Shown piece after piece: positions 1 through 64,000 of a DNA stretch of 64,000 nt; positions within the stretch are counted from its first letter, which is position 1, and each line of letters begins with the position of its first letter. Position numbers and translations under genes: made by a program. Under the pieces are notes generated by a model, which searched no databases, was not told the DNA's origin, and worked only from the letters and a program-made list of their open reading frames with translations. The stretch is from Closterium sp. NIES-65 (lineage: Eukaryota > Streptophyta > Zygnematophyceae > Desmidiales > Closteriaceae), in assembly GCA_948144175.1 (NCBI GenBank), contig CANXME010002327.1, positions 620,001 through 684,000 on the forward strand, read 5' to 3'.

Positions 1-469
1 TTTGAAACTGGTTCCCGCGCCGCACGTTGAAGTCTTGATGTAATAAGAGAATGTACCCGTTAGAGTGCATGGCTAGCTAGGTTATTTTTAATTCCCTATA
101 ATAGACTTATATAAACCACTGTATTTGCTAGTGATAAACACTTATGTCATTTTACATTCACTCTGACATGTATTATTATTCACTTCCGCTGCAAAACTAC
201 CTGCGAACAACCCTGAGGCGGGTCCCGGCAAGTCCCGCGTGGGATCGTAAAGGCATCAGGTTGTACGGGGTGATCGCAACGTTATTAGCACATGTGCAAA
301 TTTGTGTGTTCATGGAGAGATATGGCAAAGGTTTCACTACGTTAGTTGAAGGAACAGTAGATTACAATTAGGCATGCAAGTTGATCTAGCAAGGAAGGCA
401 TTGCAACACCTAGCAAGCATCCTCCAGGGTAACCTGCCAGCGCAGCAGAAGGTACCAGCGGAAGATAAC
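1..469. other. Unassigned flank, AT-richer than the rest
   Basis: This stretch shows none of the retroelement motifs seen elsewhere and is less GC-rich than its neighbour. Homology to the copia linker begins near 470. An open frame at 144-371 has no recognisable domain and is probably chance. No LTR end or target duplication is visible at the 470 boundary, so this is either host DNA or an unrecognised repeat. Confidence 0.5.
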
Positions 470-2424
470 GTTGGCCATCAGGGTCGCGCTGCTGGAGCTA
501 GGGGCCCTGCTGCGGGAGGCGCTGGAGCTGGTGACTCTACTACTGGAGTTGTTTCTGCTGGAGGTTCAAGAGCTGCTGGGGGTGCGGGAGCTACTCGTGC
601 TGGTGGCACTGCACAGCCGCGCCTGTTCGTTGCTCCACCGTCTCCGTCTTCTCAGCCACCGTCTGATTCTACGCTTCGCCAGGTTCTTAGTCTCCCTTCG
701 TCTACTGGTCTTCCATTACAGCGTGGCTCACCGCTGCCTGCTCCTTCTCCTTACAGTGAGCACATAGAAGGTCTTACTGAGCATCGTGCGCCTGCGTCAC
801 GTCCTGTCCCGCCTGTCCGTTCTGGTCGTCGTGTTCCTCGTTCGCGTCAGCCGGCTGTCACCGGCACCCACCTCGTAGTTTGTCCTCCTTCCTCTCCTCC
901 GTAGCATGTTCCCCTGCCGTCCCAACCTGCGTCTTCTCTGCCTACCGTTCCTGAGCCTGAGTCTGACCGCACCCGTTCTGCTCACCCTACTGTCACGCGT
1001 CTGCTAGCCACAGTGGTAACTGACCCGTTGTTTGAGTCTGCTGCTGCGTCTGCCTTAGTCACCGAGCTTGTTGACTTTGCTGCTGCCTGTCGTCTAGACT
1101 ACACCGCTAGTCTTGTTGCTGAGTCTGACATTGTCTGTCCTCCGTCCGTCGGGGGTGAGTTTGCTCTTCACACAGACGTCCTTGAGGACACGCAGGAGGG
1201 CCTTGAGTGTCTTGCAGCCGCTGCACCTCATCTCGTGTCCATGCAGCTTGCCCCTGAGGGAGACCCGGATGCACCAGACATCCCGACCCCGCGCTCTTAC
1301 GCTGAGGCGATCGCGGGTGAGTACTCCTCTCAGTGGCAGACAGCCATGGACACAGAGATGGCATCCTAGAAGTCCACATGCACTTACGTTGACGAGGTTC
1401 CCCCTCCTGGGCCAACATCGTCAGTGGCATGTGGATTTCCAGGGTGAAGCGGCCGCCAGGTTCTCCGCCTGTCTTCAAGGCTCGTTACGTTGCTCAAGGT
1501 TTCAATCAGCAAGATTGAGTAGACTTCTTCCAGACCTTCTCCCCCACCCCAAAGATGACCACTCTTTGGGTGCTGCTGCACGTTGCCGCTCAGCGTGACT
1601 ACGAGCTTCACTCTCTTGACTTCAGCACAACTTTCTTACAGGGCAGCCTACACGAGGAGATCTGGCTGCACCGCCCTCCTGGCTTCAGTGGGTCGTTCCC
1701 TCCTGGTATCCAGTGGAGCCTCCGGCGGCCGGTCTACGGTCTCCGCTAGGCACCACGTAAGTGGCACGACACACTGAGGACTACACTTGTGGCTCTTGGG
1801 TTTGCTCCGTCGACTGCTGACCCATCGCTGCCGACACGTCGCTGCCGCCGTTCTATATCCTTGTGTTCGTCGACGACTTGGTCTTTGCCACTGCAGACAC
1901 TGAGGCTCTCGCCCTGGTGAAGTCGGAGCTAGAGAAGAGACAAACGTGCACAGACCTGGGTGAACTGCGCAGCTACCTTGGCTTGCAGATCACCCGGGAC
2001 AGAGCACGCCGCACCATCACACTGACTCAGTCACACATGGTACAGTAGGTCCTTTAGCGCTTCGGCTTCACCTGGTCCTCGCCATAGCACACCCCTTTGG
2101 CTACAGGCCACTCGCTTTCAACTCCACATTCGGACGAGTCCGTAGAGCCGAGTGGTCCGTACCCAGAGCTAGTGGGCTGCCTCATGTACCTGATGACCTG
2201 CACTCGAACTGACCTTGCGTACCCTCTTGGCCTTCTGGCTCGCTACGTGGCTCCTGGTCGGTACCAAAAGGTGCACATGGATGCTGCGAAGAGGGTACTG
2301 CGCTACTTGTGCGGTATATCGGGCATGGGGCTCGTGCTTGGAGGGGGGAGCGCAGTTGTCCTCACTGGGCACTCAGACGCTTCTTGGGTTGATGACAAGG
2401 CTACGTTGCGGTCGTCACAGGGTT
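470..2424 (+). mobile_element. E1: copia fragment, truncated at both ends
   Basis: The fragment runs from the integrase-RT linker to the start of RNase H and has no LTR, PBS, gag or integrase. Its closest relative in the window is E7, where the Gly/Ala-rich linker text and most RT codons recur near 29110-31560. The right end stops inside the RNase H region and joins E2, which lies in the opposite orientation. Confidence 0.9.
470..2424 (+). pseudogene. E1 linker, RT and partial RNase H (broken)
   Basis: The frame starting near 470 encodes the Gly/Ala/Pro-rich linker and the pre-RT segment. It is broken by TAG at 902-904, where sister copies have CAG, and by TAG at 1367-1369, where they have TGG. 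A small deletion near 1410 shifts the frame. Later pieces show the RT blocks: the FSPTPKMTT segment near 1540, the LHSLDFSTTFL block near 1612, a YVDD-like box changed to FVDD near 1865, and the RNase H GHSDASW block near 2368. The FVDD change alters the RT active-site box. The copy cannot encode a working protein. Confidence 0.9.
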
Positions 2425-4605
2425 ACACCACAGGAGCCACGTAGCGAGCCACAAGGCCAAGAGGGTACGCAAGGTCAGGTCGAGTGCAGGTCATCAGGTA
2501 CATGAGGCAGCCCACTAGCTCTGGGTGTGGATCACTTGGCTCTACGGACTCGTCCGAAGGTGGAGCTGAGAGCGAGTGGCCTTTAGCCAGAGGAGTGGAC
2601 TGTGGCGAGGACCAGGTGAAGCCGAAGCACTGAAGGACCTGCTGCACTATGTGTGACTGAGTCAGTGTGATGGTGCAGCATGCTCTGTCCCGGGTGATCT
2701 GCAAGCCAAGGTAACTGCGCAGGTCACCCAGATCTGTGCACGTGTGTCTCTTCTACAACTCCGACTTCACAAGGGCAAGAGCCTCAGTGTCAGCAGTGGC
2801 AAAGACCAAGTCGTCGACGTACACGAGGATGTAGAACGGCGGCAGCGAAGTGTCGGTGCGCAGAAACAGGGACGGGTCAGCAGTGGAAGGGGCGAACCCA
2901 AGAGCCGCAAGCGTCGTTCTCAGTGTGTCGTGCTACTCACGAGGCGCCTGGCGGAGACTGTAGACCGGCCGACGGAGGCTCCACTGGGTACCAGGAGGGA
3001 ACGACCCAGTGAAGCCAGGTGGGTGGCGCAGCCAGATCTCCTCGTGCAGACTACACTGTAAGAAGGCTGTGCTGAAGTCCTGAGAGTGAAGCTCGTAGTC
3101 ACGCTGTGCGGCGAAATGCAGGAGCACCCGAAGAGTGGTCATCTTTGGGGTGGGGGAGAAGGTCTGGAAGAAGTCAACTCGTTGTCGCTGACTGAAGCCT
3201 CATGCAACGTAACGAGCCTTGAAGACAGGCGCAGAACCCGGCGGCCGCTTCACCGTGAAAATCCACATGCCTTCGACGATGTTCGCCCCATGAGGGGGAA
3301 CCTCATGGACGTAAGTGCCTTTGGATTTCCAGGATGCCATCTCTGCGTCCATGGCTGACTGCCACTGAGAGGAGTACTCACCCGTGATCGCCTCAGCGTA
3401 AGAACGCGGAGTCGGGATGTCTGGTGCATCTGGGTCTCCCTCAGGGGCAAGCAACATGGCCACGAGATGAGGTACAGTAGTTGCAAGACACTCGAAATCC
3501 TCCTGCCTGTCCTTAAGGACGTCCGTGCCAAGAGCACACTCACCCTCGATGGACGGAGGACAGACAGACTCAGACTCAGCAACAAGACTAGCAACAAAGT
3601 GTAGACGACAGGCAGCAGCAAAGTCAATAGGCTCAGCAACTAAAGCAGACGCAGTAGTGGACTCAAACGAAGGGTCAGTGACAACAGTGGCAAGTAGACG
3701 CGTGACAGTAGGGTGAGTAGCACGAGCGCGGTCAGACTCAGGGTCTGGAACATCATGCAGAGAAGGCACAGGAGGGGACAGCAAGGGAACACACTGCGGA
3801 GCAGAGGAAAGACCTAGAGCCATGAGGTGCGTGCCGGGGACAGCCGGCGGACGCTCAAGAGGAAAACGACGACTAGTACGACTAGTGCGGACAGTGCGAA
3901 TAGGCGAGACAGGACGAGACGCAGGCTCACGATGCTCAGCAAGACCTCATGCCTGCTACGTGTAAGGAGAAAGAGCAGGTAGTGGAGAGCCAGGCTATAA
4001 TGGAAGACTAGTAGAAGATGGGAGGCTAAGAACCTGGCGCAGCATGGAGTCAAGCGGCGGTAGAGACGAAGGTGACGGTGTAGCGAAGAACTGTTATGGC
4101 TGAGCAGTACCACCCGCGCCAGTAGCTCCATCACCTCCTGCAGCTCCAGAACCTCTAGCGCGAGCACCCCCAGCAGCTCCAGAACCTTCAGCGCCAGCAC
4201 CTCCATTACTAGCACCACCAGCAGCAGCACCCCCAGAACCGGCACCTCCAGCCCCAAGGTCTCCAACCTCAGTGTCTCCAACAGCAGAACCCCTAGAACC
4301 GGCACCTCCAGCTCTAGGGTCTCCAACCTCAGGGTCGACAGCAGCACCTCCATGTCCAGTTGTAGCTCCAGCCCCAGCAGCTCCAGTACCTCCAGTACGA
4401 GCACCTCCGGGACCAGCGGGTCCAGGAACTCCAGTAGAAACACCTCCAGTAGCAGAGTCGCCAGCTCCAGTGCTCCCAACGCCACCGCCTCCCGCAGCAG
4501 AGCCCCCAGCTCCAGCAGCGCGACCCTAACGACTAACGTACCACTCACACAGCTACTGTGGGGAGAGAGGGAGACACTGACGAGAGTGCTGCGGCAAGGC
4601 ACCAA
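2425..4605 (-). pseudogene. E2 linker and RT (broken, no RNase H)
   Basis: The Pro/Ala/Ser-rich linker (about 4600-3830) is followed by the pre-RT segment with PDAPDIPTPRSYAEAI, the WIFTVKRPPG block (about 3270) and the RT palm blocks down to LVARYVAP at 2425. RT pieces lie in different frames, for example 3823-3200 against 3142-2920, so frameshifts are present. RNase H and everything 3' of it are lost at the junction with E1. Confidence 0.85.
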
Positions 4606-5285
4606 CGGAGCGACTACCGAGACTGCTCACCAGACGCCTCAGTGCCCCCCGGTGCAGTACCCCCAGGCTCAGCACGCCCAGGCTCAGCACCTCCAGACTC
4701 CTCACGCCCAGGCTCAGCACCGCTAGGCTGCACTCCTAACTCCTTTCGAATGGCGCGAGGGGAGAGCTTGTCCGCAATGGTATCGTGGACAAAGGCACGA
4801 GTACCCCAAACCCGGAACCGCGACGCATCGCCAACCTCCCCCGTCCAACGTAGTGTGGGCGAAGTCTCCGGAACGGAAACACGGGGCCAGAGGTTGAGCT
4901 GATGCGCGGCGTACTGGACCGCAAACGGCCACAAAAAATGGGGGCCATCCGTATGGATCATGGAGGTACGTGCGACCTCCATGACTAAGCCAATGGAGAG
5001 GCCAGAAGCGTGTACGACTGGCGGATGCCGTGCTCCTCACAGTAGGCTCGCAAGAGGTCAGAGGTGAACTCACCACCTCTGTCAGAGTGCAGACGCAGGA
5101 CAGGAAAGTCCGACTCGAAACCGCTCGCGGAGCTGGAGACGAACGGCACGGATCCAAGGGATCATAACAGCAGGGACATCCCTCTTGCGCTGCAAGGGGA
5201 AGATCGTGGTGTAACGCGTGTAGTCGTCGACTACCAGCAGGAAGTACCGCTCGTGACCCTGTCCACGGATGCGGGCTGGGCCCCT
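4606..5285 (-). pseudogene. E2 integrase core (broken)
   Basis: The minus strand gives the RGQGHERYFLLVVDDYTRYTT block, then RTSMIHTDGPHFLWPFAVQ and the LRWTGEVGDASRFRVWG block. These are rve-type integrase sequences as in E6. The HHCC zinc domain upstream is absent and replaced by duplicated copy A. Frameshifts near 5100 and 4990 separate the blocks, and the text around the second Asp is disrupted. Confidence 0.85.
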
Positions 5286-5461
5286 AGCGGATGCTGTACA
5301 AGGGAGAACAGAATCACTAGCACCTAGGGCTGCAGACTCGATACCTGGGTCAGGCGGCATACACAAGTAGCAGTCACCCTCAGCACTAACAGTCAATGCA
5401 TACATGGCAGCAAGAATTACATCATAGTCAAGATCAAAGATAGGAACACCACGCCTAAGCA
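5286..5461 (-). repeat. E2 internal direct duplication, copy A (176 bp)
   Basis: This segment repeats 5752-5927 almost exactly and in the same orientation, offset by 466 bp. It encodes the gag/protease spacer with the blocks FDLDYDVILAAMYAL and CYLCMPPDPGIES. It sits directly before the integrase core, where the HHCC integrase N-terminal domain should be, and that domain is missing. Confidence 0.9.
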
Positions 5462-6188
5462 CGTGCAGATCGCCACACGCTGTCCTCCAGGAGTAAAGGT
5501 GTCAACCCAATGATCCTGAAGAACGGCGTTGCTCACCAGGTTTGTAGAGAACGAGGGGAGGTGGAGACCAGACAGCTCACCAGACGGGACCGCCGGACAC
5601 GAAGCACAGTAGCAGACCGTGCTAGCACTAGGCCCTCAGAGGGGTCAGCCAGTGAGACAGGGACAGGTGCAGGGAGGGGAGTGAGTGTGGTACTGTCGCG
5701 AAAGAAACAGCGGGAAGCACGAGAGTCAAGTGTAAAGGTGTGCAAGGCCTGAGCGGATGCAGTACAAGGGAGAACAGACTCACTAGCACCTAGGGCTGTT
5801 GACTCGATACCTGGGTCAGGCGGCATACACAAGTAGCAGTCACCCTCAGCACTAATAGTCAATGCATACATGGCAGCAAGAATTACATCATAGTCAAGAT
5901 CAAAGATAGGAACACCACGCCTAAGCAGGTCTGCCCAAGGGGGGAACTCAGTAGCCTCAGGAAACTTGGCGCGCCAGGCGTCGCTAAGCCGAGAGAAGCA
6001 GCGGTGCTCAGTGTGATACCCGCCGCATGGCCGACCAGTGGGGGGGGCCTGTGCGAATGATATACGGGAAGAAAACAGGACCCCTAGATGCCCCACGCTG
6101 AGCATACCAGTCATGAAGCTGCTGAGGGGAGAGGGTCTGCTGCTGACGCTGTTGCTGTTGCTGTTGCTGCTGTCCCTGGCCACCCCTT
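5462..6188 (-). pseudogene. E2 gag C-terminus and protease (frameshifted)
   Basis: The Gln tract and the SPQQLHDWYAQR motif lie in one frame (about 6185-6065). The zinc motif and protease lie in another from about 6060 down, so at least two frameshifts separate them from gag. The protease motif reads DSRAS instead of DSGAS, a Gly-to-Arg change in the catalytic motif, so the protease is probably dead. The RLSDAWR and FDLDYDVILAAMYAL blocks match E6. Confidence 0.85.
5752..5927 (-). repeat. E2 internal direct duplication, copy B (176 bp)
   Basis: This is the copy in its normal place, between the zinc motif and the protease. It differs from copy A (5286-5461) by only a few substitutions, so the duplication is younger than much of the decay. 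Confidence 0.9.
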
Positions 6189-7181
6189 CTAGCCAGTTCC
6201 ACTCCAGCCCCCACCACCACTGCCACTACCGCTCCCTCCTCCCCCACTTCCGCCGCTGCCTCCTCCACCGCTCCCAGTACCACCGCCACCCCCACCAGCA
6301 CCTCCACCCCCACAACCACCCCCACCACCTCCACCTCCCCCGCCGCCTCCACCACCGCCCCCTCCACTGCCACCTCCACCTCCCCTGCCACCCCTGTTGC
6401 CCCTGGCGTTGCGGCGCTTCCCACTAGGAGCGGAAGCAGCCCCGACCTCCTCAGCACCAAGGTAGTCGAGAGCAGCAGCAGCAGAGGCGTAGGAGGGGGT
6501 AAGAGGGGAGGGGGAGCACCCCTCAAAGAGGGGAGTGCGAGGAGTGCCACGAGCAGCACCTACAGCAAGAATGTTCTTTTTGGCTGCTAGGAGGTGCTTC
6601 TCAAAGTCGGCGACAATGAGAGTGGTAGGGTCTAGGGCTAGAAAGTGGTCCCTGACTGAACAAAGAGTGTCAGGGAGGCGGGTTATGAGGAAGTAGAGAG
6701 TAAAGTACATTGGGGGGTGATTCTTGGCGAGGAACTTGTCTGAAAGGGCGGCACGAAAGCGAGCATCAGTAGCGCGTAGGTGAGAGATGAGGTCCTCAGC
6801 GGTGGTAAACGAGGACAGGTCAGGGAACAGGTAGGGTAGCATAAGACGACCTAGGGCTGCAGTGACTGGGGAAGAGTAGCGGGCAACTACAGCCTCATAC
6901 AGTGCCTTAGCAGTCTTGTGCTGACTAAAGTGCGTGCGCTTAGTGATCGGCATATGGTTGCGAATAGCGAGGTGCGCAGCAGCATCACGAGTCTGCCACT
7001 GTGAGCAGTCGAGAGCGGCAGCAGTGTCAGCAGTAGCAACACAAGTGCCAGACGCGTGATCGAACAGTGAAACTCCGTCTTTGGCATCAGTCATAAGAAA
7101 TGGTTGCAGGTCGTCGAGCCAAGTGGCAATCTCTATCGGGCGACCGTCAGGATAAAAAACGAGGACATTGAGAGTCGCCAT
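6189..7181 (-). CDS. E2 gag, N-terminal and Gly-rich part (330 aa)
   Basis: The frame starts at a true ATG (MATLNVLVFYPDGRPIE) at the same place as gag in E6 and E12. It has the copia gag core: the W-L-D-D-L block, a WQTRDAAAHLAIRNHMP block, FSQHKTAKALYEAVVARYSS and the RLPDTLCSVRDHFL segment. A long Gly-rich tail follows from about residue 265. The frame then stops, while the Gln-rich part and zinc motif continue in other frames, so gag is cut short by a frameshift. Gag would form the particle and bind RNA. This copy could at most give a truncated capsid-like product. Confidence 0.75.
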   Translation of the reverse strand: MATLNVLVFYPDGRPIEIATWLDDLQPFLMTDAKDGVSLFDHASGTCVATADTAAALDCSQWQTRDAAAHLAIRNHMPITKRTHFSQHKTAKALYEAVVARYSSPVTAALGRLMLPYLFPDLSSFTTAEDLISHLRATDARFRAALSDKFLAKNHPPMYFTLYFLITRLPDTLCSVRDHFLALDPTTLIVADFEKHLLAAKKNILAVGAARGTPRTPLFEGCSPSPLTPSYASAAAALDYLGAEEVGAASAPSGKRRNARGNRGGRGGGGGSGGGGGGGGGGGGGGGGGCGGGGAGGGGGGTGSGGGGSGGSGGGGSGSGSGGGGWSGTG

Positions 7182-7189
7182 AAGTTCAG

Positions 7190-7878
7190 CGCAGGTGAGA
7201 GTAGCGCACAGGCGGCAAAGCAGAGCACGGACTGCAGGGCAGAGAGCAGGCCAGGGGAAGTTGCGCGCAGGGCTGCAGTGGCGGCGCGCGGGTCAGCAAA
7301 GGCAGGGCGCGGGCTGCAGGTGGGTAGTGCGCTGGCCGGCAGAGGCAGCGCGCGCGCAGGTAAGGGGTAGCGCGCGGGTAAGGGGCAGCGCGGGGGTAAG
7401 AGGCAGTGCGCGCGCGGGTAAGGGGCAGCGCGCGGGCGGGCAAAGGCCGGGAACGGGCGGCAAAGGCTGCGCGCTGGCCAGTAGGGGCCGCGAACAAGCA
7501 GGCGAGGGCGGCGCATGGGGCCTTACGGGCCTGCAGAGGCAGCGCGCGGGCATGCAGGGGCAAAGCGCGGGCTGCGCAGGCTGCTGGCGGGCGACGCACG
7601 AGCTGCAGGCGAGCGACGCGCAGGTAGAGGTAGAGCGCGGGCCGAGCGGGCTGCTAGCGGGTAACGGTGGGCAGCAGGCGAGCGACGCGCGAGCTACAGG
7701 GCAGGGCAGGGCAGGGCGCGCAAGCTGCTGAAGCGGCGCGCGCAGGACTAGGGCAGTGCGCACGAGCAGCACGGTGCAGGCAAGGCAGAGGCGCGTGCGG
7801 GCAGCGCAGCGCAGGCAAGGCAAGGCGCGCGCGGGCGGCGCAGCACAGACGTGGGGTAGCTCAGTAACCGCAACGGTA
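7190..7878 (-). repeat. E2 leader minisatellite
   Basis: This untranslated leader between PBS and gag is made of short GC-rich repeats around GCGCGGGTAAGGGGCAGCG and similar units. Long open frames on both strands here come from repeat periodicity and GC content. I do not treat them as genes. Confidence 0.8.
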
Positions 7879-7879
7879 G

Positions 7880-7926
7880 GTGGGCCCTAAAAAAATCGGT
7901 CCTACGGACCTACTGCTCTAATACCA
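7880..7926 (-). promoter_or_regulatory. E2 primer binding site and post-PBS hairpin
   Basis: The minus strand reads TGGTATTAGAGC directly after the LTR (7926-7915), one base from the copia initiator-Met PBS. It is followed by a hairpin GGTCC-GTA-GGACC (7910-7898), a T-run and the block GGGCCCAC. The same order is found in E3, E4, E6, E7, E9 and E11. Confidence 0.85.
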
Positions 7927-8059
7927 TGTCAGAAACAACTAGCAGGAATGAATGAACTAGGTCAAAGTCTGGTACAAGTATGAAACCCTTAAGGGGCTAT
8001 ACCCCATATTGGCTACCCCACTACAGCGTACACATATGTAACACATTTATAATTTGACA
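7927..8059 (-). repeat. E2 5' LTR (133 bp)
   Basis: On the minus strand it begins TGTCAAATTATA and ends TTTCTGACA, giving TG..CA ends. It contains the core GTAG..TGTAGTGGGGTAGCC shared by all small-LTR elements here. The E5 LTR at 16785-16917 has the same length and nearly the same sequence. Confidence 0.9.
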
Positions 8060-8114
8060 GCGTGCAGTAAAAAAAGCAAAAAAAGACAAACAAAACAGGT
8101 CTGCAGCAAGGGAG
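8060..8114. other. 55-bp spacer between E2 and E3
   Basis: This A-rich stretch lies between the 5' LTRs of E2 and E3, which point away from each other. Its last five bases GGGAG (8110-8114) are the left target duplication of E3. Confidence 0.7.
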
Positions 8115-8232
8115 TGTCAAACTCCTATGCTATAGTCTGTGTAGGCTGTAGTGGGGTAGACACTATAAGGTACAAAGGTTTCCTACTTGTACCCACATCT
8201 TCCTTACTCATTTCATTCCTCGTTCTTTCACA
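8115..8232 (+). repeat. E3 5' LTR (118 bp)
   Basis: It begins TGTCAAACTCC and ends TTTCACA. By eye it differs from the 3' LTR by about six substitutions and a 7-bp gap, so the insertion is old compared with E6. Confidence 0.95.
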
Positions 8233-8278
8233 TGGTATAGAGCAGGTTCCCTAGTGGGAACGTTTCCTAGGGCCCACC
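8233..8278 (+). promoter_or_regulatory. E3 PBS and post-PBS hairpin
   Basis: TGGTATAGAGCAGG lies directly after the LTR. It is the copia PBS with one base lost. The hairpin GTTCCC-TAGT-GGGAAC (8246-8261) and the block AGGGCCCACC follow. The stem sequence differs from that of E2 and E7 but pairs equally well. Confidence 0.85.
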
Positions 8279-8339
8279 GAATATCATTTTTTTTTCCTGC
8301 CCAGAGCGCGCTTCGCCCCTGCCCGAGTCGCGCCCCGTG

Positions 8340-8735
8340 TGCCTACTCTCCCGTCGCGTCCCCTGCCCTTAGTGGCCCGTCGCGCTCCCCTACGGCCCCG
8401 TAGCGGCCCCTCTCACGGCCTCTCACGACCCCTCTCACGGCCCTTCACGGCCCCTTCAGGCACCTCGTGGCCCTTTCGCAGCCTCCCTTCGCGGCCCCTT
8501 CTCGGCCCCTTCACGGCCCCTTCGCGGCACCTTCGTGGCCCCTTCAAGGCCCCTTCACGGCCCCTTCACGGCCCCTTCACAGCCCCTTCGCGGCCCCTTC
8601 GCAGCCCCTTCCCGGCCCCTTCGTGGCCCCTTCACGGCCCCTTCACGGCCCCTTCACGGCCCCTTCGTGGCCCCCTCGTGGCTCCCTTCGTGGCCCCTTC
8701 GCGGCCCCGCCACGCTGCCCGTAGCGACCCCGCCC
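8340..8735 (+). repeat. E3 leader minisatellite 1 (12-bp unit)
   Basis: The array is built from units close to GGCCCCTTCACG. It continues into degenerate repeats around 8730-8900 that contain blocks such as CGTCGCCAGTCGCGGCC. It lies in the untranslated leader between PBS and gag. Confidence 0.85.
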
Positions 8736-8944
8736 TGTCGCCAGTCGCGGCCCCGCTCCGTCGCCAGTCGCGGCCTCGCCCCGTTGCCAATCGCGGCCCC
8801 GCCCCATCGCCAGTCGCGGCCCCGCCGCGTCGCCCCCGCCTCATTGCGTCGCCCCTGCGGGACCCGCGAGGCGCGGCTCCTGTGCGTCGCGACGCCCCTG
8901 CGGGACCCGCGTGGCGTCACTGCTGCCCGCCATGGCGCCCTGCC

Positions 8945-9565
8945 CTAACCCGCGCCCTGGAGCAGCCGCCACTGCAGCAGCCGCCCCTGGAGCAGCCGCC
9001 ACTGCAGCAGCCACCTCTGGAGCAGCCGCCCGTGAAGCAGCCGCCCTTGAAGCAGCCGCCCCTGGAGCAGCCGCCACTGCAGCAACCGCCCCTGGAGCAG
9101 CCACACCTGCAGTAGCCGCCCCTGGAGCAGCCGCCCCTGCACCAGCCGCCCCTGCAGCAGCCGCCCCTGCAGCAGCAGCCCCTGGAGCAGCCGCCACTGC
9201 AGCAGCCGCCCCTATAGCAGCCACACCTGCAGCAGCCGCCCCTGGAGCAGCCGCCACTGCAGCAGCCGCCCCTGGAGCAGCCTCCCCTGCAACAGCCGCC
9301 CCTGGAGCAGGCGCCCCTAAAGCAGCCGCTCCAGGAGCAGCCGCCACTGCAGCAGCCGCCCCTAGAGCAGCCACCCCTGCAGTAGCCGCCCCAGGAGCAG
9401 CCACCCCTGCAGCAGCCACCCCTGGAGCAGCTGCCCCTGCAGCAGCCGCCCCTGCAGCAGCCGCCCCTGGAGCAACCGCCCCTGCAGCAGCCGCCCCTAG
9501 AGCAGCCGCCCCTACAACTACCGCCCCTGGAGCAGCCGCCCCTACAGCTGCCGCGGAGCCCTCGC
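8945..9565 (+). repeat. E3 leader minisatellite 2 (15/30-bp unit)
   Basis: About twenty copies of a unit close to CCTGGAGCAGCCGCC alternate with CACTGCAGCAGCCGCC-like units. Open frames run through it on both strands because the unit length is a multiple of three. The repeat is specific to E3 in this window. Confidence 0.9.
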
Positions 9566-9703
9566 CCTAGAGTGGTAGCGGCCTCGCCGTCGTACGCCTG
9601 CCCTTCTCCCCACTGGTGAGCACTCCCCTGCCCGTACTACTGATACTGCTGCTCTTGCTGTTAGTGCTCTTTCTACTGCTACTGCTGCTCCTGGCATGGC
9701 CAG

Positions 9704-10723
9704 ATGCAGCTCCAGCGACGTCCGCGCGAGTCCCTCACGCCCCAGCAGCTTCTTGAGTGGTACGCTACTTGGGGTTGTCGGGGTGGCCGTAGTGGGAGTC
9801 GTCCTGGAGTGAGTAGTTCAGCAGCTACTTGTAGTGGCCAGATGCGGCTGCAGCGTCGTCCGTGCGCAATCCTTTCGCCCCAGCAGCTTCGTGAGTGGTA
9901 CACTCAGCGTGGCGGGTCACGGGGTATTGCTCGCTGTCCGTACGTCATTCGCACAAGTGCTCGGACTGGTCAGCCTTGCGAGACGTTTGGTCACGCAGAG
10001 TCCCGCTGCTTCGCCCGTCTGAGCGACGCCTGGCGTACGGAGTTTTGCAACGCGGTTGAGCTTCCAGACTGGGTGGAGCTGCTTAGGCTGCGGGTAGATA
10101 TCTATACTCTTGACTATAATGCTATCTTCACTGCCATGTATGCATTGCCTAGTAGTGATGAGGGTGACAGTTACCTGTGTGTTCCGCCTGACACGAGCAT
10201 TGAGGCTGCTGCTCTAGGTGCTAGTGCGTCTGCTGCCCCAGGTGCTGGTGAGTCTGCTCTCTCAGGTACTACGTCGGCTCAGGCCTTACACACCTTCACC
10301 CTTGACTCAGGTGCTTTGCGTTCCTTCTTTCGAGACCGCACTACGCTTACGCCGCTTAGTTGGCCAGCTGCGGTCTCCTTGGCGGACCCCTCTAAGGGTC
10401 GTGTCCTTGCCCACTTCTCCACTGTCTTGCCGTGTCCGGCAGCCCCCTCTGGCACCCTGTCAGGTCTCTACCTCCCCTCATTCTCTACAAACTTGGTGAG
10501 TGGTGCTGATCTACAGGATGGGGGGGTTTACCGGTTCACTCCTGCGAGTCAGCGGGTGACCCACTGTACGTGTGCTCGGACGCGCCGACACTTGGCCACG
10601 TTTACACTTCAGCCGGGGTCGAGCGTGTACACACTTACTACTGAGTCTCCTCCGGTTGCTGGGTCTGGTCAGGTAGCTGCGTCGGGTCAGGTGTTTGCTG
10701 CAGCGTCCAGTTCTGGTCCTTAG
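9704..10723 (+). pseudogene. E3 gag C-terminus and protease
   Basis: The segment starts at the module QLQRRPRESLTPQQLLEWYA, which is repeated at 9841-9905, and continues to a zinc-knuckle-like motif (C-X13-C-X4-H-X4-C, about 9930-10011). Next come RLSDAWR, the LDYNAIFTAMYAL block and the protease motif DSGALR near 10306. The N-terminal gag core present in E6 and E12 is missing: the leader runs straight into this module. The frame ends at TAG 10721-10723, where sister copies have GAG. Confidence 0.9.
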
Positions 10724-11779
10724 TCTGCTCCCTACTCGTGTCGTCTCCTGTCCCACCAGGCTCTCCTCTGGCACCACCGCCTTGGTCACCCCTCCCTGCC
10801 TCGTCTCCAAGGCATGGCCTCCCGTGTCCTTGTCTTTGGTCTCCCCCGGTCCCTCCCTTCCGTCCCTCCGGGGCCTGCCCCTACCAGCGTTCCCTGCGTC
10901 GAGGGGCGACAACGCGCCGCCCCTCACTCCTCCGAGTTTCCTTCGACAGAGGCTTCGCTTCAGACTCTTCACATGGACGTGTGGGGCCCCGCCCGCGTTG
11001 GTGGACCGGGTCACGAGCGTTACTTCTTATTGGTGGTTGACGACTACTTGCGTTACACCACGGTGTTCCCCTTGCGCAGCAAGGGAGACGTCACTGAAGT
11101 GTTGATCGACTGGATCCGCGCAGCTCGTCTCCAGCTCAGAGAGAGTTTTGGCTCGGACTTTCCTGTTCTGCGTCTGCACTCGGACAGAGGCGGGGAGTTT
11201 TCCTCTGCCCTCCTGGGAGCCTTCTATTTTGCACAGGGCATCCGCCAGATGTTCACGCTTCCGGCCTCTCCAGAGCAAAATGGGATTGCTGAGCGCCACA
11301 TTAGCATGGTCATGGATGTCGCTCGTACGTCCATGATCCATGCGGCTGCTCCCCATTTTCTGTGGCCGTTTGTGGTTCAGTACGCAGCGCATCAGATCAA
11401 AATTCAGCCCCGGGTCTCCTTGCCAGAGACCTCCCCCACCTTGCGGTGGACGGGGAAGGTTGGCGATGCGTCTGCGTTTCGTGTCAGGGGATCTCGGGCG
11501 TTTGTCCGCGACTTGTCTGCGGACAAGCTGTCCCCCCGTGCTGTTCCCTGCGTCTTCCTTGGCTTCCCCCCTGACGCGCCTGGTTGGCAGTTTTACCACC
11601 CCACCTCGCGCCGTGTTCTGTCCTCCCAGGACGTCACCTTTGACGAGTCGGTGCCTTACTACCGTCTCTTCCCCTACCGCACTGCGCCCCTCCCCCGCCG
11701 CCGCTCTTCCTTGCGCCAGGTCCCCCCCCCGGTAGACCCCCTCCCCCCTCAGAGTCCTGCCCCGTCAGGTGTGTCCTAG
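10724..11779 (+). pseudogene. E3 integrase (in frame after a stop)
   Basis: The same frame continues after TAG 10723. It shows LLWHHRLGHPSLPRL and a C-X2-C pair of the HHCC domain, then MDVWGP (first Asp), LHSDRGGEF (second Asp) and NGIAERH (Glu). All three catalytic acidic residues are present. The frame closes at TAG 11777-11779 in GVS*VDAVE, where sister copies have CAG. Confidence 0.9.
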
Positions 11780-14702
11780 GTAGACGCAGTCGAGCGGGTC
11801 GAAGTAGCTGTTGACTCTGGTGCTGCTAGGGGTGCTAAGCCTGGGGGTGCTGAGTCTGGGTGTGCGGAGCCTGGGGGTGCTGGGCCTGGGGGTGCGGAGC
11901 CTGGGGGTACGGAACCTGGGGGTGCTGAGCCTGGGGGTGCGGAGCCTGGGGCTGCTAGGTCTGCTCGTGTGGCCTCTGGCGGTGCTGGGTTTGGGGCCCC
12001 TTTGGGTGCTTCGTCAAGGCGAGAGCTACCCTCTCCACAGGAGTTGCGCGAGTGGTTTGCCCGGCGCTGGAGCCGTGCTCCTGGAGCTGGAGGTGCTGGT
12101 GTTACTGCTGACCCTGGGGTCGGCACTGCAGTTACTGGAGCCACTGGTCCTGGAGGTGCTCGTACTGGCGGTACTGGAGCTGCTGGGCCTAGGGGTGCTG
12201 CTGAGGCTGCTGGAGCTGACAGTCCTGCTGGAGTTGGTGCTCTTGGAGTTGGAGCTCGTAGAGCTGGAGCTGCTGGGGGTGTTGGCGCTAGAGGTGCTGC
12301 TGGCGCTGGTGCGTCTAAGGGTGCTGGAGTTGGCGCTGTTGGAGCTGGAGGTGCTGCTGGTGCTGCCGCTGGGGCTACTGGTGCTGCCCCTGCTGGTTCT
12401 GGAGGCGCTGTGTGGCCGCGGCCGTACTTCGTTCCGCTCCTTGAGCAGGTTCTTAGTCTCCCACCCTCTACTGGTCCTGGTCCTCCCTTAGAGTGTCCAG
12501 AGCCTGTCCAGTCGCGGTCACAGTTACAGCCTGCCTCCCACCTGCTTGCTCCTTCTTCCTACACTGGTCCTACTGGAGGTCTTGGTGAGCGTCGTGAGCC
12601 AGGGTCTCGTCCTGCGTCGTGAGCCTGCGTCTTGTCCTGCGTCGCCTGTTCGTGCTGCTCGCACTAGCAGTCGTGCTCCGCGTCCGCGTCCTCCTGCGGT
12701 CCCAGGCACACACCAAATGGCACTGCGTCCTTCCATTGCTCCTCTGCGTGTCCCGTTGCCGTCTCCTCCAGAGTCCTCTCTTCGTGTCCTTGCTGACCCG
12801 GAGTTTGACTCTCTTCGTGCTGCCAGTCCTTCTGTCACGCGTCTCCTGGCTACTGTTGTCACTGACCCTTCCTTTGAGTCCGCTGCTGCGTCTGCCTTGG
12901 TTGCTGAGCTTGTCGACTTTGCTGCTCGCTGTCGTCCAGACCACGCTGCCAGTCTTGTTGCTAAGTCTGAATCTGTCTGTCCTCCGTCCGTCGAGGATGA
13001 GTATGCTCTTAGCATGGACGTCCTTGAGGATAGGGAGGAGGAGTTCCAGTATTTTGGTGCTGCTTTGCCTCATCTCGTGTCCACGCTCATTGCCCCTGAG
13101 GGAGACCCGGATGCACCAGACATCCCGACTCCTCGATCGTACGCTGAGGCGATCGAGGGTCCCTATTCCTCTCAATGGCAGTCAGCCATGGACGCAGAGA
13201 TGGCTTCCTGGAAGTCCACAGGCACCTTCGTCGACGAGGTTCCCCCACCTGGGGCGAACATCGTTAGTGGCATGTGGATTTTCAGGGTGAAGCGGCCGGC
13301 GAGTTCTCCGCCTGTCTTTAAGGTACGTTACGTGGCTCGAGGTTTCAGTCACCGGCAGGGAGTTGACTACTTTCAGACCTTCTCTCCCACCCCGAAGATG
13401 ACCACTCTTCGGGTGCTGCTGGACATAGCCGCTCAGCGCGACTACGAGCTTCACTCTCTTGACTTCGGCACTACTTTCCTGCAGGACAGCCTGCACGAGG
13501 AGATCTGGTTGCGCCGCCCTCCTGGCTTCACTGGGTCGTTTCCCCCTGGTACCCAGTGGAGCCTACGGTGGTCAGTCTATGGTCTTCGCCGGGCGCCCCG
13601 TGAGTGGCACGACACACTGAGGACTACACTTGCGGCTCTTGGGTTTGCTCCTTCTACTGCCGACCCGTCGCTGTTTCTGCGCACCGACACCTCTTAGCCG
13701 CCGTTCTACATCCTCGTGTACGTCGACGACTTGGTCTTTGCCACAGCTGACACTGCTGGACACGCCCACGTGAAGTCCGAGCTGAATAAGGGACACACGT
13801 GCACAGACCTGGGTGAACTGCGCAGCTACCTTGGCTTGCAGATCACCCAGGACAGAGCACAGCACACCATTACCCTGACTCAGTCACACATGGTGCAGTA
13901 GGTCCTTCAGCGCTTCGACTTCACGTACTCCTCGCCTCAGGCCACTCCTCTGTCTACTCGCCACTCGCTCTCCGCTCTGCCTCCGGATGAGTCCATAGAG
14001 CCGAGTGGCCCGTACCCAGAGCTTGTTGGCTGCCTCATGTACCTGATGACCTGCACACGACCTGACCTTGCATACCCTCTTAGCATCTTGGCACGCTATG
14101 TTGCTCCTAGGAGACACAGACCAGAGCACATGGCTGCAGCGAAGAGGGTGTTGCGCTACGTGTGCAGTACGTCGGGCATGTGGCTAGTGCTTGGAGGGCG
14201 GAGTCCAGTGGTCCTCACTGGGCACGCGGACGCGGCTTGGGCTGACGACCAGGCTACTCAGTGGTCCTCAGAGGGTTACACCTTCAGTCTTGGTTCCGGC
14301 TCTGTTTCGTGGCGGGCTACTCGCTCGTTTTCTGTTCTCGGCTCCTGTTGTGAGGCTGAGATCTACGCCGGGGCCATGGCTGCTCAGGAGCTTCGTTGGC
14401 TCACCTACCTGCTGACAGACCTAGGAGAGCCGCCTCGTTCTCCTCCAGTTCTGTACGTAGACTACAAGGCCATGCTGGCCTTGTGTCGGGAGCACAGACT
14501 AGAGCACAGAATGAAGCACATTGCTCTTCGCTACTTCCTGGCTCGTGAGCTGCAGCAGGGTGGTGAGCTGCGCCTTGCTTGCGTGGCCTCTGAGGCCAAT
14601 ACTGCTGATATCTTTACCAAGGCACTTCCGCCTTGTGATCATCAGCATTTTTGTTCGATGCTAGGTCTTGTTCCTACTTGGCCTCACTTGCTTATTTCTT
14701 GA
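11780..14702 (+). pseudogene. E3 linker, RT and RNase H (broken)
   Basis: The linker has GGAEPGG-type pentapeptide repeats and the SPQELREWFARRW motif near 12030. A 25-bp tandem duplication (12594-12618 and 12619-12643) shifts the frame. The RT follows with FQTFSPTPKMTT, LHSLDF and YVDD (about 13719-13730). TAG at 13695-13697 precedes YVDD, and TAG at 13899-13901 replaces CAG after MVQ. RNase H is in frame to the end with GHADAAW, CEAEIYAG and NTADIFTKAL. In the third acidic block, VDNKA is changed to VDYKA. It ends at TGA 14700-14702. Confidence 0.9.
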
Positions 14703-14899
14703 CCTTGCTTGTACTGTGATCTTTCAATACCTGCACTTACTTGTTTACCTTTATATATGATCTTGCATGTGAACTGGCCTTAAGGCCTTGAACTGATGCT
14801 CGGAATGTGTGGTGACGTTGTGATCCACCCTGAGCTTGCTTTGCTTTGCTTGACTGGTCTTTTGACCTCTTGTTCTCCCCCACTTTGCCGATGGGGGTG
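14703..14899 (+). promoter_or_regulatory. E3 conserved 3' UTR with PPT hairpin
   Basis: This holds the block shared by the small-LTR elements: TGCATGTGAACTGGCC, TGTGATCCACCCTGAGC and TTGACTGGTCTT. It ends with a hairpin CCCCCA (14877-14882) paired to TGGGGG (14892-14897). The G-run is the polypurine tract next to the 3' LTR. Confidence 0.8.
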
Positions 14900-15024
14900 T
14901 GTCAAACTTATATGCTATATTCTGTGTAGGCTGTAGTGGGGTAGACACTATAGGGTACAACATTTCTAGGTTTCCTACTTATACCCACATCTTCCTTAGT
15001 CATTTCATTCCTCGTTCTTTCACA
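14900..15024 (+). repeat. E3 3' LTR (125 bp)
   Basis: It begins TGTCAAACTTA and ends TTTCACA. It keeps a 7-bp stretch missing from the 5' LTR. The target duplication GGGAG follows at 15025-15029. Confidence 0.95.
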
Positions 15025-15029
15025 GGGAG

Positions 15030-15771
15030 GTGGGCTCACACTACTCTTCCACTTGTCCATATGCCTATCATAGGCTTGCGTCTACCTTTGGGGTTGGACG
15101 ATAGTATTTTACTGAATCAAGATACGACACTTTATCCGAAAGTTTAAAAGATCAGAAGGTGCATGCGTACAGCCATATATCGCACACCTTGGAAAAGGAG
15201 TGTGTATATGACTCATACCGACAAATCTGCCCACTAGCCCGCTAAGACTTTATGCCTAAAATAGTTGCAGAGGTGCATGGATACACACCTGATGCCATTC
15301 CAGTGCAATGCTCTTCAAGGTGCCGATGGACTTAGCCATTAACATCATTTCGGTGGCAATTGCCTGAAAGTGACGAGTGCATGAGTGGCTGAAGTTAGAA
15401 TGTTAACTATGTCTATAAGTAACGAGGAGCCACTATTATGTTTGTGGGTACTTGCGGTTACCTGATTTCGAGGTAGGATGCCATTGTGAATCAATGGAAA
15501 GGGGGAAATCGATGTGCTCCCCCTTGCTGCCGTCATCACTTGTTTTTTTTCTTGAAAATGGGTGGTAATATTTAGGCAGAATGTCAAATGTATCATACAT
15601 ATCTTAAAAACTGAACGGTTTTCAAGGTGATTTATCAGAACAAATATGTAAGAAAATATATGCCACAGTGATGGGAGATATGAAGAAAGCAATGCATGTG
15701 AATGTTATACATACAAGAATTGAGGACAACGCTATTTCTTGGCTGTTGGACCTGCTGTATTGCACCATGCG
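15030..15771. other. AT-richer flank, probably pre-insertion host DNA
   Basis: No retroelement motif, RNA gene or recognisable protein is visible on either strand. Open frames on the minus strand (for example 15345-15692) have no recognisable domain. The last five bases, ATGCG (15767-15771), match the block after 44048 at four of five positions, so this may be the left side of the E4 insertion site. Confidence 0.6.
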
Positions 15772-15888
15772 TGTGGGAATATTACGTTGTGTAGGCTGTA
15801 GTGGGGCAGCCCAACAACCCAAATTGGGGTTAGCATTTTATACCAACACTCTAGTCGATGCATTCATCATTTTCCTAGTATTCTAACA
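15772..15888 (+). repeat. E4 5' LTR (117 bp)
   Basis: It begins TGTGGGAATATTACG and ends AGTATTCTAACA. Its last 31 bases are identical to the end of the LTR at 43994-44048, while the middle differs by substitutions and a gap of about 9 bp. This suits an old insertion. Confidence 0.85.
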
Positions 15889-15950
15889 TGGTATTAAGAG
15901 CAGTTAGGTCGTTAGGACCGTTTTTAAAAGAGGGCCCACTGTTAGTTTCA
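15889..15950 (+). promoter_or_regulatory. E4 PBS and post-PBS hairpin
   Basis: TGGTATTAAGAGCAG follows the LTR, the copia PBS with one extra base. A weaker hairpin GGTC-GTTAG-GACC (15907-15919), a T-run and GGGCCCAC follow in the usual order. Confidence 0.75.
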
Positions 15951-16784
15951 TATTTTTTTTTCGCGCCCTGCTCTGCCCGTCGCGCTGCCCCACCTATCGC
16001 GCCGCCCTGCTGGCCGTGCGACGCGCGTTTTCTTCTCGTGGCGGCGCCCTAGGGCCCGGCCCCGCCCGTTGCGTCGCCTTAGGGCCTTTGCGCCGCCCTC
16101 GGGAGCCCATCGCGCTGCCCTGCTGGTAGCGCGCGACCCCGCCTAGCCCATCGCGCACCTGTAGGGCCCGCGCGATGCCCTTGTCTGCTCGCCGCGCCGC
16201 CCTTTATGGCAGCGCGCGGCTCAGCCCCACCCTCGCGCACCCCTTCGGCCCGCGTGCTGCCCGTTCTGGTAGCGCGCGGCTCAGCCCTGCCCTCGTGCAC
16301 CCCTACGGCCTGCGCGCTGCCCTTGTCTGCCCACCGCGCCGCCCTTCTGGCAGCGCGCAGTTCAACCCTGCCTCGAGCGTAGCTTTAGCGCTCGAGCGCC
16401 ATTCTCCCCTACTCGTCGCCTAGCCCTAGGGTTTAGGGTTTAGCACTTCCTGCCCGTGCGCCGCCCTTCCGTGACCGTTGGCCGCCCCGACCTACCCTAG
16501 TGCCTGCTCACCACCCTGCCTACCCTGCGTGCTGCCGTGCTGGTCGCACACCTCCTTACTTTGCCCGCTATGCCGTCTCTTCGTAGTAGCGGTGGGAGTG
16601 GTGGTGGCGGTGGTGGCATCAGTGGGAGTTGTGGCGGCGGTCGGAGTGGCAGCCTCGGTGGAGCTGTTTGGTGGGGAGTTTCTGGTGGTGGCCAGCTGCA
16701 GCTCCAGCGGCGTCCGCGCGAGACCCTCACGCCCTAGCAGTTTCGTGAGTGGTACGCTAGTTTGGGTAGTGACGGCGGCCGTAG
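15951..16784 (+). pseudogene. E4 leader and gag C-terminal remnant
   Basis: The leader (to about 16560) has repeats such as GGCAGCGCGCGGCTCAGCCC and two plant-telomere-like TTTAGGG units near 16428-16442. From about 16561 a Gly-rich stretch leads to QLQRRPRETLTP, then TAG (16735-16737, CAG in relatives) and QFREWYAS. The N-terminal gag core is absent, as in E3 and E7. The text stops at 16784, where E5 begins. Confidence 0.75.
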
Positions 16785-16917
16785 TGTCAGAAACAACTAG
16801 CAGGAATGAATGAACTAGGTCAAAGTTTGGTACAGGTATGAAACCCTAAAGGGGATATACCCCATATTAGCTACCCCACTACAGGCTACACATATGTAAC
16901 ACATATATAATTTGACA
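16785..16917 (-). repeat. E5 3' LTR (133 bp)
   Basis: It runs from TGTCAAATTATA to TTTCTGACA on the minus strand and matches the E2 5' LTR with few differences. The PPT hairpin lies next to it (16920-16925 paired with 16935-16940). Confidence 0.9.
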
Positions 16918-17189
16918 CACCCCCATAGGCAAAGTGGGGGAGAGCAAGGGGTCACAAGGCCAGTCAAGAAAAGCAAAGCAAGCTCAGGGTGGATCACAAC
17001 GCCACCACACACACTGAGCAAAAGCAAAGGGCCACTAGGCCAGTTCACATGCATAGGTATATATATATACCAACAACAGCACAGCGATCACTACCTAGCA
17101 AGACCAAGCATGCAGATATATATATATATATATATATATGTATAGAGGTCACAGTACACGCAAAGTCTACAACAAGTTAGGAAACGTAG
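16918..17189 (-). promoter_or_regulatory. E5 3' UTR with TA microsatellite
   Basis: It contains the conserved blocks GTTGTGATCCACCCTGAGC and TTGACTGGCCTTGTGACC (minus strand) and the PPT hairpin. Two TA runs lie near 17059-17069 and 17115-17140. TA runs in this place recur in E6, E10 and E12. Confidence 0.75.
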
Positions 17190-17422
17190 GCACAAGGCCT
17201 AACAAAGTGCAAAAGTGCTGATGATCACCAGGCGGAAGTGCCTTGGTGAATATATTAGCAGTGTTGGCCTGACTAGCCACGTGAGCAAGACGTAGCTGGC
17301 CATGCTGGTGCAACTCTCGAGCAAGGAAGTAACGCAGAGCGATTTGCTTTGTTCTGTACTCTAGTCTGTGCTCCTAATACAAGGCAATGGCGGCCTTGTT
17401 GTCTACATACAGAACTGGAGGA
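17190..17422 (-). pseudogene. E5 RNase H C-terminus
   Basis: Minus-strand text covers the block around VDNKAAIAL, the TKQIALRYFLARELHQ segment and ANTANIFTKAL near the end, all as in the E7 RNase H. Only the last third of the domain is present. The 5' side is cut at 17422. Confidence 0.85.
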
Positions 17423-17427
17423 TGTCG

Positions 17428-17559
17428 TGTCAGAACTTATAGCTTACTTGTTTCTGTAGGCTATAGTGGGGTATCCCATAGGGGGTACAACCCAATTAGG
17501 GTTTCCTATTTGTACTCACTTCGTTCATAGTCATTTCACTTCTCGTTCGTACTTTCTCA
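17428..17559 (+). repeat. E6 5' LTR (132 bp)
   Basis: It begins TGTCAGAACTTATAG and ends TACTTTCTCA. It carries the shared core GTAGGCTATAGTGGGGTATCC. It must hold the promoter, but at this size I cannot assign a TATA box with confidence. Confidence 0.97.
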
Positions 17560-17607
17560 TGGAATCAGAGCAGGTCCCTTCCTAGGGCCTGTTCCTAGGG
17601 CCCACCG
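17560..17607 (+). promoter_or_regulatory. E6 PBS and post-PBS hairpin
   Basis: TGGAATCAGAGCAGG starts at the base after the LTR and has one mismatch to the copia PBS. A bulged hairpin AGG(T)CCC-TTCCTA-GGGCCT (17572-17590) follows, then AGGGCCCACC (17597-17606). Confidence 0.85.
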
Positions 17608-17679
17608 AAGCGCGCCCCGAGGCGCGCAATTTTTTTTTAGCGACCCTCCGAGTCGCCCCTCCTGTCGTGCTCCCGCTTA

Positions 17680-18660
17680 GGCCCCTCGTCGGCCCCCGCT
17701 TAGGCCCCTCGTCGGCCCCGCTTAGGCCCCTCGTCGGCCCCGCTTAGGCCCCTCGTCGGCCCCGCTTAGGCCCCTCGTCGGCCCCTGCTTAGGCCCCTCG
17801 TCGGCCCCGCGTACCCCTCGTCGGCCCCGCGTACCCCTCGTCGGCCCCGCGTACCCCTCGTCGGCCCCGCGTAGGCCCCGCGTACCCCTCGTCGGCCCCA
17901 CGTAGGCCCCGCGTAGGCCCCGCGTACCCCTCGTCGGCCCCGCGTAGGCCCCGCGTACCCCTCGTCGACCCCGCGTACCCCTCGTCGGCCCCGCGTAGGC
18001 CCCGCCCAGGCCCCGTCTCGGCCCCGTGTCGGCCCCGCGTAGGCTCCGTCGGCCCCGCTTAGGCCCCTCTTCGGCCCCGCGCCGGCCCCACCTACGCCCT
18101 GTCGGCCCCGCGCTGGCCCCGCTTAGGCCCGCCACCGGCCCCTGCTACAGCCCGCCGCGTCGGCCCCGCCTACAGCCCGCCGGCCCGCCTAGGCCCCACT
18201 TCGGCCCCTCGTCGGCCCCACTACAGCCCGCACCGGCCCCTGCTACAGCCCGCCACCGGCCCTGCTACAGCCGCCACCGGCCCCTACTACAGCCCGCCGC
18301 CGGCCCTGCTACAGCCCGCCACCGGCCCTGCTACAGCCGCCACCGGCCCCTGCTACAGCCCGCCACCGGCCCTGCTACAGCCCACCACCGGCCCTTCTAC
18401 AGCCGCCACCGGCCCCTGCTACAGCCCGCCGCCGGCCCTGCTACAGCCCGCCGCCGGCCCTGCTACAGCCCGCCACCGGCCCTGCTACAGCCCACCACCG
18501 GCCCTGCTGCAGCCCGCCGTGCTGCACGTGAGCAGCCCCAGCAGCCCGCGCCGCCCGTGAGCCCCTACGCCACCCGAGCCGCGCGAGACGCCCGAGCCGC
18601 CCGAGCCGCCCGAGCCGCCCGAGCCGCCCGAGCCGCCCGAGCCGCCTGAGCCACGCGAGC
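17680..18660 (+). repeat. E6 leader minisatellites
   Basis: Three successive arrays fill the leader. About 17690-18020 has units near CGTACCCCTCGTCGGCCCCG. About 18230-18510 has units near GCCACCGGCCCTGCTACAGC. About 18590-18660 has the 9-bp unit CCGAGCCGC. Frames crossing them on either strand are repeat artefacts. Confidence 0.85.
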
Positions 18661-18753
18661 CACCTGAGGAGCCGTGCTGCTGTCCCTGAGCTGTGTTCCT
18701 CTGCTGCTGACCTACCCGACTCTTCCAGCCCGGTGAGACTTTCAGCTGCTGCC

Positions 18754-21700
18754 ATGGCCACCCCCAATGTTCTTACTTTTGACGCTGAGGGGAGGGCCAT
18801 TGACTTTGCCGTCTGGATTGAAGACCTGCAGCTGTACTTACTGTGTGATGCGATAGATGAGGTCTCTCTCTTTGACTTTGTCTCTGGAGCTGTCCCTGCC
18901 CCGCCTGCTGATGCTGACTCTGCCGTTCGCTCCAAGTGGGCGACCCGCGATGCTGCTGCACGTCTTGCTGTGCGTCGCCACCTCCCTTCCTCTGAGCGTG
19001 CCCACTTTAGTCAGTGCAAGACCGCTCAGGCCTTGTACGACGCTGTAGTTGCACGCTACTCCTCCCCTTCCTCCGCTACCCTTAGCCGCCTCATGCTACC
19101 GTTTCTCTTCCCTGACCTCGCTTCCTTTCCCACTGTCGCTGACCTCGTTACCCACCTCCGCGCTAGTGACTCTCGCTACCGCGCTGCCCTTCCTGCTGAG
19201 TTCCGCGCCGCAAACCCTCCTCCCATGTATATCACTCTCTACTTTCTCGTCACCCGTCTTCCTGAGTCCCTTCGTGTCGTTAGGGACCAGTTTCTCTCTG
19301 TCTGTCCCACCACCCTCACTGTCGACCTCCTTGAGGAGTCCCTGCTAGCGGCTGAGAAGAGTATAGTCGCTGTAGGGGCCTCTAGGGGTGACCCTCGCAC
19401 CCCCATCTTTGAGGGGTGTTCTCCTTCCCCCCTGCTGCCCTCTGTCGCCTCTGCTGCTACGGCCGACCTCGCTGGTTTTGAGTCGGTCGGTGCGGCGTCT
19501 GCCCCCAGCGGCAGACGCCGCTCTGGCAAGGGCAAGGGGGGCAAGGGAGCGGGTGGATCTAGAGGAGGCAGTGGCGGAGGAGGTGGGGGTGGCGGGGGGA
19601 GTGGGGGTGGCGGTGGAGGTGGTGGCGGGAGTGGAGGTACTAGTGGCGGCGGTGGAGGCGGAGGTGGCGGCGGAGGTGGTAGCGGAGGAGGCGGTGGGAG
19701 CGGTGGGAGCGACGGTCCTGGTGGGGGAGGTGGCGGTGGAGACGGGGGTGGCGGTGGAGGCGGGGGTGGTGGTGGAGGCGGGGGTCGGAGTGGCTCGTCC
19801 CAGCGGAGCAGCTCTGGGGGTGGTCAGCGCCAGCAGCAGCAGCAGCAGCAGCAGCACCAGCAGCCGCAGCAGCAGCAGCAGCGCTCTCGCACCGTCCCCG
19901 GCCCTCAGCAGCTCCGTGAGTGGTACTTGCAGCGTCAGCGCGGTGGTGCTCTTGGTCCCTGCCCCTACGTTCTTCGCACCGGTGACCGTGCGGGGGAGAG
20001 GTGTGGAGGCGCCCACACAGCCCGTCGCTGCTTTGGCCGCCTGACCGACGCCTGGCGTCAGCAGTTTCCGGAGGCCGCTGAGATCCCCCGCTGGGGAGAG
20101 CTGTCTAGGGCTGGAGTAGCTATTTATGATCTTGACTTTGATGCTATTCTCTCTGCTATGTATGCTGTGACTGGTAGTGATGAGGATGACTGTTACCGGT
20201 GTTTCCCGCCCGACCCGGGCATTGGTACTGCCGCGTCAGGTACTAGTGAGGCTGCTGCTCTAGGTGCCAGTGCGTCTGTGCTCTCAGGTGCTGGTGAGTC
20301 TGCCCTCTCAGGTACTGTGTCGGCTTCGGCCTCTCACACCTTCACCCTTGACTCTGGAGCGTCTCGCTCCTTCTTTAGGGACCGCACCACTCTCACGCCG
20401 CTGAGTCGGCCGGTTGCAGTGTCCCTGGCTGACCCCTCTGGGGGGCCGGTCCTGGCTCGCTTCTCCACTGTCCTCCCGTGTCCGGCGGCCCCCTCTGGCA
20501 CCCTGACTGGTCTCTACCTCCCCTCGTTCTCGACGAACTTGGTGAGTGGTGCTGACCTCCAGGATGCGGGTGTCCACCAGTTCACCCCTGCTCGTCAGCG
20601 GGTGACCCACTGCACGGAGGAGGATACAGGTCGCCACCTGGCTACGTTTACACGTCGGCCAGGGTCGAGCCTGTACACACTGACCACTGCTTCTCCTCCA
20701 GGTGCTGAGTCTGGTAGGGTCCCTTCGTCTGGTCAGGTGTTTGCTGCAGCGTCCAGGTCTGGTCCTGAGTCTGCCCCCTGCTCGTGTCGTCGTCTGTCTC
20801 ACGAGACCCTCCTCTGGCACCACCGCCTTGGCCACCCCTCCCTGCTTCGGCTCAGAGGCATGGCCTCGCGAGTCCTTGTGTCTGGTCTTCCCCGGTCTCT
20901 CCCTCCCCTTCCTCCGGGCCCTGGCCCCACCTGTGTCCCCTGTGTCGAGGGGCGCCAGCGTGCTGCCCCTCACTCCTCCCAGTTTCCTCCCACAGAGGCC
21001 CCGTTGCAGACGCTTCACATGGACGTGTGGGGCCCAGCCCGCGTCCGTGGACAGGGTCAGGAGCGCTACTTCCTGCTGGTGGTTGACGACTACTCGCGTT
21101 ACACCACAGTCTTCCCCTTGCGCAGCAAGGGTGAGGTCACTGAGGTGCTGATCGACTGGATCCGCGCAGCTCGTCTCCAGCTTCGGAGGAGCTTTGGCTC
21201 TGACTTCCCTGTTTTGCGTCTGCACTCGGACAGAGGTGGAGAGTTCTCCTCCAGCCTCCTGAGTGCCTACTGTCGTGTGCGAGGCATCCGTCAGACCTTC
21301 ACGCTTCCGGACTCACCGCAGCAAAATGGGATTGCTGAGCGCCGCATTGGCATGGTCATGGACGTCGCTCGTACATCCATGATGCATGCGGCTGCTCCCC
21401 ATTTTCTGTGGCCGTTTGCGGTCAGGTACGCTGCGCACCAGATCAACCTCCACCCCAGGGTCTCTCGACCGGAGACCTCCCCAGCCCTGCTGTGGACGGG
21501 GAAGGTTGGCGATGCGTCGGCGTTCCGGGTCTGGGGATCTCGGGCGTTTGTTCGCGACCTGTCTGCGGACAAGCTGTCCCCTCGTGCTTCTCCCTGCGTC
21601 TTCCTGGGGTTCCCCCCCGACGCCCCTGGGTGGCAGTTTTACCACCCCACCTCTCGACGTGTTCTGTCCTCCCAGGACGTCACGTTCGACGAGTCGGTGC

Positions 21701-24642
21701 CCTACTACCGCCTCTTCCCCTACCGCACTCCGTCCCTCCCCCCACCCCCGCTCTTCTTGGTACCAGGTCCCCCCCCGGTAGTCCCCCTCCCCCCTCAGGG
21801 TCCTGCCCCTTCGGGTGTGTCCCAGGTAGACACGGTCGAGCCTGTCGAGGTCACTGGTGACTCTGGTGCTGCTGCGGGAGCTGAGCCTGGGGGTGCGGAG
21901 TCTGGGGGTGCTGAGCCTGGAGGTGCCGAGTCTGGGGGTGCTGAGCCTGGGGGTGCTGAGCCTGGGGGTGCTGTGCCTGGGGGTGCCGTGCCTGGAGGTG
22001 CTGTGTCTAGGGGTGCTGAGCCCGGGGGTGCTGTGCCTGGGGGTGCTTCGTCTCGCCGGGAGCCACTCTCCCCACAGGAGCTGCGTGAGTGGTTTGCCGG
22101 GCGCTGGAGGCGTGCTGCTGGTGCTGGTGGTTCTTCGGCTGCAGAGGGCACTGCTGCTGCGCGCCCCGCCGGTGCTCGTACTGTGGGTGCTGGAGCTGCT
22201 GAGTCTGAGAGTTCTCCTGGAGCTGGTCCTGCTGAGGGTGTTGGCGCTGAGCCTGCCGTTGGCGGCCCGACTGACAGTGCTCCTGGTGCTGCGGCTGGAG
22301 GTTCTGGAGCTTCTGGTGGTGCTGCTGGAGTGGGTGCTCCTGCCGGGGCTGCTGGTGCTGTTCCTGCTGTTTCTAGCGTCGCCGCGCGGCCCCGACCGTA
22401 CTTCGTTCCGCTCCTGCAGCAGGTTCTTGGTCTTACACCTCCTCCTCCTCCCTTAGAGGGTCCGCAGCCTGTCCGGTCACAGCCACAGCTACAGCCTGCC
22501 TCCCCTTTGCCTGCTCCTTCTCCCTACGCTGGTCCGACTGGAGGTCTTACTAAGCGTCGTGAGCCTGCGTCTCGTCCTGTGTCGCCTGTTCGTACTGAGC
22601 GCGCTAGTGGTCGCGGGTCGCGTCAGCGTCCTCCTCCTGTCCCTGGCACGCACCGGATGTCACTGCGTCCGTCCACTGCTCCTCTGCGTGCCCCTTTGCC
22701 TTCTCCTCCTGCTTCCTCTCTTCCTGCTCTTGCCGACCCGGAGTCGGACGCTCTTCGTGCTGCCAGTCCTACTGTCACGCGTCTCCTGGCTACTGCTGTC
22801 ACTGACCCCTCCTTCGAGTCGTCTGCTGCGTCTGCCCTTGTCACTGAGCTTGTCGACTTTGCTGCGCGCTGTCGTCTAGACTACGCTGCTCGTCTTGTCA
22901 GTGAGTCTGAGTCCGCCTGTCCTCCGTCCGTCGGGGGTGAGTGTGCCCTTGGCACGGACGTCCTTGAGGACAGGCAAGAGGAGTTCCAGTGTCTGGCCGC
23001 CGCTTCACCTCGTCTCGCGTCTGTACTGCTAGCCCCTGAGGGAGACCCGGATGCACCAGACATCCCGACTCCGCGCTCTTACGCGGAGGCGATAGAGGGT
23101 CCCTACTCCTCTCAGTGGCAGGCAGCTATGGATGCAGAGATGGCTTCCTGGAAGTCCACAGGCACCTATGTTGACGCTGTTCCCCCTCCTGGGGCAAACA
23201 TCGTCAGTGGCATGTGGATTTTCAGGGTGAAGCGGCCGCCAGGTTCTCCGCCTGTCTTCAAGGCGCGTTACGTGGCTCGTGGCTTCAGTCAGCGGCAGGG
23301 GGTTGACTACTTTCAGACCTTCTCCCCCACCCCGAAGATGACCACTCTTCGGGTTCTGCTACACGTTGCTGCTCACCGTGACTACGAGCTGCACTCTCTC
23401 GACTTCAGCACAGCTTTCTTGCAGGGCAGCCTGCACGAGGAGATCTGGCTGCGTCGCCCACCTGGCTTCACTGGGTCTTTCCCTCCTGGTACCCAGTGGA
23501 GTCTCCGGCGTCCAGTCTACGGTCTCCGCCAGGCGCCACGTGAGTGGCACGACACACTGAGGACTACGCTCGCGGCACTTGGGTTTGCTCCTTCCACTGC
23601 CGACCCGTCGCTGTTTCTGCGCACCGACACCTCTCTGCCGCCGTTCTACATCCTCGTGTACGTCGACGACTTGGTCTTTGCCACAGCTGACACTGCTGGA
23701 CTCGCCTACGTGAAGTCCGAGCTGCAGAAGAGACACACGTGCACTGACCTGGGTGAACTGCGCAGCTACCTTGGCTTGCAGATCACCCGGGACAGAGCAC
23801 GCCGCACCATTACCCTGACTCAGTCACACATGGTGCAGCAGGTCCTTCAGCGCTTCGGCTTCACGTACTCCTCGCCTCAGGCCACTCCTCTGCCTACTCG
23901 CCACTCGCTCTCAGCTCTGCCTTCGGATGAGTCCGTAGAGTCGAGTGGCCCGTTTGCAGAGCTTGTTGGCTGCCTCATGTACCTGATGACCTGCACACGA
24001 CCTGACCTCGCATACCCTCTTAGCATTCTCGCACGCTTTGTTGCTCCTGGGAGACACCGACCAGAGCACATGGCTGCAGCGAAGAGGGTGTTGCGCTACT
24101 TGTGCAGTACGTCGGGCATGGGGCTAGTGCTTGGAGGGCGCAGTCCAGTGGTCCTCACTGGGCACGCAGACGCTTCTTGGGCTGACGACCAGGCTACGCA
24201 GCGGTCGTCACAGGGTTACACCTTCAGCCTTGGTTCCGGCTCTGTCTCGTGGCGGGCTACCCGCTCGTCTTCTGTTCTCGGCTCCAGTTGTGAGGCTGAG
24301 ATCTACGCTGGGGCTATGGCTGCACAGGAGTTACGCTGGCTCACCTACCTGCTGACCGACCTTGGAGAGCAGCCTCGTTCTCCTCCAGTCCTGTACGTAG
24401 ACAACAAGGCCATGCTGGCCTTGTGTCGAGAGCAGCGACTGGAGCACAGAACGAAGCACATTGCTCTTCGCTACTTTCTTGCTCGTGAGCTACAGCAGCG
24501 TGGACAGCTGCGACTTGCGTACGTGGCCTCTGAGGCCAACACTGCTGATGTCTTCACCAAGGCACTTGCGCCTTGTGATCATCAGCGTTGCTGCACGCAG
24601 TTGGGTCTTGTGCCTGTCTTGCCTCACTTGCTCTCCTCTTGA
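18754..24642 (+). CDS. gag-pol: E6 gag-pol polyprotein (1962 aa), all domains intact
   Basis: I chose ATG 18754 (MATPNVLTFD) because E12 and E11 start gag at the same place. An upstream in-frame GTG has no such support. Domains in order: gag core (1-230); Gly-rich tract (about 255-350); Gln tract (about 360-380); PQQLREWY motif (384-391); zinc-knuckle-like C403, C417, H421, C426; protease DSGA (533-536); integrase HHCC (about 680-730) and core D757, D826, E862, which has the D-X35-E spacing; linker with GGAEPGG repeats and a second motif PQELREWF (1107-1114); RT with YVDD (1636-1639); RNase H with D1806, E1847, D1883 and the terminal ADVFTKAL block. The single frame implies gag and pol are made as one polyprotein cut by the protease. 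Confidence 0.97.
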   Translation: MATPNVLTFDAEGRAIDFAVWIEDLQLYLLCDAIDEVSLFDFVSGAVPAPPADADSAVRSKWATRDAAARLAVRRHLPSSERAHFSQCKTAQALYDAVVARYSSPSSATLSRLMLPFLFPDLASFPTVADLVTHLRASDSRYRAALPAEFRAANPPPMYITLYFLVTRLPESLRVVRDQFLSVCPTTLTVDLLEESLLAAEKSIVAVGASRGDPRTPIFEGCSPSPLLPSVASAATADLAGFESVGAASAPSGRRRSGKGKGGKGAGGSRGGSGGGGGGGGGSGGGGGGGGGSGGTSGGGGGGGGGGGGSGGGGGSGGSDGPGGGGGGGDGGGGGGGGGGGGGGRSGSSQRSSSGGGQRQQQQQQQQHQQPQQQQQRSRTVPGPQQLREWYLQRQRGGALGPCPYVLRTGDRAGERCGGAHTARRCFGRLTDAWRQQFPEAAEIPRWGELSRAGVAIYDLDFDAILSAMYAVTGSDEDDCYRCFPPDPGIGTAASGTSEAAALGASASVLSGAGESALSGTVSASASHTFTLDSGASRSFFRDRTTLTPLSRPVAVSLADPSGGPVLARFSTVLPCPAAPSGTLTGLYLPSFSTNLVSGADLQDAGVHQFTPARQRVTHCTEEDTGRHLATFTRRPGSSLYTLTTASPPGAESGRVPSSGQVFAAASRSGPESAPCSCRRLSHETLLWHHRLGHPSLLRLRGMASRVLVSGLPRSLPPLPPGPGPTCVPCVEGRQRAAPHSSQFPPTEAPLQTLHMDVWGPARVRGQGQERYFLLVVDDYSRYTTVFPLRSKGEVTEVLIDWIRAARLQLRRSFGSDFPVLRLHSDRGGEFSSSLLSAYCRVRGIRQTFTLPDSPQQNGIAERRIGMVMDVARTSMMHAAAPHFLWPFAVRYAAHQINLHPRVSRPETSPALLWTGKVGDASAFRVWGSRAFVRDLSADKLSPRASPCVFLGFPPDAPGWQFYHPTSRRVLSSQDVTFDESVPYYRLFPYRTPSLPPPPLFLVPGPPPVVPLPPQGPAPSGVSQVDTVEPVEVTGDSGAAAGAEPGGAESGGAEPGGAESGGAEPGGAEPGGAVPGGAVPGGAVSRGAEPGGAVPGGASSRREPLSPQELREWFAGRWRRAAGAGGSSAAEGTAAARPAGARTVGAGAAESESSPGAGPAEGVGAEPAVGGPTDSAPGAAAGGSGASGGAAGVGAPAGAAGAVPAVSSVAARPRPYFVPLLQQVLGLTPPPPPLEGPQPVRSQPQLQPASPLPAPSPYAGPTGGLTKRREPASRPVSPVRTERASGRGSRQRPPPVPGTHRMSLRPSTAPLRAPLPSPPASSLPALADPESDALRAASPTVTRLLATAVTDPSFESSAASALVTELVDFAARCRLDYAARLVSESESACPPSVGGECALGTDVLEDRQEEFQCLAAASPRLASVLLAPEGDPDAPDIPTPRSYAEAIEGPYSSQWQAAMDAEMASWKSTGTYVDAVPPPGANIVSGMWIFRVKRPPGSPPVFKARYVARGFSQRQGVDYFQTFSPTPKMTTLRVLLHVAAHRDYELHSLDFSTAFLQGSLHEEIWLRRPPGFTGSFPPGTQWSLRRPVYGLRQAPREWHDTLRTTLAALGFAPSTADPSLFLRTDTSLPPFYILVYVDDLVFATADTAGLAYVKSELQKRHTCTDLGELRSYLGLQITRDRARRTITLTQSHMVQQVLQRFGFTYSSPQATPLPTRHSLSALPSDESVESSGPFAELVGCLMYLMTCTRPDLAYPLSILARFVAPGRHRPEHMAAAKRVLRYLCSTSGMGLVLGGRSPVVLTGHADASWADDQATQRSSQGYTFSLGSGSVSWRATRSSSVLGSSCEAEIYAGAMAAQELRWLTYLLTDLGEQPRSPPVLYVDNKAMLALCREQRLEHRTKHIALRYFLARELQQRGQLRLAYVASEANTADVFTKALAPCDHQRCCTQLGLVPVLPHLLSS

Positions 24643-24839
24643 CCTTGCTTGTACTTTCGCATATATATACTCTTGCTCTTGTATATCTCTATATATGATC
24701 TTGCATGTGAACTGGCCTTGTGGCCTTTGAACTTGTGCTCGGAATGCGTGGTGACTTTGTGATCCACCCTGAGCTTTGCTTTGCTTTGCTTGACCGGTCT
24801 TGTGACCCCTTGTTCTCCCCCACTTTGCCTATGGGGGTG
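24643..24839 (+). promoter_or_regulatory. E6 3' UTR with PPT hairpin
   Basis: It has short TA runs (24659-24698), the blocks TGCATGTGAACTGGCC and TGTGATCCACCCTGAGC, and the hairpin CCCCCA (24817-24822) paired to TGGGGG (24832-24837). The G-run plus TG abuts the 3' LTR and is the likely plus-strand primer. Confidence 0.85.
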
Positions 24840-24971
24840 TGTCAGAACTTATAGCTTACTTGTTTCTGTAGGCTATAGTGGGGTATCCCATAGGGGGTAC
24901 AACCCAATTAGGGTTTCCTATTTGTACTCACTTCGTTCATAGTCATTTCACTTCTCGTTCGTACTTTCTCA
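24840..24971 (+). repeat. E6 3' LTR (132 bp)
   Basis: It is identical to 17428-17559 at every position I compared. TGTCG follows, serving both as target duplication and as the start of the E7 LTR. Confidence 0.97.
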
Positions 24972-25105
24972 TGTCGAAGTATATGTATGTTATATATGTG
25001 TTGGTTGTAGTGGGGTAGCCAATATGGGGTGCAGCCGCTTTTAGGGTTTCATACTTGTACCCAACTCTTTCATAGTTGATTAATTCCTGCCGCTAGATTC
25101 TAACA
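24972..25105 (+). repeat. E7 5' LTR (134 bp)
   Basis: It begins TGTCGAAGTATATG and ends GATTCTAACA. By eye it differs from the 3' LTR at about eight positions. Confidence 0.92.
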
Positions 25106-25155
25106 TGGTTTCAGAGCACTAGGTCCATAGGACCGTTTTTTTTTTCGGGCCCACC
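25106..25155 (+). promoter_or_regulatory. E7 PBS and post-PBS hairpin
   Basis: TGGTTTCAGAGCAC follows the LTR. The hairpin GGTCC-ATA-GGACC (25122-25134), a T-run and CGGGCCCACC follow, almost the same as in E2. Confidence 0.85.
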
Positions 25156-25339
25156 TACCGTTGCGGTTACCGCGCTACCCCCCGTGTTGTCTTGCGCCCG
25201 CTTGCCTGCCTGCCTGCTTGCCTGCCTGTCTGCCCACGTGTTGTTCTGGCAGCGCGCGGCTCGGCCCCACCCTCGCGCACCCCTACGGCCCGCGCGCCGC
25301 CCTCGTCTGCCCACCGTGCTGCCCTTCTGGCAGCGCGCG

Positions 25340-26100
25340 GTTCGGCGCAGCCTCTGACGCGGCCGCGCCCTGCCTTCAACGTGACCCCGCCCTGCCTTCG
25401 ACGCGGTCGCGCCCTACAGCCGACACGGCCCCGCCCTGCTTTTGGCGCGGCCACGCTCGGCCTCTGACGCGGCGGCGCCCTGGTTTCGACACGCCCACGC
25501 CCTGGCCTTCGACGCGGCCGTGCCTTGTCTTTGACCCGGCCGCGCCCTGCAGCCAACACGGCCCCACCCTGCCTCTGACGCGGCCGCGCCCGGCCTGTGA
25601 TGCGGCCGCGCCCTGCCTTCGACGCGACCGCGCCCTGCCTTCGACGCGGCCACGCCCTGCAGCCGACGCGGCCCCGCCCTGCCTCTGACGCGGCCGCGCC
25701 CTGCCTTCGTCGCGACCGCGCCCCGCCTCTAACGCGGCCGCTCCCTGCAGCCGTCGCGGCCGCGCCCTGCCTCTGACGCGGCCGCGCCCAGCCGCTGACG
25801 CGGCCGTGCCCTGCCTTCGTCGTGGCCGTGCCCTGCCTTCTACGCGGCCACGCCCTGCCTCTGACGCGGCCGCGCCCTGCATCACGTGGCCGCGCCCTGC
25901 CTCTGACGCGGCCGCGCCCTGCAGCCGACGCGGCCCCGCCCTACCGCCGACGCTGCCCCGCCTGGACGCCGACGCGGCCCTGCCAGCCCTGCAGCTGACG
26001 CGGCCCCAACCTGCCCCTGACAAGGCCCCACCCTGCAGCTGTCGTGGCCCTACCCTGCAGCTGCTGCTGCGGCCCCGCCGTCGCCGCCGTCGTGCGCCTA
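25340..26100 (+). repeat. E7 leader minisatellite (NotI-like units)
   Basis: The units are close to CTCTGACGCGGCCGCGCCCTGC with many variants. A 257-codon frame on the minus strand (25376-26149) comes from this periodicity and has no gag-like content. Confidence 0.85.
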
Positions 26101-26286
26101 CCCTGCCGCCGCCCGTCGAGCACCGGCCCTTCCCACCACTGGTGAGCACCTGCCTTGTTCACGCACTGCCGCGCCCTCTGCTTGCCTGCCTGCGTGCCTG
26201 CCCACTTGCCTGCCTGCCGCGCCTGCCCTGCCCGCGCTGCTGCTGCTGCTACTACTGCTACTGCTGCTACTGGCGTTGGCCAGATC

Positions 26287-26660
26287 TGTTAGTAGATCTG
26301 CACTATGGATGCCCGATTGATCCTGGAGAGGGTTACAGGCGCGTTTTCTTGGGGGGTTATGGGCGCACTGACCCGCTACTGAAACAAGCCCTTTTATCCC
26401 AGTGGTTAGTGGCTGGGATTCTGACATGGTATCAGAACGGTCTCGGGCTCGATTCCCGGTGTATGCACATGTAGGCCGTTGCCGCTGTGCTTAGTCGAGG
26501 GCCTCCCAGTGTGGGGGGGTGTCAGTAGATTTGCACTGTGGATGCCCGATTGATCCTGGAGAGGGTTACACGCGCGTTCGCTTGGCGGGTTATGGGCGCA
26601 CTGACCCGCTACTGAAACAAGCCCTTTTATCCCAATGGTATAGTGGTTGGAATTCTGACA
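26287..26660 (+). mobile_element. T1: 374-bp TRIM-like element with tRNA-like core
   Basis: It has LTRs of 140 bp (26287-26426) and 141 bp (26520-26660), PBS TGGTATCAGAAC (26427-26438), a 93-bp internal region and a seven-G polypurine tract just before 26520. The flanks AGATC (26282-26286) and AGATG (26661-26665) are a 5-bp duplication with one change. It splits the E7 gag C-terminus: the uninterrupted text is seen at 9695-9712 and near 26812. It has no coding capacity, so it would need proteins from elements such as E6 or E8. Confidence 0.9.
26395..26470 (+). promoter_or_regulatory. T1 tRNA-like segment (decayed A and B boxes)
   Basis: Across the LTR/PBS border, TCTGA-CATGGTA-TCAGA forms an anticodon-like arm, and TCGGG-CTCGATT-CCCGG forms a T-like arm. 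The B box GGCTCGATTCC has one mismatch to GGTTCGANNCC. The A-box region at about 26401-26410 has lost a base, while the 3' LTR copy reads TGGTATAGTGG. T1 is a more worn version of T2. Confidence 0.6.
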
Positions 26661-27943
26661 AGATGCAGCTCCAGCGACGTCCGCGTGAGTCCCTCACGCC
26701 CCAGCAGCTTCGTGAGTGGTACGCTAGTCGGGGTTGTAGGGGTGGTCGCGCTGCTACTGCTGTTACTGCTGCTACTGCGGCTACTACTGCTACAGCTGCT
26801 ACTGGCGGTGGCCAGATGCAGCTCCAGCGATGTTCGCGCAAGTCTCTCACGCCCCAGCAGCTTCGTGAGTGGTACGCTCAGAGTAGAGGGTCTTTGAGTA
26901 CCGTTCGCTGCCCGTACATCATTCGCACAGGTGATCGGACTGGTCAGGCTTGCGGGATGCTTAGTCACACACAGTCCCGCTGCTTCGCCCGTCTGAGCGA
27001 TGCTTGGCGTACCGAGTTTGGCGATGAGGCTGAGCTCCCCACCTTGCTAGAGCTTCTTGGACAGGGGGTAGATATCTTTGCTCTTGATTATGATGCCATT
27101 CTCACTGCCATGTATGCATTGCCTACTAGTGCTGACCGTGCCAGTTATCTGTGCGTACCGCCTGACCCAGCTATAGACCCTGCTGCTCTAGGTGCTGGTG
27201 AGGCTGCTGCTCCTAATGCTGGTGAGTCTGCTCTCTCTGGTACTGCGCCTGCTAAGGCCTTGTACACCTTCATACTTGACTCCGGTGCTTCTCGCTCCTT
27301 CTTTCGCGACAGCACCACCCTCACGGCGCTCAGTCCGCCGGTTCCAGTCTCCCTAGCAGACCCCTCTGGGGGTCCAGTCCGTGCGACCTCTACCACTGTC
27401 CTCCCTTGTCCTGCTGTCCCGTCCGGCACACTGTCGGGCCTTTACCTCCCCTCATTCTCTACGAACTTGGTGGCGGGTTCTGCGCTCCAGGACGCGGGTG
27501 TTCACCAATTCACCCCTGCCTACGAGCATGTAACACACTCCACGTTTGCTCAGACGGGTCGTCACCTGGCTACATTCACTCAGCAGCCGGGGTCGGGCCT
27601 GTACACACTGACCACTGAGTCCCCTCACGTACCTGTGTCTGCGTCTGTGTCAGGTCAGTTGTCGGCCCCCTGCTCGTGTCGCCCCTTGTCGCACCAGACC
27701 CTCCTTGGGCACCACCGCCTTGGTCACCCCTCGGTGCAGCGCCTTCGTAGCATGCACCGCCGTGTCCTTGTCTCTGGTCTTCCCAGGGTTCTCCCTCCCC
27801 TCCCACCCTTGTTTGCTCCTCCCTGTCTTCCCTGTGTCAAGGGGCGGCAGCGCGCCACTCCTCACTCCTCCTCGTTCCCTCCCACAAAGGCTCCCCTCCA
27901 GACTCTCCACCTGGACGTGTGGGGCCCAGCCCGCATCCGTTGA
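26661..27943 (+). pseudogene. E7 gag C-terminus, protease and HHCC domain
   Basis: After T1 the frame carries two tandem modules of QLQRRPRESLTPQQLREWY type (26668 and 26818), a zinc-knuckle-like C-X13-C-X4-H-X4-C, the protease DSGAS near 27281, the LGHHRLGH and C-X2-C integrase zinc residues and MHRRVL. It is open to TGA 27941-27943, where sister copies have GGA. The gag N-terminal core is absent: the leader runs directly into the first module. Confidence 0.9.
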
Positions 27944-29011
27944 CAAGGCCACGAGCGGTACTTCCTGCTGGTCGTCGACGACTACACGCGTTACACCACG
28001 GTCTTCCCCTTGTGCACTAAGGGTGAGGTCCCTGATGTTTTGATCCCTTGGATCCGCGCTACTCGTCTCCAGCTCCGCGAGCGGTTCGGGACAGAGTTTC
28101 CCATTCTGCGTCTGCACTCCAACCTCTTGGCAGCCTTCTGTGCGGAGCACGGCATCCGCCAGACGTTCACGCTTCCGGCCTCTCCGCAGCAGAATGGGGT
28201 TGCCGAGCACCGCATTGGCTTAGTCATGGAGGTCGCTCGTACCTCCATGATCCATGCAGCTGCCCCCCGTTTTCTCTGGCCATTTGCGGTCCAGTATACC
28301 GCGCATCAGCTCAACCTCTGGCCCCGTGTCTCCTTGCCGGAGACCTCGCCCACAATGCTGTGGACGGGGAAGGTTGGCGATGCGTCGCGTTTCCGGGTCT
28401 GAGGTGCTCGTGCCTTTGTCTGCGATACCACCGCGGACAAGCTCTCCGCCCGCGGTGCTCCCTGTGTCTTCCTTGGCTTTGTCCCTGACGCGCCTGGTTG
28501 GTAGTTTTACCACCCCACCTCGCGCCGTGTCTTCCCCTCTCTGGACGTCACGTTCGACGAGTCGGTTCCTTTTTACCGTCTCTTCCCCTACCGCACTGCC
28601 CCTCTCCCCCACCTGCCGCTCTTCCTCGCTCAAGGTGCTCTTCAGGTAGACCCCCTCCCCGCTCCCGGTCCTGCTCCTTCAAGTGTATCTCAGGTAGACC
28701 CTCCTCCCTTGACTGCGCCGGTTGAGGTCACTGGTGACCCAGGTCCTGCTGAGGGTGGTCCTGCTCGGGGTGCTGCTTCTGGGGGTGCTAAGCCTGGGGG
28801 TGCGGAGCCTGGGGGTGCTGAGCCTGGGGGTGCGGAGCCTGGGGGTGCTGAGCCTGGGGGTGCGGAGCCTGGAGGTGTGGAGCCTGGTGGTGCGGAGACT
28901 GGAGGTGCTGAGCCTGGGCGTGAGGAGTCTGGGGGTGCTGAGCCTGGGGGTACTGAGTCTGGGGGTACTGCACCTGGGGGCACTGAGGCGTCTGGTGAGC
29001 AGTCTCCCTAG
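27944..29011 (+). pseudogene. E7 integrase with catalytic deletion, and linker start
   Basis: In the same frame, RYFLLVVDDYTRYTT leads to LRLHSNLLAAF. Eight codons, DRGGEFAS in relatives, are missing at about 28119, removing the second catalytic Asp in frame. NGVAEHR (Glu) is kept. TGA 28400-28402 replaces TGG, and TAG near 28501 replaces CAG. The linker begins with repeats of GGAEPGG type and closes at TAG 29009-29011. Confidence 0.9.
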
Positions 29012-31978
29012 GGCGGCCGTCTCCGTAGTCGCTCCGCTGGTACCTCACCGCTGCACTCTTGTCGTTGACTCCCTCTCTCCCCACAGCAACTGCGTGAGTG
29101 GTACGTTGGTCGTCAGGGTCACGCTGGTGGAGCTAGGGGCCCTGCTGCGGGAGGCGTTGGAGCTCGTGACTGCTACTGGAGTTGTTTTTGCTAGAGATTC
29201 TGGAGCTGCTGAGGGTGCTGGAGCTGGAGGTTCTGGAGCTACTGAGGGTGCTGGCGCTAGATGTTCTGGAGCTGCTGCGGGTGCTGGCGCTGGAGGTTCT
29301 GGAGCTGCTGCGGGTGCTAGCGCTGAGGGTTCTGAGTCTGCTGTTGCGCGGTCTCCTTGGAGTAGCGGCGTTTGTCCGCGTCTGCCTCTCACCTCACAGC
29401 AGCTGCACAACTGGTACGGTCGGCATCACGGTCGCGCTTCTGGAGCTCGGGGCTCTGCCACTGGAGGTACTTCTGCTGGCGTCACTGGAGCTGGGAGTGG
29501 TCCTGGTCCCGAAGGTGCTCGTACTGGAGGTACTGGAGCTACTGGGGCTAGAGGTGCTAAGCCTGAGGGTGCTACTGCTGGAGACCCTGGGTCTGGGGGT
29601 GCTGCTACTGGAGACACTGTGGCTGGAGACCCCCCGGGACTGGAGGTGCCAGTTCTAGGGGTGCTGCTGCTGGTGGAGCTGGTCCTATAGGAGCTGCGCT
29701 GAGGGTTCTGGAGCTGCTGGCAGTGCTGGAGCTGCTGGGGGTGCTGGAGCTGCTGGTGCTGGTGGCACTGCACAGCCGCGCCTGTTTGTTGCTCCACCGT
29801 CTCCGTCGTCTCAGCCACCGTCTTACTCTGCGCTTTGCCAGGTTCTTAGTCTCCCTTCGTCCACTGGTCTTCCGTTACAGCCTGGCTCACCGCTTCCTGC
29901 TCCTTCTTCTTACATTGAGCAGACAGGGGGTCTTACTGAGCGTCGTGCGCCTGCGTCGCGACCTATCTCACCTGTCCGTTCTGGTCGTCGTGTTCCTCGT
30001 TCGCGTCAGCCGGCTGTCACCGGCACCCACCTCGTAGTTTGTCCTCCTTTCTCTCCTCCGCAGCGTGTTCCCCTGCCGTCCCAACCTGCGTCTTCTCTGC
30101 CTACCATTCCTGAGCCTGAGTTTGACCGCACCCATGCTGCTCACCCTACTGTCACGCGTCTGCTAGCCACAGTTGTCACTGACCCATTGTTTGAGTCTGC
30201 TGCTGCGTCTGCCTTAGTCACTGAGCTTGTTGACTTAGCTGCTGCCTGTCGTCTAGACTACACCGCTAGTCTTGTTGCTGAGTCTGACTCTGTCTATCCT
30301 CCGTCCGTCGGAGGTGAGTGTGCTCTTGGCACGGACGTCCTTGAGGACAGGCAAGAGGACCTTGAGTGTCTTCTAGCCGCTGCGCCTCATCTCGTGTCCA
30401 TGCTGCTTGCCCCTGAGGGAGACCCGGATGCACCAGACATCCCGACCCCGCGCTCTTACGCTGATGCGATCGCGGGTGAGTACTCCTCTCAGTGGCAGAC
30501 AGCCATGGACGCAGAGATGGCATCCTGGAAGTCCACAGGCACTTACATTGACGAGGTTCCCCCTCCTAGGGCGAACATCGTCAGTGGCATGTGGATTTTC
30601 AGGGTGAAGCGGCCGCCAGGTTCTCCGCCTGTCTTCAAGGCTCGTTACGTTGCTCGAGGTTTCAGTCAGCGAGAGGGAGTAGACTTCTTCCAGACCTTCT
30701 CTCCCACCCCAAAGATGACCACTCTTTGGGTGCTCAGCGTGACTACGAGCTTCACTCTCTTGAATTCAGCACTCCTTTCTTACGGGGCAGCCTGCACGAG
30801 GAGATCTGGCTGCGCCACCCACCTGGCTTCACTGGGTCGTTCCCTCCTGGTACCCAGTGGAGCCTTCGGCGGCCGGTCTACGGTCTCCGCCAGGCACCAC
30901 GTGAGTGGCACGACACACTGGGGACTACACTTGCGGCTCTTGGGTTTGCTCCGTCGACTGCTGACCCGTCGCTGTTTCTGTGCACCGACACGTCGCTGCC
31001 GCCGTTCTACATCCTTGTGTACGTCGACGACTTGGTCTTTGCCACTGCTGACACAGAGGCTCTCGCCCTGGTGAAGTCGGAGTTGCAAAATAGACACACG
31101 TGCACAGACCTGGGTGAACTGCGCAGCTACCTTGGCTTGCAGATCACCCAGGACAGAGCACGCCGCACCATCACACTGAATTAGTCACACATGGTGCAGC
31201 AGGTCCTTTAGCGCTTCGGCTTCACCTGGTCCTCGCCACAGCACACATCTGGCTACAGGCCTCTCGCTCTCAGCTCCACCTTCGGACAAGTCTGTAGAGC
31301 CGAGTGGCCTGTACCCAGAGCTAGTAAGCTGCCTCATATACCTGATGACCTGCACTCGACCTGACCTTGCGTACCCTCTTGGCCTTCTGGCTCGCTACGT
31401 GGCTCCTGGTCGGCACCAAAAGGTGCACATGGATGCTGCCAAGAGGGTACTGCGCTACTTGTGCGGTACATCGAGCATGGGGCTCGTGCTTGGAGGGCAG
31501 AGCGCAGTTGTCCTCACTGCTCAGACGCTTGTTGGGTTGACGATCAGGCTACGCAATGGTCGTCACACGGTTACACCTTCGGGTTTGGCTCTGGTTCAGT
31601 TTCTTGGCGTTCTACATGCTCGTCTTCTGTTGTGAGGCTGAGATCTACGCCACATCCATGGCTGCACAAGAGTTACGCTGGCTCACCTACCTGCTTACCG
31701 ACTTGCGAGAGTGGCCTCGTTCTCCTCCAGTGCTGTACGTCGACAACAAGGCCGCCATTGCCTTGAGCCAGGAGCACAGAGTGGAGCACATAACGAAGCA
31801 GATCGCTCTGCGTTACTTCCTGGCTCGAGAGTTGCAGCAGCGTGGGCAGCTTTGTCTTGCTCACGTGGCCACTCGGGCCAACACTGCTGATATATTCACC
31901 AAGGCACTTCCGTCTGGTGATCATCAGCGTTTCTGCACTTTGTTAGGCCTTGTGCCCACTTTTCCTCACTTGCTGTAG
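29012..31978 (+). pseudogene. E7 linker, RT and RNase H (several frameshifts)
   Basis: The linker has SPQQLREWYVGR (about 29086) and SQQLHNWYGR (about 29397), each followed by Gly/Ala repeats. A 16-bp deletion near 30733 shifts the RT frame before LHSLEF. YVDD follows at about 31019-31030. TAG at 31182-31184 and near 31209 replace CAG. RNase H ends in frame with CEAEIYATS, VDNKAAIAL and NTADIFTKAL, closing at TAG 31976-31978. Confidence 0.88.
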
Positions 31979-32204
31979 ACTTTGCTTGTTTTGTGATCTA
32001 TATATATACCTGCATGCTTGCTCTGCTAGGTAGAGATCACTGTGCTGTTGGTGTTGCATATATACCTCTGCATGTGAACTGGCCTTGTGGCCCTTTGCTT
32101 GTGCTCAGTGTGTATGGTGACGTTGTGATCCACCCTGAGCTTGCTTTGCTTCGCTTGACTGGTCTTGTGCCCCCTTGCTCTCCCCCACTTTGCCTAGGCG
32201 TGTT
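31979..32204 (+). promoter_or_regulatory. E7 3' UTR, PPT hairpin degraded
   Basis: The conserved blocks TGCATGTGAACTGGCC and TGTGATCCACCCTGAGC are present. The hairpin reads CCCCCACTTTGCCTAGGCGTG, so the G-run has been lost. Confidence 0.75.
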
Positions 32205-32338
32205 TGTCGAAGTATATGCATGTTATATATGTGTAGGCTGTAGTGGGGTAGCCAATATGGGGTACAGCCCCTTTTAGGGTTTCATACTTGTACCCAACTC
32301 TTTCATAGTTGACTCATTCCTGCTGCTAGATTCTAACA
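32205..32338 (+). repeat. E7 3' LTR (134 bp)
   Basis: It begins TGTCGAAGTATATGC and ends GATTCTAACA. The next base opens E4 protease text, with no copy of the left flank GAGGA. Confidence 0.92.
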
Positions 32339-33627
32339 CGTTCCTCCACTGTTCTCCTGTGTCCGGCGGTTACATCTGGCTCACTTTCACGTCTTCACCT
32401 CCCCTCGTTCTCTACAAACTTGGTGAGTAACACCGTCCTTCAGGATGTTTGGGTTGATACCTTTATCCCTGGAGGACAGCGTTTGGCGTTGTGCACGTGT
32501 GCACGGATGGGCCGTCACCTGGCCACGTTCACCCGTCGGCTTGGGTCGAGCCTGTACACAATGACTATTGAGCCTCCTCAGGTAGCTGCGTCTGCGTCTG
32601 CGTCAGGTCAGATTGCAGCCCCTTGCTCGTGTCACGCCATGTCGCACCAGACTCTCCTTTGGCACCACTGCCTTGGTCACCCCTCCCTACCACGCCTCCG
32701 TGGCATGCACTCCCGTCTCCTTGTCTCTGGTCTTCCCAGGCCTCTGCCTCCCCTCCCACCCTCGCCTGCCCCTTCCTGCCTTCCGTGTGTCGAGGGGCGG
32801 GAGCGCACCGCTCCCCACTCCTCCTTGTTTCCCGTGACGACTACTCCCCTGCAGACTCTCCACATGGACGTGTAAAGCCCAGCCCGCGTCTGTGGACAGG
32901 GCCGTGAGCGCTACTTCCTGCTGGTTGTTGACGACTACACGCGTTACACCACGGTCTTCCCCTTGCGCAGCAAGGGAGAGGTCCCTGATGTTTTGATCCC
33001 TTGGATCCGCGCTGTCCGTCTCGAGCTCCGCGAGCATTTCATTACGGACCTTTCAGTCTTGTGTGTGCATTCTGATAGATGTGGTGAGTTTGCCTCCGAC
33101 CTCTTGCAGGGCTTTTGTCATGGGGAGGGCATCACCCAGTCGTTCACGCTTCCGGCCTGCAGCAGAATGGGGTTGCTGAGCACCGCATTGGCTTAGTGAT
33201 GGAGGTCCCTCGTACCTCCATAATTTATGCGGCTGCCCCCCATTTTCTGTGGCCGTTTGCGGTCCGGCACGCCGCGCATCAGCTCAACCTCTGGCCCCGT
33301 GTCTCCTTGGCGGAGACCTCGCCGACACTGCGTTGGACGGGAAAGGTTGGCGATGCGTCGGTGTTCCGGGTCTGTGGCTCGCGTGCCTTTGTCCGCGATG
33401 CTACCGCGGACAGACTTTCCGCCTGCGCTATTCTTAGCGTCTTCCTTGGCTTTGTCCCTGACGCGTCTGGCTGGCAGTTTTACCACCCCACCTCGCGCCG
33501 TGTCCTGCCCTCTCAGTATGTCACGTTGACGAGTCGGTTCCCTTTTACCATCTCTTCTCCTACGGCATTGCCCCTCTCTCCCCCCCCCCCCCACTGCTCT
33601 TCCTCGCTCCAGGTACCCCTCTGGTAG
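32339..33627 (+). pseudogene. E4 protease end and integrase (broken)
   Basis: The text opens at the FSTVLPCPA block of the protease region and continues to the HHCC domain with HQTLLWHHCLGHPSL and C-X2-C. In MDV*SP (TAA at 32873-32875) sister copies have TGG. HSDRCGEF keeps the second Asp but has Cys for Gly. A small deletion near 33162 shifts the frame before NGVAEHR. Confidence 0.85.
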
Positions 33628-34810
33628 ACCCCCTCCCCCCTCATGGTCCTTCTCCCTCAGGTGTGTCCCAGGTAGACCCTGTCGAGCTTGTCGAGGTAGC
33701 TGTCGACTCTAGTGCTGCTCGGGGTGGAGCTACTAGGGGTACTGCGTCTGGGGGTGTTGAGCCTGAGCGTGCGGAGCCACGAGGTGCTGAGCCTGAGCGT
33801 ACGGAGCCTGGGGGTACTGAGCCTGAGCGTACTGAGCCTAGGGGTGCTGCGCCTGGGGTTGCTGAGTCTGAGGGTGCGGAGCCTAGGTGTGCTGAGCCTG
33901 GGGTTGCTGGTCGTCCTACGGGTGCCTCGTCACGGCGGGAGGCTGTCTCTCCACCGCAGCTGCGGGAGTGGTTTGCTCGGCGCTGGAGCCTTCAGTGTGG
34001 TGCTACTGGAGCTGGGGGGGCTGCCGCTGAGAGCCCTGGAGCTGGAGGCACCGGAGCTGCTAGTCCTGGAGGTGCTGGAGCTGCTGTTCCCAGAGGTGCT
34101 CGTATTGGAGGTACTGGAGCTGCTGGAGCCGGTGGTACTGCAGGCACTAGAGCTGGAGACCCTGGAGCTGGAGACGCTGGAGTTGGAGGTACCGGAGGTA
34201 CTGGAGCTGCTGGTCCTGGCGGTGGTGGAGGTCCTACGGGTGTCCCGTCTCGGCGGGAGCCTCAATCTCCACCGCAGCTGCACGAGTGGTTTGCTCAGCG
34301 CTGGAGCCTTCGGAGTGGCGCTGCTGGAGCCAGGGGGGCCGACGCTGGCGGCCCTGGCGCTGGAGGTACTGGAGCTGCTGGAGCTGGTGGTGCTACTACT
34401 GCTGGAGGTGCTGGAGCAACTGGTCCCAGAGGTGCTCGTACTGGAGTAACTAGAGCTGCCGGAGCTGGTGGTGCTGCTACTTCTGGAGGTACTGGAGCTG
34501 CCGGCGCTGGTGGTGGTGGTGCTGCTGGGGGTGCTGGAGGTTCTGGAGCTGGAGGTGCTGGAGCTGTTGGAGACGCTGGAGTTGCTGGTACTCGTGCTGG
34601 TGGCACTGGTGCTGGTGGTCATGCACAGCCGCGACTGTTCTTCGCTCCGCCGTCACCATCATATCTGCCACCGCCTGACTTGGTGCTTTGCCAGGTTCTT
34701 AGCCTCCCGTCTTCTACTCCCGTTTTCTACTGGCCTCCTGTTACAGCCAGACTCCCCACTGCCTGCTCCTTCTCCTTACACAGAGCAGCCACACTCTCTT
34801 ACAATGCGTT
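33628..34810 (+). pseudogene. E4 integrase-RT linker, repeat-rich
   Basis: The frame open over 33663-34814 encodes GAEPERTEPGG-type repeats and two SPPQL(R/H)EWFAxRW motifs (about 33950 and 34268), each followed by Gly/Ala-rich repeats. It ends with PRLFFAPPSPSYLPP, the usual lead-in to the pre-RT segment. This linker is longer than in E6 because the motif-plus-repeat unit is duplicated. Confidence 0.8.
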
Positions 34811-36864
34811 GTGAACCTACGTCTCGTCCTGCCTCGCCTACTTGCGCTGTTCGCACGGGTCGCCGTGTTCCTCGTCCGCGTCCTCCTACTATCCCCAGCA
34901 CGCACACTATGGCACTTCGTCCTTCCTCTGTTCCACAGCGTGTCCCTCTGCCGTCTCCTCCTGCGTCCTCTCTTGGTGATGGACTGGACCCTGGGTCGGA
35001 CATATTTCGTGCCGCTAGTCCTACTGTCACACGTTTTCTGCCCACTGCTGTCACTGACCCTTCGTTTGAGTCCACTGCCGCATCTGCTCTAGTTGCTAAG
35101 CTTGTTGACTTTGCTGCCGCCTGTCGTCTCGACTCACCGCTATCTTGTTGCTGAGTCTGATTTTGACTGTCCTCTATCCGTCGGGAGTGAGTGTGCTTTT
35201 GGCACGGACGTCCTTGAGGGCAGGCATGAGGATTTTTAGTGTATTGCAGCTGCTGTACCTCATCTCTTGGCCATGCTGCATGCGCCTGAGGGAGACCCGG
35301 ATGCACCAAACATCCCGACTTCGCGCTCCTACGCAGAGGCGATTACGGGTCCTTACTTCTCTCAGTGGCAGATAGCCATGGATGCAGAGATGGCTTCCTG
35401 GAAGTCCACAGGTGCAAGTGTCCACAGGACGCAATTCCCCCTCCTGGGGAGAACATAGTCGATGGCATGTGGATTTTCAAGGCAAAGCGGCCGCCAGGTT
35501 CTTCGCCTGTCTTCAAGGTTCGGTACGTTGCACGATGCTTCAGTCAGCGACAGGGAGTTGACTTCTTCTAGACCTTCTCCCCTACCCTGAAGATGACCAC
35601 TCTTCGGGTGCTGCTGCACGTTGCCGCTCAGCGTGACTACGAGCTTCACTCTCTTGACTTCAGCACTACTTTCTTACTGGGCAGTCTGCACGAGGAGATC
35701 TGGCTGCGCCGCCCACCTGGCTTCACTGGGTCGTTTCCTGCAGGTACCCAATGGAGCCTCCGGCGGCCAGTCTACAGTCTCCGCCAGGCGCCTTGTGAGT
35801 GACACGACACACTGAGGACGACGCCTGCGGCTCTTTGGTTTGCTCCTTCGTCTGCTAACCCGTCGTTGTTTCTGCACACCGACACTTTGCTGACACCGTT
35901 CTACATCTTTGTGTACGTCAACAACTTGGTTTTCGCCACTGCTCACAGTGAGGGACTGGCCCTTGTGAAGTCGGAGCTGGAGAAGAGACACACGTGCACA
36001 GACCTGGGTGAACTGCGCAGCTATCTTTGCCTGTAAATCATCCGATACAGAGCACGAGACATCATCACCCTGACTTAGTCACACATCGTGCACCAGGTCC
36101 TTCAGCGCTTCAGCTTCACTTGGTCCTCGCCACAGTCCACTCCTCTGCCTACTGGTCACTCGCTCTCAGCTCCACCTTCGGACGAGTCCGTAGAGCCGAG
36201 TGGCCCGTATCCTGAGCTGGTGGGCTGCCTCATGTACGTGATGACCTGCACTCGACCCGACCTTGCGTACCCTCTTAGCATCCTGGCTCGCTACGTTGCG
36301 CCTCGAAGACACCTGCGAGAGCACTAGGAGGCTACCAAGAGGGTGTTGCGCTACTTGTGCAGTAATCAGGCATGGGGCTTGTGCTTGGAGGGCGGAGTTG
36401 AGTTGTTCTCACTAGTCACACAAACGTGTCTTGGGCTGACGACTAGGCTACGCAGCGGTCGTCACAAGGTTACACGTTCAGCCTTGGCTCTGGCTCTGTT
36501 TCTTGGCGGCCTATCTGGTCGTCTTCGGTCCTCAGCTCCAGTTGTGAGGCTGAGATCTACGCCGGAGCCATGGCTGCACAGAAGCTATGCTGGCTCACCT
36601 ACTTGCTGACCGAGTGGCCTCGTTCTCTTCCAGTTCTGTACGTAGACAACAAGGCCGCTATTGCCTTGTGTTAAGAGCATAGATTGGAGTACAGAACAAA
36701 GCACATCACTCTGCAACACTTTCTTGCTTGAGAGCTGCAGCAGCGTGGTCAGCTTTGTCTAGCTTACGTGGCCATTCGGGCCAACACTGCTGATATATTC
36801 ACCAAGGCACTTCAGCCTGGTGATCATCAGAGTTTTTGTACTGTTCTCAGCATTGTGCCTACTT
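34811..36864 (+). pseudogene. E4 RT and RNase H (heavily decayed)
   Basis: RT blocks are spread over several frames: PDAPNIPTSRSYAEAI near 35298, MTTLRVLLHVAAQRDYELHSLDFSTTFLLGS split by stops, and YVNN in place of YVDD near 35914, which removes both catalytic Asp residues. RNase H blocks near 36545 (CEAEIYAGAMA) and 36640 (VDNKAAIAL) follow, then NTADIFTKAL at 36784-36813. T2 interrupts the last codons at 36865. Confidence 0.85.
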
Positions 36865-37003
36865 TGTCAGAATCCCAACCACTAGACCATTGGGATAAAA
36901 GGGCTTGTTTAAGTAGCGGGTCAGTGCGCCCATAACCCCCCAGGCAACCGTGCCTGTAACCCTTCCCTAGGATCAATCGGGGATCACCAGTGGACCTCTG
37001 ACA
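36865..37003 (-). repeat. T2 3' LTR (139 bp)
   Basis: It is identical to 37073-37211 by eye. It contains the A box but has no downstream B box. Confidence 0.95.
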
Positions 37004-37029
37004 CCCCCCCGCATTGGGATGCCCGAAGT

Positions 37030-37104
37030 GCATACACCGGGATTCGAACCCGAGACCTTCGCTCTGATACCATGTCAGAATCCCAACCACTAGACCATTG
37101 GGAT
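37030..37104 (-). promoter_or_regulatory. T2 tRNA-like core with pol III A and B boxes
   Basis: The minus strand gives TGGTCTAGTGG (37097-37087), fitting the A-box consensus TRGYNNARNNG, and GGTTCGAATCC (37050-37040), a perfect B box, 36 bases apart. The D-like stem is GTCT/GGAT. The anticodon-like arm is TCTGA-CATGGTA-TCAGA (37079-37063). The T-like arm is TCGGG-TTCGAAT-CCCGG (37053-37037). The loop has TGG at the anticodon position, and these are the first three bases of the PBS. The flanks do not pair as an acceptor stem, so this is tRNA-like, not a tRNA gene. Confidence 0.7.
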
Positions 37105-37211
37105 AAAAGGGCTTGTTTAAGTAGCGGGTCAGTGCGCCCATAACCCCCCAGGCAACCGTGCCTGTAACCCTTCCCTAGGATCAATCGGGGATCACCAGTG
37201 GACCTCTGACA
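37073..37211 (-). repeat. T2 5' LTR (139 bp)
   Basis: On the minus strand it runs from TGTCAGAGGTCC to GGGATTCTGACA. Its last 25 bases hold the A box and the 5' half of the anticodon-like arm. Confidence 0.95.
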
Positions 37212-37216
37212 TACTT

Positions 37217-37416
37217 TGCCTCCCTTGCTCACTTCATAACTTTGCTTGTACTGTGATATTTTACATATACCTGCATGTGAACTCTGTGAAATGGTCTTGT
37301 GGCCATCAGCTTGTGCTCGGAATGTGTGGTAACATCGTGATCCACCCTGAGCTTCCTTGGCTTTGCTTGACTGGTCTTGTGACCATTTGTTCTCCCCCAC
37401 TTTGCCTATGGGGGTG
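37217..37416 (+). promoter_or_regulatory. E4 3' UTR with PPT hairpin
   Basis: The text resumes after the T2 duplication with the end of pol, then TGCATGTGAACT, TGTGATCCACCCTGAGC and the hairpin CCCCCA (37394-37399) paired to TGGGGG (37409-37414), directly before the 3' LTR. Confidence 0.8.
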
Positions 37417-37490
37417 TGTCAGAATGTTACGTTGTGTAGGTTGTATTGGGGCAGCCCACAAGGGGTATAACCCAAATTAGGGTTAGCATT
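37417..37490 (+). repeat. E4 3' LTR, first part
   Basis: It begins TGTCAGAATGTTACG and aligns with the E4 5' LTR at 15772. It is cut after AGCATT by E8. GCATT (37486-37490) is the left target duplication of E8. Confidence 0.88.
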
Positions 37491-38317
37491 TGTTGGTGCA
37501 ACCTTACGGTTTGCACTTGGCTTGTTGTCCGTGTGCGTGAATGTGTGTGTGCATGGAATGGTATAAGGGCATAGGATAATATATATTTCATGCTTATAAT
37601 AGTGTGTGAATGATGGGCCATGATGTCAAGTGTGTGTGTCAAGTCAATAGAGAATTATCGCTAGTCGCGTGTAACGTGGCCATTTTGTCTGTCCCGCGCG
37701 GTTTCTATTTTGTCGTGCGCGGTTTGTATTTTGTCGCTTGTCGAACGTTCGGCATGTCACAGGTGTGTGCAGCAGACCTAACAAGAACTCAAGGATGAGT
37801 TTGTGATGAAGAACCCGAGTCTTGGTTTCAAGCTTCAAGTGATTTCGAAGCTCGCCAAAAGGGTACACTTGGATATTGAAGATAGTTACATTACAATGTG
37901 TAGTGTAACATTTCTATTGGTGTAGACCCTTGTGAAGGGTAGGTTCAAGACCCTTCTTGGTTGGGGACAGTGTGGCACTGTTCCACATTACTGTACCTCG
38001 GCTCTTGGGGTTTGTAGGAGCTGGGAGTCACTCCCAACTCGTAACTCTTTCTAACTCTTCCTATTGTGTGTTCTAAGACTATGTTGCTGCCATAGTGCCG
38101 TTCGTTCAAACCAACGCTATGTTGTCAATTCGTAATGAAATCGTGCAATCTAAATTGCTTACTGTAGGCAACGTTAAGCCGCTCTAGATCCAAGTTGAAT
38201 AAAGTCATTTGGAGTTGTGAGCAGATCGCTATGAACGTTTAAAGCCACTGTGCAGAAATCCGACTATGCACTCTATCCTTCGTTTTAGGCACATTGAAGC
38301 CTACTGTGACTATAAGA
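37491..38317 (+). repeat. E8 5' LTR (827 bp)
   Basis: It begins TGTTGGTGCAACC. The end reads TATAAGA where the 3' LTR has TATAACA, so the terminal CA has mutated here. A TATA-rich block near 37580-37600 could hold the promoter. Confidence 0.92.
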
Positions 38318-38319
38318 AG

Positions 38320-38334
38320 TGGTATCAGAGCCCC
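38320..38334 (+). promoter_or_regulatory. E8 primer binding site
   Basis: TGGTATCAGAGCCCC matches the 3' end of initiator tRNA-Met as used by plant copia elements, and sits two bases after the LTR. Confidence 0.9.
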
Positions 38335-38351
38335 TTGGAGCAGCTACGACA

Positions 38352-39383
38352 ATGGCTGGACCTGAGGAAAGGGGTGGCAGAGGTGCTGGAGGCAATGGAG
38401 AAGCCCAAGCACAAGACCAAGCCTGTGAGTCAGCCGTGGCGCCCGTGCAACCGACTCTTGGACCTTCTAGGGACGAGCCAAGAGTGTTCAGGCTTGACAA
38501 GTTCAACGGCGACAACTTTGCTGAATGGTCATTCAAAATGGAGAATATGTTCGACCATTATGACCTGCTGGAGGTGAAGGAAGGAACGGAGAAGCGTCCC
38601 GAGAACGACCCGGAGAAAAGTCCGTGGGTGCGGAAGAGCGCACAAGGCTATCTCCTACTTGGGCAAGCGTTGGGGAGCAGTCAAATCCGTCACATCAAGC
38701 CTTTCCAGCGTGATCCAGAGAAGGGACCATAGGCATGGGCTGCTCTGAAGGGTGTACACGCTCTTGCAACAGCGGCGGTAGCTGTGGTGTTGGAATGGCA
38801 AATGGCGACGTTACGAATTGAGGAAGATGAACCCGTAGAAGACAGGGTGCAGAAATTCCTCGACTTGTTGACGCGGCTTGAGGGAGCTGATTTGAACTAC
38901 AGTGAGCTCCAAAAGAAGACCAAGTTGCTGGCCCTACTCCTTGAGTCATGGTCCTCCCTCATCATCAACCTCAACCGTGATCTGCCCCGCCTCTCGCTTG
39001 AAGACGTGAAGCGAGCGATCCTTCAAGGGGACTTCCGCCGCCGTGAGTTGGCGAGTGCGGATGGCGCCGGGGCAGCAAGCATCGGCCGGGGGTACGGCCG
39101 TGGAAGGGGCAGAGGACGAGGGAGAGGCAGATTTGGCAGCAACAACTTCGGCTGAGGCCGCGGGAGTGGCAGTTACGGCAGCGACGACAAGATCTACGGG
39201 CGCGGTCGCGGATGATTCGACGGCGAATGCCATTTTTGCCACAAGAGCGGACATATGTAGTGCGATTGCTACAAGCTCCCTGATGGCTGGACCCCTGCTC
39301 AAGGCCAGGAGGGTAGACGAGCAGGAGGAGGGAGAGGAAGAGACCGTGGAGGCTGTGGCGGTCGCGGTGGCGGAGCTGCAAAT
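38352..39383 (+). pseudogene. E8 gag, with four in-frame stops
   Basis: ATG 38352 (MAGPEERGG) opens a frame that continues in register with pol. It shows FRLDKFNGDNFAEWSFKME, the usual start of plant copia gag, then ATLRIEEDEPVEDRVQKFLDLLTRL. Stops are TAG 38730-38732, TGA 39153-39155, a TGA near 39214 and a TAG inside the zinc knuckle near 39258. The knuckle is C-X2-C-X4-H-X4-C with the stop in its last spacer. The two TGA codons lie in Gly/Arg-rich text where CGA (Arg) is expected. There is no frameshift, only substitutions. Confidence 0.9.
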
Positions 39384-42300
39384 ATGAAGAGCGGAGACAA
39401 CGACAAGGACCCGAGCGACGATCGGTACCCGGGTCTATTCTACTTTGTGTCGACGCAAGTACCGGCTCGTCCAGAGAAGGATGAAGGCTTTGAGGAGCCA
39501 GCAGCTGTGGGAAAGGTGACCCTACACCCCCTGGACTATTGGGTGATCGATAGTGGCGCTACCTATAGCATGACACCTCGCCCGAACTTGCTCACCGAAC
39601 TTGGACCGTCACCGGTGAAGCATGTCACATCGGCTTTGGGGCAGCGAGCAGAGGTGAAAGGCATGGGGAAGGCCATATTCAAGGGTGCTGATGGGAAGAT
39701 GGTGGGCCTCAAGAACGTGCTTTGGGTGCCCAGCCTTGCTGCAAACCTGATTTCCGTGCGGCGGTTGGCAAAGGCCGGCATGGACACGAACTCGAAGGGA
39801 GCCAAGACTTACACCGCAAGGCTTGGCGAGCGGATTCTATGGGACCTTCACGAGGATAGGGATGTCTACAACAAGATGTGGCAGATCCCTGTGGTCCCCA
39901 TGCCGAAAGAGAGGCAAGTGGCAGCAAGCATCAGTACCAAGGGTGAAGCGGTTGGTAGCGGCGATAGCGCGGACGGTCGCGCTAAGGAGAAGGAGTCCAA
40001 GAAGTGCAATCTTGGAGGGACCAGCAAGCTCGGTGAACCTAAGGAGAGAGGTGCAGCAGCCAAGGAGCAGAACAAGGGTGAGGAGAACCCCGAGGTAGCA
40101 GCGGAGGAGGACTACGGAGAGAGTATGTGGGGCACTATTGCGAGCGCGGCATTCTCCAATCGGACTTTGGCTACGGGGGAGTGTGATTGGCTCACCTTGC
40201 ATCGGCGCATGGGGCATGTGGTCCTGCCCATCTTGCAACAGCTAGTGAAGAACCAGATGGTCACTGGCATACGTGTGAAGCGGGAGCCCGATGAGGTGCT
40301 TGGCTGCCCAACGTGCATGCAAGCCAAGTTCACCCGTTTCCCATTCTCTAGTTCGGAGGCAACGGATAAGGCACCACTTGATGAGGTGGTGATGGATGTG
40401 GTGGGCCCCCTGAAGCTTGGAGCTGCTGGAGCTGAGTATTTCCTCACCATTGTCGACGTCTACACCCGTATGACTTGGGTGTACGTGCTGGCCAAGCAGA
40501 GCGATGTGGCTGAAACGTTGAAGACGGATTGGTTCCCGATGGTGGAGCGGCAACAAGACCGTCTAGTCAAGTCGATCTGGACCGATCGAGGGGGAGAGTT
40601 CCTGAGCAAGGAGTTTGGGTTGTGGCTGAAGAAGAATGGTATTCAGCACTCCCTCACCATGCCATACTCCCCTGCAATGAACGGCATTGCCGAGCGAGCG
40701 AACCGGACGATCACGGAGGCGGCACGCGGGTTGCTCATTGAAGCCGGGCTACCCGACTATTTCTGGCCTGATGCAGTGCGGAGCGCGTGTGTGGCCAAGA
40801 ACAGAGTTTTGACTCATGTGGGAGCAGACAAATGGGCGCCCTATGTGGAGTGGCTTGGAAGGAAGCCAAAGGTGGATTTGCTTCGGGTGTTCGGGTGCAT
40901 GTGCATGGCGCTCGTGCCTAAGCATCTTCGGCACAACAAGCTTGGTGCCAAGGCGGTGTGGGTCGTGCACTTGGGCATGGCTCAAAACAGCAAGGGATGG
41001 CTTCTTTGGGACCCATTCACCAAGAAATTCCTGGTGAGCAGGGACTGCAAGTTCATGGAGAACTTCATGTACAAGGATTGGAAGGCGGAGAATGAGGCGA
41101 AGATAGGCGTGCGGTTTGGGGAGGTGAAGAGTTCCGGTTTGGAGCATGTGGAGCTGCCTTTGGAGCTGAGCAGCGGCAGCACTACCACAAGGCAATCTTC
41201 CATTGTGAATGGGGGAGAGGAGGCCAAGGATGCAGAGGAAGAAGAGGAGGAGGTGCAGCAAGTGAGCGAGCGTGCACCGACACTTCCTTCCCGCACTACG
41301 AGCGCTCCACGAATCCGTGCTACACCGCAGCAACGCCAAGGCCTTCAAGTCCCTACAGCTGAGGAGGAAGGAAGGGGGAAGAGGAAAGTTCAACCCCCTA
41401 ATAGGCTGACCTATGATGCGCCAGGAAAGCAGGGCAAGACAGCCCTGGCCGGAGCGGCAATGATGGTCGGAGACGACGAGGAAAGTGACTACGAGGAGTG
41501 TGCCTTCGCGTTCTTCTCTCCGGTGGAGATGCCGGGAGAACAAGCAACTCTCAAGGAGGCTTTGGAGAGTAGTGATGCTGAGGAGTGGAAGAAGGCCATG
41601 GAGAGTGAGCTGAAGAGCATCGAGGAGAATGACATGTTTGAGTTGGTGGAGCTACCGGAGGGGTGTACGGCGATAACGTCCAAGTGGCTCTTCAAAATCA
41701 AGTCGGATGCCGACGGCAAGATCGAGCATTGCAAGTCTAGGCTGGTGGCCAAGGGGTACCAGCAAAATGAGAAGGTGGACTTCAAGGAGCTGTTTGCCCC
41801 TGTGGTGAAGCCGACGACGCTGCGAACCCTATTCGCGGGAGCCGTCATCAAAGGATGGGTGGTGAAGCAGATGGACATCGTAACGGCATTTCTTAACGAC
41901 ATCCTTGAGGAGGAGATTTTCATGGCGCAGCCAGAGGGGTTTGATGATGGTAGTGGCAGAGTGTGGAAGCTGAAGAAGGCCCTCTATGGGCTGAAGCAGG
42001 CCCCTAGGCAATGGTACATGAAGCTGCGCGAAGTGTTGGAGGAGATCGGCTTCACTCCCTCAACGGCCGATCACTCCTTGTTCATGCTTGGCGAGGGGGA
42101 GCAGAGGATCTTCATGGCGGTTTATGTGGATGACATTCTCATCTTCTCACCCTCCTCTGACCTTGTGAAGGAGGTGATGCTGAAGCTGCAAGACAAGTTC
42201 AAGTGCAAGTCCCTTGGTGATGTGAACTTCTACCTTGGGCTCCACATCGAACGAGACGTGGAGAAGCGGAGCAAGCGAGTGCACCAACGGAAGTACCTGG

Positions 42301-42407
42301 AGGCCTTGGCTGCCAACTTTGGGCAGAGTGAAGGCCATGTGGCTACAACCTTTCCCTCAGGGTTCAAGTGTGTGAAGGGACCAGAGAAGGAGAGCAAGCG
42401 TTGGTGA
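39384..42407 (+). CDS. E8 pol: protease, integrase and RT open frame (1007 aa)
   Basis: The frame is continuous with gag, and the ATG at 39384 need not be a real start. Domains: protease WVIDSGAT (Asp 56); GAG_pre-integrase with LHRRMGH and a C-X2-C pair (about 270-312); integrase core D338, D401, E437, with 35 residues between the last two; acidic linker (about 610-720); RT with FKIKSDADGK, the LFAPVVKPTTLRTL block, QMDIVTAFLN, YGLKQAPRQW and YVDD (914-917). A frameshift near 42395 makes it end at TGA 42405-42407, before RNase H. The visible catalytic residues are intact, but the polyprotein is truncated. Confidence 0.92.
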   Translation: MKSGDNDKDPSDDRYPGLFYFVSTQVPARPEKDEGFEEPAAVGKVTLHPLDYWVIDSGATYSMTPRPNLLTELGPSPVKHVTSALGQRAEVKGMGKAIFKGADGKMVGLKNVLWVPSLAANLISVRRLAKAGMDTNSKGAKTYTARLGERILWDLHEDRDVYNKMWQIPVVPMPKERQVAASISTKGEAVGSGDSADGRAKEKESKKCNLGGTSKLGEPKERGAAAKEQNKGEENPEVAAEEDYGESMWGTIASAAFSNRTLATGECDWLTLHRRMGHVVLPILQQLVKNQMVTGIRVKREPDEVLGCPTCMQAKFTRFPFSSSEATDKAPLDEVVMDVVGPLKLGAAGAEYFLTIVDVYTRMTWVYVLAKQSDVAETLKTDWFPMVERQQDRLVKSIWTDRGGEFLSKEFGLWLKKNGIQHSLTMPYSPAMNGIAERANRTITEAARGLLIEAGLPDYFWPDAVRSACVAKNRVLTHVGADKWAPYVEWLGRKPKVDLLRVFGCMCMALVPKHLRHNKLGAKAVWVVHLGMAQNSKGWLLWDPFTKKFLVSRDCKFMENFMYKDWKAENEAKIGVRFGEVKSSGLEHVELPLELSSGSTTTRQSSIVNGGEEAKDAEEEEEEVQQVSERAPTLPSRTTSAPRIRATPQQRQGLQVPTAEEEGRGKRKVQPPNRLTYDAPGKQGKTALAGAAMMVGDDEESDYEECAFAFFSPVEMPGEQATLKEALESSDAEEWKKAMESELKSIEENDMFELVELPEGCTAITSKWLFKIKSDADGKIEHCKSRLVAKGYQQNEKVDFKELFAPVVKPTTLRTLFAGAVIKGWVVKQMDIVTAFLNDILEEEIFMAQPEGFDDGSGRVWKLKKALYGLKQAPRQWYMKLREVLEEIGFTPSTADHSLFMLGEGEQRIFMAVYVDDILIFSPSSDLVKEVMLKLQDKFKCKSLGDVNFYLGLHIERDVEKRSKRVHQRKYLEALAANFGQSEGHVATTFPSGFKCVKGPEKESKRW

Positions 42408-43125
42408 AGAGGAGAGGCGCCGTTTTCACTCGTTGGTGGGCAGCCTCACGTATGCGGCGGTAAACACACGACCGGATGTCGCATTTGCTACTGGGCAGAT
42501 GGCAAGGGTTGTTCAATGCCCTAATGAGCAGCAGGTAGCAGCTGGAATGAGGGTGGCCAAGTAACATGGCCAAACACCGACCGTTGGGCTGCAATACTCG
42601 GCGGCGGTGCAAAGGTGCCAAAAGGGCGCGGATGGTGTAGAACCCGGACGTTTGTTCCTCACCACTTACTCGGATGCTTCATATGCATCGGAACAAAAGG
42701 ACATGACAAGTGTGGGAGGGTTCATATGCCATGTTGGTGGAGGCCCAACTGCTTGGGAGAGCAAGAAGCAGGTTGACCAAGCATTGAGCTCGGTGGAGTC
42801 CGAGTACATGGCACTCTTCCGTGCCGTACGGGAGATTGCGTGGCAGTGGCGTTTGTTGGCTGAATTGGGGGAGGAGCAGCAAGGACCTACCCCACTCTAC
42901 TGTGAAAGCCAGGGAGCCATTTCTCTAACTAAGAACCTTGTGCTACACGGCCTCACCAAGCACATGAGGGTGAAGTGGCAATGGACGAGGAGCATGGTGG
43001 CCGCGGGTGAAGTTGAGCTGCACTACGTGAAGACGATGGGGCAGCCGGCTGACATGATGACCAAGAGGCTGGTGGAGCAGCAGCATTGGAAGTATTGCAA
43101 GCTTGCTGGGATGGCTCTGAACTAA
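42395..43125 (+). pseudogene. E8 end of RT and RNase H (frameshifted)
   Basis: In a new frame from about 42395, the text gives EERRRFHSLVGSLTYAAVN and TRPDVAFATGQMARV, then TAA near 42573 in VAK*. RNase H follows with YSDASYAS, SVESEYMAL, CESQGAISL and HYVKTMGQPADMMTK, ending at TAA 43123-43125. All expected acidic residues except the VDN Asp are present: the third block reads CESQ, a normal variant in some copia elements. Confidence 0.9.
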
Positions 43126-43150
43126 GAGTGCAAGATCCTAAGGCCAACAA

Positions 43151-43164
43151 TCCGAGGGGGAGTT
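43151..43164 (+). promoter_or_regulatory. E8 polypurine tract
   Basis: TCCGAGGGGGAGTT directly precedes the 3' LTR and is the expected plus-strand primer. It has no hairpin of the kind seen in the small-LTR elements. Confidence 0.85.
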
Positions 43165-43993
43165 TGTTGGTGCAACCCTACGGTTTGCACTCGGCTTGTA
43201 GTCCGTGTGCGTGAATGAGTGTGTGCATGGAATGGTATGAGGGCATGTGATAATATATATTTCATGCTTATAATAGTGTGTGAATGATGGGTCATGATGT
43301 CGAGTGTGTGTGTCAAGTCAATAGCGAATTATCGCTAGTCGCGTTTAACGTGGCCATTTTGTGTGTCCCGCGCGGTTTCTATTTTGTCGTGCGCGGTTTC
43401 TATTTTGTCGCTTGTCGAACGTTCGGCATGTCACAGGTGTGTGCAGCAGACCCATCAAGAACTCAAGGATGAGTTTGTGATGAAGAGCCCGAGTCTTGGT
43501 TTCAAGCTTCAAGTGATTTCGAAGCTCGCCAAAAGGGTACACTTCAAGATATTGAAGATAGTTACATTACAATGTGTACTGTAACATTTCTATTGGTGTA
43601 GACCCTTGTGAAGGGTAGGTTCGAGACCCTTCTTAGTTGGGGACAGTGTGGCACTGTTCCACATCACTGTATCTTGGCTCTTGGGGTTTGTAGGAGCTGG
43701 GAGTCACTCCCAACTCGTAACTCTTTCTAACTCTTCCTATTGTGTGTTCTAAGACTATGTTGGTACCATAGTGCCGTTCGTTCAAACCAACGCTGTATTG
43801 TCAATTCTTCATAAAATCGTGCAATCTAAATTGCCTATTGTAAGCAAAGTTAAGGCGCTCTTGATCCAAGTTGAATGAAGTCATTTGAAGTTGTGAGCAG
43901 ATCGCTATGAACGTTTAAATCATCTGTGCAGAAATCCGACTATGCACTCTATCCTTCGTTTTAGGCACATTGAAGCCTACTGTGACTATAACA
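43165..43993 (+). repeat. E8 3' LTR (829 bp)
   Basis: It begins TGTTGGTGCAACCC and ends GACTATAACA. Differences from the 5' LTR are mostly single substitutions, about 14 in the first 260 bases. Confidence 0.93.
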
Positions 43994-44048
43994 GCATTTT
44001 GTCCCAACACTCTTCCAATGCATTCATCATTTTCCTAGTATTCTAACA
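43994..44048 (+). repeat. E4 3' LTR, second part
   Basis: It resumes with GCATT (the right E8 duplication) and ends AGTATTCTAACA, with the final 31 bases identical to the E4 5' LTR end. The next bases ATGTG (44049-44053) are close to the left flank ATGCG (15767-15771). Confidence 0.88.
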
Positions 44049-44287
44049 ATGTGGACAGGGAAAAGGGACCTTGCTTGATTTAGACGGGAAAGAGAGTATT
44101 GAAAATCAACAAGGGGTGCAGTAAAAAGGACCGGCATGGTGTACTGGATGAACACATGGGTGATTAGGTGGCAAAGACGCAAAAGTTGTGGGTCCTTTAC
44201 CTTTTTGCCCAAAAAAACGGAAGCCAAAAGATCCTATAACCGTGAACGTCAGACCCCCAGTACTGCTTAAGCGTGGCGTTGAACCTA

Positions 44288-44479
44288 CTAGATGGAGTTG
44301 GTGCATGAATGATAATATGAAGTGGAAAGAAGGTATGTTGAGCTGGGGACTTTGAAGAAACCTGATACGGAGCTGGGTGGTTCAGTGGCGACGATGCGGT
44401 AGTAGGTCAGGCAGGCTACTAGTACGACGGCGCCACCAGCAACTGGGAGCGCCTTTATAGGGCAATCCGCCACTCGCAT
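44288..44479 (-). other. Possible host coding fragment with hydrophobic segment
   Basis: A 63-codon frame opens at ATG 44479. Residues near 10-27 read ALPVAGGAVVLVACLTYY, a plausible membrane anchor, followed by RIVATEPPSS. A TATAAAGG sequence lies inside the start of the frame near 44456-44463, so this could instead be promoter DNA. I do not recognise a family. Confidence 0.2.
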
Positions 44480-45070
44480 TACGCTGACATGGAGGATGCG
44501 TTACATCGCCACATCTGCATCCAGCGTGCAAAATGTGTGGCGTCTTTTGTTAAAGATATCTGCGTACGGAGCCATGCATGGATGAAAAACACAGTCCTAA
44601 TCAACCTTGATACACATCCTCTCACTTGAGCCAGCAGTTTTGGGACCACTGTAACATTTTTTTTTACAAGTTAACTGAATCATCCATAACTAGGCAAACA
44701 ACTCTGATTAGGGCTTTACCGTTTTTCAGGTTCACACGCTCCATTTCTTGTGTATTCTCTTTACTTTGCCGTACAAAAGAATCACATAGCAAGCTCAATC
44801 CGCACCGCTGTTGTCATTGCTATTGAGCAGCTCCGCGTTTGCTCATCTTGCGGCATCGTCCCGAGATCGTGCAAATGTAGGACGACAAAATGGTGTTGGA
44901 GGAGGGAATGCGGAGGAGTAAGTTAGTGAGGCTATGCCTGACGTTGGCCGATCCCATGCAGGTGGGACCCACCTGATCGATCGCCGACGACCCCTAATCC
45001 TGATGAGGGCTGGTGGGTGAAATTCGCCTGGGGGGTTCCACCAAATTCTGGGACCTGATAGAGTCGGCAG

Positions 45071-45379
45071 TGGGAGAATTCCCTGAGCCTTGATGACATC
45101 GTGCTCTAGGAGCGGCGGATGCGGGACGTTGGCGAGTGACTAACCCACGTGGCAACCGTGTTGGAGGAGCTGCATCACGGCCTTGAGCGGCGAAACCTTG
45201 TGTCCAGGAATCCGCAACTGAATGAGGACGAACAACGGCTGGTGCGTAATGCTGTTGAGAAAGCTTGCTTTCTTTCTTATCAATTGGCATCGTTCTCATT
45301 ACAAATGGGGGTCGTTCTCATTACAAATGGCTTATTACAACATTTGCATCAACGTAGAACACAAGCTAATGCAGACTAA
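45071..45379 (+). pseudogene. Possible degraded coding fragment
   Basis: The frame through 45149-45379 gives VATVLEELHHGLERRNLVS and NEDEQRLVRNAVEKA, which look helical and coiled-coil-like. Upstream in the same frame, SLDDIVL and ERRMRDVGE are separated by stops at about 45108 and 45137. It could be an old gag or host exon. No family is assigned. Confidence 0.2.
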
Positions 45380-45534
45380 TAACACTAGCTACGATATACC
45401 CTATCCAAGTGGCATTAGCAAGGCGATTTACTCTGGGGTGGGTGGTGGGAATGTTGAGTGAGCCGTTTGAAAATCAAGAAACGTGGGTGGAGGGTAATGA
45501 GCTCCAACCCAGGGTTTTTGTAGTTGGAGAAGGG

Positions 45535-45659
45535 TGTGAAAGTTTAGAAGAAAGAAGAGGGGTTGCACTAGCAAGAATGAGGATACAAATAGCAAACCCT
45601 AGAAGGGATGTACTCGCTATAGAGCACCCCACTACAGGCTAAAGCATAATATTCTGACA
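45535..45659 (-). repeat. E9 3' LTR (about 125 bp)
   Basis: On the minus strand it begins TGTCAGAATATTATGC and carries GCCTGTAGTGGGGTGC. The end is placed at TTTCACA by comparison with other LTRs and may be off by some bases. The sequence before it on the minus strand is CTATGGGGGTG, the polypurine tract. Confidence 0.75.
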
Positions 45660-45800
45660 CACCCCCATAGCCGAAGTGGGGTGTAATCAGCAGAGCAAGC
45701 AAAGCATTACGAGCTCAGGGTGGATCACAATGTCACCACACATTCTGAGCATAAGTTGAAGAAGCAATAGTTTAAAGTTCACAATTATGAGCAAAGCTAG
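45660..45800 (-). promoter_or_regulatory. E9 3' UTR with PPT hairpin
   Basis: The minus strand reads TGTGATCCACCCTGAGC and a hairpin CCCCAC..CTATGGGG close to the shared form, although no coding region precedes it. Confidence 0.7.
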
Positions 45801-45839
45801 AGGCTATCCCAGAGGGCTAGTGTGGAGGAGGGACTATGA

Positions 45840-46130
45840 GAGGAGAGGAGGTAGTGGGTGGCAGCTAAAGCTGCTGGCACACGGCGCAACTGGAGCAACT
45901 GGCACACGGGCAACTGGAGCAACTGGCACACTGGCAACTTGAGCAACTGGCACACGGGCTACTGGAGTAACTGGCTCCGCGGCTAATAGTAGCGGCAGAC
46001 GAGCAACGGACTCACAGGCGACTGGAGCAACGGGCTCACGGGCGACTGGCGCAACGGGCTCACGGGCGACTGGCGCAACGGTCTCACGGGCGACTAGAGC
46101 TGCTGGCTTCTCGGCGGCCACCCCCTTTAA
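45840..46130 (-). repeat. E9 tandem repeats near the 3' side
   Basis: The units are near CTCACGGGCGACTGGCGCAACGG and read as VAREPVAPVAR when translated. No gag or pol similarity is visible, so this is a non-coding minisatellite. Confidence 0.75.
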
Positions 46131-46329
46131 CCTCCCCAAACTATCCCACTCCCATTGCACATACCCCCTACTGCACCCCTAGGGTCACTTACACCCCACC
46201 CCCTAGCACCACTCCGTCGACTCCCACACACCCACCCCCCTCAGCGGTAGCTGCAACAGTGGGAGACAGAGGAGGAGGAGGAGCAGGGGAGACCACACAC
46301 GCGCCACCCCCCAGGTCGCGGCCCCCGAA

Positions 46330-46860
46330 GGAGCCGCGACGGGCGACGGGAAAAGGGGGGGGGGGGGGGGGGGGAGGCGGTGCCGTAGGTAGGGCGACAG
46401 GGCCGAGCCGTAGGTAGGGCGACAAGGCCGGTACGCAGGTAGGGCGACGGGGCCGGGGCGCAAGTAGGGCGACGGGGCCGGGGCCGAGGTGCAGGTAGGG
46501 CAACGGGGCCGGAGCACAGGTAGGGCGACGGGGCCGGGGCCGGGGCGCAGGTAGGGCGACGGGGCCGCAGTTAGGGCGGCGGGACGACGGGGCCGCTGGC
46601 GGCGGTTAGGGGCCGATAGGAGCGGCGACAGGGGGCGACGCGCGGGCCCCCCGTCGCCCGTCGCAGCGCCTCCCGGGGGCGACGCGCCGAGTGACGGGGC
46701 AGAAACCCGTCGCGCGCCTCGGGGCGCACGGCGGGCAGAAAACCGCCGCGCGCCTCGGGGCGCACGGCGGGCAAAAAACCGCCGCGCGCCTCGGGGCGCA
46801 CGGCGGGCAGAAAACCGCCGCGCGCCTCGGGGCGCACGGCGGGAAGAAAAAACTGCCGCA
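46330..46860 (-). repeat. E9 leader repeats: 36-bp units and a G-run
   Basis: Four 36-bp units with the block CGCGCGCCTCGGGGCGCACG lie at about 46700-46855. Between 46380 and 46560 are units of GGTAGGGCGACGGGGCCG type. A pure G-run lies near 46355-46375. Confidence 0.85.
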
Positions 46861-46934
46861 CGCCACTGGGCGTGCGGCACAGAGAGTAGACGTAGCAGTT
46901 GCAGCGAAAGCAACGAGGTGGTGAGCCCACCCAC

Positions 46935-46969
46935 AGGATCGATCCATGGGGATCGACCTGCTCTGTTCC
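46935..46969 (-). promoter_or_regulatory. E9 PBS remnant and post-PBS hairpin
   Basis: GGAACAGAGCAGG (minus strand) is close to the E6 PBS TGGAATCAGAGCAGG. The hairpin TCGATCC-CCAT-GGATCGA (46955-46938) has a seven-base stem with no sequence in common with the E3 or E7 stems. Confidence 0.7.
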
Positions 46970-48256
46970 GTGTCTGGGGATCTCGGGCGTTTGTCCGCGA
47001 CATGTCTGTGGACAAGTTATCCCCTCGTGCTGCTCCTTGCGTCTTCCTTGGCTTCCCGCCTGACGCGCCAGGGTGGCAGTTCTACCACCCCACCTCTCGC
47101 CGTGTTCTGTCCTACTAGGACGTCACATTTGACGAGTCAGTCCCCTACTACCGCCTCTTCCCCTACCGCACTCCGTCCCTCCCCCCGCCACCGCTCTTCC
47201 TTATTCCAGGTCCCCCCCGGGTAGACCCCCTCCCCCCTCAGGGTCCTGCCCCTTCAGGTGTGTCCCAGGTAGACGCAGTCGAGCCTGTCGAGGTTACTGG
47301 TGATTCTGGTGCTGCTGGGGGTGCTGAGCCTGGGGGTGCTGACTCTGGGGGTGCTACGCCTGGCGGTGCTGAGACTGGGGGTGTTGAGCCTGGGGGTGCT
47401 ACGTCTGGGGGTGCTGAGCCTGGGGGTGCTGAGCCTGGGGGTGCTGAGCCTGGGGGTGCTACGTCTGGAGAAGCTGCGCCTGGGGGTGCCACGTTTGGAG
47501 GTGCTGAGCCTCGGGGTGAGGAGCCTACGGGGGCTGGGCCTGGAGGTTCTCCGGGTGCTTCGTCTCGGCGGGAGCCACTCTCTCCACAAGAGCTGCGCGA
47601 GTGGTTTGCCCGGCGCTGGAGGCGTGCTACTCGAGCTGGAGTTTCTTCGACCGCTGAGGGTACTGTGCTGTCCCTGCTGTGTCTGGAGTCGCCGCGCGGC
47701 CTCGGCCGTACTTCGTTCCGCTCCTTCAGCAGGTTCTTGGTCTCCCGCCTTCTACTAGTCCTCCTCCTCCCTTAGAGTGTCCGCAGTCTGTCCCGTCCCA
47801 GTTACAGTTACCGCCGGCCTCCCCATTGCCTGCTCCTTCTCCCTACACTGGTCCCACTGGAGGTCTTGCTGAGCGTCGTGAGCCTGCGTCTTGCCCTGCG
47901 TCGCCTGTCCATGCTGCTCGCTCTAGTGGTCGCGGTTCACGTTAGCGTCCTCCTCCTGTCCCTGGCATGCACCGGATGTCTCTGCGTCCGTCCACTGCTC
48001 CTCTGCGTGCCCCTTTGCCTTCTCCTCCTGAGTCCTCTCTTCCTGCTCTTGCCGACCCGGAGTCGGACTCTCTTCGTGCTGTCAGTCCTGCTGCCACGCG
48101 TCTCCTTGATACTGTCGTCACTGACCCTTCCTTTGAGTCCACTGCTACGTCTGCCCTAGTTGGTGAGCTCGTCGACTTTGCTGCTCGCTGTCGTCTAGAC
48201 TACGCTGCTAGTCTTGTTGCTGAGTCTACGTCTGTCTTTCCTCCATTCGTCGGGGG
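46970..48256 (+). pseudogene. E10 integrase end, linker and pre-RT
   Basis: SGDLGRLSA/WGSRAFVRD text opens the fragment. TAG 47116-47118 replaces CAG in SSQDVTF. The linker has GGAEPGG repeats and SPQELREWFARRW (about 47579). A deletion near 47668 removes most of the post-motif linker and shifts the frame. TAG 47943-47945 replaces CAG. The pre-RT text reaches the VGG codons at 48248-48256. Confidence 0.85.
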
Positions 48257-49993
48257 ATGAGTTCATTCATTTGTCTACTCTATTCATTTGAGTGTGCCCT
48301 TGGCACGGACGTCCTTGAGGACAGGCAGGAGGAGTTCCACTGTCTAGCTGCTGCTTCACCTCATCTCGTGTCCGTAATGCTTACCCCTGAGGGAGACCCG
48401 GATGCATTTGACATCCCGACTCCGCGCTCTTACGCGGAGGCGATAGAGGGTCCCTACTCCTCTCAGTGGCAGGCAGCTATAGACGCAGAGATTGCTTCCT
48501 GGAAGTCCACAGGCACCTACGTTGACGAGGTGCCCCCGCCTGGGGCGAACATCGTCAGTGGCATGTGGATTTTCAGGGTGAAGCGGCCGCCAGGTTCTCC
48601 ACCTGTCTTCAAGGCTCGGTACGTGGCTCGTGGCTTCTTTCAGCGGCAGGGAGTTGACTACTTTCAGACCTTCTCTCCCACCCCGAAGATGACCACTCTT
48701 TGGGTGCTACTGCACATAGCCGCTCAGCGCGAATACGAGCTTCACTCTCTTGACTTCAGCACTGCTTTCTTGCAGGGTAACCTGCACGAGGAGATCTGGC
48801 AGCGCCGCCCACCTGGCTTCACTGGGACTTTTCCTCCTGGCACCCAGTGGAGCCTCCGGCGGCCAGTCTACGGTCTCCGCCAGGCACCGCGTGAGTGGCA
48901 CGACACACTGAGGACTACGCTTGCGGCTCTTGGGTTTGCTCCCTCTACTGCCGACCTGTCGCTGTTTCTGCGCACCGACACTTCTTTGCCGCCGTTCTAC
49001 ATCCTCGTGTACGTCGACGACTTGGTCTTTGCCACAGCTGACACTGCTAGACTCGCCCACGTGAAGTCCGAGCTGCAGAAGAGACACACGTGCACAGACC
49101 TGGGTGAACTGCGCAACTACCTTGGCTTGCAGATCATCCGGGACAGAGCACGCCGCACCATTACCCTGACTCAGTCACACATGGTGCAGCAGGTCCTTCA
49201 GCGCTTTGGCTTCACGTACTCCTCACCTCAGACCACTCCTCTGCCTACGCGCCACTCGCTCTCAGCTCTGCCTTTGGATGAGTCCGTAGAGTCGAGTGGC
49301 CCGTACCCAGAGCTTGTAGGTTGCCTCATGTTCCTGATGACCTGCACACGACCTGACCTTGCATACCCTCTTAGCATCTTGGCACGCTATGTTGCTCCTG
49401 GGAGACACCGACCAGAGCACATGGCTGCAGCGAAGAGGGTGTTGCGCTACTTGTGCAGTACGTCGGGCATGGGGCTTGTGCTTGGAGGGCAGAGTCCAGT
49501 GGTCCTCACTGGGCACGCAGACGCTTCTTGGGTTGACAACCAGGCTACGCAGCGGTCGTCACAGGGCTACACCTTCAGCCTTGTTTCTGGCTCTGTTTCG
49601 TGGCGGGCTACCCGCTCGTCTTCTGTTCTTGGCTCCAGTTGTGAGGCTGAGATCTACGCTGGGGCCATGGCTGCACAGGAGCTACGCTAGCTCACCTACC
49701 TGCTAACTGACCTCGGAGAGCCGCCTCGTTCTCCTCCAGTGCTGTACGTAGACAACAAGGCCATGCTGGCCTTGTGTCGAGAGCAGAGATTGGAGCACAG
49801 AACGAAGCACATTGCTCTTCGCTACTTCCTTGCTCGTGAGCTACAGCAGCGTGGTTAGCTGCGTCTTGCGTACATGGCCTCTGAGGCCAACACTGCTGAT
49901 ATCTTCACCAAGGCACTTGCGCCTTGTGATCATCAGCGCTTCTGTACTCAGCTGGGTCTTGTGCCTGCCTTGCCTCACTTGCTCACCTCTTGA
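48257..49993 (+). pseudogene. E10 RT and RNase H
   Basis: A 32-bp AT-rich insertion (48257-48288) shifts the frame, after which RT is open for 1.4 kb: PTPRSYAEAIEGPYSS, KMTTLWVLLHIAAQ, LHSLDFSTAFLQ, YGLRQAPREW and YVDD (about 49010-49021). RNase H has GHADASW and CEAEIYAG. TAG 49688-49690 replaces TGG and another TAG near 49857 replaces CAG. Both are followed by in-frame text to TGA 49991-49993. Confidence 0.9.
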
Positions 49994-50209
49994 CCTTGCT
50001 TGTACTGTTACATATATATATATACGCCTGCTCTTGCTTGTCTAGCCTTTTATATATATGTGTACTCCTGCATGTGAGTTGGCCTTGTGGCCTTGAACTT
50101 ATGCTTGGAATGTGTGGTGACGTTGTGATCCACCCAGAGCTTGCTTTGCTTTGCTTTGCTTGACTGGTCTTGTGACCCCTTGTTCTCCCCCACTTTGCCT
50201 ATGGGGGTG
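49994..50209 (+). promoter_or_regulatory. E10 3' UTR with TA run and PPT hairpin
   Basis: A TA run lies near 50011-50024. The conserved blocks and the hairpin CCCCCA (50187-50192) paired to TGGGGG (50202-50207) follow. Confidence 0.8.
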
Positions 50210-50342
50210 TGTCAGATTTACAGTATATGACATAGCTATTGTAGGCTATAGTGGGGCAGCACATATGGGGTACAGCTTTCTAGGGGTTTATATTTGTACC
50301 AAACTTTCACTTAGTCATTCATTCCTCATTCTAGTTTTCTCA
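50210..50342 (+). repeat. E10 3' LTR (133 bp)
   Basis: It begins TGTCAGATTTACAG and ends GTTTTCTCA. The next base is already E11 RNase H text on the opposite strand. Confidence 0.9.
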
Positions 50343-52100
50343 ACCCTGTGACGACCGCTGTGTCCGCTGGTCGTCAGCCCAAGAAGCGTCTGCGCGACCT
50401 GTGAGGACAACTCAGCGTCGCCCTCCAAGCACTAGCCCCATGCCCGACGTACTGCACACTTAGCGCAACACCCTCTTCGCTGCAGCCATGTGCTCTGGTC
50501 GGTGTCTCCCAGGAGCAACATAGCGTGCCAAGATGCTAAGAGGGTATGCAAGGTTAGGTCGTGTGCAGGTCATCAGGTACATGAGGCAGCCAACAAGCTC
50601 TGGGTACGGGCCACTCGGCTCTACGGACTCATCCGAAGGTAGAGCTGAGAGCGAGTGGCGAGTAGACAGAGGAGTGGCTTGAGGCGAGGAGTACGTGAAG
50701 CCGAAGCGCTGAAGGACCTGCTGCACCATGTGTGACTCGGTTAGGGTAATGGTGCGCTGTGCTCTGTCCTCGGTGATCTGCAAGCCAAGGTAGCTGCGCA
50801 GTTCACCTAGGTCTGTGCACGTGTGTCTCTTCTGCAGCTCGGACTTCACGTGGGCGAGTCCAGCAGTGTTAGCAGTGGCAAAGACCAAGTCGTCGACGTA
50901 CACGAGGATGTAGAACGGCGGCAGAGAGGTGTCGGTGCGCAGAAACAGCAACGGGTCGGGTGTAGAAGGAGCAAACCCAAGAGCCGCAAGTGTTGTCCTC
51001 AGTGTCTCGTGCCACTCACGGGGCGCCTGGCGGAGACCGTAGACTGGCCGCCGAAGGCTCCACTTGGTACCAGGAGGAAACGACCCACTGAAGCCAGGTG
51101 GGCGGCGCAGCCAGATCTCCTCGTGCAGGCTACCCCGCAGGAAAGCTATGCTGAAGTCAAGAGAGCGAAGCTTGTAGTCGCGCTAAGCGGCTATGTGCAG
51201 CAGCACCCAAAGAGTGGTCATCTTCGGGGTGGGAGAGAAGGTCTGAAAGTAGTCAACTCCCTGCCGCTGACTGAAGCCTCGAGCCACGTAACGCGCCTTG
51301 AGGACAGGCGTAGAGCCCGGCAGCCACTTCTCCTGAAAATCCACATGCCACTGACGATGTTCGCCCCAACTGGGGGAACCTCGTCGACGTAGGTGCCTCT
51401 GGACTTCTAGGAAGCCATCTCTGCGTCCATGGCTGACTGCCACTGAGAGGAGTAGGGACCCTTGATCGCCTCAGCGTACAATCGAGGATTCAGGATGTCT
51501 GGTGCATCCGGGTCTCCCTCAAGGGCAACCAGCGTGGACACGAGATGAGGCAAAGCAGCAGCAAAACACTGGAACTCGTCCTGCCTGTCCTCAAGGACGT
51601 CCGTGCTAAGAGCACACCCACCCCCGACGGACGTAGGACAGACAGACTCGGACTGAGCAATAAGACTAGTGGCGTAGTCTAGACGACAGCGAGCAGCAAA
51701 GTCGACAAGCTCAGCGACTAAGGCAGACGCAGCAGTGGACTCAAAAGAAGGGTCAGTGACAATAGTGGCCAGGAGACGCGTGACAGTAGGACGGGCAGCA
51801 CGAAGAGAGTCAGAGGCCGGGCCAGGGAGAACAGGAAGAGAGGACTCTAGAGGAGACGGCAACGGGACACGCAAAGGAGCAGTGGAAGGACGCTGTGCCA
51901 TACAGTGTGTGCCTGGGACCGCAGGAGGACGCGGAGCACGACGACTAGCGCGAGCAGTACGAACAGGCGACGCAGGACGAGACGCTGGCTCACGACGCTC
52001 AGCAAGACCTCCAGTAGGACCAGTGTAGGGAGAAGGAGCAGGTAGAGAGGAGGCAGGCTGTAACTGTGACTGCGACTGGAGGCTGTTGACACTCTATGGG
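50343..52100 (-). pseudogene. E11 RT and start of RNase H
   Basis: The frame at 51901-51407 encodes the pre-RT segment (ATSLIAQSESVCP, DAPDILNPRLYAEAI) and ends at a stop in place of TGG. RT blocks continue to YVDD at about 50908-50897, and the frame at 50951-50460 is open. RNase H text reaches the CDQRTQRSSQG-like region at 50343-50400 and is then cut. Confidence 0.87.
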
Positions 52101-53270
52101 AGGAGCAAGACCACTAGAAGGCGGGAGACCAAGAACCTGCTCAAGGAGCGGAACAAATTACAGCCGCGGCCGCGCAGCGCCTCCAGAACCAGCAGGGAGA
52201 GCACCAGTACCCTCAGCGGCAGCACTAGCGCCAGCAGCACCTCCAGCTCCAACAGCACCAACTCCAGCACCGTCAAACGCACCAGCGCCAGTAGAACCAC
52301 CAGCGCCAACACCCTGAGCAGCTCCAGCTCCAGCAGCTCCAGCAGCACCAACTCCAGCAGGACTGGCAGCTCCAGTACCGCCAGAAGCTCCAGCAAAACC
52401 AACTCCAGCAGCTCCAGTAGCACCCCCAGTCCCACCAGCTCTAGTAGCACGAGCACCTCCGGAACCAGCAGCAACAGTAGTGCCTCCAGCACCAGCAGCA
52501 CGGCTCCAGCACCGGGCAAACCACTCGCGCAGCTCCTGCGGAGAGAGTGGCTCCCGCCTCGACGAAGCACCGCCGATGGCCACACAAGCAGACCGAGCGC
52601 CCCCAGGCTCCGCACCCCGAGGCTCCGCACCCTCAGAGTCAGCACCCCCAGGCTCAGCACCTCCAGGCTCAGCACCCCCAGTCTCAGCACCCCCAGGCTC
52701 AGCACCCCTAGACTCAGCACCCGAAGGCTCAGCACCTCCAGACCCGGAACCCGCAGGCTCAGCACCTCCAACAGCACCAGAGTCAACAGCTACCTTGACA
52801 GACCCGACTGCGTCTACCTGAGACACACCTGACGGGGCAGGACCCTGAGGGGGGAGGGGGTCGACCGGGGGAGGACCTGGTGCAAGGAAGAGCGACGGCG
52901 GGGGAAGGGGCGCAGCACGGTAGGGGAAGAGACGGTAGAAAGGCACCGGCTCGTCAAAGGTGACGTCCTGGGAGGACAAAACACGGCGCGAGGTGTGGTA
53001 GAAAAACTGCCAACCAGGCGCGTGAGGGGGGAAGCCAAGGAAGACGTAGGGAACAGCACGGGGGGACAGCTTGTCCGCAGACAAGTCGCGGACAAACCCC
53101 TGAGATCCCCAGACCCGAAACGCAGACCCATCGCCAACCTTCCCCGTCCACCGCAAGGTGGGGGAGGTCTCAGGCAAGGAGACCCGGGGCTGGAGGTTGA
53201 GCTGATGCGCTGCTTACTGAACCGCAAACGGCCACAGAAAATGGGGAGCAGCTGCATGGATCATGGACGT
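52101..53270 (-). pseudogene. E11 integrase C-terminus and linker
   Basis: A 339-codon frame (53177-52158) covers PETSPTLRWTGKVGDGSAF, the FLGFPP and VLSSQDVTFDEPVPFYRLF blocks, then the linker with GGAEPGG repeats and SPQELREWFARCW (about 52550). A stop near 53218 replaces TAC before AAHQLNLQPR. Confidence 0.87.
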
Positions 53271-54560
53271 ACGAGCGACGTCCATGACCATGCCAATGCG
53301 GCGCTCAGCAATCCCATTTTGCTGTGGAGAGGCCGGAAGCGTGAAGGTCTGACGAATGCCCTGTGCATGACAGAAGGCTCCTAGACGGACGGAGGAAAAC
53401 TCCCCGCCTCATTCAGAGTGCAGACACAGAACAGGAAACTCCGAGCTGAAAATCTCTCTGAGCTGGAGACGAGCTGCGCGGATCCAGTCGATCAACACCT
53501 CAGTGACGTCACCCTTGCTACGCAAGCAGAAGACTATGGTGTAACGCGAGTAGTCGTCAACCACCAGCAGGAAGTAACGCTCCTGCCCCTGTCCACAAAC
53601 GCGGGCGGGGCCCCACACATCCATGTGAAGAGTTTGCAGCGGAGCCTCGGAGGAGTGAAGGGCGGCGCGCTGTCGCCCCTCAACGCAGGGGACGCAGGTA
53701 GGGGCAGGCCCCGGAGGTAGGGGAGGGAGATACCGGGGGAGACCAGAGACAAGGACACGGGAGGCCATGCCTCGGAGACGAGGCAGGGAGGGGTGACCAA
53801 GGCGGTGGTGCCAAAGGAGAGTCTGGTGGGACAGGAAACGACACGAGCAGGGAGCAGACTAAGGACCAGACCTGGACGTTGCAGCAAACACCTGACTTGA
53901 CGCAACTACCTGACCAGACTCAGCAGTCGGAGGAGACTCAGTAGTAAGTGTGTACAAGCTCGACCCCGGCCGACGGGTGAACGTGGCCAAGTGTCGGCCT
54001 GTCCGAGCACACGTGGAGTGGGTCACCCGCTGACTCGCAGGAGTGAACTGGTCAACCCCCCTATCCTGTAGATCAACTCCACTCACCAAGTTCGTAGAGA
54101 ACAAGGGGATGTAGAGACCTTACAGGGTGCTAGAGGGGACTGCCGGGCACGGTAAGACAGTGGAGAAGCTAGCAAGGACACGACCCCCAGTGGGGTCCTC
54201 CAGGGAGACCGCAACCGGCCGACTAAGCGGCGTAAGCGTGGTGCGGTCTCGAAAGAAGGAGCGGGAAGCACCCGAGTCAAGGGTGAAGGTGTGTAAGGCC
54301 TGAGCCGACGTGGTACCTAAGAGGGCAGACTCACCAGCACCTGGGGCAGCAGACGCGCTAGCACCTAGAGCAGCAGCCTCACCAGCACCTAGAGCAGCAG
54401 GCTCAATGCCCGGGTCAGGCGGAACACACAGGTAACAGTCACCCTCAACACTATCAGCAACAGCATACATGGCAGCAAGAATATCATCAAAGTCAAGATC
54501 AAAGATAACAATCCCCGCCCTACACAGCTCTCCCCAGGGAGGGATCTCAGAGGCCTCAGG
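53271..54560 (-). pseudogene. E11 protease and integrase core
   Basis: The protease motif DSGASR lies near 54275. The HHCC domain has TLLWHHRLGHPSLPRL and C-X2-C. MDVWGP supplies the first Asp. The second catalytic block reads HSE*GGEF, so Asp has become Glu and the next codon is a stop. NGIAERR keeps the Glu. Text between ALHS and SEAPLQ lacks about four codons. Confidence 0.87.
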
Positions 54561-55819
54561 GAACTGGTGACGCCACGTGTCCGTCAGGCGGCCGAAGCAG
54601 CGCTTGGTGGAGTGCGGGCCCCCGCACTGCTCACCAGCGCGGTCGCCGGTGCGGAGAACGTAGGTGCAGGGACCCGTACCCCCAACGCGCTGACGGGCAG
54701 CATACCACTCACGAAGCTGCTGAGGGGACAGGGTCTCACGATTGCTCTGCTGCTACTGGCGCATACCACCACCGGAGCCACTCCTCTGCGCAGAGCCGCG
54801 ACCAGGTCCACTGCTGCCGCCGCCGCCTCCGCCACCTCCGCCGCCTCCGCCGCCTCCACCACCTCGGCCGCCTCCGCTCCCTCTGCCACCGCCGCCGCCT
54901 CCTCCGCCTCCACTGCTGCCACCGACACCTCCACCCCCGCCACCACTCCCACCACCACCCCCACCCCCTCCACTGCCTCCATCACCACCTCTACCGCCCT
55001 TGCCAGCCCCTCCAGCGCCCTTGCCCCCCTTGCCCTTGCCGGTGCGGCGTCTCCCGCTTGGGGCAGACGCAGCGCCGACTGACTCGAAACCAACGAGGTC
55101 GGCCGCAGCAGCAGAGGCAACAGAGGGCAAGAGGGGGAGGGGGAACACCCCTTAAAGACGGGGGTGCAAGGGTCACCATGAGAGGCTCCTACAGTGACTA
55201 CGCGCTTCTCTGCCGCTAGGAGGGCCTTCTGGAGGAGGTCAACGATGAGAGTGGTGGGGCAAACTTAGAGGAAGTGGTCCCTCACTACGTGGAGAGAGTC
55301 AGGGAGCCGGGTGACTATGTAGTAGAGGGTGATGTACATGGGGGGGGGGGGGGGGGGGTTCTTGGTGCAGAACTCAGCAGGAAGCGCAGCGCGTTAGCGA
55401 GTGTCACTAGTGCGGAGGTGCGTAATGAGGTCAGCGACTAAGGGAAAGGCAGCAAGGTCAGGGAAGAGGTAGGGTAGCATGAGGCGGCCCAGTGCAGCAG
55501 TGGCAGGGGAAGAGTAGCGTGCAACTACAGCGTCGTACAAGGTGTGAGCACTCTTGTACTGGCTAAAGTGTGCACGCTCAGTGGTCGGTAAGTGGCGGCG
55601 CACAGCAAGGCGGGCAGCACCATTGCGTATGGCCCACTGTGAGCGAACAGTGCTGTCAGCAGTAGCAGGCGGGGCAGGAGAGGCACCAGAGGTGAGGTCG
55701 AACAGAGAGAGTCAGTCTGCCCTATCGCACTGGAGAAACAGCTAGAGGTCATCGACCCAGACCCCAAAGTCAACGGCACGGCCCTCAGCATCAAAAGTAA
55801 GGACACTGGGGGTAGCCAT
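54561..55819 (-). pseudogene. E11 gag (multiple stops and frameshifts)
   Basis: ATG 55819 starts MATPSVLTFDAEGRAVDF as in E12. In-frame stops appear at DDL*LF, RAD*LSLF, DTR*RAAL and HFL*VCP. A pure C/G run at 55339-55357 encodes an expanded Pro stretch before MYITLYY. The Gly-rich tail lies in another frame (55148-54753), and the zinc-motif region follows near 54660. Confidence 0.87.
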
Positions 55820-55829
55820 GACTACAGTG

Positions 55830-56740
55830 GCCTAGTAGGGAGTGAGCTCACCAGTCTGAGGAAGGAGGGCTGGGGAGCACCGGTAGGAACAGCAGCGGCT
55901 CGACAGTAGGGCGGCTCGGCGGCAGGGCGGCTCGGCTGCTGGGCGGCTCGGCTTCTGGGCGGCTCGGTAGCAGGGCGGCTTGGCTGCTGGGCGGCTCGGC
56001 TACTGGGCGGCTCGGCTACTGGGCGGCTCGGCGGCTCGGCTGCTGGGCGGCTCGGGTGCTAGGTGGCTTGGTTGTTTGGCAGGTGGGCGGCTCGGCTGCT
56101 GGGCTGCTCGGCGGCTCGGTCGCTGGGCGGCCGAGCGATGACAGGGCCACTAGGGGAGGGCGACGGGGCCGCAGGTGACGGCGACGGGGCCGTAGGTGGC
56201 GGCGACGGGGCCGCAGGTGGCGGTGACGGGGCTGCAGGTGGCGGCTGCGTGGCCGCAGGTGGCTGCGACGGGGCCGCGGGTGGCGGCGACGGGGCCGCAG
56301 GTGGCGGCGACGGGGCCGCGGGTGGCAGCGACGGGGCCGCAGGTGGCGGCGACGGGGCCACAGGTGACAACGACGGGGCTGGAAGGGGCCTAGACGGGGC
56401 CGCTGAGGGGCCGTAAGGGGCCTAGACGGGGCCGTAGAGGGGTCGCAAGGGGCCTAGATGGGGCCAAAGAGGGGCCGCAAGAGGCCTAAACGGGGCGGCG
56501 ACGGGGCCGTAAGGGGCCGGAAAGGGCGCCGCGAGGGGCCGAAAGGGGCCGCGCGAGGGCCGAAAGGGCGGCGCGAGGGGCCTTAAGGGGCCGTAAGGGC
56601 GGCGCGAAGGGCCTTAGAGGGCGGCGCGAGGGGCCATAAGGGCGGCGCGAGGGGCCGTAAGGGCGGCGTAAGGGGCCTTGAGAGGGGCCATCTAGGGCGG
56701 CGCAAAGGTAGGGACGGCATACAAAGCGCGACTCGGGCAA
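55830..56740 (-). repeat. E11 leader minisatellites
   Basis: Plus-strand reading shows units near GCTGCTGGGCGGCTCGG (about 55900-56130), GCAGGTGGCGGCGACGGGGCC (about 56160-56370) and GGCGGCGCGAGGGGCC-like units (about 56510-56710). The first array resembles the E12 leader at 63380-63650. Confidence 0.85.
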
Positions 56741-56764
56741 GACTGAAGCGCGCTACGGGCAGGA

Positions 56765-56765
<1 letters not shown>

Positions 56766-56792
<27 letters not shown>
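56766..56792. repeat. TA microsatellite in the E11 leader
   Basis: A TA run of about 27 bases lies between the post-PBS hairpin and the leader arrays. This place is unusual, since the other TA runs are in 3' UTRs. Confidence 0.9.
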
Positions 56793-56795
<3 letters not shown>

Positions 56796-56804
56796 TACAT
56801 CGTG

Positions 56805-56849
56805 GTGGGCTCTAGGTAGCGTTCCCACTGGGGAACCTGCTCGATACCA
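56805..56849 (-). promoter_or_regulatory. E11 PBS and post-PBS hairpin
   Basis: The minus strand reads TGGTATCGAGCAGG (PBS with one base lost), then the hairpin GTTCCC-CAGT-GGGAAC (56836-56821). The stem is the same as in E3 with a changed loop, followed by AGAGCCCACC. Confidence 0.85.
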
Positions 56850-56966
56850 TGATAAGGAACGAGGAAAATGAGTACATTGAGCAGAATCAGGAGTACAAGT
56901 AGTTAACCCTAAAGTGTTGTACCCCATATGAACTGCCCGCTACAGCCTACACAGACTATAGCGTAT
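56850..56966 (-). repeat. E11 5' LTR, first bases missing (117 bp)
   Basis: On the minus strand it starts at ATACGCTATAGTCTG, which aligns inside the E3 LTR at about its twelfth base, and ends CCTTATCA. The missing bases should lie on the far side of E12 if E12 inserted here. Confidence 0.85.
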
Positions 56967-57089
56967 TGAAAAGAAACGAGAATGAATTGACTAGGTGAAA
57001 GTTGGGTACAAATACAAACCCTAGAAAGCTGCACCCCATATGTGCTACCCCACTATAGCCTACAATAGCTATGTCATATAACTCTGACA
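56967..57089 (-). repeat. E12 3' LTR (123 bp)
   Basis: It begins TGTCAGAGTTATATGAC and ends GTTTCTTTTCA on the minus strand. It is similar to the E10 LTR. The 5-bp block outside it is ATACG on the minus strand. Confidence 0.92.
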
Positions 57090-57323
57090 CACCCCCATAG
57101 GCAAAGTGGGGGAGTACAAGGGGTCACAAGACCAGTCAAGCAAAGCAAAGCAAAGCAAGCTCAGGGTGGATCACAAAGGCACCACACAGTCCGAGCACAA
57201 GGTCAATGCCACAAGGTCGGTTCACATGCAGGAGTACACATATATATAAAAGGCTAGACAAGCAAGAGCAGGCGTATATATATATATATATATATACATA
57301 TATATGTAACAGTACAAGCAAGG
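57090..57323 (-). promoter_or_regulatory. E12 3' UTR with TA runs and PPT hairpin
   Basis: The hairpin pairs 57092-57097 with 57107-57112. The blocks TGTGATCCACCCTGAGC and TTGACTGGTCTTGTGACC are present. TA runs lie near 57270-57305. Confidence 0.8.
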
Positions 57324-60300
57324 TCAAGAGGTGAGCAAGTGAGGCAAGGCAGGCACAAGACCCAGCTGAGTACAGAAGCGCTGATGATCACAAGGCGCAA
57401 GTGCCTTGGTAAAGATATCAGCAGTGTTGACCTGAAAGGCCACGTACGCCGCAGCTGACCACGCTGCTGTAGCTCACGAGCAAGGAAGTAGCGAAGAACA
57501 ATGTGCTTCGTTCTGTGCTCCACTCTCTGCTCTTGACACAAGCCAGCATGGCCTTGTTGTCTACGTACAGCACTGGAGGAGAACGAGGCGGCTCTCCAAG
57601 GTCAGTCAGCAGGTAGGTGAGCCACCGTAGCTCCTGTGCAGCCATGGCCCCAGCGTAGATCTCAGCCTCACAACTGGAGCCAAGAACAGAAGACGAGCGG
57701 GTAGCCCGCCACGAAACAGAGCCAGAAACAAGGCTGAAGGTGTAGCCCTGTGACGACCGCTGCGTAGCCTGGTCGTCAGCCCAAGAAGCGTCTGCATGCC
57801 CAGTGAGGACCACTCGACGTCGCCCTCCAAGCACAAGCCCCATGCCCGACGTACTGCACAAGTAGCGCAACACCCTCTTCGCTGCAGCCATGTGCTCTGG
57901 TCGGTGTCTCCCAGGAGCAGCATAGCGTGCCAAGATGCTAAGAGGGTATGCAAGGTCAGGACGAGTGCAGGTCATCAGGTACATGAGGCAGCTAACAAGC
58001 TCTGGATACAGGCCACTCGACTCTACGGACTCATCCAAATGCAGAGCTGAGAGTGAGTGGCGAGTAGGCAGAGGAGTGGCCTGAGGCAAGGAGTACGTGA
58101 AGCCGAAGCGCTGAAGGACCTGCTGCACCATGTGTGACTGAATCAGGGTAATGGTGCGGCGTGCTCTGTCCCGGGTGATCTGCAAGCCAAGGTAGCTGCG
58201 CAGTTCACCCAGGTCTGTGCACGTGTGTCTCTTCTGCAGCTCGGACTTCACGTGGGCGAGTCCAGCAGTGTCAGCAGTGGCAAAGACCAAGTCGTCGACG
58301 TACACGAGGATGTCGAACGGCGGCAAAGAAGTGTCGGTGTGCAGAAACAGCGACAGGTCGGCAGTAGAGGGAGCAAACCCAAGAGCCGCAAGCGTAGTCC
58401 TCAGTGTGTCGTGCCACTCACGCGGTGCCTGGCGGAGACCGTAGACTGGCCGGCGGAGGCTCCACTGGGTGCCAGGAGGAAAAGTCCCAGTGAAGCCAGG
58501 TGGGCGCCGCAGCCAGATCTCCTCGTGCAGGCTACCCTGCAAGAAAGCAGTGATGAAGTCAAGCGAGTGAAGCTCGTAGTCACGCTGTGCGGCTATGTGC
58601 AGTAGCACCCGAAGAGTGGTCATCTTCGGGGTGGGAGAGAAGGTCTGAAAGTAGTCAACTCCCTGCCGCTGTCTGAAGCCACGAGCCATGTACCGCGCCT
58701 TGAAGACAGGTGGAGAACCTGGCGGCCGCTTCACCCTGAAGATCCACATGCCACTGACGATGTTCGCCCCAGACGGGGGAACCGCGTCAACGCAGGTGCC
58801 TATGGACTTCCATGAAGCCATCTCTGCGTCCATAGCTTCTTGCCACTGAGAGGAGTAGGGACCCTCTACGGCCTCCGCGTGAGAGCGCGGAGTCGGGATG
58901 TCAAGTGCATCCGGGTCTCCCTCAGGGGTAAGCAGTACGGACACGAGATGAGGTGAAGCAGCAGCCAGACACTGGAACTCCTCCTGCCTGTCCTCAAGGA
59001 CGTCCGTGCGAAGAGCACACTCACCCCCGACGGACGGAGGACAGACAGACGCAGACTCAGCAACAAGACTAGCAGCGTAGTCTAGACGACAGTGAGCAGC
59101 AAAGTCGACGAGCTCAGCAACTAGGGCAGACGCAGCAGTGGACTCAAAGGAGGGGTCAGTGACGACAGTAGCAAGGAGACGCGTGACAGTAGGACTGGCA
59201 GCACGAAGAGAGTCCGACTCCGGGTCGGCAAGAGCAGGAAGAGAGGACTCAGGAGGAGAAGTCAAAGGGACACGCAGAGGAGCGGTGGACGGACGCAGAG
59301 ACATCCGGTGCGTGCAAGGGACTGGAGGAGGACACTGACGCGAACCGCGACCACTAGTGCGAGCAGCATGAACAGGCGACGCAGGACGAGACGCAGGCTC
59401 ACGACGCTCAGCAAGACCTCCAGTAGGACCAGTGTAGGGACAAGGAGCAGGCAGTGGGGAGGCCGGTGGTAATAGTGACTGTGACTGGACAGGCTGTGGA
59501 CACTCTAAGGGAGGAGGAGGACCAAGAACCTGCTGAAGGAGCGGAACGAAGTACGGCCGAAGCCGTGCGGCGACTCCAGACACAGCAGGGACACCACCAA
59601 CACCCCCAGCGGCAGTACTAGCGCCAACAGCACCTCTAGCTCCAGTACCTCCAGCAGCACCAGCAGCACCCCCAGCAGGACCGCCGCCAAGACTGACAGC
59701 AGTAGCCTCAGCGCCAACACCCTCAGCAGCTTCAGCTCCAGTCGTACCCGCAGGCCCGGCAGCTCCAGTACTCCCAGGGCGAGCACCTCTAGGACCGGCG
59801 GCAGTAGCACCCTCAGCAGCCAAAGAAGCTCCAGCTCCAGCAATACGCCTCCAGCGCCGGGCAAACCACTCGCGCAGCTCCTGTGAAGAGAGGGGCTCCC
59901 GCCGAGACGAAGCACCCGGAGAACCTCGAGGCCCAGCACCACCAGACGCCACACAAGCAGGCCCAGCAGCCGCAGGCTCCGCACCCCCACGCTTAGTAGC
60001 TCCAGACGTGGCACCCCCAGGCTCAGCACCTCCAGACGTAGCACCCCAAAGCTCAGCACCCCCAGGCGTAGCACCTCCACGCTCAGCACCCCCAGGCTCA
60101 GCACCCCCAGCAGTACCACCCGTAGGCCCAGCACCCCCAGGCGTAGCACCCACACGCTCAGCACCCCCACAGTCAGCACCCCCAGGCTCAGCACCCCCAG
60201 CAGCACCAGAGTCACCAGTAACCTCGACAGGCTCGACTGCGTCTACCCGGGACACACCTGAAGGGGCAGGACCCTGAGGGGGGAAGGGGTCTACCGGAGA

Positions 60301-62213
60301 GGGACCGGGCACAAGGAAGAGCGGTGGCGGGGGGAGGGACGGAGTGCAGTAGGGGAAGAGGCGGTAGTAGGGGACCGACTCGTCAAACGTGACGTCCTTG
60401 GAGGACAGAACACGACGAGAGGTGGGGTGGTAGAACTGCCACCCTGGCGCGTCAGGGGGGAAGGCAAGGAAGACGCAAGGAGCAGCACGAGGGGACAACT
60501 TGTCCGCAGACAAGTCGCGGACAAACGCTCGAGATCCCCAGACACGGAACGCAGATGCATCGCCAACCTTCCCCGTCCACAACAATGCCGGGGAGGTCTC
60601 CGGCATGGAGACCCTGGGGTGAAGGTTGATCTGATGCGCCGCGTACCGAACCGCAAACGGCCACAGAAAATGGGGGGCAGCCGCATGCATCATAGACGTA
60701 CGGGCGACGTCCATGACCATGCCAATGCGGCGCTCAGCAATCCCATTTTGCTGTGGTGAGTCCGGAAGCGTAAAGGTCTGGCGGATGCCTCGTGCACGAC
60801 AGTAGGCTCGCAGAAGGCCAGAGGAGAACTCTCCGCCTCGGTCAGAGTGCAGACGCAGAACAGGAAAGTCCGAGATGAAGCTCCTCCTGAGCTGGAGACG
60901 AGCTGCGCGGATCCAGTCGATCAACACCTCAGTGACATCACCCTTGCTGCGCAAGGGGAAGACTGTGGTGTAACGCCAGTAGTCGTCAACCACCAGCAGG
61001 AAGTAGCGCTCGTGACCCTGTCCACGGACGCGGGCCGGGCCCCACACGTCCATGTGAAGCGTCTGCAGCGGGGCCTTTGTCGGGGGAAACTGGGAGGAGT
61101 GAGGGGCAGCCCGCAGCCGCCCCTCGACACAGGGGACGCAGGTAGGGCCAGGCCCCGGAGGAAGGGGAGGGAGGGACCGGGGAAGACCAAAGACAAGGAC
61201 ACGGGAGGCCATGCCGCGGAGACGAAGCAGGGAGGGGTGACCAAGGCGGTGGTGCCACACGAGAGTCTCGTGAGACAGCAGGCAACACGAGCAGGGGGCA
61301 GACTCAGGACCAGACCTGGACGCTGCAGCAAACAGCTGACCCGACGCAGCTACCTGACCAGACGCAGGGACAGAAGGAGACCCAGTGGTCAGGGTGTACA
61401 GGCTCGACCCCGGCTGACGCGTAAACGTGGCCAGGTGCTGGCCTGAGCGATCGTCCGTGCAGTGGGTCACCCGCTGACTCGCAGGAGTAAACTGGTGAAC
61501 CCCCGCATCCTGTAGGTCACCACCACTCACCAAGTTTGTAGAGAACGAGGGGAGGTAAAGACCAGACAAGGTGCCAGAGGGGGCCGCCGGACACGGGAGG
61601 ACAGTGGAGAAGTGAGAAAGGACAGGACCCCTTGAGGGGATTGCCAGGGAGACTGCAACCGGCCGACCAAGCGGCGTGAGTGTGGTGCGGTATAGAAAGA
61701 AGGAGCGAGAAGCCCCTGAGTCAAGGGTGAAGGTGAGGGAGGCCGAAGCCGACGCGGTACCTGAGAGCACAGACTCACCAGCACTTGAGGAAGCAGACGC
61801 AATGGCACCTAGAGCAGCAGCCTCACTGTCACCTAGAGCAGCAGCCTCACCAGTACCTAGAGCAGCAGTCTCAATGCCCGGTTTGGGCGGAAAACACCGG
61901 TAACAGTCACCCTCATCACTAATAGTCACATCATACATGGCAGCAAGAATAGCATCAAAGTCAAGATCAAAGATAGCTACACCCGCCCTAGATAGCTCAC
62001 CCCAGCGGGGGATCTAAGTGGCTTGCGGGAACTGGTGACGCCAAGCGTCCGTCAGGCAGCTAAAGCAGCGCTGGGTGGGGTGTGCACCCCCACACTGCTC
62101 ACCCGCGCGGTCGCCGGTGCGTAGGACATAGGTGCACGGACCAGTACCCCCACCCCGCTGACGTGCAGCGTACCACTCACGGAGCTGTTGAGGGGGGGGG
62201 ATATCCCGAGAGC

Positions 62214-62247
<34 letters not shown>

Positions 62248-62259
62248 CTACTGCTGCTG
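57324..62259 (-). pseudogene. E12 gag C-terminus and pol, almost complete
   Basis: A 1506-codon frame (61938-57418) holds protease DSGASR, HHCC integrase domain, MDVWGP, HSDRGGEF, NGIAERR, the linker with GGAE repeats and SPQELREWF-like motif (SSQELREWFARRW), RT with YVDD (about 58303-58292) and RNase H with GHADASW and CEAEIYAG. Upstream in frame, TAG 62016-62014 replaces GAG. A one-base deletion near 57548 and a short deletion near 57445 shift the end, while the expected terminator is TGA 57326-57324. All visible catalytic residues are present. Confidence 0.92.
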
Positions 62260-63309
62260 CTACTGGCGCTGACCACCACCGGAGCCGCCCCGCTGCGTAG
62301 CGCCACCCCGACCAGCTCCACCTCCTCCGTCGCTGCCTCCTCCACCACCGCCACCTCTGCTACCTCCGCTCCCACCGCCACTGCCTCCGCCGCCTCCGCC
62401 TCCACTGCCGCCACCGACACCTCCACCCCCGCCACCACTCCCACCGCCACCCCCACTCCCTCCGCCGCCTCCACCGCCGCCTCCACCACCCCTGCTAGCT
62501 CCTCCAGCGCCCCTGCCCCCCTTGCCCTTGCCAGAGCGGCGTCTCCCGCTAGGGGTAGACGCCGCACCGACCGACTCAAGACCAACGAGGTCGCCCGCAG
62601 CAGCAGAGGCGACAGAGGGCAAAAGGGGGGAGGGGGAACACCCCTCAAAGATGGGGATGCGAGGGTCACCACGAGAGGCTCCTACAGCGACTATGCTCTT
62701 CTCCCCTGCTAAGAGGGCCTTCTCGAGGAGGTCAACAGTGAGAGTGGTGGGAAAGACTGAGAGGAAGTGGTCCCTGACTACACAAAGGGAGTCAGGGAGG
62801 CGGGTGACTATGTAGTAGAGAGTGATGTACATGGGGGGGGGGTGGGGGTTCTTGGCGCAGAACTCAGCAGGAAGCGCAGCGCGGTAGCGAGTGTCACTAG
62901 TGCGGAGGTGCATAATGAGGTCAGCGACTGTGGGAAAGGCAGCAAGGTCAGGGAAGAGGTACGGTAGCATGAGGCGGCTCAGTGCAGCAGTGGCAGGGGA
63001 GGAGTAGCGTGCAACTACAGCGTCGTACAAGGTCTGAGAACTCTTGTACTTACTAAAGTGCGCACGCTCAGAGGTAGGGAGGTGGCGACGCACAGCAAGA
63101 CGTGCAGCAGCATCGCGCGTGGCCCACTGTGAGCGAACAGTGGCGTCAGCATCAGCAGCAGGGGCAGGAGAAGCACCAAAGGTGAGGTCAAAGAGAGAGA
63201 GGCCGTCGGCCCTATCGCACTGTAAGAAAAGCTGCAGGTCATCTATCCAGACGTCAAAGTCAATGGCCCGACCCTCAGCGTCAAAAGCGAGGACACTAGG
63301 GGTAGCCAT
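62260..63309 (-). CDS. E12 gag N-terminal part (349 aa)
   Basis: ATG 63309 (MATPSVLAFDAEGRAID) starts a frame with FDVWIDDLQLFLQ, WATRDAAARLAVRRHLP, FSKYKSSQTLYDAVVARYSS, a Pro-rich stretch before MYITLYY, and the Gly-rich tail from about residue 265. It closes at TAG 62262-62260 in the CAG tract. Three more TAG codons occur within the next nine codons (62250-62248, 62247-62245, 62235-62233), all in the same frame. The product would be a gag without its zinc motif. Confidence 0.85.
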   Translation of the reverse strand: MATPSVLAFDAEGRAIDFDVWIDDLQLFLQCDRADGLSLFDLTFGASPAPAADADATVRSQWATRDAAARLAVRRHLPTSERAHFSKYKSSQTLYDAVVARYSSPATAALSRLMLPYLFPDLAAFPTVADLIMHLRTSDTRYRAALPAEFCAKNPHPPPMYITLYYIVTRLPDSLCVVRDHFLSVFPTTLTVDLLEKALLAGEKSIVAVGASRGDPRIPIFEGCSPSPLLPSVASAAAGDLVGLESVGAASTPSGRRRSGKGKGGRGAGGASRGGGGGGGGGGGSGGGGGSGGGGGGVGGGSGGGGGGGSGGGSGGSRGGGGGGGSDGGGGAGRGGATQRGGSGGGQRQ

Positions 63310-63359
63310 GACAGCAGTAGACTAGCAGCGCAAACAGTAGGGTGAGGGCAGTGCTGTGA

Positions 63360-64000
63360 AAGAGGCGCTGCTCTTACCGGACAGGGCGGCTCAGGCGGCT
63401 CGGCTGCAGGGCGACTCGGCGGCTCGGCTGCTGGGCGGCTCGGCGGCTGGGCGGCTCGGCGGCTGGGCGGCTCGGCTGTTGGGCGGTTCGGCTGTCGGGC
63501 GGCTCGGCTGTCGGGCGGCTCGGCTGTTGGGCGGCTTGGCTACTGAGCGGCTCGGCTGCTGGGCGGCTTGGCTGCTGGGCAGCTCGGCTGTCGGGCGGCT
63601 CGGCTGCTGGGCGGCTCTGCGGCTGGGCGGCTCGGCTGCTGGGCGGTTCGGTGGGGCCGCTGAGAGGAGGCGGGGCCGCAGGTAGGTGGCGGGGCCTCTG
63701 GTAGGTGGCGGGGCCGCAGGTAGGTGGCGGGGCCGTAGGTAGGTTGCGGGGCCGTAGGTAGACGGCAGGGCCGCAGGTAGGTGGCGGGGCCGTAGGTAGA
63801 CGGCGGGGCCGCAGGTAGGCGCCGGGGGCGCATTGGTAGGTGGCGGGGCCGCGGGTAGGTGGCGGGGCCGCAGGCAGGTGGCGGGGCCGCTAGTAGATGG
63901 CGGGGCCGCAGGTAGGTGGCGGGGCCAGCAGGTAGGCGCCGGGGCCGCACAGGTAGGTGGCGGGGCCGTAGGTAGACGGCGGGGCCGTAGGTAGGCGCCG
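63360..64000 (-). repeat. E12 leader minisatellites
   Basis: Plus-strand reading shows units of GGCTGCTGGGCGGCTC type to about 63650, then units near GTAGGTGGCGGGGCCGCAG to the window end. No PBS or LTR is reached. Confidence 0.85.

Follow-up and report, generated by a model that had tools for sequence, protein, structure and literature searches.

A TRIM of Closterium sp. NIES-65 with a putative tRNA-type RNA polymerase III promoter divided by the primer binding site

Results

T2 is a complete TRIM in a Copia-rich region

T2, a 347-bp element in the 64-kb stretch of DNA analyzed here (the window), is a complete and real TRIM of a family designated A and one among thousands of TRIM copies in this genome. 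In T2, a consensus A box at the end of the 5' LTR and a consensus B box in the first part of the interior flank the primer binding site (PBS), a layout that is real and beyond chance and whose function in RNA polymerase III (pol III) transcription is likely, judging from the sequence. The full reading, in which T2 is a TRIM with a type 2 pol III promoter that is split by the PBS and read by pol III, is the one that we favor, with modest confidence.

On the minus strand, the 5' LTR (37211-37073) is followed by the PBS (37072-37061), by an interior that reaches 37004, where a run of seven G residues ends, and by the 3' LTR (37003-36865) (Table 1). The LTRs (37073-37211 and 36865-37003) are identical at 139/139 bp and enclose 69 bp of interior. 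T2 has no coding capacity; it is too short for gag or pol and holds no open reading frame (ORF) of at least 250 amino acids. Short direct LTRs, absence of coding capacity, a length below 1 kb, an iMet PBS, a polypurine tract (PPT), and a short target site duplication (TSD) are the features by which it is classified as a TRIM, and the same classification in an earlier note on this DNA was borne out by the identical 139-bp LTRs, the iMet PBS, the G7 tract, and the TACTT TSDs. Six paralogous Copia stretches in the window continue across the position of T2 without the element, and these empty sites together with the TACTT flanks show that T2 was inserted into a Copia element, in its 3' end region.

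Table 1. Features of T2 and of its tRNA-like segment (window positions)
Feature	Positions	Strand	Remarks
T2, complete family A TRIM	36865..37211	-	347 bp; within a Copia element, close to its 3' end
5' LTR	37073..37211	-	139 bp; TGTCAGA...TCTGACA
3' LTR	36865..37003	-	Same sequence as 5' LTR; A box present, B box absent
PBS	37061..37072	-	TGGTATCAGAGC; complementary to 3' end of the genome's tRNA-iMet plus CCA
Polypurine tract	37004..37010	-	G7
TSD	36860..36864	.	TACTT
TSD	37212..37216	.	TACTT
tRNA-like segment	37030..37104	-	75 nt; spans LTR end, PBS, and interior
A box	37087..37097	-	TGGTCTAGTGG; exact
Anticodon-like arm	37063..37079	-	LTR end pairs with PBS
T-like arm	37037..37053	-	
B box	37040..37050	-	GGTTCGAATCC; exact
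CAA	37113..37115	-	Candidate pol III start, -11 to -9 before tRNA-like segment (compare PMC11700998, available text)
TTTT, 5' LTR	37105..37108	-	Immediately 5' of tRNA-like segment
TTTT, 3' LTR	36897..36900	-	Proposed pol III terminator

These structures were also weighed under a reading in which T2 is a dimeric or tandem SINE taken for an LTR element. The TG...CA ends of the LTRs, the iMet PBS, the G7 PPT, the 5-bp TSDs, and the empty sites all speak against such a dimer, even though the RNA proposed below has a tRNA head resembling that of a SINE and tandem LTR-interior arrays exist in this genome; on the strength of the TSD, PBS, PPT, and empty sites the reading was rejected, and we regard it as highly improbable.

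Copia elements fill most of the window, with long ORFs and a glycine-rich gag at 18733-24642 and 57418-63309. The window also holds a second TRIM, of family B, at approximately 26308-26660 on the plus strand, in which the PBS is TGGTATCAGAAC and the B box is mutated to GGCTCGATTCC.

A type 2 promoter layout across the LTR/PBS border

The A-box/B-box pair was found once on the two strands of the 64-kb window, namely in T2 (0.03 expected per shuffled window; 200 shuffles), and it arose in 2/5000 shuffles of the T2 element. Its B box is confined to the interior, and the 3' LTR has none. With a gap of 36 nt between the boxes, T2 agrees with type 2 promoters, in which box A lies at about +12 to +22 and the boxes are 30 to 40 bp apart (PMC7279448, available text). 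In plant tRNA genes, transcription often begins at a CAA up to about 10 nt upstream and stops at a run of four or more T, and the CAA of T2 (-11 to -9) lies at the edge of the functional range of -1 to -10 reported in the available text of the same source (PMC11700998). The A box, B box, anticodon-like arm, and T-like arm described for T2 in the earlier note are present, both boxes being exact and the anticodon-like arm reading TCTGA-CATGGTA-TCAGA. The claim of a tRNA-type pol III promoter across the LTR/PBS border stands as a description of sequence architecture, from which use by pol III is predicted.

T2 itself is not a tRNA gene, a candidate that was rejected because ARAGORN and Rfam were negative and the fold was not a cloverleaf. 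ARAGORN reported zero tRNAs in the 64-kb window and zero in nine loci with members of families A, B, and C, and Rfam gave nothing around T2 (36600-37500) at E ≤ 1, 5S included. For the 96-nt stretch of T2, seven weak matches were listed at E ≤ 10, none of them a tRNA, with two lower matches of the tmRNA clan beyond these; the tRNA-related weak matches in this stretch at the same threshold were one of 8.5 bits to the T arm of a tmRNA and one of 7.1 bits to a permuted tmRNA. In the best fold, the partner of the acceptor-like 5' strand is the end of the D region and no cloverleaf is formed, and the 75-nt segment has no acceptor stem. A tRNA-like fold found no support in T2 and some support in family C (see below). 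No nuclear tRNA donor of the D arm of families A and B was found among the best 63 of 18457 RF00005 candidates; judging from scores and contigs, the 63 that were scored are probably mostly plastid-like. For the D region of T2, tRNA-Glu presumably fits about as well as tRNA-Pro.

Thousands of copies and three families

Similarity searching of the 874-Mb assembly (2400 contigs) with T2 gave at least 41 matches that were 98 to 100% identical, with the best 40 of 812 candidates scored. In complete counts, the 25-nt LTR end that includes the A box has 5855 exact copies in the genome, and an exact PBS followed by a B box within 31 nt occurs at 3,375 sites (280 + 3095), compared to 0 for reversed control patterns. 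A genome search for the unit, which had been proposed earlier as a check, returned a high copy number, with A and B boxes present in other copies.

Among the loci examined, three main groups were distinguished: A (to which T2 belongs), B, and C. Family B, with LTRs of mostly 141 to 142 bp and an interior of mostly 93 bp, has much of its LTR in common with A, and its PBS-to-B-box distance is three bases shorter. Family C has LTRs of 85 to 97 bp that are unrelated to those of T2, and an interior of mostly 182 to 215 bp; PBS and T arm/B box are all that it has in common with T2. The PBS-then-B-box order is present in all three families, and in both A and B the order is TTTT, consensus A box (end of the LTR), PBS, and interior B box. 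Of 81 distinct PBS-plus-B contexts, eight were set aside as "other," including L036 (which reads as A) and L108 (which reads as C).

Perfect 5-bp TSDs flanked 23/26 complete copies of family A, 14/20 of family B, and 24/34 of family C, counts that are favored by the choice of boundary (a script took the best TSD among TG starts) and that include pairs with shared TSDs (such as L018/L020 and L109/L110), possibly duplicated loci and not all separate insertions. Copies without a recognized 3' LTR end were excluded from these counts and from the TTTT counts below. Many family C copies (L082-L107) carry the PBS TGGTCTCAGAGC in place of TGGTATCAGAGC, with one mismatch to iMet. Three distinct decayed copies were left out of the family count (the L066 group, at 690 and 1942, and the L067/L116 group); these are old, degenerate TRIM-like elements with unrelated LTRs, a PBS and B box, and A-box-like LTR ends.

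Conservation stands out in TTTT and at the A-box position

Conservation was compared between 37 A and 20 B copies, with gaps counted as mismatches and the B copies L081 and L082 dropped. Mismatch rates were 0.033 in TTTT, 0.050 in the A box/D part, and 0.055 in the LTR end; the two halves of U3 differed at 0.293 and 0.135, the spacer from PBS to B box at 0.467, and the remaining interior at 0.805 and then 0.113. Rates were low also in the PBS (0.002) and the T arm (0.071), but many copies had been preselected by these patterns, so that PBS and B-box conservation in A and B is not independent. The spacing from PBS to B box differs between A and B, and the boxes themselves are kept.

For family C, 27 close copies were compared with 11 diverged copies after L108 had been dropped, 34 of the 38 copies (query included) having come from whole-element similarity. 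Mismatch rates were 0.032 in TTTT, 0.037 in the A-box position/D part, 0.055 in the PPT, 0.084 in the PBS, 0.120 and 0.164 in the two acceptor strands, 0.186 in the T arm (well conserved in the preselected A and B copies and moderately in C), 0.230 in U3, and 0.296 in the interior. By these rates, conservation of TTTT and of the A-box position is conspicuous in both lineages. The earlier note had asked whether other copies carry the A and B boxes and whether the arms are conserved in excess of the rest of the element: the boxes were present in other copies, an excess was found for the A box between A and B, and the corresponding segment of C was equally conserved but departs from the A-box consensus.

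Family C has a parallel order with a short tRNA-like form

In family C, TTTT is followed by a conserved tRNA-like LTR end, the PBS, and a B box, parallel to the order in A and B. The C form is a short tRNA-like structure of about 65 nt with the PBS in place of the anticodon arm, and its 7-bp acceptor stem, formed by one strand from the LTR and one from the interior, had 7/7 pairs in 29/38 copies with G-T pairs included; the number falls to 3 in some others, L050 and L062 among them. The segment at the A-box position, TGGGTAGCGAGGTGTTA, is conserved and off the A-box consensus: the A-box pattern is absent from C copies L057, L060, L061, and L041 and present in T2 and in B copies L031 and L055. 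In L057, the region 5' of the PBS scores at most 0.89 for an A box, a value that 351/5000 shuffles reach and whose register overlaps the acceptor strand; T2 scores 1.0, reached by 22/5000 shuffles. The gap between the boxes in C is about 26 nt (L057), below the 30 to 40 of type 2 promoters. L057 has a CAA at -13 to -11, where C copies such as L060 have CAC instead. The Rfam tRNA model covers L057 end to end over LTR, PBS, and interior at a nonsignificant 20 bits (cutoff, 29; E = 4.4), and the mascRNA-menRNA model matches the same place at 22.8 bits (cutoff, 42.5; E = 0.88); no match of the tRNA or mascRNA type was found in L050, L041, L031, and L055. Since the A-box consensus is lacking, C offers weaker support than A and B for a working split promoter.

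These comparisons bear on a reading in which the elements are ordinary TRIMs transcribed by pol II, with U5, PBS, and leader kept for gag packaging, reverse transcription, and integrase and with the boxes as a resemblance or a relic. Every LTR element is constrained in its PBS, LTR ends, and PPT, conservation of U5 may also serve packaging or integration, and the TCTGA/TCAGA pairing of the anticodon-like arm follows from the LTR end plus the PBS; the missing tRNA fold of T2 and the missing consensus A box of C fit this reading as well. It is countered by the retention of the boxes while PBS-to-B spacing varies between A and B and by the unrelated family C, which repeats the order of TTTT, tRNA-like conserved LTR end, and B box and whose acceptor stem matches in most copies. 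Elsewhere in the window are four PBS-like sites, of which one is exact and three have a single mismatch; none of them has a B box, which also speaks against the pol II reading. We consider pol II transcription of this kind unlikely, though by no means negligible, and prefer the split pol III promoter.

TTTT sites and the proposed transcription unit

In the printed copies of families A, B, and C, TTTT mostly adjoins position 1 of the tRNA-like part on its 5' side. Within the stretch of 35 to 53 nt that holds this site, TTTT was present in 46/49 5' LTRs and 47/49 3' LTRs of families A and B and in 32/33 5' LTRs and 33/33 3' LTRs of family C. Elsewhere between the PBS and the end of U3, inner TTTT was depleted in A and B (4/49 copies, versus 15.4 expected from base shuffles) and not in C (8/33, versus 7.4 expected). 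The genome's own iMet genes have TTTT at most 40 nt downstream in four of the five read, and in two of these five (L119 and L120) it follows the tRNA part directly.

Most likely, reading of T2 by pol III would start in the 5' LTR and extend as far as the 3' LTR TTTT. TFIIIC would bind both boxes, A in U5 at the end of the LTR and B in the initial bases of the interior, and pol III would start just upstream, at or near the CAA/TTTT of the 5' LTR, proceed through the tRNA-like head, the interior, the PPT, and U3, and terminate at the TTTT of the 3' LTR. The predicted RNA would carry an R of about 4 to 12 nt, which in T2 would be AAGCCCTTTT with a start at CAA and about 4 nt with a start 11 nt before the A box.

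Another possibility is that pol III transcribes the short tRNA-like head alone, with the replicating RNA coming from pol II or from read-through. TTTT lies directly 3' of the tRNA-like part in nine C copies (L050, L059, L060, L062, and L109-L113), as in the two iMet genes, and in these copies an early transcript stop would be expected, so that a full-length pol III RNA of this C form would need read-through. The LTRs of L050 and of L060 are 98.9% identical, which indicates that this form moved recently. Such a TTTT is absent from T2 and from the amplified C form, and the depletion of inner TTTT in A and B copies likewise runs counter to transcription of the head alone, which we hold to be improbable relative to full-length reading by pol III.

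Primer tRNA and a candidate Copia partner

Of 25 genome sites that match an iMet motif, five were read (L119-L123), and 5/5 were tRNA-Met(CAT) by ARAGORN; we take these five genes to match land-plant iMet, which makes a streptophyte host probable. They represent two isodecoders that differ in one T-stem pair next to the acceptor strand (CCTGG/CCTCG before CTCTGATA). T2 is complementary over 14 nt, 2 nt past the PBS, to the CCTCGCTCTGATA isodecoder (L122 and L123, CCA added), and a family B copy extends its complementarity to the same isodecoder; C copies L057 and L050 are complementary over 13 nt to the other one. We considered the B box as an extended PBS, that is, as antisense of the iMet T arm; exact complementarity stops at 12 to 14 nt, and the stretch after the PBS in family C further resembles antisense iMet by eye.

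LTRs that follow Copia 3' ends in the window begin with TGTCAGA (24840, 37417, and 50210), as do those of T2, and the LTR before the site at 7926 (minus strand) ends with TTCTGACA, again as in T2. Copying of the predicted RNA would take the LTR route, with iMet priming on the PBS in the anticodon position and with proteins supplied by a Copia element with similar LTR termini. Searching IMG/VR with the Copia protein of the window gave four pattern matches, none of which was confirmed.

Discussion

The split promoter of T2 would give an RNA with a SINE-like tRNA head, of which U5 is the tRNA 5' half. Such an arrangement could have originated when a PBS arose within the anticodon region of a tRNA-headed pol III RNA; the split of the promoter follows automatically from such an event, because everything 5' of the PBS becomes U5 and hence LTR, and a solo LTR lacks the promoter, since this is divided among LTR, PBS, and interior. 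We tentatively put forward, as one joint proposal that is more doubtful than the split promoter of T2 itself, a class of LTR elements with a SINE-like pol III RNA (tRNA head and oligo-U end) and the PBS at the anticodon position, in which the promoter would exist only at the LTR-interior junction, solo and 3' LTRs would be silent, R would be about 4 to 12 nt, the layout would have arisen at least twice (A/B and C), and the origin would lie in the emergence of a primer site within a pol III RNA with a tRNA head.

The idea of a pol III-type TRIM is itself already published, for Helenus (Kojima 2024) and for Cassandra. As described in the available text of PMC10886601, Helenus comprises TRIMs whose LTR contains A and B boxes of tRNA origin, and TRIMp3 is Kojima's term for TRIMs with pol III promoters, such as Helenus and Cassandra (5S). 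Helenus, which occurs in plants and fungi, resembles T2 in its tRNA-derived boxes, PBS, PPT, and 5-bp TSDs, and a Selaginella family is close to T2 in size (LTR, 120 bp; interior, 85 bp); its tRNA fold is often not functional, a Copia partner has been proposed in fungi, and up to thousands of LTRs are reported (PMC10886601, available text). According to the same text, Helenus differs from T2 in having the entire promoter within each LTR, solo LTRs included (PMC10886601). T2 is set apart by that description: its A box belongs to the LTR and its B box, beyond the PBS, to the interior, and this interior position of the B box places T2 outside the Helenus definition. The layout of T2 fits TRIMp3, as a promoter of the kind derived from small-RNA genes is present in sequence (A and B boxes that match the consensus, spaced as in a tRNA and conserved between families A and B). 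The "separate case of pol III capture" suggested in the earlier note is thus not the first, Helenus already having tRNA-derived TRIM promoters (PMC10886601, available text), and what stands is a variant layout.

Cassandra shares with T2 the TRIM structure, a pol III promoter, the PBS TGGTATCAGAGC, a terminator in the LTR, and tandem arrays, and differs in that its 5S rRNA promoter lies entirely in the LTR and a tRNA-like part is absent (PMC7215508 and PMC10853983, available text). Its R is very short, 18 bp as cited by Kojima (PMC10886601, available text). The 5S rRNA sequence in the LTR that characterizes Cassandra was not found in T2, where Rfam gave no match at E ≤ 1 over 36600-37500. tRNA-headed SINEs are like the proposed RNA of T2 in their tRNA-like head and internal boxes. 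SINEs are mobilized by target-primed reverse transcription of LINEs and have no LTRs, PBS, or PPT; T2 differs from them in its LTRs, PBS, PPT, and 5-bp TSD. The plant TRIMs of Gao et al. (2016), reported also in Selaginella and algae, are like T2 in size, LTRs, and PBS, and in the main text of that paper no word starts with tRNA, pol III, or polymerase III (PMC4717578, available text). Among the open-licence papers listed, judged by listing and the beginnings of abstracts, none was seen to describe a PBS-split promoter, and a Helenus family so built, for example in Selaginella, may exist in supplementary data. As far as our searches went, a promoter divided among LTR, PBS, and interior is new within this literature.

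The layout of T2 adds a promoter arrangement to the few known LTR elements of pol III type. It suggests a route from a SINE-like RNA to LTR replication, in which a primer site in the tRNA head makes the 5' half an LTR, and reading it as a split promoter predicts defined RNA ends, an R of 4 to 12 nt, and silent solo LTRs. Screens for tRNA sequence solely inside LTRs would miss B boxes adjacent to the PBS.

Two kinds of composite structure were seen among the copies. Tandem LTR-interior-LTR arrays with a period of about 209 or 235 bp were found in L016 and on contigs of this genome (G000) at C43:1848515-1849009 and C10:183903-184168, as is likewise known for Cassandra. On the reverse strand of L029, with the PBS at about 1265, a Copia-like LTR (TGTCAGAATATG...CTCTGACA) is joined exactly at the PBS to the interior and 3' LTR of a family B element; over about 95 nt, this LTR has 72 to 80% similarity to stretches that lie behind Copia 3' ends in the window. 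The hybrid suggests co-packaging with Copia, as far as its sequence goes, and later recombination could have produced it too. The hybrid is followed by a further PBS and forms part of a tandem array.
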